This document shows, piece by piece, positions 1-64,000 of a stretch of 64,000 bases of DNA (within the stretch, counting starts at the first letter, position 1; each line of letters starts with the position of its first letter). Source of the DNA: an uncultured Pelagibacteraceae bacterium (GTDB lineage Bacteria; Pseudomonadota; Alphaproteobacteria; Pelagibacterales; Pelagibacteraceae); NCBI GenBank assembly GCA_902593285.1, contig CACJHW010000004.1:1-64000 (forward strand), given 5' to 3'. The position numbers were made by a program, and so were the translations under genes. Below the pieces are notes generated by a model. The model did no database searches. It was not told the origin of the DNA and saw nothing but the letters and a program-made list of their open reading frames with translations.

Positions 1-1
1 A

Positions 2-673
2 AAAAAGTTTTCTAAGATAAAAGAATTGTTTTTTATTGATTGTGGTTCTAATTATGGGTTTTACTCATTTTATACTGCAGCATTATCTAAAAAAAATCAT
101 ATTATATCCATTGAAGCTTCAAAAGATACTGCAGATCAATTTACTAAAAATTTAAAATTAAACAATTTCAATAATATTAATTTTTTTAACAATGCGGCCT
201 CAAATTCAAGTGGTGAAAATATCTCTTTTTACGAAAGTGAAAATGATTGGGAAAGCTCTCAAACACATAATAATTTTAAATCTCATACAGAATCAGTAAT
301 TAAATCTGTTAAGATTGATACTCTATTAAAAGATTACTTTTTTGATGATTATTTAGTGATAATCAAATTAGATGTGGAAGGTAATGAGATAAACGTAATT
401 AAAGGAGCATTAGATGTGATAAAAAAATCAAATCCTTTAATAATTATAGAGTTTTCTAAATATATTTTTGAAAACCTGGACAATATTGACTATTTGAAGA
501 ATTTTTTAATTCAATATGATTATTCTATATATGATACTAATCATAACAAAAAAGATTTAGATGACATTTTAGATATGATTAATAATTTAGAAAAAAGATA
601 TAAAACAATTGGTAATTTTTATTTAATTAAAAATTTTTCAAGAAACCTTGAGGTTTTCCTTTCAAATGAGTGA
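2..673 (+). CDS. FkbM-family methyltransferase, 5' end outside the window
   Basis: The reading frame is open to the window edge, so the N-terminus is missing; a TTG at 26 is not a convincing start because codons upstream of it continue the frame. The visible part opens with a SAM-binding motif (FIDCGSNYGFYSF) followed by a strand ending in an acidic residue (IISIEAS), and carries the family motif KLDVEGNEINVIKGAL in the middle. FkbM proteins are SAM-dependent O-methyltransferases, often found in polysaccharide clusters; the substrate here is unknown. It is very AT-rich. Its stop overlaps the next gene by 8 bases. Family call is confident, substrate is not. Confidence 0.8.
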   Translation, partial: KKFSKIKELFFIDCGSNYGFYSFYTAALSKKNHIISIEASKDTADQFTKNLKLNNFNNINFFNNAASNSSGENISFYESENDWESSQTHNNFKSHTESVIKSVKIDTLLKDYFFDDYLVIIKLDVEGNEINVIKGALDVIKKSNPLIIIEFSKYIFENLDNIDYLKNFLIQYDYSIYDTNHNKKDLDDILDMINNLEKRYKTIGNFYLIKNFSRNLEVFLSNE

Positions 674-1010
674 TCTAGCAAATAAAAAATGTGTTCCATG
701 CGAAGGCAATATTCCTCCTTTCAGCACGGATGAAATTCATAAATATTTAAAAAAAGTTGATGGTTGGGAAGTTTTAGAGGATAAAATTGATGGATTTCAT
801 TTAATTAAAAATTTTAAATTTGATAATTTTTTACAAAGCCAGGAATTTGTAAATAAAGTTGGGGGAATTGCTGAGGCAGAAGGACATCATCCTGATTTAT
901 GGTTTGGATGGGGCTATGCTAGAATTAAAATATTTACACATGCAATAAAAGGTTTAGCAGAGAGTGATTTTATTTTAGCTGCAAAAATAGATCAAATATC
1001 TAATGCTTAA
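666..1010 (+). CDS. phhB: 4a-hydroxytetrahydrobiopterin dehydratase (pterin-4a-carbinolamine dehydratase)
   Basis: A 114-residue protein, the usual size for PCD/DCoH. It has EGHHPDL followed by an alternating strand and THAIKGLAESDFILAAKID, matching the catalytic His pair and the distal His segment of the family. The enzyme dehydrates 4a-hydroxytetrahydrobiopterin formed by aromatic amino acid hydroxylases; no hydroxylase is visible nearby, and in bacteria it may serve other pterin roles. I chose ATG 666 over an upstream TTG at 648 because family similarity begins after it and a GAGG lies upstream. It overlaps the preceding gene by 8 bases and the convergent purH by 11. Confidence 0.87.
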   Translation: MSDLANKKCVPCEGNIPPFSTDEIHKYLKKVDGWEVLEDKIDGFHLIKNFKFDNFLQSQEFVNKVGGIAEAEGHHPDLWFGWGYARIKIFTHAIKGLAESDFILAAKIDQISNA

Positions 1011-2538
1011 AATGTCTTGTTTTTGAAAAAAGTAATACCGTATCAGTCTCATTTGCAAATTTAATTATTTCTTTATCTCTCATTGATCCAAATGGTTGAA
1101 CAACTGCTCTAACACCAGCTTGTATTAATTTTTCAATACCATCCACAAATGGAAAAAATGCATCTGATGCGGCTACTAAATCATCTGAATTCAGATTAAA
1201 TTTTTTCATTTTATTTATTGCAATTTGAGAACTGTCTAACCTGCTTGGCTGGCCAGATCCAATACCAACAGTCGTTTGATTAGATGCCAATACTATCGCA
1301 TTTGATTTTACATACCTGCATATATTAAATGCAAAAATAAGATCTTTAAGTTGTTTTGAAGTTGGCTTTCTTTTTGACACAACTTTAAAATTTTTATTCA
1401 TAAATGTATGTAAATCCTCTGATTGTAACAATATATTTTGATTGAATGATGTAAATTTAATCATTTCCTCTGTTTTATAATTTGTTCCATCAATTAATCT
1501 TAAGTTTTTTTTTGATTTTAATATTTTGACAGCATTTTTATCAAAACCATTTGCAATAATTACTTCTAAGAACAATTTTTTTAACTCAACAGCTAACTTG
1601 CTAGTAATTTTAAAATTGCAAGAAACTATTCCACCAAAAGCACTTACAGGATCACATTTTAGAGCAGACTTATAACTTTTCAAATGATCAGTTTTAATTG
1701 AAACACCACAAGGATTGGCATGTTTTACAATTACTGTTCCTCTATTATTTGGTAAAGATTTAGAAATTATTAGAGCACTAAATATGTCATTATAATTATT
1801 ATAACTAAGCTTTTTTCCATGAATTTGTTTTAAATTTGTATTTGAAATTGCTGAATAAATTGCACTCTGTTGATGAGGATTTTCTCCGTATCTAAGTCGT
1901 TCAATTAAACTTGCATGAATAATTTTTTTTCTGGGGAAAATAGTATTTGTTTTTTTGTTAAAATAACTTGAAATTACAGAATCATAATAAGCTGTTTCAG
2001 TAAAAGCTACTCTTGATAGTTTTTCTCTAAAATTTAAAGAAGTAGACCCTTTAAATTTATTTAGTTCTTGAATTAGATTTTCATACTGGTCTGAAGATGT
2101 TACTACAGTTACATCTTTATAGTTTTTAGCTGCAGATCTAACCATTGTAGGACCACCTATATCTATATTTTCTATAATTCGTTCATGATTTTTTGTTTTT
2201 TTTAAAGTACTCTCAAATGGATAAAAATTAACAATAACTAAATCAATATTCTCAAAATTATTATCTTTTAAATCTTTTAAGTGAGATTTTTTCCCTCTTT
2301 TATTTAAAATTCCAGCATGAATTTTTGGATGAAGAGTTTTGACTCTACCTTCTAAAATTTCAGCAGAATTAGTAAATTTAGATACTTCTAAGCATTTAAA
2401 TTTTAGTCTTTTAATTTCTTTATAGGTACCACCTGAGCTAATTATTTTAATTTTGTTTTTTTTTAAAATTTTTAATAATGGTCTTAAGTTTTTTTTGTCA
2501 GATACTGAAATAAGAGCTGTTTTAATTTTTTTCTTCAT
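1000..2538 (-). CDS. purH: Bifunctional AICAR formyltransferase / IMP cyclohydrolase PurH
   Basis: 512 residues, full length for PurH, which performs the last two steps of de novo IMP synthesis using 10-formyl-THF. The N-terminal cyclohydrolase (MGS-like) domain shows ALISVSDK, SSGGTYKEI and EGRVKTLHPKIHAG. The C-terminal transformylase domain starts near residue 200 and contains RYGENPHQ, VKHANPCG, SAFGGIVS and ASDAFFPF, ending in TRHFKH. It is translationally coupled to the upstream heparinase-like gene: stop and start share a base in TAATG. The order heparinase-like then purH recurs in alphaproteobacteria, from memory. Confidence 0.97.
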   Translation of the reverse strand: MKKKIKTALISVSDKKNLRPLLKILKKNKIKIISSGGTYKEIKRLKFKCLEVSKFTNSAEILEGRVKTLHPKIHAGILNKRGKKSHLKDLKDNNFENIDLVIVNFYPFESTLKKTKNHERIIENIDIGGPTMVRSAAKNYKDVTVVTSSDQYENLIQELNKFKGSTSLNFREKLSRVAFTETAYYDSVISSYFNKKTNTIFPRKKIIHASLIERLRYGENPHQQSAIYSAISNTNLKQIHGKKLSYNNYNDIFSALIISKSLPNNRGTVIVKHANPCGVSIKTDHLKSYKSALKCDPVSAFGGIVSCNFKITSKLAVELKKLFLEVIIANGFDKNAVKILKSKKNLRLIDGTNYKTEEMIKFTSFNQNILLQSEDLHTFMNKNFKVVSKRKPTSKQLKDLIFAFNICRYVKSNAIVLASNQTTVGIGSGQPSRLDSSQIAINKMKKFNLNSDDLVAASDAFFPFVDGIEKLIQAGVRAVVQPFGSMRDKEIIKFANETDTVLLFSKTRHFKH

Positions 2539-4163
2539 TATAACTTACTGATCTCCCACTTAATTACCTGCTCTTTTTCTTTATTCATGCCTGAGATAAA
2601 AATATTTTGATTTTCTTTATATGAATTTTTATTACCGAAATATAAACCATTATCAATATTAATATCAAAGTTATCACAACTAAATTTCCAACCTTCCTCA
2701 TCTATTTCAATTAGTATAGATTTGTTATCTTGTGTTTTCATTACTTTTGAGTTTGGATCAAGATGAAATCTTATATCAAATTTAATTTCTTTATTAGGTA
2801 TTTTTCTAAATAACTTATCATAGCCTATAAACTTCATTTGCTCTGGGTAGAATTCAATTTCTCTCTCATAAATTGTTCCAAATTTAATTGAATACCCATC
2901 ATGTGCACCTGATATTTTCCAGTAATTATTTTCAAAAACTACATTTTTTTTTGTGACTTTTAAATTTTTGTTAATATAAAAATTATTTTTATCTTTTATA
3001 AAATTACATGAAGAGTAGTCTTCAATTGTTAAAGCACAATGTAGAGCAGTGCTTCTGGATAATTTATTAAACTTATTATTTCTTTCTGAATAATAACCAG
3101 CATTTGAAATTAATTTTTTATTATTTGAAAATATTTCAAATGATAAAGCACCTGCCTGATAGTCGCTGGAAAAGATTCTGTTAGGACTAGAACCAATATC
3201 AGCTACTAGAATTATTTTTTTATTTTTAAGTATTGTGTATCCACCAAGTTCATTAATTTGATTCTTAAAAGTATAACCAAGCCTTTTTAAGTACTGATCA
3301 AATTCTTTATTTTCAGAAAGATAATTTCCATTAAAAAAAATATCTTGTTCAATATTTTGCCATATGAAAGCATAACTTGAACCCAGATAATAAATGGTTT
3401 CATCAATATATTCAGGTATTATACTTTGAGATTCTTTAAACCACTCTCTAATAATTATAAAGTATTTTAAATAAAATATTAACTGTCTGATATTTCTTGA
3501 CTTTGGAAAACCTTGGTTGTCGATTGAGAATTTAATTATATTTTTTAATAAATTTAATCCATTATCAAGATATTGTTTTTCATTTTTATAAGCTAATCCA
3601 GTTAAAATTATTGCAGCGCACCCAATCATCTTATTTTCCAGTTCAGTAGGGTTTTTTATTTCATTTAATAAATGGTTGGTTTGTTTTTGAATCATATGAT
3701 CAAAAGAATATCTGTATTCTTGATCACTATCTTCATAAGTAAGTTGATGATTTGACAACCATGAAATAATTCTTTTTGCTGTTAAATCAAATTCCCAACT
3801 TTTTTTTTGGTATTTAGCATTATTTGAAATCCAATTTTTTATTACTGCCTGTGTAGTTTTTTTAGAGGATTTTAAATCTAAGCTGAAAAACCAAAAAAAA
3901 TTATTTAATTTTTCATAATCTTTTGAGTTTAAATTATTTTGCCAAATTGATTCAATAGCAAAGTCTTCAATTTTATATTTCTTATTTTGGTATTTTATTA
4001 TAGACGAAAGTAAATGAGGACTTGGTTTATATTCAAAACTATTATTAAAAGTTCTTGATATCCTTTTTTCGTAAAAATTAGAATTTTGATAAATTGCTTT
4101 AAAATTTTCTTTTATATTAAAATAAAATCGACCTAAAATGCCTAAGGAAATTTTATTAATCAT
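2538..4163 (-). CDS. Heparinase II/III family protein
   Basis: 541 residues. The N-terminal half (to about 280) is alpha-helical and Trp/Phe-rich, like the alpha/alpha toroid of heparinase II/III-like proteins; the C-terminal half is beta-rich and carries motifs such as GGYTILKN, LVADIGSSPN, HADAL-like ALHCALTIED and GAHDGY, typical of the heparinase_II_III C-terminal region. There is no clear signal peptide, so the location is uncertain. The family contains polysaccharide lyases, but the alphaproteobacterial members next to purH are not assigned a substrate to my knowledge. It sits 4 bases downstream of rpe and overlaps purH by one base, suggesting one transcript. Confidence 0.78.
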   Translation of the reverse strand: MINKISLGILGRFYFNIKENFKAIYQNSNFYEKRISRTFNNSFEYKPSPHLLSSIIKYQNKKYKIEDFAIESIWQNNLNSKDYEKLNNFFWFFSLDLKSSKKTTQAVIKNWISNNAKYQKKSWEFDLTAKRIISWLSNHQLTYEDSDQEYRYSFDHMIQKQTNHLLNEIKNPTELENKMIGCAAIILTGLAYKNEKQYLDNGLNLLKNIIKFSIDNQGFPKSRNIRQLIFYLKYFIIIREWFKESQSIIPEYIDETIYYLGSSYAFIWQNIEQDIFFNGNYLSENKEFDQYLKRLGYTFKNQINELGGYTILKNKKIILVADIGSSPNRIFSSDYQAGALSFEIFSNNKKLISNAGYYSERNNKFNKLSRSTALHCALTIEDYSSCNFIKDKNNFYINKNLKVTKKNVVFENNYWKISGAHDGYSIKFGTIYEREIEFYPEQMKFIGYDKLFRKIPNKEIKFDIRFHLDPNSKVMKTQDNKSILIEIDEEGWKFSCDNFDINIDNGLYFGNKNSYKENQNIFISGMNKEKEQVIKWEISKL

Positions 4164-4167
4164 TAAC

Positions 4168-4827
4168 CTATTTTAATTTTAATAAATTAATATTTTTCTT
4201 TATATCTCCATCATTACTTTTGAATACTGTAGTACCAGAAACAAGGATGTTCGCACCAGCATCAATTGCACTTTTACAGTTATCAAAATTTATTCCACCA
4301 TCAATTTCTATGTCAAAATCTAACTTTTTTTGTTCTCTAATTTTTTTTAGATCTTTGATTTTATCCAAAACTTCTGGCATAAATTTTTGACCTCCAAATC
4401 CAGGATTTACACTCATAATTAAAACTAAATCAATTTGATCTAATAGATGTAATATTAAATCAATTTTAGATTTAGGATTAAGTGAAACTCCTACTTTCTT
4501 ATTTTTTTCTTTTATTTTTTTTATTGAATTACCTAAATTATCAGTAGCTTCAGGATGAATAGTAATTATATCTGCTCCTGCTTCAGCGTAAGCTTCTATG
4601 TATTTATGTACCGGTGAAATCATTAAATGAACATCAAATTTTAATGAACAATGTTTTCGAAGAGCTTTAATTACAGGTGGTCCTATTGTTAAATTAGGAA
4701 CAAAATGACCGTCCATCACATCCACATGAATCATGTCAGCTCCACCTTCTTCGAGTCTTTTAATTTCTGAACCTAATTGACTAAAGTCAGCTGATAAAAT
4801 TGATGGTGAAATTTGTATATTTTTCAT
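4168..4827 (-). CDS. rpe: Ribulose-phosphate 3-epimerase
   Basis: 219 residues, standard length. Motifs in order: SPSILSADF, HVDVMDGHFVPNLTIGP (metal-binding Asp and His), FDVHLMI, SVNPGFGGQKF and EIDGGIN (second catalytic Asp), then a phosphate-binding GTTVF. It interconverts D-ribulose 5-phosphate and D-xylulose 5-phosphate in the pentose phosphate pathway, in the cytoplasm. It is first in a tight minus-strand group with the heparinase-like gene and purH; the small membrane-protein gene lies 34 bases upstream. Confidence 0.97.
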   Translation of the reverse strand: MKNIQISPSILSADFSQLGSEIKRLEEGGADMIHVDVMDGHFVPNLTIGPPVIKALRKHCSLKFDVHLMISPVHKYIEAYAEAGADIITIHPEATDNLGNSIKKIKEKNKKVGVSLNPKSKIDLILHLLDQIDLVLIMSVNPGFGGQKFMPEVLDKIKDLKKIREQKKLDFDIEIDGGINFDNCKSAIDAGANILVSGTTVFKSNDGDIKKNINLLKLK

Positions 4828-4861
4828 TGATCGCTAGATTAACTAGTATCAATTTTAAAAA

Positions 4862-5212
4862 TTAAAATGAATTAAAAAATTGATAAATTTGTCTAGAAAT
4901 TTCACTCTCCAAAGGAAATGACAACATTCCCATCACCGAATAGCCTAAGATCCAAGGCATTAGATAAAATCTAATCATGTAGAAAAACCAAGCAACATAT
5001 AAAGGTACTAAAGGTCCAATAATAAATGAAGGTGTGATTGGTTTAAATAATTTAATTAAAGGGTTAGTATATTTCACAAATACTCTCATGAAAAAGAATT
5101 GTGAATCTTCTCTTTGAAAAATATTCATCGCTACTCTTCCAATAAGAGTCCACATGATGATTCCAAGCAAATAATCAATAAAATATATTAAAGGATGAAA
5201 ATTTGCCGACAT
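4862..5212 (-). CDS. Small integral membrane protein, YggT-like topology
   Basis: 116 residues with about three hydrophobic segments (roughly 7-28, 58-76, 78-98). The central stretch FVKYTNPLIKLFKPITPS resembles the TDPLLRPIRRLIPP region of YggT proteins, so it may be a divergent member; a clearer YggT gene exists at 17725. YggT proteins are inner-membrane proteins of poorly defined role. The similarity is by eye only; the alternative is an unrelated conserved membrane protein. It lies between the rpe gene and a terminator that closes the upstream symporter operon, so it probably begins a new transcript. Confidence 0.6.
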   Translation of the reverse strand: MSANFHPLIYFIDYLLGIIMWTLIGRVAMNIFQREDSQFFFMRVFVKYTNPLIKLFKPITPSFIIGPLVPLYVAWFFYMIRFYLMPWILGYSVMGMLSFPLESEISRQIYQFFNSF

Positions 5213-5244
5213 TTAAAATTTATATTGGAAAATGTATTGAAATA

Positions 5245-5270
5245 AAAGGGGCGAAATTAATCGCCCCTTT
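5245..5270 (-). terminator. Rho-independent terminator of the symporter operon
   Basis: A perfect 10-bp inverted repeat (5245-5254 with 5261-5270, GC-rich core GGGGCG) around a 6-base loop. On the minus strand it lies 11 bases past the symporter stop codon and is followed by a T-rich run. It separates the symporter operon from the downstream small membrane-protein gene. Confidence 0.85.
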
Positions 5271-5280
5271 AAAAGATTAT

Positions 5281-7092
5281 TTAGTGTGATCTACCAAGAA
5301 TTGATTTACCACTCGGTACACGTACATCATCAACCATTTTTTGAGTAGCTTTATCTGGTTCTGCAGTCATTAAACTAACTACTACCATTAAAACTAAACT
5401 AACAGCTGATCCGAAGATACCAAATGTTAATTGTGTAATTCCTAGGAATCCACTTCCACCAGTTCGTACCCAAATTAAGTACCAAGCACCAGCGGCTAGA
5501 CCACCTAGCATACCAGCAATCGCACCCTGTCTATTAGCTCTCTTCCACCATACACCAAGTACAAGTGGGAAGAACAATCCAGACATCGCAAAATCAAAAG
5601 CCCAGATGACCGAACCTAAGATTCCTTGAATCTCCATTGCTGCAATAGTTGCTCCAGCAAAACCAATTACTACAAGTAATACCCTTGCAACAAGTAGTCG
5701 TTTTGCAGTTTCCGCTTTTGGATCAATGATCTTATAGTAAACATCATGTGATATAGCGTTTGCAATTGCTAGAATCAAACCATCAGCAGTAGACATGGCA
5801 GCTGCCATACCTCCTGCAGCAACTAGACCTGAAATTACATAAGGTAATCCAGCTATCTCTGGTGTTGCTAAAACAACGGCTTTACCACCCATGAAGAACT
5901 CATTTAATTCAAGAGTTCCATTTCCGTTAAAGTCGCTGATAAACATTAGGTTTGCTTGGTTCCAGTTTTGGTACCAATCTATCGCTTCCACTTCTGCAAA
6001 TGTCTTACCGATAATACCAGTTGGTAAATTCGGGTCGATCAATGATAACTTAGATAATGTAGCTAACATTGGAGCAGAAGAATAAAGTAGGAAGATAAAG
6101 AATAGTGACCAACCTACTGATTTTCTAGCTGCTTTTACACTTGGAGTAGTAAAGTATCTCATCATCACGTGCGGTAATGAAGCTGTTCCCATCATCATCG
6201 CTAATGCTAATGAAATAAATGCCCAAGGTGTAGCGTTAACTGCAGAGTGTGCTTTAGTTATTCCTGCTAAGCCTTTAGGTACTGATTTTAGATCAGCAGC
6301 TGCGTTTTTAACAAAACCAAACTGTTGTTCTAACTCACCAATTCTAGCCACCTCATCAGCTAACATAAAGTGAGGGAAGAAACCCGCACCCATTTTGTTA
6401 CTGATCCAGAATACTGGAAGTAGGTATGCTATAATTAGTACGATATATTGTGCAACCTGTGTCCAAGTTACCCCTCTCATACCACCTAACATTGAACATA
6501 ATAAAATACTTATTAGTCCAACATAAACTGCGTATTGGAATGGGATATCTAGTGCAACAGATGCAATAGTACCTGTAGCGTTAATTTGTGCAGTCACATA
6601 AGTAAATGAAGCAACAGTTAAAACTACAACTGCGCTAAATCTAGCTAAATTACCACCGTATCTAGTACCTATAAAATCTGGAACTGTATAACAGCCAAAT
6701 TTTCTTAAGTATGGTGCTAATAAAGATGCAACAAGCACGTAACCACCAGTCCAACCTACAAGTAGAGCCATATAGCCGTAACCTTTAAAGTAAATACCAC
6801 CCGCCATTGCAACGAATGAAGCACCAGACATCCAGTCTGCTGCAGTCGCCATTCCGTTGAAGACCGTTGGTACTTGCCTACCAGCTACGTAATATGCATC
6901 TGCTTGGGCTGTTCTTGATAGCCAACCGATTAATGCATAGATGAATACAGTAAATGCAACGAAAGCGATACCAATCGCTTTTGCAGTCATACCCATCTGT
7001 TCAGCAATTGCCATGATGATTATGAAACCTATAAATCCTCCAGTATAGATTCCATAAACCTTTGGCAAATTATCTATGAAATTACCTTTCAT
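5281..7092 (-). CDS. Sodium/solute symporter large subunit (VC_2705-type)
   Basis: 603 residues with about 13 membrane segments. Solute:sodium symporter features are visible: GRQVPTVFNGMATAADWMSGASF near residue 72, a substrate-site region VLTVASFTYVTAQ, and GGMAAAMSTADGLILAIANAISHD near 435. This subfamily pairs with a DUF4212 protein, present directly upstream. It is often called acetate/cation symporter-like (ActP relative); with acs nearby, a short-chain carboxylate substrate is plausible but inferred. An extramembrane loop around residue 383-396 reads DFNGNGTLELNEF, an EF-hand-like Ca-binding pattern. It is GC-richer than its neighbours, consistent with high expression. Confidence 0.9.
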   Translation of the reverse strand: MKGNFIDNLPKVYGIYTGGFIGFIIIMAIAEQMGMTAKAIGIAFVAFTVFIYALIGWLSRTAQADAYYVAGRQVPTVFNGMATAADWMSGASFVAMAGGIYFKGYGYMALLVGWTGGYVLVASLLAPYLRKFGCYTVPDFIGTRYGGNLARFSAVVVLTVASFTYVTAQINATGTIASVALDIPFQYAVYVGLISILLCSMLGGMRGVTWTQVAQYIVLIIAYLLPVFWISNKMGAGFFPHFMLADEVARIGELEQQFGFVKNAAADLKSVPKGLAGITKAHSAVNATPWAFISLALAMMMGTASLPHVMMRYFTTPSVKAARKSVGWSLFFIFLLYSSAPMLATLSKLSLIDPNLPTGIIGKTFAEVEAIDWYQNWNQANLMFISDFNGNGTLELNEFFMGGKAVVLATPEIAGLPYVISGLVAAGGMAAAMSTADGLILAIANAISHDVYYKIIDPKAETAKRLLVARVLLVVIGFAGATIAAMEIQGILGSVIWAFDFAMSGLFFPLVLGVWWKRANRQGAIAGMLGGLAAGAWYLIWVRTGGSGFLGITQLTFGIFGSAVSLVLMVVVSLMTAEPDKATQKMVDDVRVPSGKSILGRSH

Positions 7093-7352
7093 TATTCGTC
7101 CTCTCTTTCGCTAAAGCCGAACTCTTCATCGATTTTTTCTTGTCTATTCGCAAACCAGAAAATTAGGATTACGAAAGCACCAAGAGATCCCTGACATGTA
7201 AACCAATATGTCCACGGATAACCGAAAGGTCCTGTGACCTCGTTCATTTCAGCTCCAAAGAGAAAGATGCCAATTGAGAAAACAAACCAGATTGCTAATG
7301 TTATAAATAACAATCCCCTGGTTTTTTCCCAGTGTTTTTGTTGATTTGACAT
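7092..7352 (-). CDS. DUF4212 protein, symporter small subunit
   Basis: 86 residues with two membrane segments (about 12-30 and 47-65) and the family pattern KHWEKTRGLLFITLAIWF near the start, FGYPWTYWFTCQGS before the second segment and an acidic tail. DUF4212 proteins are encoded beside VC_2705-type symporters and are thought to be an accessory subunit. The ATG is preceded by GAGAGG, and the gene shares one base with the symporter gene (TAATG), so the two are translationally coupled. Confidence 0.9.
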   Translation of the reverse strand: MSNQQKHWEKTRGLLFITLAIWFVFSIGIFLFGAEMNEVTGPFGYPWTYWFTCQGSLGAFVILIFWFANRQEKIDEEFGFSEREDE

Positions 7353-7461
7353 TTATACCTCTCTTTTTAGTTATAACTGGGTAAAACCATAACCATTATG
7401 AGAGCTTTGAAAACCCTAAAAATTGATCATATTAGGTACTTATTTACTTACTTTTTTAAGA

Positions 7462-7467
7462 TATAAT
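7462..7467 (+). promoter_or_regulatory. Probable -10 box (TATAAT)
   Basis: An exact TATAAT lies 20 bases before ATG 7488. The -35 region is weak (T-rich sequence near 7439-7448). It argues that the TTG at 7467 is promoter sequence and not the start of the next gene. Confidence 0.5.
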
Positions 7468-7487
7468 TGGCGCACTTACAAATTTAC

Positions 7488-8111
7488 ATGGGAAAATATA
7501 AATTAACTTGGAGAGATATAAAACTTGAGGATTTTAAAACATATTTATTCGCCATGTTTAAGGCGTTTATTCCAAAGAAAAAAATAAAAACCTTAGATGA
7601 ATTAGAGCAATTTATCCAAACAAAATCTGCGTGGGCCACTCAAGTTACTTTATATAATTATCTTAAAACTAGAATGGGAACAAGATACGTTCTTCATTTT
7701 GATAATGATGAATTTATGTCATCAGTAAATCTTGCTAAATGGAATATTTATTCAGTTGCATTACAAGATTTAACTTTTTTTACTTTTTCATATTTAAAAG
7801 TTAATTTCAATTATCAGGATATTCATAAAGCGAACGAAATTTTCAATAAAATTTTAGACGACGAAATTTCTAATAAGATGCCATTAAATATTATTGATGA
7901 AGCTAGGAAAAGTTATGATGAAAGATTGGATAAAATAAATTGGGATGTTTATTATCAAGACTTACCTTTTAATCCTAGTGCACTCTCTTTATACAAATGG
8001 GCTCCGATTGCAGACGAGTTAAAAACTTTAGATCGAAAGATAGTTTTAAATTCGATGATTTTAAAATGGGATGTTGTTAAACAAGAGTTTAAAGATTTAA
8101 TTCAGTTTTAA
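7488..8111 (+). CDS. Protein of unknown function (207 residues)
   Basis: I do not recognise this protein. It has no signal peptide and no convincing membrane segment; it is rich in aromatic and charged residues with likely helices (for example [20 protein letters not shown] near 40-60). I start it at ATG 7488 because a TATAAT box covers 7462-7467, which would place transcription initiation after the alternative TTG. It is a single gene divergent from the symporter operon and convergent with acs, overlapping the acs stop by 4 bases, so the two 3' ends share sequence and no separate terminator is seen. Confidence 0.75.
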
Positions 8112-10204
8112 ATATTTTTTCTATTTTCAACCAAACTATCAACAACACTTGGATCTGCTAGAGTAGTTGTATCTCCTAATTGACCATGTTCATTTGCAGC
8201 AATTTTTCTTAAAATCCTTCTCATTATTTTTCCTGATCTCGTTTTAGGAAGACCTGGTGTAAAATGAATTAGATCTGGTGTTGCGAGAGGTCCAATTTGT
8301 TTTCTCACCCAAAGTTTAAGATCTCGCTCAAGTTCGCCAGTTTCCGTTTCTCCAGCGTTTAAAGTTACATAACAATATAATCCATTCCCTTTAATATCAT
8401 GAGGGTAACCAACTACAGCGGCCTCAGCTACTTTCGGATGTGCAACAAATGCACTTTCAATTTCAGCAGTTCCCAGGTTGTGTCCTGAAACAATAATGAC
8501 ATCATCTACTCGACCAGTGATCCAGTAATATCCATCTTTATCTCTTCGGCATCCATCCCCAGTAAAATATTTTCCGTTAAATTGAGAAAAGTATGTATCA
8601 ATAAATCTTTGATGATCTCCATAAACTGTTCTCATTTGTCCAGGCCATGATTGAGCTATGCATAGCCTTCCTTCACCAGCTCCTTTAACTTCTTTACCAT
8701 TTTTATCAACAAGCACTGGCTTAATTCCATAGAAAGGTTTTGTTGCAGATCCAGGTTTAAGTGGAATAGCACCCGTTTGAGGAGCAATCATTATTCCTCC
8801 AGTTTCCGTTTGCCACCAAGTATCTACAATAGGGCATTTGGAATTACCCACAGTTTTATAGTACCACATCCAAGCCTCCGGATTTATTGGTTCTCCCACC
8901 GTTCCTAAAAGCTTAAGTGATTTTCTAGATGTTTTTTTAACAGGTTTATCACCTTCACGCATCAAAGCTCTAATTGCAGTTGGTGCTGTATAAAATGTAT
9001 TCACTTTGTATTTATCAACTATTTGCCACCATCTTGAACTATCAGGATAATTTGGAATTCCTTCAAACATTATAGTCGTTGCACCATTTGAAAGAGGCCC
9101 ATAAATAATATAACTATGTCCAGTTACCCAACCAATATCAGCAGTACACCAATAAATATCTTTTGGTTTGTAGTTGAAAATATATTGATGAGTCATTGAT
9201 GCATAAACCATATAACCACCAGTAGTATGAAGAACCCCTTTAGGTTTACCTGTTGAACCAGAAGTATATAAAATAAACAAAGGATCCTCTGCGTTCATTT
9301 CCTCTGGTTCACAATGATTAGGAACGTCTTTAATTAGATCATGATACCAAATATCTCTATTTTGATCCCAGTTAATGTAATTACCTGTTCGTTTTACAAC
9401 AATACATTTTTTAACATTTGGGCAGCTCATTAAAGCTTCATCGACTGTATATTTAAGTGGTATAGTTTTTCCACCTCGCACTCCTTCATCAGCTGTTATG
9501 ATGTACTCGGATTCACAATCATTCACTCTTCCTGAAATAGAGTCCGCTGAAAAACCTCCAAAAATAATTGAATGGACTGCACCAATTCTTACACAAGCTA
9601 GCATTAAAATTGCCAACTCTGGTATCATTGTTAAATAAATTGTTACACGATCACCTTTTTTAATTCCTAACTTTTTTAAACCATTTGCTGCTTTAGAAAC
9701 TTTTTGATGAAGTTGTTTATAAGAAATTTTTTGACTATCTTTTGGATCATCTCCAACCCAAATAATAGCAGTTTTATCTTTTTTATCTTTTAAATGTCTA
9801 TCAATACAATTTGCTGAAGCATTTAAAGTACCATCTTCAAACCATTTAATTTTTACTTCTTTTGTACTGTATTTTACGTCTTTAATTTTTTTATAAGGTT
9901 TTATCCAAGTAATTCTTTTTCCCTCTTTTCTCCAAAATTCATCATTACTCTTTATAGATTGCGAATATTTTTGTTGATACTTACTTTTATTTGCTAAGCT
10001 ACTTTTAACCCATTCTGGTTTTGTTTTAATAACAACTTCAGGAGGTGTATTTCCGTTTTCCTTTTTTGCTTTAATTCTTTTTTTTGCTTTTTTAGAAGAT
10101 TTTTTTTTAACTTTAGATCTTCTCTTCACCTTTTTTGAGGTTTTTTTTCTAACTTTTGACTTTTTTTTTCTTACCTTGCTTTTCTTCTTTTTTTTTTTTG
10201 GCAT
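8108..10204 (-). CDS. acs: Acetyl-CoA synthetase with lysine-rich N-terminal extension
   Basis: Acetate + ATP + CoA to acetyl-CoA. Diagnostic ANL motifs are present: the P-loop [11 protein letters not shown], the acetate-pocket WWQTETGG, the hinge region TGRVDDVI, and [16 protein letters not shown] with the lysine that is acetyl-regulated in this family. The catalytic body starts around residue 60; typical Acs is about 650 residues, this is 698. The extra N-terminus (residues 3-50) is almost pure Lys/Arg/Ser with repeated SKVRKK-like units. No other Met occurs before the conserved body, so ATG 10204 is the only ATG start. It may act with the nearby symporter in acetate use (inferred). Confidence 0.95.
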
Positions 10205-10219
10205 AGGACAATTTTTTTT

Positions 10220-10633
10220 TTAAATTTTACTCATGTTATTTATAATTTTCCAGCTTTTATAATCAACAGGCATTACTGAAAGCCTACTTTGCTTTATTAG
10301 AGCTAAATGGCTTAAATCCTTATTTTTTTTAATACTTTCGAGCGTTATAGGCTTTGAAAATTTAGACTTAAATTGAACAGTAACGGCAACAAATCTCCCT
10401 GTTTTGTCTGTTTTATCTATATAAGATTCTTTAATAACTTTTACTATACCAACTATCTCTTTTCCTATGTTTGAATGATAAAAAAAACATAGATCTCCTT
10501 TACTCATATTTTTTAAATTTTTTGCAGCTTGATAATTTCTGACACCATCCCAAGGTGCACCTTTAATTCCAGCTTTTTTTTGTTGTTCAATTGACCAAAC
10601 ATCTGGTTCAGATTTCATTAACCAATATTTCAT
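10220..10633 (-). CDS. EVE-domain protein
   Basis: 137 residues forming a single EVE domain: KYWLMKSEPDVWSI at the start, WDGVRNYQAAKNLKNM, then GDLCFFYHSN and a core ending SRLSVMPV. EVE domains are PUA-like folds that bind modified bases in DNA or RNA (the human THYN1 group). The target here is unknown. It lies 15 bases upstream of acs on the same strand, so they may be co-transcribed. Confidence 0.9.
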   Translation of the reverse strand: MKYWLMKSEPDVWSIEQQKKAGIKGAPWDGVRNYQAAKNLKNMSKGDLCFFYHSNIGKEIVGIVKVIKESYIDKTDKTGRFVAVTVQFKSKFSKPITLESIKKNKDLSHLALIKQSRLSVMPVDYKSWKIINNMSKI

Positions 10634-10695
10634 TAAATTATTTATATCTAAATATTCTTATGAGGACTATTATCATATCTTAAATTCTATTTTTG

Positions 10696-10701
10696 TATAA
10701 T
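10696..10701 (+). promoter_or_regulatory. Candidate -10 box (TATAAT)
   Basis: Exact TATAAT in the 119-base divergent gap between the EVE gene and the glycosyltransferase, 52 bases before ATG 10753. No strong -35 is seen 17 bases upstream. A GTTAATTAAC palindrome follows at 10714-10723. Confidence 0.4.
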
Positions 10702-10752
10702 AGTAAAAATTATGTTAATTAACACGAAAAGAAATATTAACAAATAAGTATA

Positions 10753-11493
10753 ATGTTAATGTTAAAAAATATTAAAAAATATGAATTTTGTATTATAATC
10801 CCTACTTATCACGAAGAAAAAAACATTTTAAACTTAAAATTAGCTCTTAATAAAAATTTAGCAAAAAAAAATTACTTTTTATGCTTTGTAGATGATAGTT
10901 TAAATAATTTAACTAAAAATAAAATTAATTCACTTTTTTCAAAAAAGCATACAAAATATCTTAGGTGTAAAAACAATGATAGATGTAGAGCTGTCAAATA
11001 TGGCCTCGAATGGTGTTTTAAAAATATAGAAACAAAAATTTTCATAGAGATGGATGCTGATTTATCACACCATCCTGAAGATATAAGAAAAAACTTAGGA
11101 ATAATATTTTCAGGAAATTATAATTTAATAATTTTTTCTAAATATTTAGCTCGATCAAATCAAATAGGAAGACAAATTGATAGAAAATTTATTAGTTTTT
11201 TTGTCTCAAGAGTTTGTAATTTTTTATTTAATAAGACTATAAAAGATTATACTAATGCTTTTCGAGTTTATGATAAAAAATCTTTAATTATATTAAAAAA
11301 AAAAAAAATCTCTTTTATCTCTCCTTTGGAAAATTTAAACATACTGTTGTTTTTGTTAAATAAAATACGAATTAAGGAAATTTCTTCAAACTATATAGAC
11401 AGAAGTAAAGGGAAAAGTGTTATTAACTTTAGTCACTATTTTAAATTAACATGTTTATTTATTAAGCTACTTTTTTATCGTGTTTCAAAATAA
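10753..11493 (+). CDS. Family 2 glycosyltransferase, DPM1-like
   Basis: 246 residues. CIIIPTYHEEKNI near residue 13 opens the GT-A nucleotide-binding fold, and FIEMDADLSHHPEDI near residue 98 holds the metal-binding Asp motif in the form seen in dolichol/polyprenol-phosphate mannosyl- or glucosyltransferases. No C-terminal membrane anchor is evident. Such enzymes make lipid-phosphate sugars used by GT-C membrane glycosyltransferases; the next gene looks like one of these and overlaps this gene by 14 bases. Composition is extremely AT-rich with long A runs. Donor and acceptor unknown. Confidence 0.83.
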   Translation: MLMLKNIKKYEFCIIIPTYHEEKNILNLKLALNKNLAKKNYFLCFVDDSLNNLTKNKINSLFSKKHTKYLRCKNNDRCRAVKYGLEWCFKNIETKIFIEMDADLSHHPEDIRKNLGIIFSGNYNLIIFSKYLARSNQIGRQIDRKFISFFVSRVCNFLFNKTIKDYTNAFRVYDKKSLIILKKKKISFISPLENLNILLFLLNKIRIKEISSNYIDRSKGKSVINFSHYFKLTCLFIKLLFYRVSK

Positions 11494-13870
11494 AATTAAA
11501 ATTTTCTCGTTAGCACTTCTGTTCACATTGATTTTTTTTAATGGAATATTTTTAGGAAAAAATTTTTTTATTGATGAAGATGCATTTATAATGATGAAAT
11601 ATTCATCTAATTCAGTTTTTAATGGAGGATGGAATGCAGATGCATTATTCGGAATATCAACTTTATATGGTGATCCTGGCGTAAATCATTATTATTCCTT
11701 ATTTTCAACTATTGAAAAGTTATTTAATAATTTTAATTTTTATAATTCCGAAATTTTTTATAATTGCTCCTTAATAATTATTTATTCTTTTTCTGTTACA
11801 GCAATATTTTATTTTCTTAAATATTTTGCTCCTAATTCAAATAATATTATTGCTTTTTTACTATCCTTACTTTTTTTGTTTGGAAGCAGTAGATATGATT
11901 TACAATTTCAAAGACACTGGTTAATTATTGGTTTTGGATTTCCGCTATACATTATTTTTTTAAATGAATATTTTCAAAATAATAAAAAAATTTATCTATA
12001 TAAAACTTCCATAGTTTTTTTTATTGTATTATATTTTGGAAGCATACCCGCATTGCAAAATATTTTAATATCTGGGTTTTTATTTTTACTATTAAAATTT
12101 TTTACTTCAAAAAAGTTTTATTTAAAACAATTTTTAGAAATTAATTTTTTTTCATTGATCATTATATTTATTATTGGATCATGGATTTGGTATCCCTTTA
12201 TAAGCGAAATAATTCAAACAAAATACATTAGGGCAGAATCTTACAGTGATTTTACGTTGATAAATGCAGACTATTTATATTTTTTTTCAGAAGTTTTTGC
12301 ATGGTTATTTGGACCTGTAGTGCCATCATCTTTAACTTTACCTACGGGGTCAATCAAAATTGTAGCTGGTTATACAAATATGAATTTTATTTTTAATTTT
12401 ATTTTTTTAATATTTATGGCTCTAACAAAAAATGAAAAATTCAAGGAAATATATTATTTTTTTATTTTGTATATGATTTTTTTAATCATATTAAATTTAT
12501 TCCCATTCATACAAGGTTCGTTAATGTTTTTATTAGATACTTTTTCTTTAGAAAAAATAAATCAAGAAATTTTAATTTTACAGATATGCATAACTAATAT
12601 AGTGCTTAATTCTGATATAACAAAAAATTTAAATATAATTTTAAAAAAGTTTTTTGTTAAATTTTATTTATTCATTTTATTAACTTTAACAATAATACCT
12701 TTAACAATTAATATTTTAAAATCTTTAGGCCTCTCCCTAAGTAATGTTGTAAATAATTTATTAATTATTTTTGAACCAAATTTCTATAATTTACCCTCTG
12801 ATATCGTAAGGAAAATTTTAAATGAAATTTTTAAGAGATATGAAATGTCTTTAAACTTTAATAGTTTAGCTTATTTTTCACTGACTCTTATATTAATTTT
12901 TGCAATTATTAATTTTAAGAAAAGTATTTTTATAAAAAATAAGATTCTTTTATGCTCTATTATTTTAGTTACAAATTATTTTTTAGCGTCATATTTTTAT
13001 CCGTTAAGTTCATCAGAAAGATTTTGGAGTGAGTCGAAAAAAAATGATTATTTACCTACAAGTAGATTTTATAATATTAAAATTGATAAAAAAAAAGAAT
13101 TTTTAAATGGAGATTATAATCTCTTGGATGATTGGATTAATAATAAGCCATTAATAAAAAAATATTATGGACATAGAGAAACACCAGGTATGAATTTTAG
13201 TGGACTTACTAGTTTTTATCCTAAAGATGAAGGTGAAATGATAATCAAAAATTCAAACATTTCAAAATTAAGAGTATTCGTAATTGGCGATTTAAATTTT
13301 TTAGACTCTAAATTATTTAAGAATTCTTCAATAAATTATATTATTTCAGACAAAAAATTTAATAAATCTATTCCAGGTTTGTTTTTGTATGAAAAATATA
13401 AATCTAAATTTATTTATAAATACGAATTATCCTTACCATTTTATTATCTTGTTAGTAATTTAAAATATGACGACTACAATAATTATGAAGAAATTGAAAA
13501 AGGTACTATTTTTTTAAAAAATATAACAAATTCTTTTGACGAAAACGATTTTAGAAATAATGAAAATAAAATTCAACTTTTAGAGATCAATAAAAATGAG
13601 TTAGTATTTAGTTTTAGCTCTAAGAAAAAAGAGATTCTGTTTTTAAATAATTCCTTCAATTCAAAATGGTCCTTGACTTCAAATGAATATTCTCAAAAAA
13701 GTTTTGAATGTAACTTCTTCAAAAATTGTTTTCTATTAGAACCGGGCGAATATAAATTTAAAATATTTTTTAAAAATAATTTTAATTATGGTATTTATAT
13801 ATCAATTTTATCTTTATTAGTTTTCTTTTCTTTATATCTTAAACTTAGGTCTGATCCCTATAGAAATTAA
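11480..13870 (+). CDS. Large polytopic membrane protein, probable GT-C glycosyltransferase
   Basis: 796 residues. A first membrane helix (about 8-26) is followed at once by DED (residues 32-34) in the first outward loop, the position of the acidic motif of GT-C glycosyltransferases. About a dozen further hydrophobic segments extend to about residue 510, then a soluble, probably periplasmic, domain of about 250 residues and a last helix (about 772-790). The start is a GTG that overlaps the preceding glycosyltransferase by 14 bases, implying coupled translation and lipid-linked sugar transfer onto a surface polymer or lipid. No specific family was recognised, so function is inferred from topology and context. 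Confidence 0.65.
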   Translation: MFQNKIKIFSLALLFTLIFFNGIFLGKNFFIDEDAFIMMKYSSNSVFNGGWNADALFGISTLYGDPGVNHYYSLFSTIEKLFNNFNFYNSEIFYNCSLIIIYSFSVTAIFYFLKYFAPNSNNIIAFLLSLLFLFGSSRYDLQFQRHWLIIGFGFPLYIIFLNEYFQNNKKIYLYKTSIVFFIVLYFGSIPALQNILISGFLFLLLKFFTSKKFYLKQFLEINFFSLIIIFIIGSWIWYPFISEIIQTKYIRAESYSDFTLINADYLYFFSEVFAWLFGPVVPSSLTLPTGSIKIVAGYTNMNFIFNFIFLIFMALTKNEKFKEIYYFFILYMIFLIILNLFPFIQGSLMFLLDTFSLEKINQEILILQICITNIVLNSDITKNLNIILKKFFVKFYLFILLTLTIIPLTINILKSLGLSLSNVVNNLLIIFEPNFYNLPSDIVRKILNEIFKRYEMSLNFNSLAYFSLTLILIFAIINFKKSIFIKNKILLCSIILVTNYFLASYFYPLSSSERFWSESKKNDYLPTSRFYNIKIDKKKEFLNGDYNLLDDWINNKPLIKKYYGHRETPGMNFSGLTSFYPKDEGEMIIKNSNISKLRVFVIGDLNFLDSKLFKNSSINYIISDKKFNKSIPGLFLYEKYKSKFIYKYELSLPFYYLVSNLKYDDYNNYEEIEKGTIFLKNITNSFDENDFRNNENKIQLLEINKNELVFSFSSKKKEILFLNNSFNSKWSLTSNEYSQKSFECNFFKNCFLLEPGEYKFKIFFKNNFNYGIYISILSLLVFFSLYLKLRSDPYRN

Positions 13871-13894
13871 TTAACTAGCCCATTTATTAAATAG

Positions 13895-14968
13895 TTATAA
13901 TTTCACACCAGCACCTTTAAGAAAATATGCACTTTCATCTAAGGCCCATCTAGGTATTACAGGATGATCCAAATTATTAAATTCTTTTAATTTAAACTTT
14001 TCTAATCCAATTAGTGCAATCATTGCTGCATTATCCCCACAAAGATCTAGTGGTGGAAAAATACTCTTATAATTATTTTCCTTACATAGATCGACTAACA
14101 TTGACCTAATTTTTTTATTTGCCGCAACACCACCAGCAATTACGAAGGCTTTTTCATTAACTTTGTTTATTTTTTCAAACTCTCTAAAGGCAATTTTTGT
14201 TTTTTTATATAAAATTTCTTCAATTGTTTTTTGAAAAGATGCTGCAAGATCATATTTATCTTGTTTTGATTTAATTGTTTTGCTTATTTTTAATACAGCA
14301 GTTTTAAGACCCGCAAAAGAAAGATTACATCCTCCTTTGCTAAATATTGGTTTCGGTAATTTATATTTTTGCGGATCTCCTTTCTCCGCTAAAATTTCAA
14401 TTTGGGATCCTCCTGGAAATTTTATTCCTAAAAGTTTAGCTGTTTTATCAAATGCTTCTCCTAAAGCGTCATCAATAGTCGTTCCCAGTCTTTTATATTC
14501 ACCAAGATTTTGAACACTTAAATACTGTGAGTGCCCACCAGAAATTAAAAGGAGTAAATATGGATAATTTAGATTTGAATTTAGTTTCGGACTTAAAGCA
14601 TGTCCCTCTAAATGATTAACAGCGATGAAAGGTTTATTCATTGCAGAAGCGACAGCCTTTCCAAAACTTAAACCAACTGACAAACACACAACCAATCCAG
14701 GACCAGCTGTAGAAGCAACTGCATCTATTTCTTCAATTTTTCTTCCACTTTCATCAATAGCTTTTTTGACAATCCAATCAATTTTTTCAATGTGTGAACG
14801 TGCTGCTAGTTCAGGAACTACACCACCAAACTCTCTATGAACCTCCACTTGACTTGAAACAATATTGGACAAAATTACCGGCAATCCCTCTTCATTTTCA
14901 GTTATTAAAGAAGCTGCAGTTTCATCACAACTAGATTCTATTCCAAGAATTAAGGGTTTTTTGCTCAT
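13895..14968 (-). CDS. tsaD: tRNA N6-threonylcarbamoyladenosine transferase subunit TsaD
   Basis: 357 residues. It has GIESSCDETAASL at the start, the metal-binding HLEGH (His119, His123), STAGPGLVVCL, LLISGGHSQ and GGVAANKKIR, all diagnostic of the Kae1/TsaD ASKHA fold. It transfers threonylcarbamoyl to A37 of ANN-decoding tRNAs with TsaB and TsaE (not in this window). It is divergent from hemC with a 54-base gap; the tsaD-hemC pairing is familiar in alphaproteobacteria. Confidence 0.97.
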   Translation of the reverse strand: MSKKPLILGIESSCDETAASLITENEEGLPVILSNIVSSQVEVHREFGGVVPELAARSHIEKIDWIVKKAIDESGRKIEEIDAVASTAGPGLVVCLSVGLSFGKAVASAMNKPFIAVNHLEGHALSPKLNSNLNYPYLLLLISGGHSQYLSVQNLGEYKRLGTTIDDALGEAFDKTAKLLGIKFPGGSQIEILAEKGDPQKYKLPKPIFSKGGCNLSFAGLKTAVLKISKTIKSKQDKYDLAASFQKTIEEILYKKTKIAFREFEKINKVNEKAFVIAGGVAANKKIRSMLVDLCKENNYKSIFPPLDLCGDNAAMIALIGLEKFKLKEFNNLDHPVIPRWALDESAYFLKGAGVKL

Positions 14969-15022
14969 ACAAATAGTTTTTAATAATTGTACAATCTTAA
15001 TACAAGTAAGAAATAAATTTTT

Positions 15023-15940
15023 ATGAAAAAAAAATTAATAATTGGATCTAGAGGTAGCAAACTTGCCTTACTTTATGCCCAAGAAGCCAAAGATAAAATT
15101 GTTGAAAATACTAACCTTGGTAATGAAGATATTTTAATTAAATCAATTACAACTAAAGGTGACGAAGTACAGGATATAAGATTATCTGAGCTTGGTGGCA
15201 AAGGTTTGTTCTCTAGTAATATTGAAAAAGAACTTCAGTTAAAAAATATTGATATTGCAGTCCATGCACTGAAAGATATGCCCGCGAATGAGACAAAAGG
15301 ATTAAAAACAGACTGTTTCCTTGAAAGAAATGACTCTAGAGAGGTTTTAATTACAAATAACAAAAAAAAACTTAAAGACTTAGATCAAAAGTCAATTGTT
15401 GGTACCTCATCTTACAGAAGAGAATTTCAAATTAAAAAAATTAGACAAGATTTGAACTGTAAACTAATTAGAGGAAATGTAGATACTAGAATTAGAAAAT
15501 TGAATGAAGGGATGTATGATGCAATTATTTTGTCTTATGCAGGTATCAAATTTTTAAAATTTGAAAATGAAATCTCTGAAATTTTTTCAGCTGAAGAAAT
15601 AATTCCTAGTGCAGGACAAGGCGTAATTGCTCTTCAATGCAGGGAGAATGATGATGAGATAATTTCTATTTTAAACAAAATTAATCATGAGGAAACACAT
15701 AAAAGAGCTCACCTTGAGAGAAATATTTTAAAAGTTTTAGATGGAGATTGTGAAACAGCTATTGGTGCTCATTCAGTGGTTAATGGAGATAAGATTATAG
15801 TGGAGGCTGAACTTTTTTCTTTAGATGGTAAACAAAGGTTTTATGAAAAAAAAGTTGGTAATTTGAATGAGTTTAAAGAAATTGGTAAAGAGATTGGAAT
15901 ACTTTTAAAAACAAAATCAAATAATTCATATAAAAGATAA
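15023..15940 (+). CDS. hemC: Hydroxymethylbilane synthase
   Basis: 305 residues. GSRGSKLALLYAQ near the start, GGKGLFSSNIEKEL, AVHALKDMP (catalytic Asp) and the dipyrromethane-cofactor cysteine in LDGDCETAIGAH near residue 242. It polymerises four porphobilinogen molecules into hydroxymethylbilane in the cytoplasm. hemD follows one base after the stop, forming a haem-synthesis pair. Confidence 0.97.
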   Translation: MKKKLIIGSRGSKLALLYAQEAKDKIVENTNLGNEDILIKSITTKGDEVQDIRLSELGGKGLFSSNIEKELQLKNIDIAVHALKDMPANETKGLKTDCFLERNDSREVLITNNKKKLKDLDQKSIVGTSSYRREFQIKKIRQDLNCKLIRGNVDTRIRKLNEGMYDAIILSYAGIKFLKFENEISEIFSAEEIIPSAGQGVIALQCRENDDEIISILNKINHEETHKRAHLERNILKVLDGDCETAIGAHSVVNGDKIIVEAELFSLDGKQRFYEKKVGNLNEFKEIGKEIGILLKTKSNNSYKR

Positions 15941-15941
15941 T

Positions 15942-16640
15942 ATGCATATTTTGTTAACTAGGCCACTGGAGGATTGTTCTGAAATGATATTAAAATTTCA
16001 ATCATTAGGACATCAAGTTTCTCATCTTCCATTAATAAGAATTGAAAAAGTTAATTATCAAGAAATTAACTTTTCTGAATATGGTGGAATTGTTTTTACT
16101 AGTACAAATGCAGTAAAATTTTTAAACACAGTAAAATTAGATAAAAATATTAAATGCTTTTGTGTTGGAAACGCTACAGAAAATAAAGCAAGAAGTGTTG
16201 GTTTTCAAAATACAATTGCGGCTGAAGGAAATGCTATAAACTTAAAGGAGTTAATTATACAAAGTTATGAGTCCAAAAATAAAGAATTACTTTACGTTAG
16301 TGGTGAAACAATATCGGTTGATTTAGATCAACAGTTATTAAGCGAAGGTTTTAAGATAAAAAGAATTATTAATTACAGAGTAGATCATAATCAAAAATTT
16401 GATGAGAAATTTGTTAATGAATTAAAATTAAATATGCCTGATATGGTCTATATTTACTCTCAAAATAGTGCGTCAAGCTTCTTAAATTTCATAAAGATTT
16501 ACCAAACCGAAAATTTATGGATGAATACAAATTTGATGTGTATAGGCGAAAAAACCTCGTCAATACTGAACGAAATCAAATGGAAAAAGATTTTTCTTTT
16601 TAACCCTGGAGAAGAAGAGTTTTTGTTATATAAAATTTAG
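15942..16640 (+). CDS. hemD: Uroporphyrinogen-III synthase
   Basis: 232 residues, slightly short for the family. HemD is poorly conserved, but LLTRPLEDCSEM at the start, GIVFTSTNAVKFL, CVGNATENKARSVGF and VYIYSQNSASSFLNF match its two-domain fold, and it directly follows hemC. It cyclises and inverts ring D of hydroxymethylbilane to uroporphyrinogen III. Confidence 0.92.
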   Translation: MHILLTRPLEDCSEMILKFQSLGHQVSHLPLIRIEKVNYQEINFSEYGGIVFTSTNAVKFLNTVKLDKNIKCFCVGNATENKARSVGFQNTIAAEGNAINLKELIIQSYESKNKELLYVSGETISVDLDQQLLSEGFKIKRIINYRVDHNQKFDEKFVNELKLNMPDMVYIYSQNSASSFLNFIKIYQTENLWMNTNLMCIGEKTSSILNEIKWKKIFLFNPGEEEFLLYKI

Positions 16641-16642
16641 AA

Positions 16643-17728
16643 ATGGAATTAATTAATAATTTTTCAGAGATATTTTTATCAGTATGGAATAAAGGAATTC
16701 TTGGTGTTGATATTTTTCAAATCTTAATTGGTATTGGAATATTTTTACTGTTCTTAATTTTTAGAGGTCTAATAAGCAAATTAGTTATTAAAAAATTAGA
16801 AATTATCTCGAAAAGAACAACGAATAAATTAGATGATACTTTTGTTCAATCACTTGTAGGTCCAGCAAGATTTTTACCAATTGTATTAGGATTTTTTATT
16901 GCAAGCTACTATATGACTTTCTCACTAGAAGGAAGAGAAGTGGTAGATACAATTAATAGAACTTTGATCACTATTTTAATTTTTTGGGTAATTCACCAAA
17001 TCATAGAACCAATCTCATACATACTTAGTGGTTTAGACAAATTGTTAACAAGAGAACTTATTGGCTGGATAATTAAATCGTTAAAAATTTTAATTTTTAT
17101 TTTAGGTTTAGCAGCAGTTTTAGAATTGTGGGGAATTAAAATAGGTCCAATCATTGCAGGTCTTGGATTGTTTGGTGTTGCTGTAGCATTAGGGGCACAA
17201 GATTTATTCAAAAATTTAATATCAGGAATTTTAGTTTTAGTTGAAAAGAGATTTAAAATTGGAGATTGGATAGCTGTCGAGGGTATTATTGAAGGTGTAG
17301 TAGAAAAGATTGGATTTAGATCAACAACAATTAGAAAGTTTGATAAATCTCTTGCTATTATTCCAAATTTTCAATTTGCCGAAAATGCAGTTGTAAATGT
17401 AAGTGAAACTTCAAATTGGTTAATCAGTTGGATTATTACACTTCAATATGACACTACGGTAGATCAGTTAAAAAAAATTAGAGATGAAATCGAAAGTCAT
17501 ATTAATTCAAGCGAAGATTATAATACCTCAATTGGTGTTGCGGTAAGAGTTGATAAATTTTCTGACAGTTCAATAGATATGTATGTAAGATGCTTTACAA
17601 AAACAGGAAGTTGGAATAATTGGCTTGATGTAAAAGAAAGATTAGCAATTGCGATTAAGGAAATTGTAGAAAAAAATGGTGCTTCATTTGCTTTCCCAAG
17701 TCAGTCGATTTATGTTGAGAAAAAATGA
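16643..17728 (+). CDS. MscS-type mechanosensitive channel
   Basis: 361 residues. Hydrophobic segments at about 22-42, 68-88 and 100-122 lead to a Gly/Ala-rich pore helix (GLGLFGVAVALGAQDLFKNL, about 176-195), then the beta domain (FKIGDWIAVEG, TTIRKFDKSLAIIPN) and a C-terminal alpha/beta domain. This is the canonical MscS order. It releases solutes on hypo-osmotic stress. It follows hemD by 2 bases and overlaps the YggT gene by 4, so it is in the hem operon. Confidence 0.93.
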   Translation: MELINNFSEIFLSVWNKGILGVDIFQILIGIGIFLLFLIFRGLISKLVIKKLEIISKRTTNKLDDTFVQSLVGPARFLPIVLGFFIASYYMTFSLEGREVVDTINRTLITILIFWVIHQIIEPISYILSGLDKLLTRELIGWIIKSLKILIFILGLAAVLELWGIKIGPIIAGLGLFGVAVALGAQDLFKNLISGILVLVEKRFKIGDWIAVEGIIEGVVEKIGFRSTTIRKFDKSLAIIPNFQFAENAVVNVSETSNWLISWIITLQYDTTVDQLKKIRDEIESHINSSEDYNTSIGVAVRVDKFSDSSIDMYVRCFTKTGSWNNWLDVKERLAIAIKEIVEKNGASFAFPSQSIYVEKK

Positions 17729-18015
17729 TAGCTATTTTTTATTTAGTTTTACAAATTTTAAAATTGTACTCTTATGTTGTAATCGCCAATGTTATTGTAA
17801 GTTGGTTAATAGCTTTTAACGTTCTTAATACTCAAAATAGGTTTGTGTATGCAATTTTAGAGTTGAGTTACAAATTAACCGAGCCTTTCCTTAACAAAAT
17901 TAGACGTTTTTTGCCAAATTTAGGTTCACTAGATATTTCTCCAATCATTCTTCTTTTATTGATTTGGTTTATCGAAATGTGTATGAAGCTGTACATCGCA
18001 CCAATGATTTTTTAA
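17725..18015 (+). CDS. YggT family membrane protein
   Basis: 96 residues, two hydrophobic halves. VNANVIVSW-like VIANVIVSWLIAFNVLN, then LTEPFLNKIRRFLPNLGSLDISPIILLLLIWFI, which is the YggT repeat with the charged inter-helix motif. YggT proteins are inner-membrane and poorly characterised (linked elsewhere to osmotic tolerance and cell division). Its ATG overlaps the mechanosensitive channel stop by 4 bases, and folD begins 9 bases later. Confidence 0.9.
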   Translation: MIAIFYLVLQILKLYSYVVIANVIVSWLIAFNVLNTQNRFVYAILELSYKLTEPFLNKIRRFLPNLGSLDISPIILLLLIWFIEMCMKLYIAPMIF

Positions 18016-18024
18016 GAGAGAAAA

Positions 18025-18870
18025 ATGATTTTAATTGATGGAAAAAAAGCAGCCGCAGAATTAAGAGCAGAGTTAAAGGAAGAAGTTGCAGAGTTAAAAT
18101 CAAAACATAATAAAGTACCAGGTCTAACGGTAATACTGATTGGCGATTTAACACCTAGTCAAATTTATGTAAGAAATAAAGAGAAGTCAGCAAATGAAGT
18201 AGGATTAAAATCTGAAGTAATTAAATATCCAGACTCAGTTGAAGAAAAGACTGTTCTAGAAAAAATTCAAGAACTAAACAGTGATGAAACTGTTTCAGGA
18301 ATTTTAGTTCAACTTCCTTTACCTAAGCATATTGATAAGCAGAAGGTTATAGAAGCTATTGATCCCTCAAAAGATGTAGATGGATTTCATCCAATGAATG
18401 TAGGCAATCTTTCATCTGGTTATGAAAGTTCGATACCTTGTACTCCGCTTGGATGTTATTTGTTGATAAAAAAAATTGAACCTAATTTAAGTGGTAAAAA
18501 AGCTGTGGTTGTGGGTAGATCAAATTTAAATGGTAAACCAATGACACAACTTCTATTAAAAGAAAATTGCACCGTAACTATAACTCATTCAAAAACTAAA
18601 GATTTAAAAGCTGAATGTTTAGAGGCAGATATAATTGTTGCTGCTGTAGGTATACCCGAACTTGTTAGAGGAGATTGGGTTAAGAAAGATGCTATTGTTA
18701 TTGATGTTGGTATAAATAAAACTGATAACGGTATAGTTGGTGATGTTCATTTTGATGAAGTTTCAAAAAATGCAAAAGCACTTACACCAGTTCCAGGCGG
18801 TGTAGGTCCAATGACCATTGCTTGTTTGCTTAAAAATACGATCGACTGTTTCAAAAGATCGCAAATTTAA
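18025..18870 (+). CDS. folD: Methylenetetrahydrofolate dehydrogenase / methenyl-THF cyclohydrolase
   Basis: 281 residues. YVRNKEKSANEVG carries the catalytic Tyr/Lys pair, then QLPLPKHI, DVDGFHPMNVG, a NADP-binding GRSNLNGKP and the C-terminal TPVPGGVGPMT signature. It interconverts methylene-, methenyl- and 10-formyl-THF, feeding PurH and other C1 steps. The usual GRS-IVGKP motif reads NLNGKP, a mild change. It ends the plus-strand hemC-folD run. Confidence 0.97.
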   Translation: MILIDGKKAAAELRAELKEEVAELKSKHNKVPGLTVILIGDLTPSQIYVRNKEKSANEVGLKSEVIKYPDSVEEKTVLEKIQELNSDETVSGILVQLPLPKHIDKQKVIEAIDPSKDVDGFHPMNVGNLSSGYESSIPCTPLGCYLLIKKIEPNLSGKKAVVVGRSNLNGKPMTQLLLKENCTVTITHSKTKDLKAECLEADIIVAAVGIPELVRGDWVKKDAIVIDVGINKTDNGIVGDVHFDEVSKNAKALTPVPGGVGPMTIACLLKNTIDCFKRSQI

Positions 18871-18908
18871 TAATTAAACCATAAGCTGTAATCTGTTAAT
18901 TTATTAGG

Positions 18909-19112
18909 ATGAAAAAACCTAAACGACCATACAGATTTGGTATTATTTTTTTGCTTCTTACAGTTCCACCTATTGGGGCAACTCAGCTAGGTTGGTATTT
19001 GCATGACAAGCAAACTGGTTTTGATTATGGTATGATTGTAGGCACTGTATCAGTAATATACGCTGCATATTTAATGTATGAAAAAAACTGGCGTGAAGAA
19101 GATGAAGATTAA
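18909..19112 (+). CDS. Small two-helix membrane protein, unknown
   Basis: 67 residues. A basic N-terminus (KKPKRPYRFG) is followed by two hydrophobic segments (about 10-29 and 40-57) and an acidic tail (EEDED). I do not recognise a family. It lies 3 bases upstream of the SHOCT-type small protein and probably shares its transcript. Confidence 0.7.
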   Translation: MKKPKRPYRFGIIFLLLTVPPIGATQLGWYLHDKQTGFDYGMIVGTVSVIYAAYLMYEKNWREEDED

Positions 19113-19115
19113 ATT

Positions 19116-19391
19116 ATGGAAAAAATAATTTTTTTTGGATTGGTTATTCCCATTATGGCTTATGTTTTATACTTAGGTGGAATGGCAATTATGAATGGTT
19201 TTAAGTCTAAGGAAGCTAATAGAGCTGAGAAAGAGGAAGCTGAAAGTGAGGGTAGGGAGATAAGCGAAACTTCTGATGAACAAAGTAGCAATTTAAGTGA
19301 TGAACTTACTAAATTGAATGATTTAAAAGAAAAAGGAATTATTTCTCAAGAGGAATTTGAAAAGGCGAAAAATAAACTATTAAATAATTAA
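19116..19391 (+). CDS. Small membrane protein with C-terminal SHOCT domain
   Basis: 91 residues: one membrane helix (about 4-26), a charged, glutamate-rich linker, and a C-terminal SHOCT-type motif (LTKLNDLKEKGIISQEEFEKAK, residues about 64-86, written here from two adjoining pieces). SHOCT domains are short oligomerisation modules of unknown specific role. It is located 11 bases before the dehalogenase-like gene. Confidence 0.8.
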   Translation: MEKIIFFGLVIPIMAYVLYLGGMAIMNGFKSKEANRAEKEEAESEGREISETSDEQSSNLSDELTKLNDLKEKGIISQEEFEKAKNKLLNN

Positions 19392-19402
19392 ATAGTTTAA
19401 TC

Positions 19403-20290
19403 ATGTTTAATGGTTTTAAAAAAAAATTTATTAAAGTAAGCAAGGGTAAAATTTTTTGTAGATTTAAAGGTAACGGTCCCCCCCTATTATTACTTCATGG
19501 ATATCCCCAAACACATGTGATGTGGCACAAGACTGCCCCTGAGCTTAGTAAATATTTCACTGTAATAGTTGCTGACCTTAGAGGATATGGAGATAGTTTA
19601 GTTTTACCTGGTGGTACTAATCATAAAAATTATTCTAAAAGAGAAATGGCTAAAGATATGGTTCAATTGATGAGTAAATTAAATTTTAAAAAATTTTTTG
19701 TTGCTGGACATGATAGAGGTGGGAGAGTTGCACATAGAATGGCAAGAGATTATAGAAATAAGATTATGGCTTTAAGTGTATTAGATATTTGTCCAACTCT
19801 AGATATGTACGAGCATACTGATATGAAATTTGCAAAAGGATATTTTCACTGGTTTTACTTAATACAGCCAGCACCTTTACCAGAGAAAATGATAATGGCA
19901 GATCCTAAAAGATGGTTAAAAAGTCGTTTTAATAGGTCATCAAAGCGTGCGATTGGAAAAGTTGAAGATGAATATTTTAGAGCCTTTAAACAAAAAAAAA
20001 GAATTCATGCAACTTGTGAGGATTATAGGGCTGCGGCTACTATAGATTTAGAGCATGACAAAAAAGATAGAAAAAAAAAATTAAACATTCCTATACAAGT
20101 TTTGTGGGGTAAAAAGGGAGTTGTTGGAACGCAATTTAAATCAGTTAAAATTTGGCAAAAATACACAAACAAAAAAGTTTATGGAGCAGAAATTAATTCA
20201 GATCATTTTATTCCAGAGGAGAGTCCTAAACAAACGATTAATCACTTAAAAAAATTTTTTTTAAAAAATGTTAAAAATAATTCCAAATAA
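19403..20290 (+). CDS. Alpha/beta hydrolase of the haloacetate (fluoroacetate) dehalogenase type
   Basis: 295 residues. HGYPQ oxyanion region (32-36), nucleophile motif GHDRGGR with Asp104, Arg105 and Arg108, acid Asp128 (VLDICPT), His149-Trp150 followed by QPAPLPE, Tyr208 in CEDYRA and base His268. As I recall, Asp104/Arg105/Arg108/Asp128/His149/Trp150 are also the residue numbers in the Burkholderia fluoroacetate dehalogenase, and His, Trp and Tyr form its fluoride pocket. Family members hydrolyse haloacetates to glycolate. It overlaps a TauD-type dioxygenase gene by 23 bases. Whether the natural substrate is fluoro- or another haloacid is not shown. Confidence 0.88.
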   Translation: MFNGFKKKFIKVSKGKIFCRFKGNGPPLLLLHGYPQTHVMWHKTAPELSKYFTVIVADLRGYGDSLVLPGGTNHKNYSKREMAKDMVQLMSKLNFKKFFVAGHDRGGRVAHRMARDYRNKIMALSVLDICPTLDMYEHTDMKFAKGYFHWFYLIQPAPLPEKMIMADPKRWLKSRFNRSSKRAIGKVEDEYFRAFKQKKRIHATCEDYRAAATIDLEHDKKDRKKKLNIPIQVLWGKKGVVGTQFKSVKIWQKYTNKKVYGAEINSDHFIPEESPKQTINHLKKFFLKNVKNNSK

Positions 20291-21059
20291 AAAAAATATT
20301 GGAGCTGAAATAATTGTAAATTTAAAAGATATTACGAATAAAGATATTTTAAAAATTAAGAAAGCACTGAATAAATATGGAATGTTGTATTTTAAACAAC
20401 AAGAATTAACTTCTAAATTTTATATTCAGTTTGCGAAATATTTTGGAAAATTAGCCAACTATCCAAGACTAAAAGGTTTAAATAAAAAATTTCCTCAAAT
20501 TACAGTAGTGCAAAGAAAATCAACAGATAAAGGACCAAGTTTTGGTGAACAATTTCATACAGACTCGATTTATACAAAAAAACCACCAAGATTTACAATG
20601 TTGCTTTCTAAACTTGTGCCAAAAAAAGGAAAAGCTAATACAGAATTTTGTTCTCAATATCTTGCTTATAAAGAATTACCAAGTCCAATAAAAAGAAAAT
20701 TTAAAAATATTAAAGGTAATTATTCCTCTGAGGGTCCAATCTCGGTTACAACAAAAGAAAGAGTAAAAGAAAAAGGAAAAAATATTAAAGAACTTAAATC
20801 TTCACATAAAATAATTAGGAAAATCAGCACAAATTATTCTATTTATTGCAGTCCAGGACATTTTGTTGGTTTTAGCTCAAAGATAAAAAATCAAGAAAAG
20901 TTAAAAAAATTTTTATTTAACCATCAAATTAAGAAGAAGTTTCAATTTTCATTGTCTTGGGAAAAAAATCAATTGGCTATATGGGATAATAGATCTATGC
21001 TTCATCAAGCAACACCTTTCAAAGGAAATAGAATAATGCATAGAATAACAATTAAATAA
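20268..21059 (+). CDS. TauD/TfdA family Fe(II)/2-oxoglutarate dioxygenase
   Basis: 263 residues. HTD at 97-99 supplies the first His and Asp iron ligands, His246 in the DNRSMLHQAT segment the distal ligand, and Arg255 or Arg259 near the C-terminus would bind 2-oxoglutarate. The fold order matches TauD, TfdA and related enzymes that oxidise small organic sulfonates, chlorophenoxy acids or carnitine precursors. The substrate is not clear. Coding overlap of 23 bases with the dehalogenase-type gene indicates coupled expression, and a permease follows 3 bases later. Confidence 0.85.
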   Translation: MLKIIPNKKNIGAEIIVNLKDITNKDILKIKKALNKYGMLYFKQQELTSKFYIQFAKYFGKLANYPRLKGLNKKFPQITVVQRKSTDKGPSFGEQFHTDSIYTKKPPRFTMLLSKLVPKKGKANTEFCSQYLAYKELPSPIKRKFKNIKGNYSSEGPISVTTKERVKEKGKNIKELKSSHKIIRKISTNYSIYCSPGHFVGFSSKIKNQEKLKKFLFNHQIKKKFQFSLSWEKNQLAIWDNRSMLHQATPFKGNRIMHRITIK

Positions 21060-21062
21060 TTT

Positions 21063-21989
21063 ATGTTCACAATTTTTTTAGGACTTACTCCATTTATATT
21101 TATTACTTTTTTAGGGTTTGTTTTTGGTAAGTTGAAGGTCTTAGACCTTAGTCATGCTAAAATTTTAAATCTTTTCTTGTTCTATATTGCAGTTCCAGCA
21201 TTGATAATTAAGCTAATAGCACAAAATGAAATTGGACAAGTAGATTTCAAACAAATTTTCTCTTATTTAATTATGCAATCGATATGTGGAATTATTGCCT
21301 ACTTAATTACTTCAAAATATTTTAAAAGATCAATCCCAGAGTCAATTATTTGGGCTTTAACAGTTGCTTTATCAAACCACGTGACTTTGCTTTTGCCAAT
21401 AACGGAAATTTATTTTCAAAAAAATGTAATTACACAAGTTGCAAGCATCATATTAATGGATGGGATAATTTTATTATCTATAATTACTTTTTTTCTTGAA
21501 CTATCTACAAAACAAAATGTAAATTTATTTAATTTTATTAAAAATTTATTTTTAAACCCATTTATTCTTTCAATAATTATAGGTCTATTATTTTTATTAT
21601 TAAATTTTAATATTGATCAAACACCGATTGAATATACTCTGTCTAAACTTGCAGCATGTGTTTCACCGGTTGGATTGTTTGCAATTGGTATAATTCTTTC
21701 GTTTTATACTAAAAATGTAATTAATAAATTATCTGTTTCTATTTCAGTTTTAAAATTAGTCATTTCCCCGATAATTTTATTGTTAATTGGATTAGTGATT
21801 TTTAATGCAGGATTGCCAGCTGAAATACCAGGTGCTTTTTTTGTGAGTGTTGCGCCTTGCGGAGTTACCTCTATAGTTTTATGTGCTGCTTATAATGTAA
21901 GTCCTGAAAATATAATAAAAGCAATTTTTCTCTCTACTATTGCTTCTATTGGAACTATATTTTTTGCGATTAAGTATTTAACTCTTTAA
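21063..21989 (+). CDS. AEC (auxin efflux carrier) family transporter
   Basis: 308 residues, about ten membrane segments in two five-helix halves. PFIFITFLGFVFGKLKVL at the start, SNHVTLLLPI near 100 and the C-terminal PAEIPGAFFVSVAPCGV with later APCG are typical. AEC carriers move organic acids such as malate, malonate or aromatic acids. Placed directly after the dehalogenase- and dioxygenase-type genes, it could move their substrate or product (inferred). Its 3' end overlaps the convergent MBL-fold gene by 12 bases. Confidence 0.87.
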   Translation: MFTIFLGLTPFIFITFLGFVFGKLKVLDLSHAKILNLFLFYIAVPALIIKLIAQNEIGQVDFKQIFSYLIMQSICGIIAYLITSKYFKRSIPESIIWALTVALSNHVTLLLPITEIYFQKNVITQVASIILMDGIILLSIITFFLELSTKQNVNLFNFIKNLFLNPFILSIIIGLLFLLLNFNIDQTPIEYTLSKLAACVSPVGLFAIGIILSFYTKNVINKLSVSISVLKLVISPIILLLIGLVIFNAGLPAEIPGAFFVSVAPCGVTSIVLCAAYNVSPENIIKAIFLSTIASIGTIFFAIKYLTL

Positions 21990-22967
21990 CAATTTATCTA
22001 GAAGACTAACTTCTCCAATTTTAAAAATAATTGCATCTTCTTTGTTGAAACCATATTTTTCAGCACTATCTTTAAATCTAATTGGGGGTTCCATAATCGG
22101 CTCTAATGACAAAACAAATGTTCCCCAATGCATTCCTAATACTTTTTTACTTTTTAGGTCTTGTGCAACATTCAGGGCTTCCTCTGGTGTAGTATGATAA
22201 ATAGTTTTATCAAACATTGGTTTGAAATTATAAGCCCCAATATTAATCATTGTCAGATCTATAGGACCATATTTTTCTCCTAGTTCTTTATAGATTTCCC
22301 CATAACCTGTGTCACACGCAAATAAAATTTTTTTATTTTTATATTCTATAAGAAAATTACCCCACAAAGTTTTATTTGTGTCTGTTAAACTTCTCTTTGA
22401 CCAATGAACTGCAGGAAGTAAAGAAATTTTCAAATTCTCATTAATAATTATTTGATCATACCAATCCATTTCATTTACATCTTTATATCCTTTAAAATAT
22501 TTACCAAGATTTAGTGGAGTTAATACTTTTGCACTCTTAAAAGGGAAATTTCTAATTGTTGACATGTCCTGATGATCGTAATGATTATGAGTGAGTAAAA
22601 ATATATCTGTTTGAGGTATCTCGTTTAATTTTATTGCAGGATTAGTAAATCTTTTTGGACCAAAGATTAGTGGTCCAGCATTCTTTGAAAATACAGGATC
22701 TGTTATAATTGTAGTTCCACCTAATTTTATTAGGTATGTCGCGTGACCTATCCATGCAATATAATCATTATCTTTATATTTTTCTAAATTAGCTAATACT
22801 TTTTCTTTTTCAATCACATGTTCTTTTGGATAAGATAAATTAACTCTTTTTCTTAATTTACTGAAAGTTCTATAAGAAAATTTTCCTGACCTAGATATTA
22901 TAACTGGAGATCCTTTTGGGTTCCTGAAAGTGCCATCAGGCAAATGATGATAAGGTCTTTCTTTCAT
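21978..22967 (-). CDS. MBL-fold metallohydrolase, NAPE-PLD/UlaG-like
   Basis: 329 residues. The N-terminal HHLPDGTFRNPKG resembles the NAPE-PLD-like group. The metallo-beta-lactamase core has WIGHATYLIKLGG, TDPVFS, the zinc motif THNHYDHQD, FACDTGY and HWGTF near the C-terminus. Relatives hydrolyse N-acylethanolamine phospholipids or L-ascorbate 6-phosphate lactone; the real substrate is unknown. It is one base downstream of the PQQ-type dehydrogenase gene and the last gene of this minus-strand run. Confidence 0.87.
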   Translation of the reverse strand: MKERPYHHLPDGTFRNPKGSPVIISRSGKFSYRTFSKLRKRVNLSYPKEHVIEKEKVLANLEKYKDNDYIAWIGHATYLIKLGGTTIITDPVFSKNAGPLIFGPKRFTNPAIKLNEIPQTDIFLLTHNHYDHQDMSTIRNFPFKSAKVLTPLNLGKYFKGYKDVNEMDWYDQIIINENLKISLLPAVHWSKRSLTDTNKTLWGNFLIEYKNKKILFACDTGYGEIYKELGEKYGPIDLTMINIGAYNFKPMFDKTIYHTTPEEALNVAQDLKSKKVLGMHWGTFVLSLEPIMEPPIRFKDSAEKYGFNKEDAIIFKIGEVSLLDKLLKS

Positions 22968-22968
22968 A

Positions 22969-24036
22969 TTATTTATTTTTCTCCATCAACCATAAGCTAT
23001 TTCCCGCAAGAAAATATATTTTTCCATTAACTGGGTGAACTTGTATATCTCTTATTCTCCCAATTTTATCTTTGAAAATAATTGTTTCTTCAATCTTAGA
23101 TGAATTTTGAAAGTTTAATTTTCTCATTGATTTATCTTTTAAAGAAGTAATAAGCGCTTCTCCATTCCACTCATTAAATTCATTTCCCTTATAAATAGTT
23201 ATAGCACTTGCTGCTATTGAAGGTACCCAGTATTGGATTGCTTTGGTAAATCCAGGTTTCCATTTAGGTCCAATCTTTGACCCTGAATAATTTGTTCCAC
23301 CCCAACCTAAAATTTTCCAACCATAATTCTCTCCCTTTTTTACTTCACCAAACCAATCACCACCTTTTGCACCATGGTTGCTTGCATAAATTTTTCCATC
23401 AAAAGAGGAATAGGTTAGACCTTGAGGATTACGAACACCAATTTGATAAATTTCTGGTAACCAGTCTGATTTACCTTCAAACTTAGGGTTATCCTTTGGA
23501 ATACTACCATCTAAATAAATTCTGATAATACTTCCAGGATGTTTTGTTGGATCTTGAGCAATCATACCTCCACCTCTTTCTCCAGCAGATGCAAAAAGAT
23601 AACTATCTTTTATAGCTAGTCTGGAACCGAAATGATAACCGGATTCTATTGGTGGTTCAGCTTGAAATATATTTTTAAAATCTAAATTTTTTTTATTTAA
23701 TTTGGCTTTTGCAATCGAGGTGCTTGTTTTCCAATTTCCTCTATTTTCTGAATAAGATATCCATAAGTAATCATTTTGATAAATAATATCTAATAAACCT
23801 CCTTGTCCGTGTACAAAATAATTTAAGTTATGTTTAACTTCGTAGGCTTCTTTAGAAGTAATATTTACTATTTTTATCTTTCCGGTTTTTTCAGTGATAA
23901 TTAATTCTTCATCATTAATAAAAGATAATCCCCAAGGTTCATTTAATGATACTAATTGTATAAAATTATAATTTTTAGAGTATGAAAGTGAAACTTTAGT
24001 AAAAAAAATTATTATAATTAAAAGAATAAACCTCAT
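22969..24036 (-). CDS. PQQ-dependent sugar dehydrogenase, six-bladed propeller
   Basis: 355 residues with a Sec signal peptide (hydrophobic about 3-17, cleavage near SLSYS). Motifs of the soluble aldose dehydrogenase family: LNEPWGLSFI, HGQGGLLDI, YHFGSRLAI with the putative catalytic His, SAGERGGG, RNPQGLTYS, NHGAKGGDWFGE and NYGWKILGWG. It would oxidise aldoses in the periplasm using PQQ and pass electrons to the respiratory chain. No PQQ synthesis genes are visible here. Located 3 bases from the adenylating-enzyme gene. Confidence 0.88.
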   Translation of the reverse strand: MRFILLIIIIFFTKVSLSYSKNYNFIQLVSLNEPWGLSFINDEELIITEKTGKIKIVNITSKEAYEVKHNLNYFVHGQGGLLDIIYQNDYLWISYSENRGNWKTSTSIAKAKLNKKNLDFKNIFQAEPPIESGYHFGSRLAIKDSYLFASAGERGGGMIAQDPTKHPGSIIRIYLDGSIPKDNPKFEGKSDWLPEIYQIGVRNPQGLTYSSFDGKIYASNHGAKGGDWFGEVKKGENYGWKILGWGGTNYSGSKIGPKWKPGFTKAIQYWVPSIAASAITIYKGNEFNEWNGEALITSLKDKSMRKLNFQNSSKIEETIIFKDKIGRIRDIQVHPVNGKIYFLAGNSLWLMEKNK

Positions 24037-24039
24037 AAA

Positions 24040-24750
24040 TTATATTAATCTACCTTGAATATAAAATTCATTAGTTTCATTTTTTTTTACTCGATCTCTT
24101 GTATCAAACCAATTATTTCCAAAAACACTTATATCTCCTTTTACATGTAGTATGCCTTTTTCAATTTTTGTATCACAGTAAACATCATCTCCCATTAAAG
24201 TTCCTTCTAGCGCTCTCTTTTTATAATCTTTAACTGCATCTATATCTTTAAAAACAGTGTTAATTGCACAAGGCCCAATTTCAGTCATGCCCCAATTAAC
24301 CATAAATTGACAACCTTTTTCGACAAATTTTGTTATTAATTCCCAATCCACCGGTTCACTACCACAGGTAATCCATATACCTTTTAAATTTAAATCTTGA
24401 AATGATTTAGTTAACATTATAGCTCTACCGTGTTTTGGTGTAATGTGACTGTGAGTAAAGTTTTTAATTTTTTTACAAAAATTATAAGCATTAAAATTTT
24501 CAATTTCTATGTGTGCTCCTACCTCATAGCCTGGTAATGTTTGTGCCAAAAGTCCACCAGCATGTTCTAATTTACAAACTGTATAAATTTTACTTTTAGG
24601 TGAAATTTTTTGACATTCACGTGCAATCTTATTTGCGTGTTTAAGCTTATTAGGAGTTTGATAAATCTTTTTTTGTGGACCTGTGGTACCACTTGATTTT
24701 AGTTCAATTCCTTTTTTTAAAATGAGAGCCAAATTGTTTTTCTGTTCCAT
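24040..24750 (-). CDS. Minimal AMP-binding (ANL superfamily) enzyme, two-end truncated
   Basis: 236 residues, less than half of a normal acyl-CoA synthetase. It begins almost at the ATP P-loop (SSGTTGPQKK, 19-28), has a WGMTEIGP adenylate-site motif and DTRDRV, the ATP-ribose Asp, and stops right after YIQGR, the hinge motif before the mobile C-terminal domain. The usual 100-150 N-terminal residues and the C-terminal thioesterification domain are absent. ATG 24750 is preferred over TTG 24768. It overlaps the DUF6356 gene by 47 bases and abuts the next gene, so it is not an obvious frameshift remnant. It may adenylate a carboxylate or act with a partner. Confidence 0.75.
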   Translation of the reverse strand: MEQKNNLALILKKGIELKSSGTTGPQKKIYQTPNKLKHANKIARECQKISPKSKIYTVCKLEHAGGLLAQTLPGYEVGAHIEIENFNAYNFCKKIKNFTHSHITPKHGRAIMLTKSFQDLNLKGIWITCGSEPVDWELITKFVEKGCQFMVNWGMTEIGPCAINTVFKDIDAVKDYKKRALEGTLMGDDVYCDTKIEKGILHVKGDISVFGNNWFDTRDRVKKNETNEFYIQGRLI

Positions 24751-24925
24751 CAACAATTTTTTTTGCAAGTTTGTAAGGTGTAAAAGTAAAAATCCATGGT
24801 AAGATACTGTGTATCATACCTGTGATTAAAATTAGAAGTGCCAAGAAGTTAAAATAGCTTGCATACAAAAAATGTTTTAACCAAGAAGATTTGATTTTTG
24901 TAAGATGTTTTAAGTCCCAATCCAT
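24704..24925 (-). CDS. DUF6356 small membrane protein
   Basis: 73 residues from ATG 24925. DLKHLTKIKSSWLKHFLYA followed by a hydrophobic segment (about 22-44) with GMIHSILPW and a C-terminal FTPYKLAKKIVDG, a pattern I recognise as DUF6356, a family of unknown function. It lies one base after the SDR gene and overlaps the AMP-binding gene by 47 bases. Confidence 0.75.
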   Translation of the reverse strand: MDWDLKHLTKIKSSWLKHFLYASYFNFLALLILITGMIHSILPWIFTFTPYKLAKKIVDGTEKQFGSHFKKRN

Positions 24926-24926
24926 T

Positions 24927-25637
24927 TTAAGAAAGTTTAGATCTACCACCATCAACAGCAATTATTTGGCCTGTAACCCAAGAACTATCTTCTGTTAGTA
25001 AGAATTTAGCTAGAGCGGCAGAGTCTTTACCTTCGCCTAATCTTTTAAGGGGGTGTGCTTTTGCAATACCTTCGGCTATAGCAGTATTTTTTAACATTGG
25101 TTCTGCTATTTTAGATTTTGTTAAACTTGGTGCCACACAATTTACTCTTATGTTCGGAGCAAATTCTGCTGCAAGAGAAACCGTCAATCCTTCAACAGCA
25201 GCTTTTGCTGAGGCTATGATTGCATGGTTAGTAAAACCTCTTTGAGCAGCAACGGTTGAAAATAATACTATCGAACCTTTATTTTTTTTTAAACTTTCTT
25301 GAAATCCTTTAATAGCTTCTACAGCAGAATAAAGATTAAGTTTCATGCATTTTTGAAAGTCTTGTTCATTCACCATTCTTAATGGTTTTAAATCAATTGA
25401 ACCCACGCAATAAGCTAGGCCTTTAATTTCAGAAATATCTGATTTAACTTTTTCTATAAACCCATCCTCCAAAACATCCGCAACGGTATGTGAGCATCCA
25501 AGTTTTTCAGAGATAGAACTAAGTTCACTTTCATTTCTTCCAACTAAATGAATATTGTTTCCAGAGTTTTTTAATTGTTCCGCTAAACTTGATCCAATAG
25601 AACCTGTCGCACCAAAAATTACATATTTTTCTGACAT
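24927..25637 (-). CDS. SDR-family protein lacking the catalytic Tyr
   Basis: 236 residues of Rossmann fold with the NAD(P) loop GATGSIGSSLAE (9-20), GRNE (33-36), the NL(Y) helix near 101 and a catalytic-type Ser127. The usual YxxxK motif reads IASAK (141-145): Lys145 is there but the Tyr is Ile. The rest, including RVNCVAPSL and GQIIAVDGG, is standard. It may be a degenerate or non-classical SDR. SDR proteins of this kind sit next to photolyase genes; here it is divergent from one with a 27-base gap, which suggests shared regulation. Confidence 0.85.
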   Translation of the reverse strand: MSEKYVIFGATGSIGSSLAEQLKNSGNNIHLVGRNESELSSISEKLGCSHTVADVLEDGFIEKVKSDISEIKGLAYCVGSIDLKPLRMVNEQDFQKCMKLNLYSAVEAIKGFQESLKKNKGSIVLFSTVAAQRGFTNHAIIASAKAAVEGLTVSLAAEFAPNIRVNCVAPSLTKSKIAEPMLKNTAIAEGIAKAHPLKRLGEGKDSAALAKFLLTEDSSWVTGQIIAVDGGRSKLS

Positions 25638-25664
25638 AAAAAATTTTATTAGTTATATTTAATT

Positions 25665-27155
25665 ATGAAGTTATTTTTTATACTTGGTAATCAATTATTT
25701 CCAATAAAATACCTAGACCGCTTCAAAAAAGACCACCTATTTTTTATGGCTGAAGATAAGGGTTTATGCACTTATGAAAAGCATCATAAACAAAAAATTT
25801 TATTATTTTTATCTTCAATGCGTTCTTATGCTGATGGGTTAAAAAAAAACAAATTTAAATTAGATTATTTTAAAATTGAAGACAAAGAATTTAATGATGA
25901 TTATTTAAAAAAATTAAAAAAAATAATTACACAAAAAAAAGTAAAAGAAATTTCAAGTTTTGAAATAGAGGATAAATTTTTTGAAAAAAAAATTTTACAA
26001 TTTTTAAAAAAAGAAAAAATACACTGGAATATTGTTCAAACTCCTATGTTTTTAAATTCAAGAGCTGAATTTAAAAATTATTTATCAAAATCAAAAAAAC
26101 CTTTTATGGCAACTTTCTATAAAGATGTTAGAAAAAAATCAGGAATACTGATGGGTTCAGATGGTAATCCAATCGGGGGGAAATGGAGCTTTGATGAAGA
26201 TAACAGAAATAAATTACCTAAAAAAATTTCAATTCCTAAATTTCCAAAAATAAATGAAACCAATCATACAAAAAAGCTAAAGCCTTTTATTGAAAAGGAA
26301 TTTAAAAATCACCCCGGTAGCACAAATAATTTTTGGTTTGCAACTGAATATGAGGACGTTGTTAAACTTTTAAATTTTTTTATAAAAAAAAAATTAAACT
26401 TATTTGGTGATTATGAGGATGCAGTTGATCAAAAAGATAATATTCTATTTCATAGTGCATTAAGTCCTTATATAAATTTAGGTTTAATTACTCCTGAATT
26501 TGTTATCCAAAAAATTTTAGATTTTCATAAAAAAAATAAAATTAGAATGAATTCTTTAGAGGGCTACATTCGCCAGGTGATTGGTTGGCGAGAATTTATG
26601 CGTGGTATTTATCAGTCCTATTCTCAAGAAATGGAAACTGGAAATTTTTTTAAACAAAATAGAAAAATGAAAAGTTCTTGGTATGATGGGACCACTGGTC
26701 TTCCGCCTTTGGATTATGCAATTAAAAATGCTGTTAATAATGGTTGGTCACATCACATTGAAAGGTTAATGATCTTATCCAACATTATGAACCTTTGTGA
26801 AATTAAGCCAACAATTGTTTACAAATGGTTCATGGAAATGTTCGTAGACTCTTCAGATTGGGTGATGGTTCCTAATGTTTATGGAATGGGATTATTTAGT
26901 GATGGAGGAATTTTTGCGACCAAACCTTATATTTGTGGATCTGCATATTTTATGAAAATGATGGATTTTAAAAAAGGTGAGTGGTGTAACACTATGGATG
27001 GTCTTTATTGGAGATTTATCGACCGAAATAGAAAATTTTTTTTAAAAAATCCTCGTCTTTCGATGATGGTAAGAATATTTGATAAAATGAAATCTGATAG
27101 AAAAAAATTAATTTTATCTGAAGCTGATAAATTTATTAAACTAAATACAATTTGA
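25665..27155 (+). CDS. Prokaryotic (6-4)-type photolyase / cryptochrome-like protein
   Basis: 496 residues of the deoxyribodipyrimidine photolyase-related family (PhrB/CryB group). Start is FFILGNQLFP; the antenna half covers about 1-180 and the FAD-binding helical half about 190-490, with EGYIRQVIGWREFMRG, the active-site pair His363-His364 in SHHIERLM, and ATKPY plus LYWRF near the end. It would repair UV photoproducts or sense blue light using FAD. The CxxC and upstream Cys normally holding a 4Fe-4S cluster are not seen; only Cys441 in EWCNTMDGLYW matches. The gene shares one base with a DUF2256 gene. Confidence 0.9.
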   Translation: MKLFFILGNQLFPIKYLDRFKKDHLFFMAEDKGLCTYEKHHKQKILLFLSSMRSYADGLKKNKFKLDYFKIEDKEFNDDYLKKLKKIITQKKVKEISSFEIEDKFFEKKILQFLKKEKIHWNIVQTPMFLNSRAEFKNYLSKSKKPFMATFYKDVRKKSGILMGSDGNPIGGKWSFDEDNRNKLPKKISIPKFPKINETNHTKKLKPFIEKEFKNHPGSTNNFWFATEYEDVVKLLNFFIKKKLNLFGDYEDAVDQKDNILFHSALSPYINLGLITPEFVIQKILDFHKKNKIRMNSLEGYIRQVIGWREFMRGIYQSYSQEMETGNFFKQNRKMKSSWYDGTTGLPPLDYAIKNAVNNGWSHHIERLMILSNIMNLCEIKPTIVYKWFMEMFVDSSDWVMVPNVYGMGLFSDGGIFATKPYICGSAYFMKMMDFKKGEWCNTMDGLYWRFIDRNRKFFLKNPRLSMMVRIFDKMKSDRKKLILSEADKFIKLNTI

Positions 27156-27283
27156 TGAAAAAAGAAAATTTACCAACAAAAATTTGTTCAGTTTGTAAAA
27201 GACCATTTACTTGGCGAAAAAAATGGAAGTTAAATTGGGATAGAGTAAAATATTGTTCAAAGAAGTGTTCTAAGCTAAGCTAA
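27155..27283 (+). CDS. DUF2256 mini-protein, zinc-ribbon-like
   Basis: Only 42 residues, easily missed. KICSVCKRPFTWRKKWK followed by W and YCSKKC gives two Cys pairs (Cys11/Cys14 and Cys34/Cys38) and the DUF2256 pattern with three Trp. It begins inside the photolyase stop (TGATG), so translation is coupled. DUF2256 genes accompany cryptochrome/photolyase genes in many bacteria; the function is unknown and a metal-binding role is inferred from the cysteines. Confidence 0.88.
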   Translation: MKKENLPTKICSVCKRPFTWRKKWKLNWDRVKYCSKKCSKLS

Positions 27284-27288
27284 GCTTG

Positions 27289-28008
27289 GTGAACATAATA
27301 GTATTACAACATATCAAAATAGAAGATCCAGGTTACATTAAAGATTTAATGTTAGCTGATGGATTTAAAATAACTACTATAGAGTTAGATGAAAGTGAAA
27401 AAATACCAAACGATTTAAGTAAATTTGATGGAATGTTTTGTATGGGGGGTCCAATGGATACCTATATGGAACAAGAATATCCTTGGTTAATAGAAGAAAA
27501 GAAAAGAATTAAAGAATTTGTTTTGAATTTAAAAAAACCTTATTTAGGTTTTTGTTTAGGTTGTCAGCTTTTAGGAGAAGTAGTTGGTGGAAAAGTGGTT
27601 AAATCTAAACCAGCAGAAATAGGAATTATGGATATTAATTTTTCTAATGAAAAAGATGAAGATAAATTATTTTCAAAATTTCCTAATACGATTAAAAGTT
27701 TGCAATGGCATTCTTATGAGGTTCAAGGCATTGAAAATAATAAAGATGTAACTTTATTAGCTTCGTCCCCAATTACCAAGTATCAAATCTTTAAATATCA
27801 AAACCATGCTTATGGAATTCAATTTCATATAGAAATAAAAGATACTACGGTTAATGAATGGGGGTGTGTTCCAGAGTATAAAAAAGCTTTAGAGGATCAG
27901 CTTGGTAATGGTGCATTAGAAAAGTTTGATCAATCTGCAAAAGATAACATGAAAGATATGAATAACTACTCTACAATCCTTTATAATAATTTTAAAACAC
28001 TTTTATGA
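27289..28008 (+). CDS. Class I glutamine amidotransferase (GMP synthase-like subdomain)
   Basis: 239 residues with the GATase triad: nucleophile Cys in PYLGFCLGCQLLG, His in IQFHIEI and the following Glu. CMGGPMDTY near residue 50 is the oxyanion segment. It hydrolyses glutamine to deliver ammonia to an unknown acceptor or a related substrate. Only non-ATG starts are available (GTG 27289, or TTG 27286), so the exact N-terminus is uncertain. It follows the DUF2256 gene by a few bases and overlaps the next gene by 4. Confidence 0.82.
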   Translation: MNIIVLQHIKIEDPGYIKDLMLADGFKITTIELDESEKIPNDLSKFDGMFCMGGPMDTYMEQEYPWLIEEKKRIKEFVLNLKKPYLGFCLGCQLLGEVVGGKVVKSKPAEIGIMDINFSNEKDEDKLFSKFPNTIKSLQWHSYEVQGIENNKDVTLLASSPITKYQIFKYQNHAYGIQFHIEIKDTTVNEWGCVPEYKKALEDQLGNGALEKFDQSAKDNMKDMNNYSTILYNNFKTLL

Positions 28009-28226
28009 ATAATAAAATTTTTGAATGGGCAGGGGTTATAACTGCAATATTGTATTCTTTGTTTGTCGCTTTAAATATAGGCATAGAATTTTTCGGTTTT
28101 TGTCTGCTGTTATTGTCAGCTATTTTAATTGGAATTTGGGCCTATAGAGGTGGTCATAAAGGGATTTTATTTTTGCAATTTTTTTATGCAACCGCTGGAA
28201 TTATTGGGATGGTTCGTTGGTTTTAA
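28005..28226 (+). CDS. Small membrane protein, unknown
   Basis: 73 residues with about three hydrophobic segments (8-26, 28-46, 52-70). GHKGILF and YATAGIIGMVRWF are visible, a loose resemblance to PnuC-like or nicotinamide-related small proteins that I do not rely on. The ATG overlaps the amidotransferase stop (ATGA); its end overlaps the convergent photolyase-like gene by 4 bases. Confidence 0.65.
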   Translation: MNNKIFEWAGVITAILYSLFVALNIGIEFFGFCLLLLSAILIGIWAYRGGHKGILFLQFFYATAGIIGMVRWF

Positions 28227-29362
28227 TTAAAGCTTGAAACTATTTTGGGAATATAATTTTTAAAATTAAAAAAACCTTTATTGCAGTATTGCCAAGCCAA
28301 TAGATCAAGATTTCTATATAAAAAATCCATCTTTAAATTATTAGAATTTAAAAAATCTAAATTTTCACCTACAGTCGGATATAAACCGTAATAATTTTCA
28401 ATATTTGTTAATTCACTTATATCTATAATTTGACAATCAATAGATTGATTTTTTAATCTTTGTTCTTGGTCTTCTATTAAATGAGATTTAAATTTCACTA
28501 ATTTTTCACTGAGTTTTATTGCTCTATTTTCATTTTTATTTGAAACTAAGTAAATTTTCTTAAAATCGATTTCCTTAAAGTCAGTGATTTCAAACGAGAG
28601 ATTATTTTCAAAAATTAAAAGATTCTTATTCTCAATATTTTGTGGGTTATTGAAATCCTGTTTAATTATTTGGTAAGATTTTTCAGATACTTTTGGAGGA
28701 GCATTTTGATTTAATTTTATATTTTGAAATCTATTGTTAGTGAATTTTTTAATATTCCATTCACTTGCAAGGTAGTGTTTGCCCTGAGTTTGAACTCCAG
28801 CCACCCATCGCCATCCAAGAGTATTTGATGCAGCATCTCCATCATAAAGATGTTGCATAAAAAATTCTGCCCCTAATTGCCAAGGTAATTCTAGGGTAAA
28901 AATCCAAATACTAGCAAACCACATTCTTGTATGGTTATGTAAATAATTATTTTCTTTTAGCTCGTTTATCCATTCATTAAAGCAATCTATTTTTGTTTTT
29001 CCCTCGATTGCTGCAATATAATCTTTATTATCTTTAAATTCATTTTTTATTTGATTTAATTCGATAAGATAATCAACCCAAACATTCGGTCTAAGTTCTA
29101 ACCAACCTTTCCAATAAGTTCGCCACAGAACTTCTTGTATAAACTTTTCATTTTTTGAAAAAGAAAATTTACTTAGAGCTTTCTGAATGACTTCTTGTTC
29201 ATTAATTATTCCATGAGTTATGTATGGTGATAAGCAAGATATATTGGATCTTTTTTCAGGTCCAAAATCAAAATTTCTTAATTTTGAATACTCTACAAGA
29301 TTATTCTCAACAAAATTATTTAATTGATTTAAGGCCTTAGCCCTTGAAGCTTCAAATATCAT
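28223..29362 (-). CDS. FAD-domain-first photolyase-like protein
   Basis: 379 residues. The N-terminal part (to about 215) is the FAD-binding helical domain of photolyases: LSPYITHGIINEQEV, QEVLWRTYWKGWLEL, NYLHNHTRMWFASIWI and the signature FFMQHLYDGDAASNTLGWRW, ending TQGKHY. The alpha/beta antenna domain that normally precedes it is absent, and instead about 150 residues with alternating strands and helices (NLLIFENNLSFE, KIYLVSNKNENRA, CQIIDISEL) follow. Whether this is a permuted antenna-like domain is unclear. Function could be photolyase, light sensing or a flavoprotein role. It faces the photolyase/DUF2256 run convergently. Confidence 0.8.
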   Translation of the reverse strand: MIFEASRAKALNQLNNFVENNLVEYSKLRNFDFGPEKRSNISCLSPYITHGIINEQEVIQKALSKFSFSKNEKFIQEVLWRTYWKGWLELRPNVWVDYLIELNQIKNEFKDNKDYIAAIEGKTKIDCFNEWINELKENNYLHNHTRMWFASIWIFTLELPWQLGAEFFMQHLYDGDAASNTLGWRWVAGVQTQGKHYLASEWNIKKFTNNRFQNIKLNQNAPPKVSEKSYQIIKQDFNNPQNIENKNLLIFENNLSFEITDFKEIDFKKIYLVSNKNENRAIKLSEKLVKFKSHLIEDQEQRLKNQSIDCQIIDISELTNIENYYGLYPTVGENLDFLNSNNLKMDFLYRNLDLLAWQYCNKGFFNFKNYIPKIVSSFN

Positions 29363-29368
29363 TTAAAA

Positions 29369-29749
29369 TTATTTTGATTTTTTTTTCTTAAGACCCAATT
29401 TGTCACTATGTCTTAATCTTAAAACAACAATTGCTCCAGATATTAACAAAATAGCTACTGCTTCATAAACAAGTGCAGTAGGATCCATTTCTTTACCTTG
29501 TAGAATAATAAATCGTGCAAGGGCGGTAATTGCAATAAGAAGTGGTAGGGTAATACTAATAGATTGTTGGTTCCAAAAAACTCTAACCATTGCTAGTACC
29601 TCTAAATAAAGAAACATTAATAGCAAATCTGCTAATGTAACAGATTGATTTAAAAACATGTTTTTCATTTCAATCCCAACAGCAATAACAGTACTGATTA
29701 AGATAATAACCATTAATGCTAACTGTAAGTTTTTTGCTATCTTATCCAT
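29369..29749 (-). CDS. PsiE-like membrane protein
   Basis: 126 residues with four membrane segments (about 7-27, 38-57, 65-83, 92-110) and a polylysine tail. LLLMFLYLEVLAMVRVFW and ITALARFIILQGKEMDP match the PsiE (phosphate-starvation-inducible) family. Role unknown. It is coupled to the upstream gene by a one-base overlap (TAATG). Confidence 0.82.
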   Translation of the reverse strand: MDKIAKNLQLALMVIILISTVIAVGIEMKNMFLNQSVTLADLLLMFLYLEVLAMVRVFWNQQSISITLPLLIAITALARFIILQGKEMDPTALVYEAVAILLISGAIVVLRLRHSDKLGLKKKKSK

Positions 29750-30207
29750 TATTTATCTTTACTAAAAGGTAACCATTTTTCAATTGCAGATTTTAAGGGA
29801 CCATCATAAGGGATTGAATAAGAGTTCGGGTTTGGACTTGTCAAAACCTCAATTCCTTTTGAAAATACGAATATAAATACTATTACAAAAACTATGACCA
29901 TGATTTTAAAAGGATCAAAATTTTTTGTTTGAAAAACACTTGCGGACTTTTCTTCTGCTCTATGGAATTGTTTAAAAGTCATATAGACTGCAAATATTAA
30001 ACCTATATGAGCTAAAAAAAGTCCAGCCCATCCAAGTGCGAAAGTTGTGTAAGAAAAAACATATAAACTAAAAACAGTAGTCCAAATAAAACTTAAAACT
30101 AAAAGAATTTGTAATCTAACTGTCTTAGGAAGTGCGCGTAGATCATTCTTACTATCATCAAATAAAATATTTGCAGCATCTCTCATCCAATTCTTTATTG
30201 ATTCCAT
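29749..30207 (-). CDS. Membrane protein, unknown
   Basis: 152 residues. A soluble N-terminus with DSKNDLRALPKTVR, then hydrophobic segments at about 32-52, 56-77 and 99-118, and a short C-terminal stretch. I do not recognise a family. It starts the PsiE-like pair; the 57 bases between it and argG show no clear terminator. Confidence 0.65.
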   Translation of the reverse strand: MESIKNWMRDAANILFDDSKNDLRALPKTVRLQILLVLSFIWTTVFSLYVFSYTTFALGWAGLFLAHIGLIFAVYMTFKQFHRAEEKSASVFQTKNFDPFKIMVIVFVIVFIFVFSKGIEVLTSPNPNSYSIPYDGPLKSAIEKWLPFSKDK

Positions 30208-30264
30208 ATTCTAAGGATATAATTTTTAGTGATTTAAACAAATGTTAATTTGTCCTAAAGCAAT

Positions 30265-31452
30265 CTAAGTACGAAGCTTTTTCTTATGAAAATTGATAAA
30301 TCTCTCAACGTTAGATTTATTAAATGATTTATTTTCTTCAAAAGATACCTTCTTCATTGAATATGCGCTGCTATTAGTAACTCTAGATTGAATTGTAATA
30401 TTTCCTTTATACAATTTAAGTTTAACTGAGCCATTAACTTTGCTTCTTTTTAAATCTACAATTTTTTGAAGTTTAAATCTTTCTTTTGAATACCAATAAC
30501 CATTGTAAATTAACTCTGCATATCTAGACATTACCTGATCTTTTTTGTGCATAGTTTCTTTATCTAAAGTAACAGACTCAATTGCTCGATGAGCATTGAT
30601 TAAAAGAGTTCCACCTGGTGTTTCATATACACCTCTAGATTTAATACCTAAAAATCTATTCTCCACTAAGTCAACTCTTCCAATTCCATTTTTACCTGCG
30701 ATGTCATTGAGCTTTGTTAATAATTTAGCTGGAGACATTTTTTTTCCATTTATTCCAAAAGGATCACCGTTTTTAAAATTGATGGTAATAAACGATGATT
30801 TGTTTGGTGCCTTTTCTGGAGAAATTGTTCGCTGGAAAACAAATTCTGGTGCTGAATTTTTTGGATTTTCTAAAACCTTACCTTCAGTTGATGTATGAAA
30901 TAAATTATCATCTACTGAAAAAGGAGATGCACCTTTTTTATCTTTAGGAATAGCTATGCCATGTTTTTTTGCATAATTAATTAAGTCTGTTCTAGATTTT
31001 AATTTCCATATTCTCCACGGGGCTATGATTTTAATTTTGGGACCAAAATAATGATAGCCTAATTCAAATCTAACTTGATCATTGCCTTTACCAGTTGCTC
31101 CATGTGAAACTGCATAGGCTTTAAATTTTTTAGCTACTCTTATTTGATCTTTTGCAATAAGAGGTCTTGCTATTGATGTCCCTAATAAATAAACACCCTC
31201 ATAGATCGCGTGTCCTCTGATCATGGGATAAACATAGTCCTTAACAAAAATATCTTTTAAATCTTTAATAATTATATTTTTAACACCAAATTTTTTTGCA
31301 TTAGTTATAATTTTTTTTCTATCAATTTCTTGTCCAACATCTGCTGTATAACAAATTACATCTGCATCATAATTTTCTTGAAGCCATTTTAAAATTATAG
31401 AAGTATCGAGCCCTCCAGAATAAGCTAGAACAATTTTTTTTTTTGATTTCAT
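30265..31452 (-). CDS. argG: Argininosuccinate synthase
   Basis: 395 residues. The ATP pyrophosphatase P-loop AYSGGLDTS near residue 10, then YTADVGQ, SHGATGKGNDQVRFE, IAPWR and GRVDLVENRFLG. It condenses citrulline and aspartate to argininosuccinate in arginine synthesis. The gene lies 4 bases downstream of an IalB-like gene in the same direction. argH is not in this window. Confidence 0.97.
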   Translation of the reverse strand: MKSKKKIVLAYSGGLDTSIILKWLQENYDADVICYTADVGQEIDRKKIITNAKKFGVKNIIIKDLKDIFVKDYVYPMIRGHAIYEGVYLLGTSIARPLIAKDQIRVAKKFKAYAVSHGATGKGNDQVRFELGYHYFGPKIKIIAPWRIWKLKSRTDLINYAKKHGIAIPKDKKGASPFSVDDNLFHTSTEGKVLENPKNSAPEFVFQRTISPEKAPNKSSFITINFKNGDPFGINGKKMSPAKLLTKLNDIAGKNGIGRVDLVENRFLGIKSRGVYETPGGTLLINAHRAIESVTLDKETMHKKDQVMSRYAELIYNGYWYSKERFKLQKIVDLKRSKVNGSVKLKLYKGNITIQSRVTNSSAYSMKKVSFEENKSFNKSNVERFINFHKKKLRT

Positions 31453-31456
31453 TGAA

Positions 31457-31969
31457 TTAACTACAAGCTTTTCTTGAAGCGTTATAAGCTTTAGTAAATC
31501 CTAATAATGAGTAATGATCAATTGTTTGAGAACCTTGTTGATTGTATCCAGTAATCATAATTCTAGATCCTTTTCTCATTTGTTTGATCATTTTTAATTC
31601 GATTTTATTTTCTGCAATCCACGCAAAACCTTGTTCTTTAATATCAAATTTAAATTTATTTTTCCCTGAAGCAGCTGTTACGGAGTTATTTTTGTTGAAT
31701 TCATAACCCGGGGTAACACTTACTTCATTTTTTATATTGTCTTTAGGTCTGAATGCTACAAATAATTTTGCATCTCTTTTATTTGTTTTTGGAGCTTGCA
31801 AAATAGGTAAAGATTGCGCAAAGCATACTTTACCGTCAGCATCCATAACGACCATTGCCTCCCAATCTTTATATTTACCAATTTTTTTAATTTCTTGAGC
31901 TGAAACTTGAGCAACACCACTTATAAAAAATATTCCTAACAATATTGTAATTTTTTTAATTATGGACAT
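31457..31969 (-). CDS. IalB-family (invasion-associated locus B) secreted protein
   Basis: 170 residues with a signal peptide (hydrophobic 6-22, AQVSAQ cleavage). KYKDWEAMV, KVCFAQSLP and the beta-rich C-terminus ending in RKACS match the IalB fold found in many alphaproteobacteria; despite the name, it is common in free-living species and its function is unknown. The start overlaps the preceding aldo-keto reductase gene by 10 bases. Confidence 0.87.
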   Translation of the reverse strand: MSIIKKITILLGIFFISGVAQVSAQEIKKIGKYKDWEAMVVMDADGKVCFAQSLPILQAPKTNKRDAKLFVAFRPKDNIKNEVSVTPGYEFNKNNSVTAASGKNKFKFDIKEQGFAWIAENKIELKMIKQMRKGSRIMITGYNQQGSQTIDHYSLLGFTKAYNASRKACS

Positions 31970-32994
31970 GGATTTGGATAAATTGTTTGTACGTGGTTAA
32001 TTTCTTTAATGACATCATCAGATAAGTTTAAATTTACACTTTCTATATTTGTTTTCAACTGCTCCATTGTAGTTGCTCCAATTATTACACTAGTCATAAA
32101 GTCTTGGATTTCACAAAATTTTATCGCCATCTGACTCATATCTAGATCAAATTTTTCACTAATTTTATAATAATGTTCAACCGCATCCTCAGTATTTGGT
32201 TTTCTATACCTTGTCCAGAAATCAAAATCTCTCTCCATTCTTGATCCTTTGGGAAAATTTCTGTTTCTATACTTTCCACTTAAATATCCACTAGCAAGTG
32301 GAGAGTAAGCTAAGCATCCAATGTTTTCTCTTATAGAAACTTCAGCTAGTCCAACTTCGTAAGATCTATTTAATAGACTATAAGGATTTTGAATTGACAT
32401 CATTCTTGGCAACTTTTTATCTTTGGATAACTGAAGATAATTTAAAACTCCCCAAGGGGTCTCATTTGATAAACCAACGTATCTTATTTTTCCCTGATCA
32501 ATATATTTATTTAACTCTGCAAGAACATCTTCAAATTTATTCCATTCATTTTCTTTATGAACATAACCAAGTCTTCCAAAATTATTAACATTTCTTTCTG
32601 GCCAATGAAGTTGATATAAATCTATATAATCAGTTTTAAGTCTTTTAAGACTGTCATTTAAAGCAAATTCTAAGTTTGGACCTGTAAAACTATTTTCTCC
32701 ACTTCTTAAGTAATCTCTTGCTGGACCAGCAACTTTTGTTGCAAGAATGACTTTGTCTCTTTTTTTTGTTTTTTCAAACCAGTTCCCAATAATTTCTTCT
32801 GTATCACCGTAGGTTTCTTTTCTAGGAGGTACTGCATATAATTCAGCAGTGTCCCAAAAGTTTACTCCTTGATCTAATGCAAAATCCATTTGTTCAAATG
32901 CCTCAAGCTCAGTATTTTGTTCTCCCCACGTCATAGTACCGAGACAAATTGTACTCACTTTAATATCGGTATTACCTAAATTTTTGTAATTCAT
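31960..32994 (-). CDS. NADP(H)-dependent aldo-keto reductase, Tas-like
   Basis: 344 residues. Catalytic tetrad visible: Asp and Tyr in FWDTAELYAVPP, Lys in VILATKVAG and His in LYQLHWPER. GSRMERDFDFW and SVIIGATT, typical of the Tas subgroup, follow. It reduces aldehydes or ketones; the physiological substrate is unknown. First gene of the run that continues to the IalB-like gene and argG. Confidence 0.9.
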   Translation of the reverse strand: MNYKNLGNTDIKVSTICLGTMTWGEQNTELEAFEQMDFALDQGVNFWDTAELYAVPPRKETYGDTEEIIGNWFEKTKKRDKVILATKVAGPARDYLRSGENSFTGPNLEFALNDSLKRLKTDYIDLYQLHWPERNVNNFGRLGYVHKENEWNKFEDVLAELNKYIDQGKIRYVGLSNETPWGVLNYLQLSKDKKLPRMMSIQNPYSLLNRSYEVGLAEVSIRENIGCLAYSPLASGYLSGKYRNRNFPKGSRMERDFDFWTRYRKPNTEDAVEHYYKISEKFDLDMSQMAIKFCEIQDFMTSVIIGATTMEQLKTNIESVNLNLSDDVIKEINHVQTIYPNPCP

Positions 32995-33073
32995 TAGAAA
33001 TATTAAGTTAAAATTTTGTTAATCTTTTAAGGTATCTTGAATAATTAGTAAAAGAATATATATATAACTTATT

Positions 33074-33835
33074 ATGGAATTTAATAAAAACGGAATACTA
33101 AATAGAGCAAAAGCAGCACAACAAACAGCTGCTGTAATGGATGAAGGCTTAAGAGCCTACATGCTAAAAGTTTATAACTACATGGCAACAGGTATATTGC
33201 TAACTGGAATAGTAGCACTATTAACATTTAAAATGTCTGTTGTTACTAATGATGCAGGTTCAATTGTTGGTCTAACGCAAATGGGGAATGCAATTTATTT
33301 ATCAGGTCTTAAATGGCTTGTAATGTTAGCACCTTTAGGTATCGTTTTTTACATGAGTTTTGGAATTAATAAGATGAGTGCATCAAAGGCACAAACTACG
33401 TTTTGGGTTTTTGCAGCTTTAATGGGTCTATCATTATCTTCAATATTATTGGTTTATACTGGAATGAGCGTAACAAGAGTTTTCTTCATTACATCCGCAA
33501 CATTTGGAGCGATGAGTATCTACGGATACACAACCAAAAGAGATCTTACAAAGTTAGGATCTTTTTTAATGATGGGTCTAATTGGAATAATTATAGCTTC
33601 AATTGTTAATATTTTTATGAAATCTTCTATGATGTATTTTGTGATTTCAATTTTAGGTGTTTTAATATTTGTTGGTTTAACAGCATATGACACTCAGAAA
33701 ATCAAAAATATGTATGTTGCGTCAGACTCAGGTGAGTTAATGGGTAAGAAAGCTGTAATGGGTGCTTTAACTTTATATCTAGATTTTATTAATCTATTTA
33801 TAATGTTGTTAAGATTATTTGGGCAAAGAAGATAA
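33074..33835 (+). CDS. Bax inhibitor-1 / YccA family membrane protein
   Basis: 253 residues, seven membrane segments. VMDEGLRAYMLKVYNYMATG before the first segment, and the C-terminal FVGLTAYDTQKIK with the Asp pair region and LYLDFINLFIMLLRLFG are diagnostic. Family members are calcium-leak or membrane-protein quality-control factors. A TATATATAA run upstream (33056-33066) could be promoter-like. It is a single plus-strand gene. Confidence 0.92.
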   Translation: MEFNKNGILNRAKAAQQTAAVMDEGLRAYMLKVYNYMATGILLTGIVALLTFKMSVVTNDAGSIVGLTQMGNAIYLSGLKWLVMLAPLGIVFYMSFGINKMSASKAQTTFWVFAALMGLSLSSILLVYTGMSVTRVFFITSATFGAMSIYGYTTKRDLTKLGSFLMMGLIGIIIASIVNIFMKSSMMYFVISILGVLIFVGLTAYDTQKIKNMYVASDSGELMGKKAVMGALTLYLDFINLFIMLLRLFGQRR

Positions 33836-33837
33836 AT

Positions 33838-34185
33838 TTATTTTTGAAGTTTCTTCCAGTTGGTATTTTTTAATAAAACTTTAAGATCATAAGAATTTTT
33901 TAGTATCTCACCACTTGTATCTGTAATCAAATATTTAAGATTTTTATTTTTAGGCTTAAAATTTTTACAAATTTTATAAAGGGCATTTTCAGTAGCATTT
34001 CTAAAAACACTAAACCCCACTTGTTTACTTGAAATGTTTAAACCGTAATCTTTCCAAGAACCTTCCGAAACCATTTTGGCATATAAGTCTAATATAATTT
34101 TTAGCTCATCTTTTTCAAAAAAATGTTTTTCCTCAATTTTATTATGAGGATTATTTACTACTAATTTTAAATTACTACGCATCAA
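33838..34185 (-). CDS. DUF2794 protein
   Basis: 115 residues. FFEKDELKIILDLYAKMVSEG, WKDYGLNI, VGFSVFRNATENALYKI and a final GEILKNSYDLKVLLK match DUF2794, a family of alphaproteobacteria of unknown function. It starts within the ispZ/yciB stop region with an 11-base overlap, indicating a shared transcript. Confidence 0.87.
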   Translation of the reverse strand: MMRSNLKLVVNNPHNKIEEKHFFEKDELKIILDLYAKMVSEGSWKDYGLNISSKQVGFSVFRNATENALYKICKNFKPKNKNLKYLITDTSGEILKNSYDLKVLLKNTNWKKLQK

Positions 34186-34729
34186 TCTTATGTTTATTAA
34201 TTAATGGTACTTGAAACCCTGTAAATATTATCGTTATTGGAAGCATTCCCCACACTTTAAAATTAACCCAAAATTCTTCTGTTTGAGTTCTCCAAACAAT
34301 TTCATTTAATAAAGCAAGACCAAAGAAAAAATACATCCATCGTTTATTAAGAATTTCCCATCCAACATCAGTTAGTGGAATAGATTTACCCATAATTTTT
34401 TTAAGAATAGGTTCATTGGTAAAATATTTCCCAAAAAATAATGCAAGAGCAAACATAATATTAATGATAGTCGGTTTTACGTAAATAAATATAGGATCAT
34501 TAAAGTAGATTGTTAATCCACCAAAAAAAGTAATTAAAATTCCACTTACCAAAGGCATTGGAGGAATTCTTTTTTCAAAAAACCAAACTATTGCTAATGC
34601 AAATAAAGTTGCAACTATCAGTGGAGGTATTGCTACTGATAAATTTTTACCACTATTGTAATAATAGAAAAAAAATATTGCTAAAGGACCGAAATCAGTA
34701 ACAAATTTTAAAAAAGATTTATTCACCAA
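34175..34729 (-). CDS. yciB: Septation protein A homologue (IspZ/YciB)
   Basis: 184 residues, about five to six membrane segments. FVTDFGPLAIFFFYYY at the start, FGGLTIYFNDPIFIYVKPTI, ILKKIMGKSIPLTDVGW and NEIVWRTQTEEFWVNFKVWG are family motifs. YciB is an inner-membrane protein that takes part in cell-envelope and septation processes. Located upstream of DUF2794. Confidence 0.93.
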   Translation of the reverse strand: MVNKSFLKFVTDFGPLAIFFFYYYNSGKNLSVAIPPLIVATLFALAIVWFFEKRIPPMPLVSGILITFFGGLTIYFNDPIFIYVKPTIINIMFALALFFGKYFTNEPILKKIMGKSIPLTDVGWEILNKRWMYFFFGLALLNEIVWRTQTEEFWVNFKVWGMLPITIIFTGFQVPLINKHKIDA

Positions 34730-34813
34730 AAAGATATTAACATATTTGCCACATCACAAAACATTTATATTTTTAGCATTGATTTTTATTTCTAAATACC
34801 CATACTAAGATCA

Positions 34814-35134
34814 ATGCCAGTTCAAAAAGCCAAATTTTCAATTGGAGAAATTGTAAAGCATAAACACTTTAAATTTAGAGGTGTGATCTATGATGTTGAT
34901 TTTGAATTTAATAATTCTGAAGAGTGGTATCAATCTATTCCAAAAAATGTGAGACCAAGAAAAGATCAGCCATTTTATCACCTATTAGCAGAAAATGACG
35001 AGATAACTTATGAGGCTTATGTATCTGAACAAAATTTGCTAGTGGATGACTCTGATGAGCCAATAAAACACCCTTTAATTGAGGAGATTTTTTCAGGAAA
35101 AAAAGGCTCTAGTTATTTTAAGCTCTCGAATTAA
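34814..35134 (+). CDS. hspQ: HspQ / hemimethylated-DNA-binding YccV-like protein
   Basis: 106 residues. FSIGEIVKHKHFKFRGVIYDVD, QPFYHLLAE and YEAYVSEQNLL match the HspQ/YccV beta-barrel. HspQ is known to modulate Lon proteolysis and heat shock in enterobacteria; some reports describe hemimethylated DNA binding. Divergent from yciB with an 84-base gap. Confidence 0.92.
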   Translation: MPVQKAKFSIGEIVKHKHFKFRGVIYDVDFEFNNSEEWYQSIPKNVRPRKDQPFYHLLAENDEITYEAYVSEQNLLVDDSDEPIKHPLIEEIFSGKKGSSYFKLSN

Positions 35135-35201
35135 GGCAACCATCATTCAACCACATTTAGCTCAAATCTAGGCCATACAAATTAGCTATATTTTTAGTAT
35201 C

Positions 35202-35267
35202 TTCTGGTCAAGAGTGTTAAACGTTAATTTCAATCTTATTATCTCCCCTCTGCATTCTTGATCAGAA
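35202..35267 (+). other. Imperfect 15-bp hairpin in the ccmC leader
   Basis: In the 179-base gap between hspQ and ccmC, 35202-35216 can pair with 35253-35267 through 15 bp with two G-U pairs and no bulges, around a 36-base loop. No T-tract follows immediately, so it is not a typical terminator. It may be part of a leader RNA or small RNA; no known class was matched by eye. Confidence 0.4.
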
Positions 35268-35313
35268 AACTATTTCATAATAGAAATCACCAAAAAAAAA
35301 TCTAAATTAAAAT

Positions 35314-36021
35314 ATGTTTAAACTTTTTGAACCTAACAAGATTTTCAAAATCACGTCAAAAGCACCTAAGTACGTTTTATTTTTGTTTATTGTTGTATTG
35401 AGTGTTGGTCTAGTCGAAGCATTATTTATATCTCCTGAAGATTATAAACAAAGTGATGCAGTTAGGATTATGTATGTTCATGTTCCTGCCGCTTGGATTT
35501 CACTTGGAATATTTTCTTCTATAACTTTGTTATCTATTTGTGGTTTTGTATTTAGAAACAAAAACTTTTTTTTAATCTCTAAAAGTTTAGCTCCTTCAGG
35601 ATTTGTTTTTAATATTATTGCTTTAGTTACAGGATCAATTTGGGGAAAACCAACTTGGGGAACATGGTGGGCTTGGGATGCAAGAATTACATCAATGTTA
35701 ATATTAGCTTTATTCTATGCAATGTATTTAATTGTTTGGAGAATTTATGATAAGGAAGAAAAAGTCTACAAGATCTCAACTTTTATAACTATTTTAGGAA
35801 TTATTAATGTTCCAATAATAAAGTACTCAGTTGATTGGTGGAATACACTCCATCAACCTGCATCTATTAATATTTTGTCAAAAAGCTCAATTCATTCATC
35901 AATGCTTTACCCATTATTAATAATGACTGCGGCATTTGCTCTTTTTTCATTGTTAATTTTCTTAATGAAATATAATACAGAACTGATAAAAATTAAAAAT
36001 AAAGGCTTAGATAGATTATGA
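35314..36021 (+). CDS. ccmC: Haem transporter permease CcmC
   Basis: 235 residues, six membrane segments. VRIMYVHVPAAWISLG, GKPTWGTWWAWDARITS (the Trp-rich WWD motif) and DWWNTLHQPAS are diagnostic. CcmC delivers haem to CcmE in the periplasm for cytochrome c maturation. First gene of a tight ccmCDEFGH set; no ccmA/B precede it, so those must lie outside this window. Confidence 0.96.
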   Translation: MFKLFEPNKIFKITSKAPKYVLFLFIVVLSVGLVEALFISPEDYKQSDAVRIMYVHVPAAWISLGIFSSITLLSICGFVFRNKNFFLISKSLAPSGFVFNIIALVTGSIWGKPTWGTWWAWDARITSMLILALFYAMYLIVWRIYDKEEKVYKISTFITILGIINVPIIKYSVDWWNTLHQPASINILSKSSIHSSMLYPLLIMTAAFALFSLLIFLMKYNTELIKIKNKGLDRL

Positions 36022-36245
36022 TAAATGAATTATTTTTTATGAATGGATATGCAGTGTATGTGTTATCTGCTTTTAGCTTTACGTTATTAAGTTTCTTAGG
36101 TTTATATTTGGTAACTAAAATGCAATTTGTTAAAGAACAAAACAAATTTGTTGCTAAATTTGGATCACTTACTACTGATCAAGCTAATTCTGCAAAATCA
36201 CAAAGAATAAATAAAGAAATTTTAGCAAACGTAACAAATAATTAA
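36018..36245 (+). CDS. ccmD: Haem exporter protein CcmD
   Basis: 75 residues with one membrane segment (about 11-31), a short outward N-terminus (FFMNGYAVYV) and a basic cytoplasmic tail. That architecture and the position between ccmC and ccmE identify CcmD, which releases holo-CcmE. It overlaps ccmC by 4 bases (ATGA). Confidence 0.85.
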   Translation: MINELFFMNGYAVYVLSAFSFTLLSFLGLYLVTKMQFVKEQNKFVAKFGSLTTDQANSAKSQRINKEILANVTNN

Positions 36246-36255
36246 CTTTTAAACC

Positions 36256-36675
36256 ATGTATGGTCGAAAAGTTAAATTAAGATTTCTGTTTATAATAATA
36301 ATCTTAATTACTTTAATTTTAACAACATTTTTGATTTTAAAATCATTAGAGGAAAATGTTGTATATTTTCAATCGCCTTCTGAAATAAAATCACTTCCTG
36401 AAATAGATAAAAGCAAAATAAGAGTTGGAGGAATGGTTAAAAAAAATTCTATTTCTATAAATTCAAATGAAGTTAACTTTATAATAACAGACTTTAAAAA
36501 TGAAATAAATGTTACTTATTCGGGTGCAGTACCAAATTTATTTGCTGAGGAAAAAGGTGTTGTTGCAGAAGGTTTTTTAAAAGATAAAAACTTCTTCTCT
36601 GCAACAAAAATTTTAGCAAAGCATGATGAAAATTATATGCCACCAGAAGTAAAAGAAGCATTAGGGGAAAAATAA
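36256..36675 (+). CDS. ccmE: Cytochrome c-type biogenesis haem chaperone CcmE
   Basis: 139 residues. One N-terminal membrane anchor (about 8-28), [32 protein letters not shown] and the haem-binding [13 protein letters not shown] with the covalent-haem His. CcmE holds haem in the periplasm before transfer to CcmF. Lies 10 bases after ccmD. Confidence 0.95.
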
Positions 36676-36676
36676 A

Positions 36677-38551
36677 TTGATTTATAGTCTTGTTGGATAT
36701 TATTCGTTAATATTAGGATTAATTATTGGATTATCGTTATTTTATTTTTCATATAAAAATTTTAATAATTCAAACGTATTAGATACCAAAATATTATCAT
36801 TTACATTTTTACAATTATTTTTTGTTGTCATTAGTTTTTTGTGTTTGATTTTTTCTTTTGTTATTTCGGATTTTAGTAATGTAACAGTATTTAATAATTC
36901 TCACACTACTAAACCATTATTTTACAAAATAAGTGGAACCTGGGGGAATCATGAAGGTAGTTTATTATTATGGTTACTTGTTTTAACTTTATTTATTTTC
37001 ATATTTTTAGTACGAACAAAAAATCAACCAGTAAAATACAAAATTTTAACTCTAGTTTTTCAACAAATAATAATTGTTGGTTTCTTTTTATTTCTAATCA
37101 AAACATCAAATCCATTTAATTATATTTTTCCAATACCTACTGAAGGTCTTGGATTAAACCCAATTTTACAAGACCCTGCTTTGGCAATTCATCCACCTAT
37201 TTTATATTTAGGCTATGTTGGTTCTTCAATTATTTTTTCATCTGTTTTGGCAGCAACAAGTTTAAAAATTATTTCTACCAGTTGGGCATCGCATATAAAA
37301 AAATGGATCTTAATTTCGTGGATTTTTTTGACTTTAGGAATACTGCTTGGATCAATTTGGGCTTATTACGAATTGGGCTGGGGAGGTTTTTGGTTTTGGG
37401 ATCCAGTTGAGAATGTTTCTCTAATGCCGTGGCTTGCATTAACCACTCTTTTACATTGTATTTTAGTATTAGAAAAAAAATCTATTTTAACTTCATGGGT
37501 AATTATTCTTTCTATTGCAACATTTACATTAAGTATGTGTGGAACATTTTTAGTAAGATCAGGAATATTAAATTCAGTTCATACATTTGCTAATGATCCT
37601 GAAAGGGGTTTATTTATTCTTGTTTTTTTATTCATTTTGATTTTTTTATCTATTTTAATTTTTTTCTTTTTTCATAAAGATAATAACAGAAAATCTTATA
37701 GTTTTTTTTGGTTGAGCAAAGAAACTTCAATATTAATTAATAACTGGTTTATGATGTATTTTTTATCAGTTGTATTAATAGGTACCGTTTATCCAATTTT
37801 TTTAGATGTAATTTCTTCCCAAAAAATATCTGTCGGACCACCATTTTATCATAAATTAATAATTCCATTTTTAATTCCATTTTTACTTATGATGGCGATA
37901 GGTCCAAAATTAAAATGGATAAAATCTCAATTAGAAGATAAGGTTTATTTAATTTCTTTTTTAATTATCTCAATTTTATTAGCATTTTTAATATTAAAAA
38001 ATTTTAATCAAAATATTTTAATAAATACAATTTTGATATCGAGTGCGCTTTATTTATTCTTTATTACCTTGCGAGATTTTTTTGTAAAAAAATATAAAAA
38101 TATTTCACAAAATATTGCTCATTTTGGATTTAGTTTATTGATTCTAAGTATCTTGTTTAACAATATATTTGCAAGCGAAATTATAACAAATCTTAAGGTT
38201 GGTGAAACTTTTGAAAATTCGAAAACTAAGATAGTTTTTGAAAGTGTTGATCAGAAAAAAGAAAAAAATTATAATGCTATTATTGCGAATTTTTCTATAA
38301 GTAATTTAAATGGTGAAGAGGATAGATTTTCGCCAGAGCTGAGAATTTATAATCAACCTATCATTGCCACAAGTGAAGCTGATATCAAAACAACACTTAT
38401 GTCAGATAAATTTATTGTAATTAATTTGGTTCAAAATCAAGATTTTTTCAATGTAAGGTACCAAGTTAAACCATTTATGTTATGGATCTGGTTATCAGTA
38501 ATTCTAATATCTTTTGCTGGCATTATTAGTTTTTTACAAAAAAGATTATGA
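36677..38551 (+). CDS. ccmF: Cytochrome c haem lyase subunit CcmF
   Basis: 624 residues, about 14-15 membrane segments. WGNHEGSLLLWLLVL, ALAIHPPILYLGYVG and the WWD motif GWGGFWFWDPVENVSLMPW are all present. CcmF with CcmH attaches haem to apocytochromes c. The start is TTG at 36677, one base after the ccmE stop, the only start that retains the full N-terminus (IYSLVGYYSLILGL). It overlaps ccmG by 4 bases. Confidence 0.95.
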   Translation: MIYSLVGYYSLILGLIIGLSLFYFSYKNFNNSNVLDTKILSFTFLQLFFVVISFLCLIFSFVISDFSNVTVFNNSHTTKPLFYKISGTWGNHEGSLLLWLLVLTLFIFIFLVRTKNQPVKYKILTLVFQQIIIVGFFLFLIKTSNPFNYIFPIPTEGLGLNPILQDPALAIHPPILYLGYVGSSIIFSSVLAATSLKIISTSWASHIKKWILISWIFLTLGILLGSIWAYYELGWGGFWFWDPVENVSLMPWLALTTLLHCILVLEKKSILTSWVIILSIATFTLSMCGTFLVRSGILNSVHTFANDPERGLFILVFLFILIFLSILIFFFFHKDNNRKSYSFFWLSKETSILINNWFMMYFLSVVLIGTVYPIFLDVISSQKISVGPPFYHKLIIPFLIPFLLMMAIGPKLKWIKSQLEDKVYLISFLIISILLAFLILKNFNQNILINTILISSALYLFFITLRDFFVKKYKNISQNIAHFGFSLLILSILFNNIFASEIITNLKVGETFENSKTKIVFESVDQKKEKNYNAIIANFSISNLNGEEDRFSPELRIYNQPIIATSEADIKTTLMSDKFIVINLVQNQDFFNVRYQVKPFMLWIWLSVILISFAGIISFLQKRL

Positions 38552-39066
38552 AAAATAAAATATTACCTTTTTCAGTTATTATTATTTTTGGAATAATATT
38601 TTTTATTTTTTATAAAGGTTTAGAAGACTCAAAAATATACACTCCAGATGTAAATACAAAAAAAGAGATACCATTGTTTAATACTAAAGAATTTTTTTCT
38701 GGAGAAAATGTGAATTCTTCAAGTATCTTTGAGTTAGATAAGGTTTATTTATTAAATATTTGGTCATCTTGGTGTGTACCATGTCGACAAGAGCATCCTC
38801 TTTTGATGAATTTAAATTTAGAGAATAAATTAAATATTATTGGGATGAATTATAAAGATAATTTAAAAAATGCAGAAAATTTTTTAAAAGAACTAGGAAA
38901 CCCTTATAAAGAAATCTTTATTGATTTGGATGGTACAATTGCAATTGAGTGGGGAGCATATGGGGTTCCCGAATCATTTTTAATTTATAATAATGAAATT
39001 ATTAAAAAATATATTGGACCTCTTAACCAAGAATCAATTGATGAAATTAATTTATTTATAAAATGA
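38548..39066 (+). CDS. ccmG: Thiol:disulfide oxidoreductase CcmG/DsbE
   Basis: 172 residues with an N-terminal membrane anchor (about 6-24). The thioredoxin active site is WSSWCVPCRQEHP (CxxC), followed by IIGMNYKDN and GAYGVPESFLI with the cis-Pro. It reduces apocytochrome c thiols in the periplasm. Overlaps ccmF and ccmH by 4 bases at each side. Confidence 0.95.
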   Translation: MKNKILPFSVIIIFGIIFFIFYKGLEDSKIYTPDVNTKKEIPLFNTKEFFSGENVNSSSIFELDKVYLLNIWSSWCVPCRQEHPLLMNLNLENKLNIIGMNYKDNLKNAENFLKELGNPYKEIFIDLDGTIAIEWGAYGVPESFLIYNNEIIKKYIGPLNQESIDEINLFIK

Positions 39067-39425
39067 AATTTTTTAAATTTTTTTTAATTGTTATAATATT
39101 ATTCCCTTTAAGCAGTGTTAATTCAGAGGGAAACGATAAAAGAAATGAGATAACTAAAAATTTACGATGTCTTATTTGTCAAGGTCAATCGGTTTATGAT
39201 TCAGACTCTGAATTTGCAAACAGTTTAAAAATTGTAGTTGATAAAAAACTGCAAGAGGGTCTTTCTGAAGATCAAATTTATGAATATTTTAAAACTAAAT
39301 ATGGAGAATGGATACTTTATGATCCTGGTCTAAATAAAAACACATATATTCTTTGGTTATTGCCGATATTGATATTTTTAATCGGAGGTGCAATAATCTA
39401 TAAAAGCTTTATAGTTAAAAAATAA
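39063..39425 (+). CDS. ccmH: Cytochrome c biogenesis protein CcmH
   Basis: 120 residues. Signal-like N-terminus, then LRCLICQGQSVYDSDSEFA with the conserved CxxC, KYGEWILYDPG and a single C-terminal membrane helix (about 98-116). It is the short, non-fused form; the CcmI part of fused CcmH proteins is not present here. Confidence 0.95.
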   Translation: MKFFKFFLIVIILFPLSSVNSEGNDKRNEITKNLRCLICQGQSVYDSDSEFANSLKIVVDKKLQEGLSEDQIYEYFKTKYGEWILYDPGLNKNTYILWLLPILIFLIGGAIIYKSFIVKK

Positions 39426-39433
39426 ATTAATTA

Positions 39434-39949
39434 GTGATGAATTTAAAAAAATTTTTAATCTATCTGTTAATGATCATATTCTCATTTTCTTCGATTGCAG
39501 AGGAAAAAGTTTTAAAAGATCAAAATACAGAATTCAGTGTTTACACAGGAATGTTTGATTTTAGTGATGATGGAAAAAAATCAACTTTAATTGGTTTTCA
39601 ACATCAAAATGAAAATTTAAATAGAGATACTTTTTTAGGAAATCTTTCTCCTATAACTGGATTTTTATTTACAGCTGATAATGCAGGATATTTTTATACA
39701 GGCGTTCAAGCCCAATATAAATTAGGGGTATTAAATTTAACACCAAGCTTTACACCAGGAATATATCATGAGGGAGATGGTAAAGATTTAGGCCATTTAA
39801 TAGAATTTAAAAGTGAATTACAAATTTCACTTGATCTGTCAAAAACAAGTGAATTAGGTTTTTCCTATAATCATATATCTAATGCAAGTTTAGGAGATAA
39901 AAATCCTGGGGCAAATAGTTATATGTTTAATTTCTTCAAAAACTTTTAA
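39434..39949 (+). CDS. PagL-like outer-membrane lipid A 3-O-deacylase homologue
   Basis: 171 residues, signal peptide (about 5-22), then amphipathic beta strands. FTPGIYHEGDGKDLG and the C-terminal YNHISNASLGDKNPGANSY match the acyloxyacyl hydrolase (PagL) family, with His and Ser of the triad in HIS. By alignment from memory the triad Glu of Pseudomonas PagL is Asn here. It ends in aromatic Phe as outer-membrane barrels often do. The start is ATG 39437 or 39434. Function as deacylase is unproven. Confidence 0.78.
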   Translation: MMNLKKFLIYLLMIIFSFSSIAEEKVLKDQNTEFSVYTGMFDFSDDGKKSTLIGFQHQNENLNRDTFLGNLSPITGFLFTADNAGYFYTGVQAQYKLGVLNLTPSFTPGIYHEGDGKDLGHLIEFKSELQISLDLSKTSELGFSYNHISNASLGDKNPGANSYMFNFFKNF

Positions 39950-39961
39950 TAAAGATACATC

Positions 39962-41113
39962 ATGAATATAAATGACTGTTACAATTTTGAAGATTTTAGA
40001 AAATTAGCAAAAAAGAAATTACCCGCTCCTATTTTTCATTATATTGATGGTGGAGCAGATGACGAAGTCACTTTAAATAGAAATACAGACGCTTTTAATG
40101 ATTGTGATTTAGTTCCAAATATTCTTAATAGTGTTGGTGAACCAGATTTGTCTACCACTGTCTTTGGCAGAAAAATTAGTATGCCTTTATTTTTGTCTCC
40201 TACGGCAATGCAAAGTTTGTATGAGCCTGAGGGTGATAAGGCTTCTGCTAGAGCTGCAGAGAAGTTTGATACAATTTACAGCATGTCGACAATGGCGTCT
40301 TTTTCAATTGAAGAGGTTGCAAATATTTCTAGTGGGCCAAAACTTTTTCAACTTTATATTCACAAAGATAAATCAATTACTGATGATTTAATCGAGAGAT
40401 GTAGTAGAGCTAATTTTGATGGAATGTGTATTACTGTTGATACACTTGTTGCTGGAAATAGAGAAAGAGATCATAGAACTGGATTTACGACACCACCTAA
40501 ATTTACTTTGGATAGCTTATTGAGTTTTGCAATGAGACCAGGATGGGTTTTCAAATACTTTACAAATAAAAAATTTGAATTAGCAAACATAAAAAACAAA
40601 ACGGATAAAGGTACCAATATTGCAAAATCAGTTATGGATTATATTAATGAACAATATGATCCAGCAATGAATTGGAAAGACGCAGAATATTGCATAAAAA
40701 AATGGAATAAGCCTATGGCATTAAAAGGTGTAATGTCAGTAGAAGATGCTAAAAGAGCAATAGACATTGGTTGTACTGCAATTATGATTTCAAATCATGG
40801 AGGAAGACAACTCGATGGATCAAGATCTCCATTTGATCAAGTTAAAGCAATTTCGGATGCAGTCGGTGATAAATTAGAAATTATTCTTGATGGCGGTGTA
40901 AGAAGGGGAACGCATGTTCTTAAAGCTATAGCTGCTGGAGCAACAGCTTGCAGTTTTGGAAAAGCATTTCTTTTTAGCTTAGGTGCAGGTGGACAAAAAG
41001 GTGTTGAGAGACTTTTAGAAAACATGCAAAAAGAAATTAGAAGAAATATGATTTTAATGGGTTGCAAGTCTGTAAAAGAGCTTGATGCGTCAAAAATAAT
41101 ATATAGAAACTAA
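39962..41113 (+). CDS. lldD: FMN-dependent alpha-hydroxyacid dehydrogenase (lactate dehydrogenase LldD type)
   Basis: 383 residues. PAPIFHYIDGGADDEVTL at the start, PLFLSPTAMQSL, FQLYIHKD, DTLVAGNRERDHR and the catalytic-His motif SNHGGRQLDG, then ILDGGVRRGTHVLKAIAAGA. TIM-barrel flavoprotein that oxidises L-2-hydroxyacids. L-lactate is the usual substrate; glycolate or mandelate-type acids are possible. Members of this family are found at the inner membrane. It precedes the aminotransferase and glcDEF genes. Confidence 0.87.
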   Translation: MNINDCYNFEDFRKLAKKKLPAPIFHYIDGGADDEVTLNRNTDAFNDCDLVPNILNSVGEPDLSTTVFGRKISMPLFLSPTAMQSLYEPEGDKASARAAEKFDTIYSMSTMASFSIEEVANISSGPKLFQLYIHKDKSITDDLIERCSRANFDGMCITVDTLVAGNRERDHRTGFTTPPKFTLDSLLSFAMRPGWVFKYFTNKKFELANIKNKTDKGTNIAKSVMDYINEQYDPAMNWKDAEYCIKKWNKPMALKGVMSVEDAKRAIDIGCTAIMISNHGGRQLDGSRSPFDQVKAISDAVGDKLEIILDGGVRRGTHVLKAIAAGATACSFGKAFLFSLGAGGQKGVERLLENMQKEIRRNMILMGCKSVKELDASKIIYRN

Positions 41114-41171
41114 AAGATAAGAATTTTTACCATTTATTTGATATATTAAATTTTTAAACTAAATAGACAAA

Positions 41172-41192
41172 AAACTAATTTTCGTTTAGTTT
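41172..41192 (+). other. Short hairpin in the aminotransferase leader
   Basis: A 7-bp inverted repeat (AAACTAA at 41172-41178 with TTAGTTT at 41186-41192) around a 7-base loop, 24 bases before ATG 41217. Too small and AT-rich to be sure it matters. Confidence 0.25.
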
Positions 41193-41216
41193 GGCGACTT
41201 TAAAAATATATTAATT

Positions 41217-42380
41217 ATGGAACTTGCAAAATCTTTAAATAGACTTGGAACTGAAAGCGCTTTTTCTGTTTTAGCCGAAGCAAAAAAACTTGAAGCTCAA
41301 GGCAAACCTATGATCCACTTAGGATTGGGTCAACCTGATTTCAAAACCCCAAAGCACGTTGTTGAAGCAGCAAAAAAAGCTTTAGATGACGGTCATCACG
41401 GATATGTGCTTTCAAATGGAATTTTAGAATGTAGACAGTCAGTTACTAGATGGATAAAGAAAAGATATAGTGCAGACGTAGATCCTGAAAGAATTATTAT
41501 TATGCCAGGTGGGAAACCAACAATGCATTATGCAATTCAATGTTTTGGTGAGCCAGGAGCCGAGATAATTCATCCAACTCCAGCTTTCCCTATTTACGAA
41601 TCAATGATCAACTATACTGGTTCTACAGCAGTACCTTACGATCTTACTGAAGATAAAGATTTAAAGTTCAGTGCAGATAAAATTTTATCTCTGATTACTG
41701 ATAAAACTAGATTATTAATTTTAATAAATCCAAACAATCCGACAGGAAGTTTCGTAGAAAAATCTGAAATAGACAAATTGGCTGAAGGTTTAAAAAAACA
41801 TCCTCATGTAACTATTTTAAGTGACGAAATTTATAGTAGACAAATTTTCGATAATAAAGAAATGCCAACATTCTTTAATTATCCAGAATTAAGAGAAAGA
41901 TTAATTGTTTTAGAAGGTTGGAGTAAAGCTTATTCAATGACAGGGTGGAGACTTGGTTGGAGTTTTTGGCCGGAAAATTTAGTCGAGCATGTAAATAAAT
42001 TATTAATTAATAGTGTTTCATGTGTAAATGCTGCAGCTCAGTTCGCAGGCATTGCTGCTTTGGATGGACCTGATGACTCAATTGATGAAATGATGGAAAA
42101 ATTTACTTTAAGAAGAAAATTAATTCATGAAGGCTTAAATAGCTTACCAGGTGTAGAATGTAGTTTACCTGGTGGAGCATTTTATGCATTTCCTAAAGTT
42201 ATTGGAACTGGAATGGATGGTAGTGAATTTTGTAAAAGAGCAATGCATGAAGCTGGCGTTGCTATTGTTCCAGGGACGGCTTTTGGAAAAACATGCAAAG
42301 ATTATGTAAGATTTAGCTTTGCTGCCTCAAGGGATAACATTTCTAACGCATTGGAAAATATCAAAAAAATGTTAGGTTAA
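41217..42380 (+). CDS. PLP-dependent aminotransferase, class I
   Basis: 387 residues, fold type I. LGLGQPDFKTPKHVVEAA, LINPNNPTGSF, LSDEIYSRQIF and the Schiff-base lysine in GWSKAYSMTGWRLGW, then SFAASRDNI. This matches the aspartate/aromatic/glycine-type aminotransferase group. Given the glycolate oxidase genes downstream, transamination of glyoxylate to glycine is an attractive guess, but the specificity cannot be read here. Starts 103 bases after the hydroxyacid dehydrogenase, so it may have its own promoter; glcD follows after 3 bases. Confidence 0.88.
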   Translation: MELAKSLNRLGTESAFSVLAEAKKLEAQGKPMIHLGLGQPDFKTPKHVVEAAKKALDDGHHGYVLSNGILECRQSVTRWIKKRYSADVDPERIIIMPGGKPTMHYAIQCFGEPGAEIIHPTPAFPIYESMINYTGSTAVPYDLTEDKDLKFSADKILSLITDKTRLLILINPNNPTGSFVEKSEIDKLAEGLKKHPHVTILSDEIYSRQIFDNKEMPTFFNYPELRERLIVLEGWSKAYSMTGWRLGWSFWPENLVEHVNKLLINSVSCVNAAAQFAGIAALDGPDDSIDEMMEKFTLRRKLIHEGLNSLPGVECSLPGGAFYAFPKVIGTGMDGSEFCKRAMHEAGVAIVPGTAFGKTCKDYVRFSFAASRDNISNALENIKKMLG

Positions 42381-42383
42381 GCT

Positions 42384-43880
42384 ATGTCTGAATTAGCTTT
42401 ACCAAAAATTGATAGTTCTATTTTAAATAGAAAAACCGAAATAGTAAAAAATCTTTCAAAATTAACAGATAAAGAAAATGTTCTTAGTGAAGCTGATGAA
42501 TTAAGACCATATGAAACAGATGCTTTATCTGTTTACACACAAACACCATTAGCAGTGGTGCTTCCAGAAAATACAGAGGAAGTAAGTGAGATATTAAAAT
42601 ATTGTCATAGTGAAAATATCAAAGTTGTACCAAGAGGTGCGGGTACTGGATTGTCTGGTGGTGCATTACCTCTTCAAGATGCTATTCTTCTTGGTTTAGG
42701 AAAATTTAATAAAATATTAGAAATTGATTACGAAAATAAATGTGTTGTGACACAGCCAGGAGTTACAAATCTAGGAATTACTCATGCAGTTCAAAATAAG
42801 GGATTTTATTACGCTCCGGATCCTTCGAGTCAGTTAGCATGCTCTATAGGTGGAAATGTTGCTGAAAATTCAGGTGGAGTTCATTCTTTAAAGTACGGAA
42901 CGACTACAAACAATATTTTAGGCGTACAAATGGTTATGATGGATGGAACTATTTGTAGATTTGGAGGAAAATCTTTTGACCAAGAGGGATATGATCTTAT
43001 GGGTTTAATTTGTGGTTCAGAGGGTTTATTAGGAGTTGTCACTGAAGTCACAGTTAAAATTTTAAAAACACCTGAAGTGGTAAGAGCTGCTTTGATAGGT
43101 TTTCCATCAATTAAAGAAGGTGGAGATGCAGCTTCAGAAATTATTTCAAGTGGAATAGTTCCAGCAGGAATGGAAATAATGGATAAAGCTTTAATTGAAG
43201 CGACAGATAATTTTAGTAAAGCAGGATATCCACGTGATGCTGAATTATTATTAATAGTGGAACTTGATGGTACAGCCTCAGAGGTAAATGAATTAATTAA
43301 AAAAGTAGAGGCAATCTGCAAAAAAAATAATTGCTCTAGTCTTAAACTTAGTAATAGTGAGAAAGAAAGACTTTCATTCTGGGCTGGAAGAAAAGCCGCT
43401 TTCCCAGCTTGTGGAGCAATGGCCCCTGATTATTATTGTATGGATGGATCTATTCCAAGAGGTAAGCTTGCTGAAGCATTATTAGAAATAAAAAAATTAT
43501 CAGAAAAATATGAATTACCGGTTGCAAATTGTTTTCACGCAGGTGATGGGAATTTACATCCACTTATTATGTTTGATGGAAATGATAAAGAACAACTTAG
43601 AAAAACTGAGGAATTTGGTTCTGAGATATTAAAAACATGTGTAAGACTTGGTGGAGTAATTACAGGCGAGCATGGTGTTGGTATAGAAAAAAGAGAACTA
43701 ATGTGTGAAATGTTTAATGATAACGATATACAACAACAACTTAGTATTAAAAAGTCATTAGACGAAAAAAATCTATTAAATCCTGGAAAAGTTTATCCTA
43801 TACTTAGAAAATGTGCAGAGGAAGGAAGGGTTCATGTCCACAAAAATAAAGATAAATTCCCAGATCTTCCAAGATTCTAA
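42384..43880 (+). CDS. glcD: Glycolate oxidase FAD-binding subunit GlcD
   Basis: 498 residues. The PCMH-type FAD domain has PRGAGTGLSGGALP, GGNVAENSGGVHSLKYG and GSEGLLGVVTEVTV; the C-terminal part has NCFHAGDGNLHPLIMF and GVITGEHGVGIEKRELM. It oxidises glycolate (or a D-2-hydroxyacid) to glyoxylate with GlcE and GlcF, feeding the respiratory chain. It overlaps glcE by 47 bases. Confidence 0.95.
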   Translation: MSELALPKIDSSILNRKTEIVKNLSKLTDKENVLSEADELRPYETDALSVYTQTPLAVVLPENTEEVSEILKYCHSENIKVVPRGAGTGLSGGALPLQDAILLGLGKFNKILEIDYENKCVVTQPGVTNLGITHAVQNKGFYYAPDPSSQLACSIGGNVAENSGGVHSLKYGTTTNNILGVQMVMMDGTICRFGGKSFDQEGYDLMGLICGSEGLLGVVTEVTVKILKTPEVVRAALIGFPSIKEGGDAASEIISSGIVPAGMEIMDKALIEATDNFSKAGYPRDAELLLIVELDGTASEVNELIKKVEAICKKNNCSSLKLSNSEKERLSFWAGRKAAFPACGAMAPDYYCMDGSIPRGKLAEALLEIKKLSEKYELPVANCFHAGDGNLHPLIMFDGNDKEQLRKTEEFGSEILKTCVRLGGVITGEHGVGIEKRELMCEMFNDNDIQQQLSIKKSLDEKNLLNPGKVYPILRKCAEEGRVHVHKNKDKFPDLPRF

Positions 43881-45114
43881 TAACATTTATTATCCTAAAG
43901 ATGAGGTTGAAGTTTCAGATTTAATTCGGGAACTATACAAAAAAGATTCTCCAACTGAAATTATTGGCAATAACTCAAAAAGTTTTATTGGAAACAAAAC
44001 ACAATCGGCTAACACTACATCTTTGTCTAAAATTTCTGGAATCGTCGACTATAGACCTGAAGAATTGTATATTAAAGTAAAAGCCTGCACGCCAATTAAT
44101 GAAATCGAAAAGGTCTTAAGTGAAAATAGTCAGGAGCTAGCTTTTGAACCAATAGACTTCGGGTACATTAAAGATGGCAAATCAAATAAAGGAACAATAG
44201 CAGGATACTTATCATGTAATTATGCAGGTTCACGAAGATTTAAAGTTGGAAGTGTACGAGATCATGTCCTAGGTTTTAAGGGAGTTAATGGAAAAGGAGA
44301 TATAATTAAATCAGGAGGTACTGTCGTTAAAAATGTTACAGGTTATGATTTATCAAAACTTATAGCTGGTTCGTTTGGTACACTTGTTGCTTTGACTGAA
44401 ATTACATTAAAGGTTTTACCTAAAAAAGACTCTTCGAAAACTATAGCAATTTATCCTAATAATTTTGAACAAATTTATGATTTGTTTAATAAATTATCTA
44501 GTTCAAGTAGTGAAATTTCTGGTGCTGTATTTATTCCAGAGCAATCAAACGATAAAGATTTTTCAATTAAAAGAAACAATGTTTTTAAGTTTAATGATCT
44601 TAAATCAAAAGTTTCCTTTGTAGCATTTAGAGTTGAGGGGGATAAAATTTCAATTGAGGAAAAAATTAATAACTTAAAAAAAGAACTTGAATTAAACAAT
44701 TCAGATATTTCTACCCTTGATGTTTATCAATCAGAACCATTTTGGGAAAAAATAAATAATTTGGAGGTATTCGAAAAGACCGAACACAATCTAATACGAA
44801 TGGTGATACCACCAGCGAATGGTTCAAATTTATGCAAATATTTGGAAAATAACCATAATTATTTTATTGATTGGTGTGGGTCGTTATTCTGGATTGAAGT
44901 TAATAGTAAAAAAGAGGAAAAGATTAAAGATTTAAAAAAAATGGCAAAAGATTTTGGAGGTTACTTGACAGTGATTAAAACTTCATCCGAATATGATTAT
45001 CGTGAACCTATTTTTACTGTTGATAAAGTGCGCTTAGTGATTTCTGAGAAAGTAAAACAAAGTTTTGATCCAAAAAGAATTTTAAACCCAGGCAAAATGT
45101 ATAGAGGTGTTTAA
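43834..45114 (+). CDS. glcE: Glycolate oxidase subunit GlcE
   Basis: 426 residues from ATG 43834, preceded by GGAAGG; an in-frame GTG at 43813 is less likely. The FAD_binding_4 domain shows PTEIIGNNSKSFIG, GTIAGYLSCNYAG and VVKNVTGYDLSKLIAGSFGTL, a typical GlcE region. Its start lies 47 bases inside glcD, and its stop shares a base with glcF (TAATG). Confidence 0.93.
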   Translation: MSTKIKINSQIFQDSNNIYYPKDEVEVSDLIRELYKKDSPTEIIGNNSKSFIGNKTQSANTTSLSKISGIVDYRPEELYIKVKACTPINEIEKVLSENSQELAFEPIDFGYIKDGKSNKGTIAGYLSCNYAGSRRFKVGSVRDHVLGFKGVNGKGDIIKSGGTVVKNVTGYDLSKLIAGSFGTLVALTEITLKVLPKKDSSKTIAIYPNNFEQIYDLFNKLSSSSSEISGAVFIPEQSNDKDFSIKRNNVFKFNDLKSKVSFVAFRVEGDKISIEEKINNLKKELELNNSDISTLDVYQSEPFWEKINNLEVFEKTEHNLIRMVIPPANGSNLCKYLENNHNYFIDWCGSLFWIEVNSKKEEKIKDLKKMAKDFGGYLTVIKTSSEYDYREPIFTVDKVRLVISEKVKQSFDPKRILNPGKMYRGV

Positions 45115-46403
45115 TGCAAACAAAATTTACTGAAGAACAGCTTAGAGATCCAGACAATTTTGCAAACGAAAAAGTTTTTAAAAAGTGTGTACATTGTGGA
45201 ATGTGTAATGCTACATGCCCTACTCATCAACTTTTGGGTGACGAGTTAGATGGACCTAGAGGACGTATCTATCTAATTAAAGATATGTTAGAAAATAATA
45301 GGAAGCCAACAGAAAAAGTTGTAAAGCATATCGATCGATGTCTGTCATGTTATAGTTGTATGACCACTTGCCCAGCTGGTGTAAATTATATGCACATAAT
45401 TGACCACGGAAAAAAATATATAGAAAAAAATTATCAAAGATCATTCTTTGATAAGTTAATAAGATATTTTTTATCTATTACTCTTCCAAATACAAAAGTT
45501 TTTAGGTTATCAAGTTTATTAGTAAAATTATCGAAGCCATTTAAATTCTTAATGCCTTCAAAAATTAAGGATATGATTGAGTTGATGCCAACAGAATTTC
45601 CTAAAAAAAGCCTACCAATTAAAGAAATTTACAAATCTTCAACTAAAAAAAGAATTGCTAGAGTTGCTCTTTTAACTGGATGTGTGCAAAAAGAAATATC
45701 TCCTCAAATCAATGAAGCAACAATAAGACTATTAAACAGACACGGTGTAGAAGTAGTTGTTCCAAAAAAAATTCGTTGTTGCGGATCTTTAAATCATCAT
45801 CTTGGAAAAGAGGAGGATGCACATCAAGATTTTAAGAACAATATAAACACTTGGTATGAGGAGCATCAAAGAGGAAATTTAGATGCAATATTATCAAATA
45901 CATCAGGTTGTGGGACAACAATGAAAGATTATGGATTTATTTTTCGTGAAGACAAAGAACTAAGTAAAAAAGCCAAAGTAATATCAGAGCTTACAAAAGA
46001 CATATCGGAGTATATATTTGAAAGTTTAAAACTTGATATTAAAGATAAAGGAAAAAAATATAAGGTAGCTTATCACTCTGCGTGTTCAATGCAGCATGGT
46101 CAAAAAGTTCATTCCCAGCCTGTTTCATTACTTGAGAAAACTAATAATGAAATTATGGAAATTCCTGAAGGACATATATGTTGTGGATCAGCTGGTACTT
46201 ACAACATATTGCAATCAAAAATTGCAAAACAATTATTGAAGAAAAAAGTAAATAATATTGAAAGTTTAAATCCAGATTTTATTTCTACTGGAAATATTGG
46301 TTGTATAACCCAAATCGCTCATGGTACTAAAGTTCCAATATTACATACAATTGAAGTTTTAGATTGGTACACTGGTGGACCAAAACCTGAAATTTTAAAA
46401 TAG
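45114..46403 (+). CDS. glcF: Glycolate oxidase iron-sulfur subunit GlcF
   Basis: 429 residues. Two 4Fe-4S ferredoxin motifs: Cys25/28/31/35 (CVHCGMCNATCP) and Cys76/79/82/86 (CLSCYSCMTTCP). Two CCG domains follow (IRCCGSLNHH and HICCGSAGTYN), typical of GlcF and heterodisulfide-reductase-like electron transfer. It passes electrons from GlcDE to the quinone pool. Confidence 0.96.
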   Translation: MQTKFTEEQLRDPDNFANEKVFKKCVHCGMCNATCPTHQLLGDELDGPRGRIYLIKDMLENNRKPTEKVVKHIDRCLSCYSCMTTCPAGVNYMHIIDHGKKYIEKNYQRSFFDKLIRYFLSITLPNTKVFRLSSLLVKLSKPFKFLMPSKIKDMIELMPTEFPKKSLPIKEIYKSSTKKRIARVALLTGCVQKEISPQINEATIRLLNRHGVEVVVPKKIRCCGSLNHHLGKEEDAHQDFKNNINTWYEEHQRGNLDAILSNTSGCGTTMKDYGFIFREDKELSKKAKVISELTKDISEYIFESLKLDIKDKGKKYKVAYHSACSMQHGQKVHSQPVSLLEKTNNEIMEIPEGHICCGSAGTYNILQSKIAKQLLKKKVNNIESLNPDFISTGNIGCITQIAHGTKVPILHTIEVLDWYTGGPKPEILK

Positions 46404-46408
46404 AAATT

Positions 46409-47362
46409 ATGAAAAAAGTTTTAATTACAAGACGCTTGATAAGAGAAAGTGAAGACAAAGCATCTAAGTTATTTGAAGCAAAATTTAATACTAATGATGA
46501 ACTTTATTCACAAAAAAAAATTATTGAAATGAGTCAAGGATTTGATGGCATATTATCATCACTAACTGAAAAATTAGATGCAGAAACAATCAATCAATTA
46601 CCAGATACAATTAAAATAATTTCTAATTTTGCAGTTGGATTTGGAAACATTGATTTAGAAGCAGCAAAGAATAGAGGTATAGCAGTTACAAATACACCAG
46701 AAGTTTTATCAGATGCTACAGCAGAGATTGGAATTTTATTAATTCTAGGAGCATGCAGAAGAGCTTCCGAAGGAATAGAGTCTGCAAGAGAAGGTGGATG
46801 GAAATGGTCTGCTGACTATTTAATTGGTAAACAATTAACTGGAACACGATTAGGAATTTTAGGTATGGGTCGTATTGGCCAAAAAATTGCAAAAATTGCA
46901 AAATCTTTAGGTATGATCATTCATTATCATAATCGTTCAAAATTAAGTGAAGATAAAGAGCAAGGTGCAACATATCATGACAGCATAAAAAGTCTTTTTT
47001 CAGTTTCAGATGTTTTATCAATTTGTTGTCCAGCTACAAAGGAAACGGAGAAACTAATTAATAAAGAAACTGTTGAGTATTTTCCTAAAGGTGCCGTGAT
47101 AACTAATGTTGCTAGAGGTGATATAGTTGATGATGAAGCTTTAATTGATGCGTTGAATAGAAGAAAAATTTATGCAGTAGGATTAGATGTTTATAAAAAT
47201 GAACCAAATTTAAATCCTGGTTATTTAAAAATTCCAAGCGCTTTTGTTCTACCTCATCTTGGGAGTGCAACAAAAGATACAAGAATTGCAATGGGAAATT
47301 TAGCGATAGATAATTTAGATGAGTTTTTTAGAACTGGAAATTGTATTAATAAAGTAAATTAA
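46409..47362 (+). CDS. D-2-hydroxyacid dehydrogenase (glyoxylate/hydroxypyruvate reductase type)
   Basis: 317 residues. NAD(P)-binding LGILGMGRIGQKIAKIAK, then catalytic Arg in NVARGDIVDDEAL, Glu in DVYKNEP and His in VLPHLGSATKDTR. Such enzymes reduce glyoxylate to glycolate or hydroxypyruvate to D-glycerate, which fits the adjacent glcDEF genes. It follows glcF by 5 bases and precedes the next dehydrogenase by one. Confidence 0.92.
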   Translation: MKKVLITRRLIRESEDKASKLFEAKFNTNDELYSQKKIIEMSQGFDGILSSLTEKLDAETINQLPDTIKIISNFAVGFGNIDLEAAKNRGIAVTNTPEVLSDATAEIGILLILGACRRASEGIESAREGGWKWSADYLIGKQLTGTRLGILGMGRIGQKIAKIAKSLGMIIHYHNRSKLSEDKEQGATYHDSIKSLFSVSDVLSICCPATKETEKLINKETVEYFPKGAVITNVARGDIVDDEALIDALNRRKIYAVGLDVYKNEPNLNPGYLKIPSAFVLPHLGSATKDTRIAMGNLAIDNLDEFFRTGNCINKVN

Positions 47363-47363
47363 A

Positions 47364-48278
47364 ATGTCTCAATCGATAGCTTTCATTGGCGTTGGTAACA
47401 TGGGTAGTCCAATGGCTGAAAATTTAATGAAGGCAGGTAAATCTGTAAAAGTTTTAGATGTTTCAGAAAAAATGTTGAAGATTGCAAAAAATAAAAATCT
47501 TGAAACAGTATCGAACTTAAATGAATTAATTACAGATGATGTTGAAACAGTCATTACTATGCTGCCAGAAGGCAAACATTCAAAGGAAGTTTATTTAGGA
47601 GAAAACGGAATAATAAATAAAGTTTCAAAAGATTGTCTACTAATAGATTGTTCAACAATAGATATGAAAACTTCTATTGAGATTGGGAAAAAAGCCTCAG
47701 AATTAGGAATAAAAATGATCGATGCTCCGGTTAGTGGTGGAGTAATGGGAGCTCAAAAAGCAACATTAAATATAATGGTTGGTGGATCAAAAGAAGCATT
47801 TGATAAAGCATTTCCTTTGTTAAAAATCATGGGAAAAAATATATTTCATGCAGGTGATTTAGGTAGCGGGAATGGCGCTAAGATTTGTAACAATATGGCT
47901 TTAGGGATTGCAATGATTGCTGCTTCAGAGTCATTAATGTTAGCGAAAAGATTAAACATAGACATCAAAAAAGTTCATGAAATTATGAAAAATGCATCAG
48001 GAAATAGTTGGCCAATTTCTGTTTATCCACCTTTACCAGGATTAATTGATGGAACACCTTCTAATAATAATTATCGACCAGGTTTTTCTGCAGGAATGAT
48101 GAATAAAGATCTTAAACTTGCAAATGATTGTGCTCAAAGTGTAAATGCTGAAACACCATTAGGAAAAATGGCCCTAGAAATTTATGATCAGTTTTGTAAA
48201 GAAGGAAATGATACTAAAGATTTTTCAGCGATTTCTAAAGTAATAGGTGGTAGTGCTTGGGATTATCCAATTGATTGA
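47364..48278 (+). CDS. 3-hydroxyisobutyrate / tartronate-semialdehyde dehydrogenase family enzyme
   Basis: 304 residues. FIGVGNMGSPMAENLMKAG (NAD-binding), DAPVSGGVMGAQKATLNIMV (family motif), GNGAKICNNMALGI with the catalytic Lys, and PGFSAGMMNKDLKLA. The C-terminal DTKDFSAISKVI agrees with 3-hydroxyisobutyrate dehydrogenase (MmsB, valine degradation); tartronate semialdehyde reductase is an alternative that would suit the glyoxylate context. Last gene of the plus-strand block. Confidence 0.9.
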   Translation: MSQSIAFIGVGNMGSPMAENLMKAGKSVKVLDVSEKMLKIAKNKNLETVSNLNELITDDVETVITMLPEGKHSKEVYLGENGIINKVSKDCLLIDCSTIDMKTSIEIGKKASELGIKMIDAPVSGGVMGAQKATLNIMVGGSKEAFDKAFPLLKIMGKNIFHAGDLGSGNGAKICNNMALGIAMIAASESLMLAKRLNIDIKKVHEIMKNASGNSWPISVYPPLPGLIDGTPSNNNYRPGFSAGMMNKDLKLANDCAQSVNAETPLGKMALEIYDQFCKEGNDTKDFSAISKVIGGSAWDYPID

Positions 48279-48285
48279 AAAATAT

Positions 48286-49440
48286 TTATTTGCAATTAAA
48301 TCGTATCCATTTACTATTATTATTACTTGATTCTAAAACAGTTTCTATAAATTTCATCCCCTCAATACCATCATAGATAGTTGGATAACAATCATTTGAT
48401 TGTTCATAGTTTTCTTTATTTATTTTGGCAAACAGTACTTTAGAAACATCGCTATAAATGTTGGCAAACCCTTCTAAATATCCCTCAGGATGTCCCGGAG
48501 GAATTCTCGTTACATCATTAGCTTCTTTCACTGCGTTACCACTTCCTCGTGTAATCTTTTGAGTTGGGCTTCCATACTTTGTGTAAAATAGATAATTAGG
48601 ATCTTCTTGTCTCCACTCTAATCCTCCACTCTCACCATAAACTCTTATTTTAAGATTATTTTCATTGCCAACTGCGACTTGACTAGACCATATTGAACCT
48701 TTCGCACCATCTTTAAATCTAAGCATGATTTGTGCATTGTCATCTAATTTTCTTCCCTTCACAAAAGTATGAATATCTGCTGATAACTCATCTAACTCTA
48801 ATTGAGTAATAAATTTGATAAGATTAAATGCATGAGTTCCTATATCACCTATACACCCGCCACCTCCTGACCTTTTAGGATCAGTTCTCCACTCAGCTTG
48901 CTTTAATCCAGTATCCTCAGCTTTTGTTGTTAACCAATCTTGAGGATATTCTGCCTGAATAACCCTTAAGGATCCAAGATCTCCATTTTTGATAAGTGAT
49001 CTTGCATGTCTAACCATTGGATATCCAGTATAATTATGTGTTAAAGCAAAAATTAATTTTTTATTTTCTACTATATCTTTAAGAGAATTTGCTTCTATGC
49101 TTGATAAAGCAAGAGGTTTATCACAAATAATATTAATACCTTTTTCAGCAAAAATTTTTGCCACTGGTACGTGAAGATGATTAGGAGTAACTATAGAAAC
49201 AACATCTATCCCATCAGAAAGTCTAGACTCTTTTTCTGCCATTTCTTGATAAGTTTCATAAATACGTTCCTCAGACAACCCAAGTTTTCTCCCAGTTTCT
49301 TTTGAGTTATTATATTTAGACGAAAAACATCCTGCTACTAATTCGTAATGACCATCAAGTCTTAAAGCTATTCTGTGAACACCCCCAATAAAAGCACCAT
49401 CTCCTCCACCGACCATTCCGATACGGATTTTTTTTTGCAC
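48286..49440 (-). CDS. Gfo/Idh/MocA family oxidoreductase
   Basis: 384 residues. The N-terminal NAD(P) domain begins GMVGGGDGAFIGGVHR, then VSIVTPNHLHVPVA and the catalytic-type CDKPLALSS with Lys; the C-terminal domain has GGGGCIGDIGTHAFNL. It oxidises or reduces a sugar or polyol, or a keto-derivative; specificity is unknown. It overlaps the TIM-barrel isomerase gene by one base, and both run away from the ABC operon, a common arrangement for sugar catabolic loci. Confidence 0.9.
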   Translation of the reverse strand: MQKKIRIGMVGGGDGAFIGGVHRIALRLDGHYELVAGCFSSKYNNSKETGRKLGLSEERIYETYQEMAEKESRLSDGIDVVSIVTPNHLHVPVAKIFAEKGINIICDKPLALSSIEANSLKDIVENKKLIFALTHNYTGYPMVRHARSLIKNGDLGSLRVIQAEYPQDWLTTKAEDTGLKQAEWRTDPKRSGGGGCIGDIGTHAFNLIKFITQLELDELSADIHTFVKGRKLDDNAQIMLRFKDGAKGSIWSSQVAVGNENNLKIRVYGESGGLEWRQEDPNYLFYTKYGSPTQKITRGSGNAVKEANDVTRIPPGHPEGYLEGFANIYSDVSKVLFAKINKENYEQSNDCYPTIYDGIEGMKFIETVLESSNNNSKWIRFNCK

Positions 49441-50495
49441 TAGTTTATACCCAGCATTTTTTTATTAGCCTCAATATCAGCACCACTTCCTGCAAAATCA
49501 TCAAATGCTTTTTCTGTAGTATTGATAATATGGTTTTTAATAAATTCAGCTCCTTCCCTTGCTCCATCTTCTGGATGTTTCAAACAGCACTCCCATTCAA
49601 GAACTGCCCAACCATCATAACCATATGAAGTAAATTTTGAAAAAATTGATTTAAAATCTACCTGTCCATCACCAAGAGATCTAAATCTACCTGCTCTGTT
49701 AACCCAAGATTGAAAACCACCATACACCCCTTGTTTTCCAGTAGGATTTAATTCAGCATCTTTAACATGAAACATTTTTATTTTTTCATGATAAATATCT
49801 ATATGAGCCAAGTAATCTAAATTTTGTAAAACATAATGGCTAGGATCATAAAGCATATTACATCTTTTATGATTACCAACTTTTTCTAAAAACATTTCAA
49901 ATGTAATACCATCATGAAGATCTTCACCTGGATGTATTTCATAACAAAGGTCAACTCCATTTTGATCGAATTGATCAAGAATTGGTTTCCATCGATTAGA
50001 AAGTTCATTAAATGCGTTTTCGATTAGTCCTTCTGGCCTTTGTGGCCAAGGATAAACATAAGGCCAAGCTAGTGCTCCTGAAAAAGTAACATGCCTATCT
50101 AGCCCAAGATTTTTTGAGGCCTTAGCTGCCATCATCAATTGATTTACTGCCCACTCTTGTCTTGCTTTTGGATTTCCTCTAACTTCAGTTGCTGCAAATC
50201 CATCAAATGCTGTGTCGTATGCTGGATGTACCGCAACTAACTGCCCTTGAAGATGTGTTGATAGTTCAGTGATCTCGAGATTATATTTTTTGGTTATTCC
50301 TTTGATTTCATCGCAATAATCTTTGCTTTCAGATGCTTTCTTTAGATCAATTAATCTACCATCCCAACTTGGAATTTGAACACCTTTATAACCTAATGAA
50401 GATACCCATTTACAAATATTATCTAAAGAATTAAATGGTGCATCTTCACCTACAAATTGTGCTAGGAAAATTGCAGGACCTTTTATATTGTTCAT
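49440..50495 (-). CDS. Sugar phosphate isomerase/epimerase-like TIM-barrel protein
   Basis: 351 residues. IFLAQFVGEDAPFNSLDN, LGYKGVQIPSWD, ITELSTHLQGQLV, CYEIHPGEDLHDG and CNMLYDPSHYV, then AVLEWECC with the metal-ligand Glu, show a xylose-isomerase-like barrel. It probably isomerises a keto-sugar or dehydrated derivative. It occurs with Gfo/Idh oxidoreductases of this type beside ABC transporters in rhizobia-like genomes, from memory. It is divergent from the ABC operon with a 117-base gap; RBS GGGGGAG precedes it. Confidence 0.87.
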   Translation of the reverse strand: MNNIKGPAIFLAQFVGEDAPFNSLDNICKWVSSLGYKGVQIPSWDGRLIDLKKASESKDYCDEIKGITKKYNLEITELSTHLQGQLVAVHPAYDTAFDGFAATEVRGNPKARQEWAVNQLMMAAKASKNLGLDRHVTFSGALAWPYVYPWPQRPEGLIENAFNELSNRWKPILDQFDQNGVDLCYEIHPGEDLHDGITFEMFLEKVGNHKRCNMLYDPSHYVLQNLDYLAHIDIYHEKIKMFHVKDAELNPTGKQGVYGGFQSWVNRAGRFRSLGDGQVDFKSIFSKFTSYGYDGWAVLEWECCLKHPEDGAREGAEFIKNHIINTTEKAFDDFAGSGADIEANKKMLGIN

Positions 50496-50601
50496 AATCT
50501 CCCCCTTTTTTTAAATATATTTACAATTTATTTTATATAAAAAAAAATACTAGCAGCCACAACTCATCTTGGATAGACTATTCTTCAGAAAAATAAACTA
50601 A

Positions 50602-50608
50602 GAGGAGA
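50602..50608 (+). promoter_or_regulatory. Strong ribosome binding site of the binding-protein gene
   Basis: GAGGAGA, 4 bases before ATG 50613, in the divergent control region 50496-50612. A similar purine-rich site precedes both TRAP binding-protein genes (57851-57857 and 62672-62678). A long A/T run (50513-50550) separates the divergent genes; no operator was identified. Confidence 0.5.
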
Positions 50609-50612
50609 TAAA

Positions 50613-51917
50613 ATGAAAAAAATAATGATTTTATTGTTTGTTTCTCTATTTTCGTTCTCTGTAAATTCAAATGCTAAGTCTATAACATTAGGATGGGCCG
50701 CTTGGGACCCAGCTAATGCTTTGCAAGAATTAACTAAAGAATTTACTGCTGAAACTGGGATAGAAGTTAACTTTGAGTTTGTACCATGGCCAAATTTTGC
50801 TGACCGTATGTTAAATGAACTTAACAACAAAGGTAAAACATTTGACTTATTAATTGGTGACTCGCAATGGATCGGTGCTGGAGCTGTTTATGGGCATTAC
50901 GTAAAATTGAATGACTTCTTTGATAAAGAAGGAATTTCAATGAGTGATTTCTCGCCAGCTACTGTATACGCCTACTCAACTTGGCCCAAAGGTAGTAAAA
51001 ACTATTATGCATTACCTGCTATGGGAGATGCATTAGCTTGGGCTTACAGAAAAGACTGGTTTGATAGACCAGAACTTAAATCTGAGTTCAAAAAGAAACA
51101 CGGATATGATCTAGGAGTTCCAGCAAACTGGAATCAATTATATGATATGTGCACTTTCTTCCAAGGAAGAGAAATTGATGGTCAAAAAAGATATGGGGCC
51201 GCAATTAACACAGAACGTGGATCAGAAGGTATCACAATGGGTGTTACGGCTGCTATGTATGCATGGGGCATGGAATATGAAAATCCTAATAAGCCATACG
51301 ATATGGAAGGATACTTTAATTCACCACAAGCTGTAGAAGCAGTTGAGTTTTATAGAAAGTTATATGAAGACTGCGCACCTCCAGGACACTCTGATGCTTA
51401 CATGGTTGCAAACTTAGATGCTTATAAATCAGGACAAGTTGCATTCCAAATGAACTGGTATGCTTTCTGGCCTGGTGTTTCTAAAGAGGACAGTGATGGA
51501 AGAGTTAGTGGATTTTTTGCAAATCCAAAACAAAATGTTGCAGCTGCAACATTAGGTGGACAAGGGATATCTGTTGTTAAATACTCAGACAAACAAGATC
51601 TTGCTCTTGAATACATTAAATGGTTTGCAAGACCAGATGTACAGCAAAAATGGTGGGATCTAGGTGGATACTCATGTCATAATGATGTTTTAAATTCACC
51701 ATCATTTCCAACATCTACTGTTTACGCACAAGGATTCTTAGACTCAATGGGAATTGTTAAAGATTTTTGGCAAGAACCAACTTTCGTTGAGTTAATGCTT
51801 CCTATGCAAGAAGCAATACATGACTATGTTGTAAATGGAAAAGGAACTGCTAAAGGCGCTCTAGATAAAATTATCGAAGAGTGGGTTGAAGTGTTTGAAG
51901 CAGACGGAAAACTTTAA
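50613..51917 (+). CDS. Sugar/polyol ABC transporter substrate-binding protein
   Basis: 434 residues of cluster B (family 1) binding proteins. Signal peptide 1-21 (SVNSNA cleavage). WAAWDPANALQELTKEFTAETG, FDLLIGDSQWIG, AMGDALAWAYRKDWF and LALEYIKWFARPDVQQKWW are typical. It delivers a sugar or polyol to the membrane complex encoded downstream. A hairpin with a T-tract follows it, likely giving it higher expression than the permeases. Confidence 0.92.
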   Translation: MKKIMILLFVSLFSFSVNSNAKSITLGWAAWDPANALQELTKEFTAETGIEVNFEFVPWPNFADRMLNELNNKGKTFDLLIGDSQWIGAGAVYGHYVKLNDFFDKEGISMSDFSPATVYAYSTWPKGSKNYYALPAMGDALAWAYRKDWFDRPELKSEFKKKHGYDLGVPANWNQLYDMCTFFQGREIDGQKRYGAAINTERGSEGITMGVTAAMYAWGMEYENPNKPYDMEGYFNSPQAVEAVEFYRKLYEDCAPPGHSDAYMVANLDAYKSGQVAFQMNWYAFWPGVSKEDSDGRVSGFFANPKQNVAAATLGGQGISVVKYSDKQDLALEYIKWFARPDVQQKWWDLGGYSCHNDVLNSPSFPTSTVYAQGFLDSMGIVKDFWQEPTFVELMLPMQEAIHDYVVNGKGTAKGALDKIIEEWVEVFEADGKL

Positions 51918-51943
51918 CATTAATAGTTAAGAAATTAAAAATT

Positions 51944-51970
51944 AGGGGGGGTTAAACCTCCCCTTTTTTT
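51944..51970 (+). terminator. Intercistronic hairpin after the binding-protein gene
   Basis: A GGGGGGG run (51945-51951) pairs with CCTCCCC (51957-51963) around TTAAA, with one G-U pair, followed by seven T. It looks like a terminator or mRNA-stabilising attenuator, placed 27 bases after the binding-protein stop and 13 bases before the first permease gene. Confidence 0.75.
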
Positions 51971-51982
51971 ATTAAAATTCAT

Positions 51983-52882
51983 ATGAGCGTTAAAAAAAAA
52001 TTTAAGGGACTTTCTGATAAAGCTGTAGGTTGGCTTTTTATCGGGCCAACTGTACTTCTGCTACTGGCTATTAATATTTATCCATTGGTCTATGCAATTA
52101 AAATGTCATTTACAAATTTTTACGCAAACAAAATTGGAAGAGAGCCACAGTTTGTAGGTTTAAAAAATTATATTAAAGTTCTTAACAAAGAAGCAATATG
52201 GGAAAAAATGCAAGTTACAGCAAGTTTTATGTTTTGGACTTTGTTGCTTCAAGCAATAATTGGTTTGGGTTTAGCATTGCTATTAAACAGAAAGTTTAAG
52301 GGTAATGAACTACTAACCACATTAATTGTTTTACCCATGATGTTATCACCTGCAGTAGTAGGGGTATTTTGGACTTATCTTTATAATCCTCAAGTAGGTC
52401 TATTTAATTACGTGGTAAATTTTTTCTATGATTTAGGAAGCTTTGATATGATCGGTTCAAGTACGCTTGCTCCATGGGCTATTGTTATTGTTGATACATG
52501 GATGTGGACACCTTTTACAATGTTAATTTGCTTAGCAGGTCTAAGATCTGTTCCAAATTATTTATATGAAGCTGCAGAGGTTGATAGAGCCAGTAAATGG
52601 CAGCAATTTATTTATATTACTTTACCTTCTGTTTTACCATTTTTATTATTGGCTTTGCTATTTAGAGGGATTGAGAATTTTAAAATGTTTGACATGGTTG
52701 TTGAACTGACCTCAGGTGGACCTGGATCTGCGACTGAGCTTGCTTCAATAAATTTAAAGAGAGAAGCGTTTGAAAAATGGAAAACTGGTTACAGCTCAGC
52801 ATTTGCCGTTATCCTTTTTGTTACCATATTTGGTTTTGGAAATGTCTATGTAAAAGTAATGAACAAAATAAAGGAACGCTGA
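51983..52882 (+). CDS. Sugar ABC transporter permease (MalF-like)
   Basis: 299 residues, six membrane segments. AIKMSFTNFYANKIG and the EAA motif region YEAAEVDRASKWQQFIYITLPS (EAA---G-like, near 195) are visible. It forms the translocation pore with the next permease. The stop shares a base with the next ATG (TGATG). Confidence 0.93.
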   Translation: MSVKKKFKGLSDKAVGWLFIGPTVLLLLAINIYPLVYAIKMSFTNFYANKIGREPQFVGLKNYIKVLNKEAIWEKMQVTASFMFWTLLLQAIIGLGLALLLNRKFKGNELLTTLIVLPMMLSPAVVGVFWTYLYNPQVGLFNYVVNFFYDLGSFDMIGSSTLAPWAIVIVDTWMWTPFTMLICLAGLRSVPNYLYEAAEVDRASKWQQFIYITLPSVLPFLLLALLFRGIENFKMFDMVVELTSGGPGSATELASINLKREAFEKWKTGYSSAFAVILFVTIFGFGNVYVKVMNKIKER

Positions 52883-53826
52883 TGGATACTTCTAGATCAT
52901 ATTTGGAACCTTCGTCTTTTTCAAAAAAAATGGCTGCTGCTATTATAATAGTTTATGCCGTAGTTACTTTGATACCAATATCTTGGATGGTAATGACAAG
53001 TTTTAAAAATGTTGATAGTGCTATTTCATATCCACCAGAAGTATTGTTTGAACCATCGCTAGAGGGATATGTTAACTTATTTACCAATAGATCAAGACAA
53101 TCACAGGAATATCTTGACTCATTGCCACCCCCAGAAAATTGGTATGAAGAACTAGTTAGAAGCAGAGAGATGGTTATAACAGGACCATCGAAATTTTTAG
53201 GAAGATACTCAAACTCAATGATAATTGGTTTTGGTTCAACTTTTGCGTCTGTATTCTTAGGAGCTTTGGCTGCATATGCATTTTCGAGGTTTAGGGTTCC
53301 TTTAAAAGATGATTTATTATTTTTTATTCTTTCGACCAGGATGTTTCCCCCAATAGCAGTGGCCGTTCCTATTTTTATTATGTATAGAAAATTAGGTCTT
53401 GGGGATACTCACCTTGGAATGATTATATTGTATACCGTTGTAAACTTAAGTTTAGCAGTATGGTTATTAAAAGGATTCATGGATGAAATTCCTAAAGAAT
53501 ATGAAGAAGCAGCTATGATCGATGGATATTCTAGACTTCAAGCTTTCTTTAAAGTTGTTCTTCCACAAGCAATGACAGGTATAGCTGCAACTGCAATCTT
53601 TTGTATGATTTTTTCATGGAATGAATACGCTTTTGCTGTTTTGTTAACTCAATTCAATGCACAAACTGCTCCACCATTTATTCCTACTATCATTGGCGAA
53701 GGTGGTCTTGATTGGCCAGCAATTGGAGCAGGAACAACTTTATTTCTATTACCGGTTATGATTTTTACAATAATTTTAAGAAAACATCTTTTAAGAGGTA
53801 TTACCTTTGGAGCAGTAAGAAAATAA
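52882..53826 (+). CDS. Sugar ABC transporter permease (MalG-like)
   Basis: 314 residues, ATG 52882 at the TGATG junction; a longer in-frame extension upstream is out of place because it runs through the first permease in another frame. Six membrane segments; EAA motif YEEAAMIDGYSRLQAFFKVV and PQAMTGIAATAIF follow. A loop of about 60 residues after the first helix (54-110) is longer than is usual. A small membrane-protein gene overlaps its stop by one base. Confidence 0.92.
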   Translation: MDTSRSYLEPSSFSKKMAAAIIIVYAVVTLIPISWMVMTSFKNVDSAISYPPEVLFEPSLEGYVNLFTNRSRQSQEYLDSLPPPENWYEELVRSREMVITGPSKFLGRYSNSMIIGFGSTFASVFLGALAAYAFSRFRVPLKDDLLFFILSTRMFPPIAVAVPIFIMYRKLGLGDTHLGMIILYTVVNLSLAVWLLKGFMDEIPKEYEEAAMIDGYSRLQAFFKVVLPQAMTGIAATAIFCMIFSWNEYAFAVLLTQFNAQTAPPFIPTIIGEGGLDWPAIGAGTTLFLLPVMIFTIILRKHLLRGITFGAVRK

Positions 53827-54017
53827 TGGAAGAAGAAAAATCATTAATAAGAAAAATATTCAGAAGAGTTTACTGGGAAAACCTATCGACGATACTAATT
53901 TTAATTGGTGTTTTCATGTTGTTACAACCATTTGCAATGTGGATGTTTACTTATTCTTTTATTGTAATTTTAGTAGGAACTATAGGTTTCATAATCACAA
54001 GCCACTTTCCGGATTAA
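53826..54017 (+). CDS. Small two-helix membrane protein in the ABC operon
   Basis: 63 residues from ATG 53826 (TAATG junction with the permease). A charged N-terminus (MEEEKSLIRKIFRRVYW) precedes two hydrophobic segments (about 20-39 and 42-58). No family was recognised; it does not look like DUF2160, the small protein of the rhizobial glycerol ABC operon. It lies one base before the first ATPase gene, so it is probably an accessory subunit of this transporter. Confidence 0.72.
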   Translation: MEEEKSLIRKIFRRVYWENLSTILILIGVFMLLQPFAMWMFTYSFIVILVGTIGFIITSHFPD

Positions 54018-54018
54018 T

Positions 54019-55101
54019 ATGTCTCAAATTAAAATAGAAAATCTACAAAAATCATTTGGTGATTTTACTGCAGTTAAAAATTCTAATTTAACAATAAATG
54101 ATAAAGAGTTCTTTGTTTTACTTGGGCCCTCTGGTTGTGGAAAAACTACAACTCTACGTATGATAGCGGGATTAGAGTTACCTACATCTGGTCAAATATA
54201 TCTTGGTGATGAAGAGGTTGGAATGTTGAGAGCATCTGAAAGAGATATTGCTTTTGTTTTTCAATTATTTGCTCTCTATCCACACATGAATGTAAGAAAC
54301 AACTTATCATTTCCTCTAAAAATGCAGGGTTATAAAAAAAGTGATATCAAAAGTCGAGTTGAAGAAGCTGCAAAACTTTTAAGAATTGATCATATTTTAA
54401 ATTCTAACATTTCCTCTCTTTCAGGTGGTGATCGACAACGGGTGGCTTTAGGTAGAGCGCTAGTAAGAAGACCAAAAGCATTTTTAATGGACGAACCATT
54501 GGGAACTTTGGATGCTGAATTTAGAGAATTAATGTGTCTAGAATTAAAAAAACTACATTTAGATATTGGAGCAACTACAGTTTATGTAACCCATGATCAG
54601 TTAGAAGCAATGTCATTAGCTGACCGAATTGCAGTTATGGATGGTGGTGAAATATTACAAGCTGATGAGCCTAATATTATTTACAATAAACCTAAAACTA
54701 AATTTGTGGCCTCATTTATAGGATCTCCAGGTATGAATTTTTTTGAAGTTAATGAGGGAATTTCTAAAGATCAATCATTTATAAATATTGAAGGAGCTAA
54801 ATTTGATATTCCCAAACAACTTGAGGAATCAAAAGGAAGTAAAAATTTCTTTGGTATACGTCCAGAAAATTTAACTCTAAATAATAATGAAGGTCTAAAA
54901 GGTTCAGTTTTTGGAGTAGAGTATTTAGGATCAAGAAAAATAATTACAGTTAAAACAAGTTTGGGTGAAATCAAAGTTAAAACAGATATTTCTGTTAACG
55001 TTAAATTGAATGAAAATGTGCAAGTTAAACCTTTAAATAATAATATTATTATTTTTGACGGTGAGACAGACAAATCTTTAAACAGCGAGTTTATAAAATA
55101 A
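54019..55101 (+). CDS. ABC transporter ATPase, first of two
   Basis: 360 residues. Walker A GPSGCGKTTT, Q-loop FQLFALYPHM, signature LSGGDRQRVALGRAL, Walker B FLMDEPLGTLD and H-loop YVTHDQLEA. The usual LSGGQ/E reads LSGGD. The C-terminal regulatory domain (about 235-350) is OB-like as in MalK/UgpC. It likely forms a heterodimer with the next ATPase. The genes share a base at 55101. Confidence 0.93.
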   Translation: MSQIKIENLQKSFGDFTAVKNSNLTINDKEFFVLLGPSGCGKTTTLRMIAGLELPTSGQIYLGDEEVGMLRASERDIAFVFQLFALYPHMNVRNNLSFPLKMQGYKKSDIKSRVEEAAKLLRIDHILNSNISSLSGGDRQRVALGRALVRRPKAFLMDEPLGTLDAEFRELMCLELKKLHLDIGATTVYVTHDQLEAMSLADRIAVMDGGEILQADEPNIIYNKPKTKFVASFIGSPGMNFFEVNEGISKDQSFINIEGAKFDIPKQLEESKGSKNFFGIRPENLTLNNNEGLKGSVFGVEYLGSRKIITVKTSLGEIKVKTDISVNVKLNENVQVKPLNNNIIIFDGETDKSLNSEFIK

Positions 55102-56111
55102 TGGCAAAAGTAGAATTAAAAAAATTATTTAAAACTTATAACAAAAAAATTAAAGCTTTGGATGATATAAATCTTACAATTGAAGATGGTCAATTTTTTG
55201 TATTACTGGGTCCATCTGGTGCCGGAAAAACTACAACACTTAGATGTATAGCTGGTTTAGAAAAAATTGACTCTGGAGATGTATTATTCGATGATGAAAA
55301 TATAACTCATGATCAACCTGCTTCAAGAGATGTGTCTTTTGTTTTTCAACAATACTCTCTTTATCCTCATTATACTGTTTATGAAAATCTTGCTTTTCCT
55401 TTAAGGTCTCCAATGAGAAAACTTCCTGAGGAAGAAATAAAAAATAAAGTAGAGACAATTGCTGAAATGCTCAAAATTACAAGCAAATTAAAAAATAAAG
55501 CAACTGAACTTTCTGGTGGAGAAATGCAAAGGGTAGCTATTGGTAGAGCTCTAGTTCGTGAACCAAATATTTATTTAATGGATGAGCCACTTTCCTCATT
55601 AGATGCTAAACTAAGAGAAACCCTTAGAGTTGAATTAAAAAATATTCAATTAAATCTAAATGCTACTATACTGTATGTTACACATGATCAGGCAGAAGCA
55701 ACAACATTGGCAGATAAAATTGGAGTTTTAAAAGAAGGCAAAATTGTTCAAATTGGAACGCCTGAAGAAATTTATGAAAATCCAAATTCAATTTATGTAT
55801 CCCAAAGATTGGGGTCACCAAAAATAAATATTTTACCTGGTTCTTTATTCAAACTAGATAACAACATACCAAAAATTGGACTTAGACCAGAAAATATAGA
55901 GTTAGGTAATGGACCATACGAAGGAAGGGTTATTTCTATAGAAAATTTAGGTTCAGAGACTGTGGTAGCTATTAATTTTCAAGACAATGAAATATTAGCT
56001 TCAATTCAGGGTAGCTATAAGTCATCAATTAATGAAAAAATTAATTTTGACATTAATACGAATAAAGTTTTAAAATTTGATAACGGAGACCAAAGGATAC
56101 ATGAGCGTTAA
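55101..56111 (+). CDS. ABC transporter ATPase, second of two
   Basis: 336 residues. Walker A GPSGAGKTTT, signature LSGGEMQRVAIGRAL, Walker B IYLMDEPLSSLD, H-loop YVTHDQAEATTLADK, and a C-terminal regulatory domain with IGLRPENIEL. It is clearly different in sequence from the first ATPase, so the pair is a heterodimer type known from rhizobial glycerol transport (GlpS/GlpT). It overlaps dhaL by 11 bases. Confidence 0.93.
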   Translation: MAKVELKKLFKTYNKKIKALDDINLTIEDGQFFVLLGPSGAGKTTTLRCIAGLEKIDSGDVLFDDENITHDQPASRDVSFVFQQYSLYPHYTVYENLAFPLRSPMRKLPEEEIKNKVETIAEMLKITSKLKNKATELSGGEMQRVAIGRALVREPNIYLMDEPLSSLDAKLRETLRVELKNIQLNLNATILYVTHDQAEATTLADKIGVLKEGKIVQIGTPEEIYENPNSIYVSQRLGSPKINILPGSLFKLDNNIPKIGLRPENIELGNGPYEGRVISIENLGSETVVAINFQDNEILASIQGSYKSSINEKINFDINTNKVLKFDNGDQRIHER

Positions 56112-56730
56112 TTTTTTAATTTCTCAAGCAAAAAATATTCAAATAGTTATTGATGAAAATGCTGCAGAAATTGAGGCACTAGATCAAAATATTGGAGATG
56201 GGGATCATATATTTAATGTGCAAAGAGGTCTCAAATTAGTAGTTGAGCTTGAAAATGATATTAAAAACCTACCTTTGCAAAAAGGTTTAAATATGATTGC
56301 TATGAAAGTCTTGTCAGGTATTGGTGGTTCCTCTGGAGCTTTGTTTGGAACTTTCTTTATGTCTATGGCTAAAACACCAGATCTAGATAAAAATATAGAT
56401 TTTAACAAAGCATGTGAAATGGTTATAACAGGAATTAATGCAATGAAGGAAAGAGGAAAAGCGGATGTTGGAGAAAAAACAATGATGGATGTTTTGATTC
56501 CAGTATCAGAAAAACTTAATGAATTAAAAAATTGCAATACCGATATGAATGAAGGGTTAAGTGAGATAATAAAAATTGCCGAAGACAGAATGTTAGCAAC
56601 AAAAGACATGCTTGCTACTAAAGGTAGAGCTTCATTTTTAGGAGAACGTGCAAAAGGTCATATAGATCCAGGGGCTCGTTCATCGCAACTTATAATTGAT
56701 ACAATATGCAAATCACTAATTAATAAATAG
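56101..56730 (+). CDS. dhaL: Dihydroxyacetone kinase ADP/ATP-binding subunit DhaL
   Basis: 209 residues from ATG 56101; an in-frame upstream start at 56077 overlaps the ATPase further and is less likely. The metal/nucleotide-binding motif LDQNIGDGDHIFN with its three Asp is near residue 30-40, and GIGGSSGALFG, GEKTMMDVLIP and GHIDPGARSS follow, matching DhaL. It phosphorylates a small ketose bound to DhaK. No DhaM phosphocarrier is seen in the window. Confidence 0.93.
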   Translation: MSVNFLISQAKNIQIVIDENAAEIEALDQNIGDGDHIFNVQRGLKLVVELENDIKNLPLQKGLNMIAMKVLSGIGGSSGALFGTFFMSMAKTPDLDKNIDFNKACEMVITGINAMKERGKADVGEKTMMDVLIPVSEKLNELKNCNTDMNEGLSEIIKIAEDRMLATKDMLATKGRASFLGERAKGHIDPGARSSQLIIDTICKSLINK

Positions 56731-56738
56731 GAGGAAAT

Positions 56739-57731
56739 ATGAAAAAATTTATAAATAATGTTGACGACTTTTTAAAAGAAAGTCTTAATGGATTTGGTAA
56801 AGCTCATAGTGATATAATCAAAGTAAATTTTGAACCAAACTTCATTTCTAGAAAAACAAAAACTAAAGAAGGAAAAGTATCTTTAATTTCAGGTGGAGGG
56901 AGTGGACATGAACCAATGCACGGTGGTTTTGTTGGTCATGGAATGTTGGATGCAGCGTGTCCAGGTTTTGTTTTTTCAGCACCTACTCCAGATCAAATGC
57001 AAGCAGCTGCTGAACATGTAGATAGCGGTGCTGGTGTTCTGTTCATAGTTAAAAATTATTCTGGTGATATTATGAATTTTCAAATGGGTGCTGAAATGTA
57101 CTCAGGTAAAAATGATAGCATCATTACTAATGACGATGTGGCTGTTGAGGACTCTACTTTCACAACTGGTAGAAGAGGTGTGGCTGCAACAGTTTTGGTC
57201 GAAAAGATAGTTGGATCACTTGCTGAGAATGGAGGTTCGTTGGAAGAATGTAAAAAACTTGGCGAAAAAGTAAACAAAAACTCAGGAACTATGGGCGTTG
57301 CTTTTACTAGTTGCACAGTTCCTGCTGCAGGCAAACCAACTTTTGATATTGGAAATGATGAAATGGAATTTGGAGTAGGTATACACGGTGAACCTGGAAG
57401 AAAAAGAGAAAAAATTCAACCATCAAAAACAATAGTAAATAACATGTTGGAAGCTATACTTGATGATTTAAAACCACAAAAAAATGAAAAAACACTTCTA
57501 TTTGTAAATGGTATGGGCGGAACTCCTCTTACTGAATTATATTTAATATTCGACGATGCTTGTGAAATTTTAAAATCTAAAGGAATTGAAATTACAAGAA
57601 GTTTAGTTGGTAATTATTGTACATCACTTGAAATGCAAGGAGCATCAATAACATTCTTAAAATGTGATGAGGAAATTTTAAAAAATTGGGATGCACCTGT
57701 ACATACTGCAGCTATGCGTTGGGGTATGTAA
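56739..57731 (+). CDS. dhaK: Dihydroxyacetone kinase substrate-binding subunit DhaK
   Basis: 330 residues, normal size. LISGGGSGHEPMHGGFVGHGM opening motif (given here in part), CPGFVFSAPTPDQM and the covalent-hemiaminal histidine at about residue 216 in GIHGEPGRKRE. It holds dihydroxyacetone or a similar ketose by a covalent bond to His. Follows dhaL by 8 bases with GGAGG as RBS; a terminator follows it. Confidence 0.94.
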   Translation: MKKFINNVDDFLKESLNGFGKAHSDIIKVNFEPNFISRKTKTKEGKVSLISGGGSGHEPMHGGFVGHGMLDAACPGFVFSAPTPDQMQAAAEHVDSGAGVLFIVKNYSGDIMNFQMGAEMYSGKNDSIITNDDVAVEDSTFTTGRRGVAATVLVEKIVGSLAENGGSLEECKKLGEKVNKNSGTMGVAFTSCTVPAAGKPTFDIGNDEMEFGVGIHGEPGRKREKIQPSKTIVNNMLEAILDDLKPQKNEKTLLFVNGMGGTPLTELYLIFDDACEILKSKGIEITRSLVGNYCTSLEMQGASITFLKCDEEILKNWDAPVHTAAMRWGM

Positions 57732-57732
57732 T

Positions 57733-57760
57733 AATTTCAATTAGAAATTGAAATTTTTTT
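57733..57760 (+). terminator. Terminator of the ABC-dha operon
   Basis: A 10-bp AT-rich inverted repeat (57733-57742 with 57746-57755) with a 3-base loop, immediately followed by T residues. It begins 2 bases after the dhaK stop codon. Confidence 0.7.
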
Positions 57761-57838
57761 TAAAAATTGTTCAATATGGGTCATTTTGGCTCATCTTTTA
57801 GAAAGACTCTAATCTGAATCTATGTTTTATTTTCAACA

Positions 57839-57848
57839 GTTAATTAAC
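57839..57848. promoter_or_regulatory. GTTAATTAAC palindrome before the first TRAP gene
   Basis: A perfect 10-base palindrome 24 bases before ATG 57863. The same sequence occurs at 62656-62665, 28 bases before the second TRAP binding-protein gene, and at 10714-10723 in another intergenic gap. It could be an operator or part of the leader; unproven. Confidence 0.35.
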
Positions 57849-57862
57849 TAGAGGAGAATAAA

Positions 57863-59020
57863 ATGATTAAGAGTAAAAAATCATTGAAGGGTTCTAAAAC
57901 TCCTTCAAGAAGAAAGTTCTTCAAAGCAGCAGCAGCAACTGGTGCAGCAGCAGCAACAGCTGTAGCAATGCCAAATGTAGCTTTTGGTGCTCCACAAACA
58001 TTAAAGATGCAAGCAGCATGGCCTTCAGGTGCTAACATCTTTTTTGAAATGGCCGGAGACTATGCCAAAATGGTTGGAGACATGTCAGGTGGAAGTTTAA
58101 AAATTGACCTTCAACCTGTTGGAGCAGTTGTAAAAACTGGAGAAATTGGACAAGCTGTAAGTGATGGTGTTCTTGATATGGGACACTGGGTTACTGCTTA
58201 TTGGTATGGAAAAAATCCTGCCGCGTCTCTTTTTGGAACTGGCCCATCTTACGGTCTATCATCACAAGAAGTAATGGCTTGGATGGAAGAAGGTGGTGGA
58301 AGAGCATTATATGAAGAAACATTAGCAAAAGTTGGATACGACTATGTTGGTGTTTTTGCGATGCCTATGCCAGCTCAACCTTTTGGTTGGTTTAAAAAGA
58401 ACGTAACTAAAGTAAGTGACGTTAAAGGTATGAAGTATAGAACAGTTGGTCTTGCAACTAACGTTCTTACAGCAATGGGTATGGTAGTTAGACAATTACC
58501 AGGTGGTGAAATTCAGCCAGCTATGAAAACTGGTTTGATTGAAGCTGCTGAGTTTAACAACCCTACTTCAGACTCTCAATTTGGTATGCAAGATGTTTCT
58601 AAGCATTATCACTTAGGATCTTTCCACCAATCACAAGAGATGTTTGAAATACCTATTAACAAAAAAACATTTAATAGCTTATCTCCTGCAAACCAAGCAA
58701 TATTAAAAAATGCTTCGTATGCAGCAAATACCGCTAACTACTTTAAAGCTTTGGTAAGATACTCAGCTGATTTATCTAAATTGATGAATGAGCATAAAGT
58801 AAACGTTTACCAAACTTCAGATGCAATTTTAGCAGAGCAGTTAAAAGGTTGGGATAAAGTTGTAGGTGATTTCTCTTCTAAAGACCCGTTCTTTAAGAAG
58901 ATTGTTGATTCACAAAAAGCTTACGCGAAAAGAGTAATGAAATACTTACTAATGAATCAGCCTAACTACAGACTTGCTTATGAAAATGAGTTTGGTCCGT
59001 TAGCGAAAGTTAAAATCTAA
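57863..59020 (+). CDS. TRAP transporter substrate-binding protein (DctP family), Tat-exported
   Basis: 385 residues. A twin-arginine signal (PSRRKFFKAAAATG, Arg16-Arg17), with cleavage near NVAFG. The mature part has QPFGWFKKNV, KYRTVGLATNV, RQLPGGEIQPAMKTG and EAAEFNNPTSD, typical of DctP-type proteins for organic or keto acids. The Arg and the following carboxylate-binding segment suggest a monocarboxylate substrate. A hairpin terminator follows, then the two membrane subunits. Confidence 0.92.
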   Translation: MIKSKKSLKGSKTPSRRKFFKAAAATGAAAATAVAMPNVAFGAPQTLKMQAAWPSGANIFFEMAGDYAKMVGDMSGGSLKIDLQPVGAVVKTGEIGQAVSDGVLDMGHWVTAYWYGKNPAASLFGTGPSYGLSSQEVMAWMEEGGGRALYEETLAKVGYDYVGVFAMPMPAQPFGWFKKNVTKVSDVKGMKYRTVGLATNVLTAMGMVVRQLPGGEIQPAMKTGLIEAAEFNNPTSDSQFGMQDVSKHYHLGSFHQSQEMFEIPINKKTFNSLSPANQAILKNASYAANTANYFKALVRYSADLSKLMNEHKVNVYQTSDAILAEQLKGWDKVVGDFSSKDPFFKKIVDSQKAYAKRVMKYLLMNQPNYRLAYENEFGPLAKVKI

Positions 59021-59041
59021 GGTTTAAAAATATAAAAAATT

Positions 59042-59069
59042 AAGGGGGCTTTTTAGCCCCCTTTTTTTT
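59042..59069 (+). terminator. Intercistronic terminator-like hairpin after the TRAP binding protein
   Basis: A perfect 9-bp stem (59042-59050 AAGGGGGCT with 59055-59063), TTTT loop and T-tract. Placed between the binding-protein and permease genes, as in the ABC operon at 51944, it would raise the ratio of binding protein to permease. Confidence 0.88.
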
Positions 59070-59109
59070 AATTGAATTAATTAAGAAAATTAAGATAAGC
59101 TAGTTAAAT

Positions 59110-59694
59110 ATGTACTCTTATATAAAATTTGCAGATACTCTTAGTACCTCAATGGGTAAAGCCTTTTCATGGTGCATAGTAATTTTAATGGGTGGAACAT
59201 GTTATGAAGTAATCATGGCTTACGCATTTAATGCTCCAACCTTATGGAATTTTGATTTTAGTTTACAAATGTATGGAGCAATATTTATGATGGCTGGAGC
59301 TTATACTTTAGCAACAGAGGCTCACGTTAGAGGGGATGTTATTTACAGGTTGTTCCCAACTAAAGTTCAAGGATGGATTGATTTAATATTATATTTCATC
59401 TTCTTTTTTCCAGGGGTAATTGCACTTGCATTTTATGGATATGAATATGCAGCTAAAGCATGGATGGTGAAAGAAACAAGTTGGAATAGTCCAGCACAAA
59501 TTCAAATTTATATGGCAAAATCATTAATACCTTTATCAGGGATACTTCTTACTCTCCAAGGAATTAGTGAAGTTTTTAGAGCAATTATTTGCATTAGAAC
59601 AGGACATTGGCCAGAGAGAGATGCTGGTGCAGAAGAAACAGAGAAAATTTTAATGAGAAAATCTAAAGAGGAAGAAAATATAGATGTTGTTTAG
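59110..59694 (+). CDS. TRAP transporter small membrane subunit (DctQ)
   Basis: 194 residues with four membrane segments (about 17-37, 51-70, 92-112, 133-153). LQMYGAIFMMAGAYTLATEAHVRGDVIYRLF is the family signature. It couples the binding protein to the large subunit. The C-terminus overlaps the DctM gene by 11 bases. Confidence 0.92.
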   Translation: MYSYIKFADTLSTSMGKAFSWCIVILMGGTCYEVIMAYAFNAPTLWNFDFSLQMYGAIFMMAGAYTLATEAHVRGDVIYRLFPTKVQGWIDLILYFIFFFPGVIALAFYGYEYAAKAWMVKETSWNSPAQIQIYMAKSLIPLSGILLTLQGISEVFRAIICIRTGHWPERDAGAEETEKILMRKSKEEENIDVV

Positions 59695-61045
59695 TCTAAC
59701 AAATCCAGAAATTGCAATTTTAATGATGGTGATATTTCTGTTTGCTGTATTACTAGGATTTCCTATTGCATTTACTTTAATGGCAATGGGTTTAGGATTT
59801 GGGTATTACGCATATTTTGATCCGTCAAGAATGGATCATCTATTAGATAATAGGATATTTAATTTATTTGTTTCAAATACCTATTCTGTCATGGATAACC
59901 ATGTCCTCACCGCCGTGCCTTTATTTTTATTTATGGGCTATTTAGTTGAAAGAGCAGGTATAGTTGCAAGATTGTTTTACGCCATAAGACTTGCATCTCA
60001 TTCGCTACCAGCTTCGATGGCTGTCGCTGCCCTTGTTACTTGCACTTTATTCTCTACAGCAACAGGTATAATAGGAGCAGTAGTGACTTTAATGGGTTTG
60101 CTTGCTTGGCCTGCAATGGTGAAGGCTGGTTATGATAAAAAATTTGCATCAGGAGTAATATGTGCTGGAGGCTGTTTAGGAATTTTAATCCCCCCTAGTA
60201 TTATGCTTATTGTTTATGCAGTAATTGCTCAGTTATCTCCATTAAGATTATTTGCTGCAGCAATATTTCCTGGTTTGATGTTAGCGGGTTTATATATTTT
60301 GTATGCAATTATTTTGGCTTATTTTAATCCATCAGTTGCACCCAAGCCTCCTAAAGAAGAAATCCCTCCAAGATCAGTGATTTTAAAAGAAGTTTTGGTT
60401 TCATTCTTACCATTATTTTCATTAATTATTTTAGTATTAGGAAGTATTCTTGCTGGTTTGGCTACTCCTGCAGAAGCAGCAGGTGTTGGAGCTTTTGGAG
60501 CATTAGTTTTATCTTTCTTTTATAAATCTCTAAAATGGAAAAATTTTAAAGAGTCTGTCTTTCTAACCGCAAAAACTACTGCAATGATTATGTGGTTGTT
60601 TATTGGATCTTGGACGTTTGCGTCAGTATTTTCATATTTAGGAGGACATGAAGTATTTGAGCATTTTTTTAAATCAATGGATATACAGCCTTGGCAATTT
60701 TTAGTAATTACACAAATTATAATTTTCTTATTAGGTTGGCCATTAGAGTGGACTGAAATATTAATTATATTTGTTCCAATATTTTTACCTTTAGTAGAAT
60801 TTTTTGGAGTAAACCCTTATTTTTTTGCTATGTTAATTGCGTTAAATTTACAAACATCATTTTTAACGCCCCCCATGGCCATGTCGGCTTATTATTTAAA
60901 AGGTGTACAATCTAAAAATGTTGAATTAATTGAGGTATTCAAAGGCATCATGCCATTCTTGGCGATAGTTATTTTTGGAATGGTTTTGATGTATTTATTT
61001 CCAGGTATAGCTCTGTGGTTACCTGATCAATTATTTGCAAACTAA
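59684..61045 (+). CDS. TRAP transporter large permease subunit (DctM)
   Basis: 453 residues, about 12-13 membrane segments. VLTAVPLFLFMGYLVER, FSTATGIIGAVVTLMG, GCLGILIPPSIMLIVYAVIA and LNLQTSFLTPPMAMSAYYLKG are the DctM motifs. Sodium-driven uptake of an organic acid with the two other subunits. Confidence 0.95.
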   Translation: MLFSLTNPEIAILMMVIFLFAVLLGFPIAFTLMAMGLGFGYYAYFDPSRMDHLLDNRIFNLFVSNTYSVMDNHVLTAVPLFLFMGYLVERAGIVARLFYAIRLASHSLPASMAVAALVTCTLFSTATGIIGAVVTLMGLLAWPAMVKAGYDKKFASGVICAGGCLGILIPPSIMLIVYAVIAQLSPLRLFAAAIFPGLMLAGLYILYAIILAYFNPSVAPKPPKEEIPPRSVILKEVLVSFLPLFSLIILVLGSILAGLATPAEAAGVGAFGALVLSFFYKSLKWKNFKESVFLTAKTTAMIMWLFIGSWTFASVFSYLGGHEVFEHFFKSMDIQPWQFLVITQIIIFLLGWPLEWTEILIIFVPIFLPLVEFFGVNPYFFAMLIALNLQTSFLTPPMAMSAYYLKGVQSKNVELIEVFKGIMPFLAIVIFGMVLMYLFPGIALWLPDQLFAN

Positions 61046-61049
61046 TTTA

Positions 61050-62387
61050 ATGAATGAAATTGTAAATTATTCTGTTGAAGAATTAATAAATAAAATTTCA
61101 AATTCTCAAATTACTTCTGTCGAAATATGTGAAGCTTACATTGAGAGAGTTAATAAGTTTGAAAAAGATATAAATGCTTGGGCTTTTTTTGACAAAGAAT
61201 TGTTATTGGAAAAAGCCAAAGAGTCAGATGCTTACAAAAAATCTGGAAAACCAACTGGACCGCTACATGGTATTCCTGTAGCTGTTAAGGATATTGTTGG
61301 TACTTTAGATATGCCAACAGAATGTGGAACGCCAATAAGAAAAGGAAAATCTTATTCACAAAATGCGGAAATAATTGATTTATTAACATCTTCAGGGGCA
61401 ATTGTGATGGGTAAAACAGTTACAACAGAATTAGCATATTTAAATCCCTCTAAAACAAAAAACCCACATGATTATTCGCGAACACCAGGAGGGTCATCAA
61501 GTGGATCTGCTGCAGTAATTGCATCTTATATGGCTCCACTTTCAATTGGATCACAAACAGGTGGCTCAATAATCAGACCAGCATCTTATTGTGGTGTTGT
61601 TGGATACAAACCTTCATTTGGCTTAATTTCTAGAAATGGAGTATTAAAGACTTCCGAAAAACTTGATCATCTAGGAGTTTTTGGAAAAACAGTCGAGGAC
61701 ATAGCTTATTTAGTTAAAGAGTTAATTAAAAAAGATTCCCATGACCCTGCCACTGTTTATTATTCCTCGAATAATATGGTTGATGCTGTAAAAAAAGGTC
61801 CTTTATATGAACCTAAGTTCATATTTTATAAAACTGAATTTTGGAAATCAATTGACAAAAAATCTAAGGAAGCTTTTGAATATTTTATAAAGTCGTTTAA
61901 AAAAAATATAGAAGTTCATGATACTCCTTCTTATTTTAAAGATATCCATAAATATCATCAAATAATTCATGAAAGTGATCTAGCTAATAATTTTAGTGAT
62001 TATTATAAAAATTATAAATCAAAACTTTCAAAAATTATGCAAAATGCAATTGCAAATGGAAGAAAACATACTGCAAAAGAATATGCTGAAGCAATAGATT
62101 TTATGAAAAGAAGCTACGATTCTTATAAAGAAGTATTTGAGGACTATCACGGGGTTTTATCCCCATCCAGTCCAGGTGTTGCTCTAAAGGGTCTTAAGAG
62201 CACTGGATCAGCTGATTTCAATAAAGTTTGGTCTTATTTAGGAACTCCTTGTATTTCACTTCCTTTACTTCAGGGTGAAAATAATTTACCATTAGGAATT
62301 CAAGTTATTGGAGAGAGATATGACGATAATCGTTTCTTAGGAGTTTCCAGTTGGCTTGAAAAGGAAAGTGAGAAATTTAATGAATAA
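61050..62387 (+). CDS. Amidase (amidase-signature family)
   Basis: 445 residues from ATG 61050. Catalytic triad visible: Lys80 in VAVKDIVGT, cis-Ser149 in TPGGSSSGSA and nucleophile Ser173 in SQTGGSIIRPASYCG. Amidase-signature enzymes hydrolyse amides; the substrate here is unknown. The gene lies 4 bases after the TRAP large-subunit gene, so the transported compound could be an amide or give rise to one. It overlaps a small membrane-protein gene by 8 bases. Confidence 0.92.
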   Translation: MNEIVNYSVEELINKISNSQITSVEICEAYIERVNKFEKDINAWAFFDKELLLEKAKESDAYKKSGKPTGPLHGIPVAVKDIVGTLDMPTECGTPIRKGKSYSQNAEIIDLLTSSGAIVMGKTVTTELAYLNPSKTKNPHDYSRTPGGSSSGSAAVIASYMAPLSIGSQTGGSIIRPASYCGVVGYKPSFGLISRNGVLKTSEKLDHLGVFGKTVEDIAYLVKELIKKDSHDPATVYYSSNNMVDAVKKGPLYEPKFIFYKTEFWKSIDKKSKEAFEYFIKSFKKNIEVHDTPSYFKDIHKYHQIIHESDLANNFSDYYKNYKSKLSKIMQNAIANGRKHTAKEYAEAIDFMKRSYDSYKEVFEDYHGVLSPSSPGVALKGLKSTGSADFNKVWSYLGTPCISLPLLQGENNLPLGIQVIGERYDDNRFLGVSSWLEKESEKFNE

Positions 62388-62556
62388 ACTTGTAACACTA
62401 ATAGGACTTTCTTTTGCAATCTTTTTTCTTGTTGGTTTAGCAACAACACTTACAAGATCTATGATGATAGGTTTCTTTGATGTATTACCAGTTTACATAT
62501 TGATGATACTTGCGATATCGATGATGCTTTATGAAGCCTTTTTTGATAAAAAATAA
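62380..62556 (+). CDS. Small membrane protein between the TRAP operons
   Basis: 58 residues from ATG 62380, inside the amidase stop region (8-base overlap). Two hydrophobic segments (about 4-23 and 29-51) with FFDVLPVYILMILAISMMLYE, ending DKK. I do not recognise it. It would be the last gene of the first TRAP operon. Confidence 0.65.
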   Translation: MNKLVTLIGLSFAIFFLVGLATTLTRSMMIGFFDVLPVYILMILAISMMLYEAFFDKK

Positions 62557-62655
62557 ATTTAATAATTCCTAAATTTACTACCTCTGATTGTATTATATTC
62601 TTTAACGGGAATTTTAGTCTAGACTTAAACGCACATTTGTAATTTACTCTTTATC

Positions 62656-62665
62656 GTTAATTAAC
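62656..62665. promoter_or_regulatory. GTTAATTAAC palindrome before the second TRAP gene
   Basis: Identical to the palindrome at 57839-57848 and located 28 bases before ATG 62684. The leader of the second TRAP gene thus shares this element and a GAGGAGA-type RBS with the first. Confidence 0.35.
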
Positions 62666-62683
62666 AAAGAAGAGGAGAGAGTA

Positions 62684-63808
62684 ATGATTAAAGAAAAAAA
62701 ATCATTGAAGGTGTCTAGATCACCTTCAAGACGTAAGTTCTTTAAAACTGCAGCTGTAACTGGTGTTGCTGCTGTTGCTTTATCTGCTCCAGCAGTTGCT
62801 AAAGAAAGAGTTGAAGCTTCTATGGTAGCTACTTGGCCTAGAGATTTTCCAGGCCTAGGAACTGGTGCACAAAGACTTGCTCAAAGATTAAGCGATATGA
62901 GTGACGGTAGAATTCAAGTTACTTACTACGCTGCTAACGAGAGGGTAAAAGCATTTGACTCTTTTGACGAAGTTGCATCAGGTAACTCTCAAATGTATCA
63001 CGGTGCTGATTACTACTGGGTTAAAAAACACCCTGCATTTGGATATTTTACTGCCGTTCCATTTGGTTTCACATATGCTGAAATGAATGCGTGGTTAAAA
63101 TTTGCTGGTGGACAAGAGTTGTGGGACGAATTAACAGATGATTTCGGAACACAAAGTTTTGCTGCTGGTAACACTGGAGTGCAAATGGGTGGTTGGTTTA
63201 ACAAAAAAATTAGATCAGCTAATGACTTTAAAGGTTTAAAAATGCGTATGCCTGGTTTAGGTGGACAAGTTCTTGGAAAACTTGGTGGTTCTCCAATTTC
63301 ACTTCCTGGTGGACAAATTTATGAAAACCTTGTGTCTGGAGCAATTGATGCAACTGAATGGGTAGGACCTTGGAACGATGAAGCTATGAAGTTCCAGGAA
63401 GCTGCTAAGTATTATTACTATCCAGGAATGCATGAACCAGGATCTACACTAGCTTGTGGAGTTAACAAATCTTGGTTTACTAGTTTGTCAAAATCAGATC
63501 AGTTAATTATTAAAACTGCATGTGATTGGGCTGACACAACTACAATGGCTGAATACAATGCTAAAAACGGAGCTGCACTAGCGCGATTAGTTAACGAAAG
63601 TGGAGTTAAACTAGAGAAGTTTAACGATAAAGTTTACGATGCTTTCGCTAAAGGTGCTGCAGAAGTTTTTGATGAAGTTCAACAACATAGTGCTCTTGCT
63701 AAGAAAGTACATGCTGCCTTTGTTAAAGGTCGTAAGGAAATTGGTGCTTGGACTAACTTGTCTGACGGGCCATATGTTGCTCAAAGAAATAGAGCATTAG
63801 GAGTATAA
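62684..63808 (+). CDS. TRAP transporter substrate-binding protein, TakP-like, Tat-exported
   Basis: 374 residues. Twin-arginine signal with Arg16-Arg17 (PSRRKFFKTAAVTG), cleavage near PAVAK. GNTGVQMGGWFNKK, KGLKMRMPGLGG, ISLPGGQIYENL and DATEWVGPWNDEAMKF strongly resemble the Rhodobacter keto-acid-binding TakP. It probably binds a 2-oxo or hydroxy monocarboxylate. A clear terminator-like hairpin follows and then the membrane subunit gene. Confidence 0.92.
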   Translation: MIKEKKSLKVSRSPSRRKFFKTAAVTGVAAVALSAPAVAKERVEASMVATWPRDFPGLGTGAQRLAQRLSDMSDGRIQVTYYAANERVKAFDSFDEVASGNSQMYHGADYYWVKKHPAFGYFTAVPFGFTYAEMNAWLKFAGGQELWDELTDDFGTQSFAAGNTGVQMGGWFNKKIRSANDFKGLKMRMPGLGGQVLGKLGGSPISLPGGQIYENLVSGAIDATEWVGPWNDEAMKFQEAAKYYYYPGMHEPGSTLACGVNKSWFTSLSKSDQLIIKTACDWADTTTMAEYNAKNGAALARLVNESGVKLEKFNDKVYDAFAKGAAEVFDEVQQHSALAKKVHAAFVKGRKEIGAWTNLSDGPYVAQRNRALGV

Positions 63809-63827
63809 TTTAATTCTAATTATTACT

Positions 63828-63855
63828 AGAGGGCCCTTAAATGGGCCCTCTTTTT
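63828..63855 (+). terminator. Terminator-like hairpin after the second TRAP binding protein
   Basis: A perfect 9-bp stem AGAGGGCCC (63828-63836) with GGGCCCTCT (63843-63851), 6-base loop and T-tract. It ends 22 bases before the next gene. Confidence 0.88.
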
Positions 63856-63877
63856 ATATATCAATAAAAGATTTAAT

Positions 63878-64000
63878 ATGATGGAGAAAAATAACTTATC
63901 TATTTTAATAAGAATATTTAGTTATTCTATCTTAGCTTTAACTTTTGTTTTTTTAGTAAATAATGTTTTAACAGTTTGGTTTGATTGGCCAGGAGTTAAA
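63878..64000 (+). CDS. Probable TRAP transporter small membrane subunit, 3' end outside the window
   Basis: 41 residues are visible, open to the window edge: a basic-polar start (MMEKNNLSILIRIF) and one membrane segment (about 14-36), then VWFDWPGVK. The position after a TRAP binding-protein gene and the single N-terminal helix fit the small subunit of a TRAP transporter. The call rests mainly on context. The start may be 63878 or 63881. Confidence 0.6.
   Translation, partial: MMEKNNLSILIRIFSYSILALTFVFLVNNVLTVWFDWPGVK

What the first reader, a model, noticed from the sequence alone, without database searches (positions are those of the whole stretch)
24040..24750. Minimal adenylate-forming enzyme ending exactly at the hinge
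At 236 residues it retains P-loop, adenylate-site and DTRDRV motifs but lacks the usual N-terminal 100-150 residues and the entire C-terminal domain, ending just after the hinge Arg (YIQGR). With neighbours 3 bases downstream and a 47-base overlap upstream, this looks like a selected compact form. It might only adenylate, with transfer done by another protein, or use a split partner.
Basis: partly seen in the sequence, partly recalled or inferred. Interest (0 to 1): 0.55.

Follow-up and report, generated by a model that had tools for sequence, protein, structure and literature searches.

The report
Conserved half-size adenylating enzyme in SAR11
Some SAR11 ocean bacteria keep a half-size version of a very common acid-activating enzyme that has lost both its front end and its moving catalytic lid, and it sits in the same small gene cluster beside a photolyase-like gene, so it looks like a real retained protein whose chemistry still has to be tested.

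Summary
Window 24040-24750 (-) encodes a 236-aa ANL-superfamily protein that begins 18 residues before the P-loop and stops two residues after the hinge Gly-Arg. It is not a local truncation: 25 loci (the window's own included) give 18 distinct proteins, 17 of 236 aa and one of 237. In four sequence groups an upstream in-frame stop fixes the start within 0-5 codons. The gene is under purifying selection. The order photolyase-like gene / SDR - DUF6356 - mini-ANL - GSDH is kept in 16 of 16 loci while most outer genes differ. No free-standing C-terminal domain was found in nine incomplete carrier genomes, so a split ANL partner is unlikely. AlphaFold2 predicts a confident ANL core fragment (pLDDT 92), but only with trimmed ANL homologues in the alignment (53 without). 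Solved chain 4gs5 (350 aa) suggests that N-terminal reduction has a precedent; loss of the C-domain is the unusual part. ATP-site motifs survive, but the catalytic-Lys domain is gone and motif III reads T-[RK]-D. Most likely it is an adenylate-binding, perhaps slowly adenylating, core working with cassette partners. New variant of a known kind; function inferred.

The parts
24040..24750 (-). mini-ANL: 236-aa ANL core from P-loop to hinge Gly-Arg
24670..24699 (-). P-loop (A3) region, residues 18-27, KSSGTTGPQK
24274..24297 (-). adenylate-site motif (A5), residues 152-159, NWGMTEIG; E157 invariant in 39 aligned ANLs
24088..24108 (-). motif III (A7), residues 215-221, FDTRDRV; Asp219 invariant in 39, usual Gly replaced by Arg/Lys
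24043..24054 (-). hinge Gly-Arg and last two residues (GRLI); C-terminal domain absent after this
24704..24961 (-). DUF6356 small protein (PF19883), overlaps mini-ANL by 47 bases; found in the same sampled Pelagibacter genomes
24927..25637 (-). SDR protein without the catalytic Tyr (Ile at Lys-4); next to DPRP in 4 of 7 other loci
22969..24036 (-). GSDH (PF07995) glucose/sorbosone dehydrogenase-like protein, 3 bases downstream
25665..27155 (+). DPRP photolyase-related protein (PF04244), divergent from the SDR

Best explanation
A retained, doubly reduced ANL core protein. Shown: it consists only of the part of the ANL N-domain from P-loop to hinge, is conserved at fixed length in a subset of Pelagibacter, is under purifying selection, and travels in a five-gene cassette (DPRP / SDR-DUF6356-mini-ANL-GSDH). 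Inferred: it binds ATP or an acyl-/aryl-adenylate and a small carboxylic acid with the usual residues (P-loop, H63, E157, D219, R234) and acts without the moving C-terminal lid, making or holding the acyl-AMP slowly and passing it to a cassette partner. The 47-base overlap with DUF6356 makes that small, by eye hydrophobic, protein the first partner to test. The setting beside a photolyase-like gene suggests a role in light or photo-oxidative stress.
For: Fixed length in 18 distinct proteins. Median dN/dS 0.108 over 169 of 171 pairs of 19 sequences, the other two dropped as too close or unusable. pN/pS from the window to 15 loci has median 0.245, the same as the neighbouring GSDH gene, 0.243. 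The ATP-site residues are present: of nine columns invariant in 39 aligned ANLs (14 mini, 25 other), E157 and D219 were not part of how the 25 were picked; S20 G21 T23 G24 K27 G233 R234 were wholly or partly required by my selection pattern, so their invariance there is no test. The motif III Asp binds the ATP ribose across the superfamily (PMC3438747, passages). AF2 pLDDT 92.1, pTM 0.89; VIA best Z 22.4, 226 residues at 2.5 A; the 50 rows shown are ANL-type enzymes as far as their titles tell. Cassette order 16 of 16. DUF6356 occurs in 3 of 151 sampled genus genomes, and these three carry the mini-ANL.
Against: The C-domain with its lysine (motif A10, role recalled) is absent. FadD23 without its C-domain is almost inactive (PMC9989471, passages). 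Motif III is T-[RK]-D: in Acs, Gly to Ala at this place cut turnover over 200-fold (PMC3438747, passages), although ANL fragments from viral contigs also have TKD or TND (L154, L170, L168, L184). AF2 with mini forms alone gives pLDDT 53.4, so the good fold leans on other ANLs trimmed to the same stretch. Substrate, hand-over and partner have no direct evidence.
Confidence: 0.5

Rival explanations
1. Non-catalytic binding or regulatory protein: the ANL pocket now only senses a carboxylate, an adenylate or ATP/AMP, and controls a cassette partner.
For: Catalytic C-domain absent; motif III Gly replaced in the mini forms aligned; the FadD23 N-domain alone is almost inactive.
Against: ATP-site motifs are kept, E157 and D219 among them, although the protein is so conserved within the clade that this is a weak test.
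Confidence: 0.33
2. Half of a split ANL enzyme: a separate protein supplies the missing N-terminal and/or C-terminal parts and restores full acyl-CoA or acyl-transfer chemistry.
For: Both missing pieces are large; mini-ANL and DUF6356 overlap and co-occur.
Against: 0 free-standing PF13193 among 5 matches in the own genome and 28 in eight carriers, all in frames of 503-703 aa. DUF6356 is a general alphaproteobacterial family (28 of 142 class genomes), with no mini-ANL relative in the other 29 DUF6356 loci, about 1.5 kb to each side. Limits: genomes 66-92% complete, no search for the missing N-terminal part, and the PF00501 genome search missed even the mini-ANL itself.
Confidence: 0.1
3. Decaying pseudogene or remnant of a full-length acyl-CoA synthetase.
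For: Large deletions at both ends relative to normal ANLs.
Against: Open frame of fixed length in 25 of 25 loci at median pS 0.53 from the window, low dN/dS.
Confidence: 0.03

Closest known systems
ANL acyl-CoA synthetases (FadD/4CL/MenE/luciferase-like; PF00501)
   Same: P-loop, A5 and A7 motifs, hinge Gly-Arg and predicted N-domain core fold; best NCBIfam profile PRK06187 long-chain fatty-acid-CoA ligase, E 3.6e-11 but 42 bits against a cut-off of 476
   Different: First ~170 profile positions and the whole C-terminal domain missing; stretch between A6 and A7 shortened; T-[RK]-D in place of T-G-D
4gs5, 350-residue acyl-CoA synthetase-like chain of Dyadobacter fermentans (solved)
   Same: Model residues 1-236 span chain residues 21-247 (Z 19.5, 3.3 A, 221 aligned), a span of about the model's own length, while most other rows span some 320-380 residues; this points to a similarly short N-terminal part
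   Different: About 100 more residues follow the aligned part, which I take to be a C-terminal domain; not among the 13 chains found by the mini-ANL sequence profile at E up to 10
A0A6J5L770, 214-aa AMP-dependent synthetase/ligase of an uncultured Caudovirales phage (BFVD)
   Same: Similar size and fold, TM 0.73 by query and 0.80 by target
   Different: 19% identity; may be a contig fragment; not examined further
N-domain structures of FadD23, FACL13, BasE
   Same: ANL N-domain seen without C-domain
   Different: Constructs, or crystals with no visible C-domain, of full-size enzymes; they keep the whole N-domain

Membership tests
ANL superfamily (PF00501 N-domain) | Profile match over cut-off | tested here: met
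   41.1 bits, cut-off 29.9, partial (170-333 of 384)
ANL superfamily (PF00501 N-domain) | P-loop, A5 Glu, motif III Asp, hinge Gly-Arg | tested here: met
   All present in the 14 mini forms of alignment A4
ANL superfamily (PF00501 N-domain) | Fold | tested here: met
   AF2 pLDDT 92.1 and VIA Z up to 22.4; the alignment included trimmed ANLs; pLDDT 53.4 without them
Acyl-CoA synthetase (two-step ligase) | C-terminal domain with catalytic Lys (PF13193) | tested here: not met
   No PF13193 match in the protein; genome matches lie only in long ANL frames
Acyl-CoA synthetase (two-step ligase) | Thioester formation with CoA | not testable with these tools
   Needs an assay
NCBIfam ANL models (menE, FadD and others) | Score over the curated cut-off | tested here: not met
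   12 families at E up to 1, each far below its cut-off; best 42 bits against 476
DVU_1553 family compact ANL (NF045666, 331 aa) | Score over cut-off 300 | tested here: not met
   23.6 bits
4gs5-like N-terminally short ANL | Same N-terminal reduction in the fold | tested here: inconclusive
   Aligned range 21-247 fits a near-colinear alignment, but only first and last residues were seen
4gs5-like N-terminally short ANL | Common descent by sequence | tested here: inconclusive
   4gs5 is not among the 13 chains matched by the mini profile at E up to 10

The most novel reading that the evidence does not exclude
The mini-ANL is an active lid-less adenylating enzyme, one of the smallest natural ANL catalysts, which forms an acyl-AMP without a C-terminal domain and hands it to DUF6356 or the Tyr-less SDR in a light-stress cassette of SAR11.
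Probability: 0.15. Interest if true: 0.75.

Novelty: new variant of a known kind. Interest (0 to 1): 0.45.

Why it matters
ANL enzymes are known as two-domain machines whose C-terminal domain is thought necessary for efficient catalysis. A protein that selection has kept without that domain, and without the first part of the N-domain, is a natural test of what the minimal ANL core can do. It also marks a conserved five-gene cassette, linked to a photolyase-like gene, in one of the most abundant groups of ocean bacteria.

Tried and rejected
Local truncation or pseudogene: rejected. Normal-length orthologue in relatives: none seen. At E up to 1e-7 the 22 other matching genomes of 385 in the class sample, and at E up to 1e-9 the 3 others of 180 in the phylum sample, show only frames of 480 aa or more. 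In one search, 13 of 201 genus genomes matched: 4 are true (own, G174, G061, G139); 8 are ordinary frames of 473-512 aa at E 2.0e-4 to 9.2e-4; 1 (G038, L011) lies antisense to an SDR-like ORF and I take it for chance. Phage copies: no match in 50,697 phage records, and the viral-contig scan by two short peptide patterns had 154 pattern hits, 0 relatives. One plasmid record matched, partly (69%, 28.9% identity, 'AMP-binding protein').

Other C-less ANLs in my control set: 3 of 48 complete frames from viral contigs end within 222 residues after the P-loop. Read by eye, none of the three (L135, L159, L182) reaches motif III and the hinge in register; they break off earlier and look damaged, so they are no parallel. 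DUF6356 as the missing C-domain: rejected (its own Pfam family). First AF2 run with 17 mini forms: pLDDT 53.4, not used for fold searches. The second used 14 of those plus 25 of 38 non-redundant ANL fragments; the 13 others were dropped by eye for odd ends or as acetyl-CoA-synthetase or NRPS types.

Papers: eight searches; four found nothing, and of the others I saw 20 of 42, 10 of 29, 15 of 26 and 10 of 34 papers as titles and abstract starts. None seen describes such a form; only open-licence papers are held. PMC9989471, PMC3438747, PMC10522769 and PMC3686209 were seen as passages only; the photolyase passages of the last concern Prochlorococcus or general DNA repair and were not used.

Full report
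What is there. On the - strand at 24750-24040 a 236-codon gene codes an ANL (AMP-binding) protein. It overlaps the upstream DUF6356 gene by 47 bases and ends 3 bases before the GSDH gene. Its Pfam match covers profile positions 170-333 of 384; aligned to other ANLs it runs from 18 residues before the P-loop to two residues past the hinge Gly-Arg. Among 48 complete ANL frames from viral contigs the shortest stretch before the P-loop, counted from the preceding stop, is 94 residues; the window's frame has 38 by that count and 17 from its ATG. Three of the 48 end early, but in mid-fold and not at the hinge (by eye). The close relatives found in genome contigs are all titled 'uncultured Pelagibacteraceae' (16 of 16 loci). 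Base composition is like the neighbours (GC 0.298, third-position GC 0.156).

It is a fixed form. In 25 loci, the window's own included, there are 18 distinct proteins, 17 of 236 aa and one of 237; seven pairs of loci hold the same protein, reached by two searches. In L004/L039 and L044 the preceding stop touches the ATG; in L034/L042 one codon and in L035/L037 five codons lie between, so no much longer N-terminus is possible there. Median dN/dS is 0.108 over 169 of 171 pairs of 19 sequences (L034 and L042 are identical proteins and both counted). Measured from the window to 15 loci (L024, 99% identical, left out), median pN/pS is 0.245, against 0.243 for GSDH, 0.137 for SDR, 0.156 for DUF6356 and 0.123 for DPRP. 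It evolves like an ordinary working gene, at the looser end of its neighbours.

Distribution. 4 of 201 genus genomes; 5 of 397 in the family sample with a full-length copy plus one partial; 6 of 397 in the order sample. These samples overlap and include the own genome, so they are not to be added. The partial copy, in G321 of another genus of the family, has 54% identity over 114 aa, the same start, and a contig end inside the gene; its neighbours are a methyltransferase, an MBL-rhodanese protein and a LigB-type dioxygenase. The other 22 genomes sampled from that genus had no match. That bin is listed as 74% complete with 5% contamination, so the contig may not be its own.

The cassette. In 16 of 16 loci the order is DPRP (divergent), SDR, DUF6356, mini-ANL, GSDH. 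Of the window's outer genes, MBL, AEC and the hydrolase appear in 2 of 16, TauD in 5 and the second photolyase-like gene in 5 (at least L030 and L033 are cut short by contig ends). In the class sample the SDR has relatives in 7 of 105 other genomes at E up to 1e-30; DPRP lies within about 1.5 kb in 4 of these 7, and none has a mini-ANL there. On a Mesorhizobium plasmid the SDR sits among a cryptochrome/photolyase gene, a photolyase, msrPQ and a cyclopropane-fatty-acid-synthase-like gene; a Spirosoma plasmid copy does not show this in 5 kb. This suggests, without proving, a light or oxidative-stress setting in which SAR11 recruited the mini-ANL.

No split partner seen. The own genome (79% complete) has five PF00501 and five PF13193 matches, the latter all in frames of 533-703 aa. 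The mini-ANL itself was not picked up by that PF00501 genome search, so a weak orphan piece could also be missed. Eight carrier genomes (66-92% complete) have 28 PF13193 matches, all in frames of 503-703 aa. I did not search for an orphan N-terminal part.

Structure. AF2 on 17 mini forms gave pLDDT 53.4. On 14 mini forms plus 25 trimmed ANLs it gave 92.1 and pTM 0.89, so the confident fold leans on the homologues. VIA-align's best row is 5ie2, a plant enzyme that one search lists as an oxalate-CoA ligase, Z 22.4 over 226 residues at 2.5 A; the 50 rows shown are ANL-type enzymes by title. One row, 4gs5 (350 residues), has the aligned range 21-247, which suggests an N-terminally short ANL with a solved structure; that chain continues about 100 residues further.

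How it may work. The ATP-site motifs are present. Nine columns are invariant in the 39-sequence alignment (S20, G21, T23, G24, K27, E157, D219, G233, R234), but all except E157 and D219 were wholly or partly required when I chose the 25 comparison sequences. His63 of motif A4 (role recalled: lines the acyl pocket) is invariant in 17 mini forms. Two things speak against a normal catalyst: the missing C-domain lysine, and T-[RK]-D at motif III, where Gly to Ala in Acs lowered turnover over 200-fold (PMC3438747, passages). FadD23 without its C-domain is almost inactive (PMC9989471, passages). I therefore rate an adenylate-binding, perhaps slowly adenylating core with partners at 0.5, a non-catalytic sensor at 0.33, a split enzyme at 0.1 and a remnant at 0.03.

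Known or new. It belongs to the ANL superfamily by profile, motif and predicted fold, but lacks the C-domain of acyl-CoA synthetases and reaches no NCBIfam cut-off among its 12 matches. Eight paper searches in an open-licence library showed me no such natural form. A 214-aa phage protein in BFVD has a similar size and fold and could be a second case or a fragment.

Noticed in passing
24927-25637 (-): The SDR next to DPRP lacks the catalytic Tyr: residue Lys-4 is Ile or Val in 4 of 4 aligned members, while Lys145 and His138 are invariant. DPRP lies beside an SDR relative in 4 of 7 other alphaproteobacterial loci.
   Followed up: partly
28223-29362 (-): A 379-aa photolyase-like ORF matches only the FAD_binding_7 domain (residues 74-198), with no N-terminal photolyase domain match and about 180 residues after it; a second unusual photolyase-type gene near the cassette.
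   Followed up: no
L105 3-344 (-): Divergent mini-ANL (54% over 114 aa) in G321 beside methyltransferase, MBL-rhodanese and LigB-type dioxygenase genes; contig ends inside the gene.
   Followed up: partly
L033 164-1664 (-): DPRP is in two overlapping frames in this locus only, one of 16: a frameshift or assembly error.
   Followed up: no
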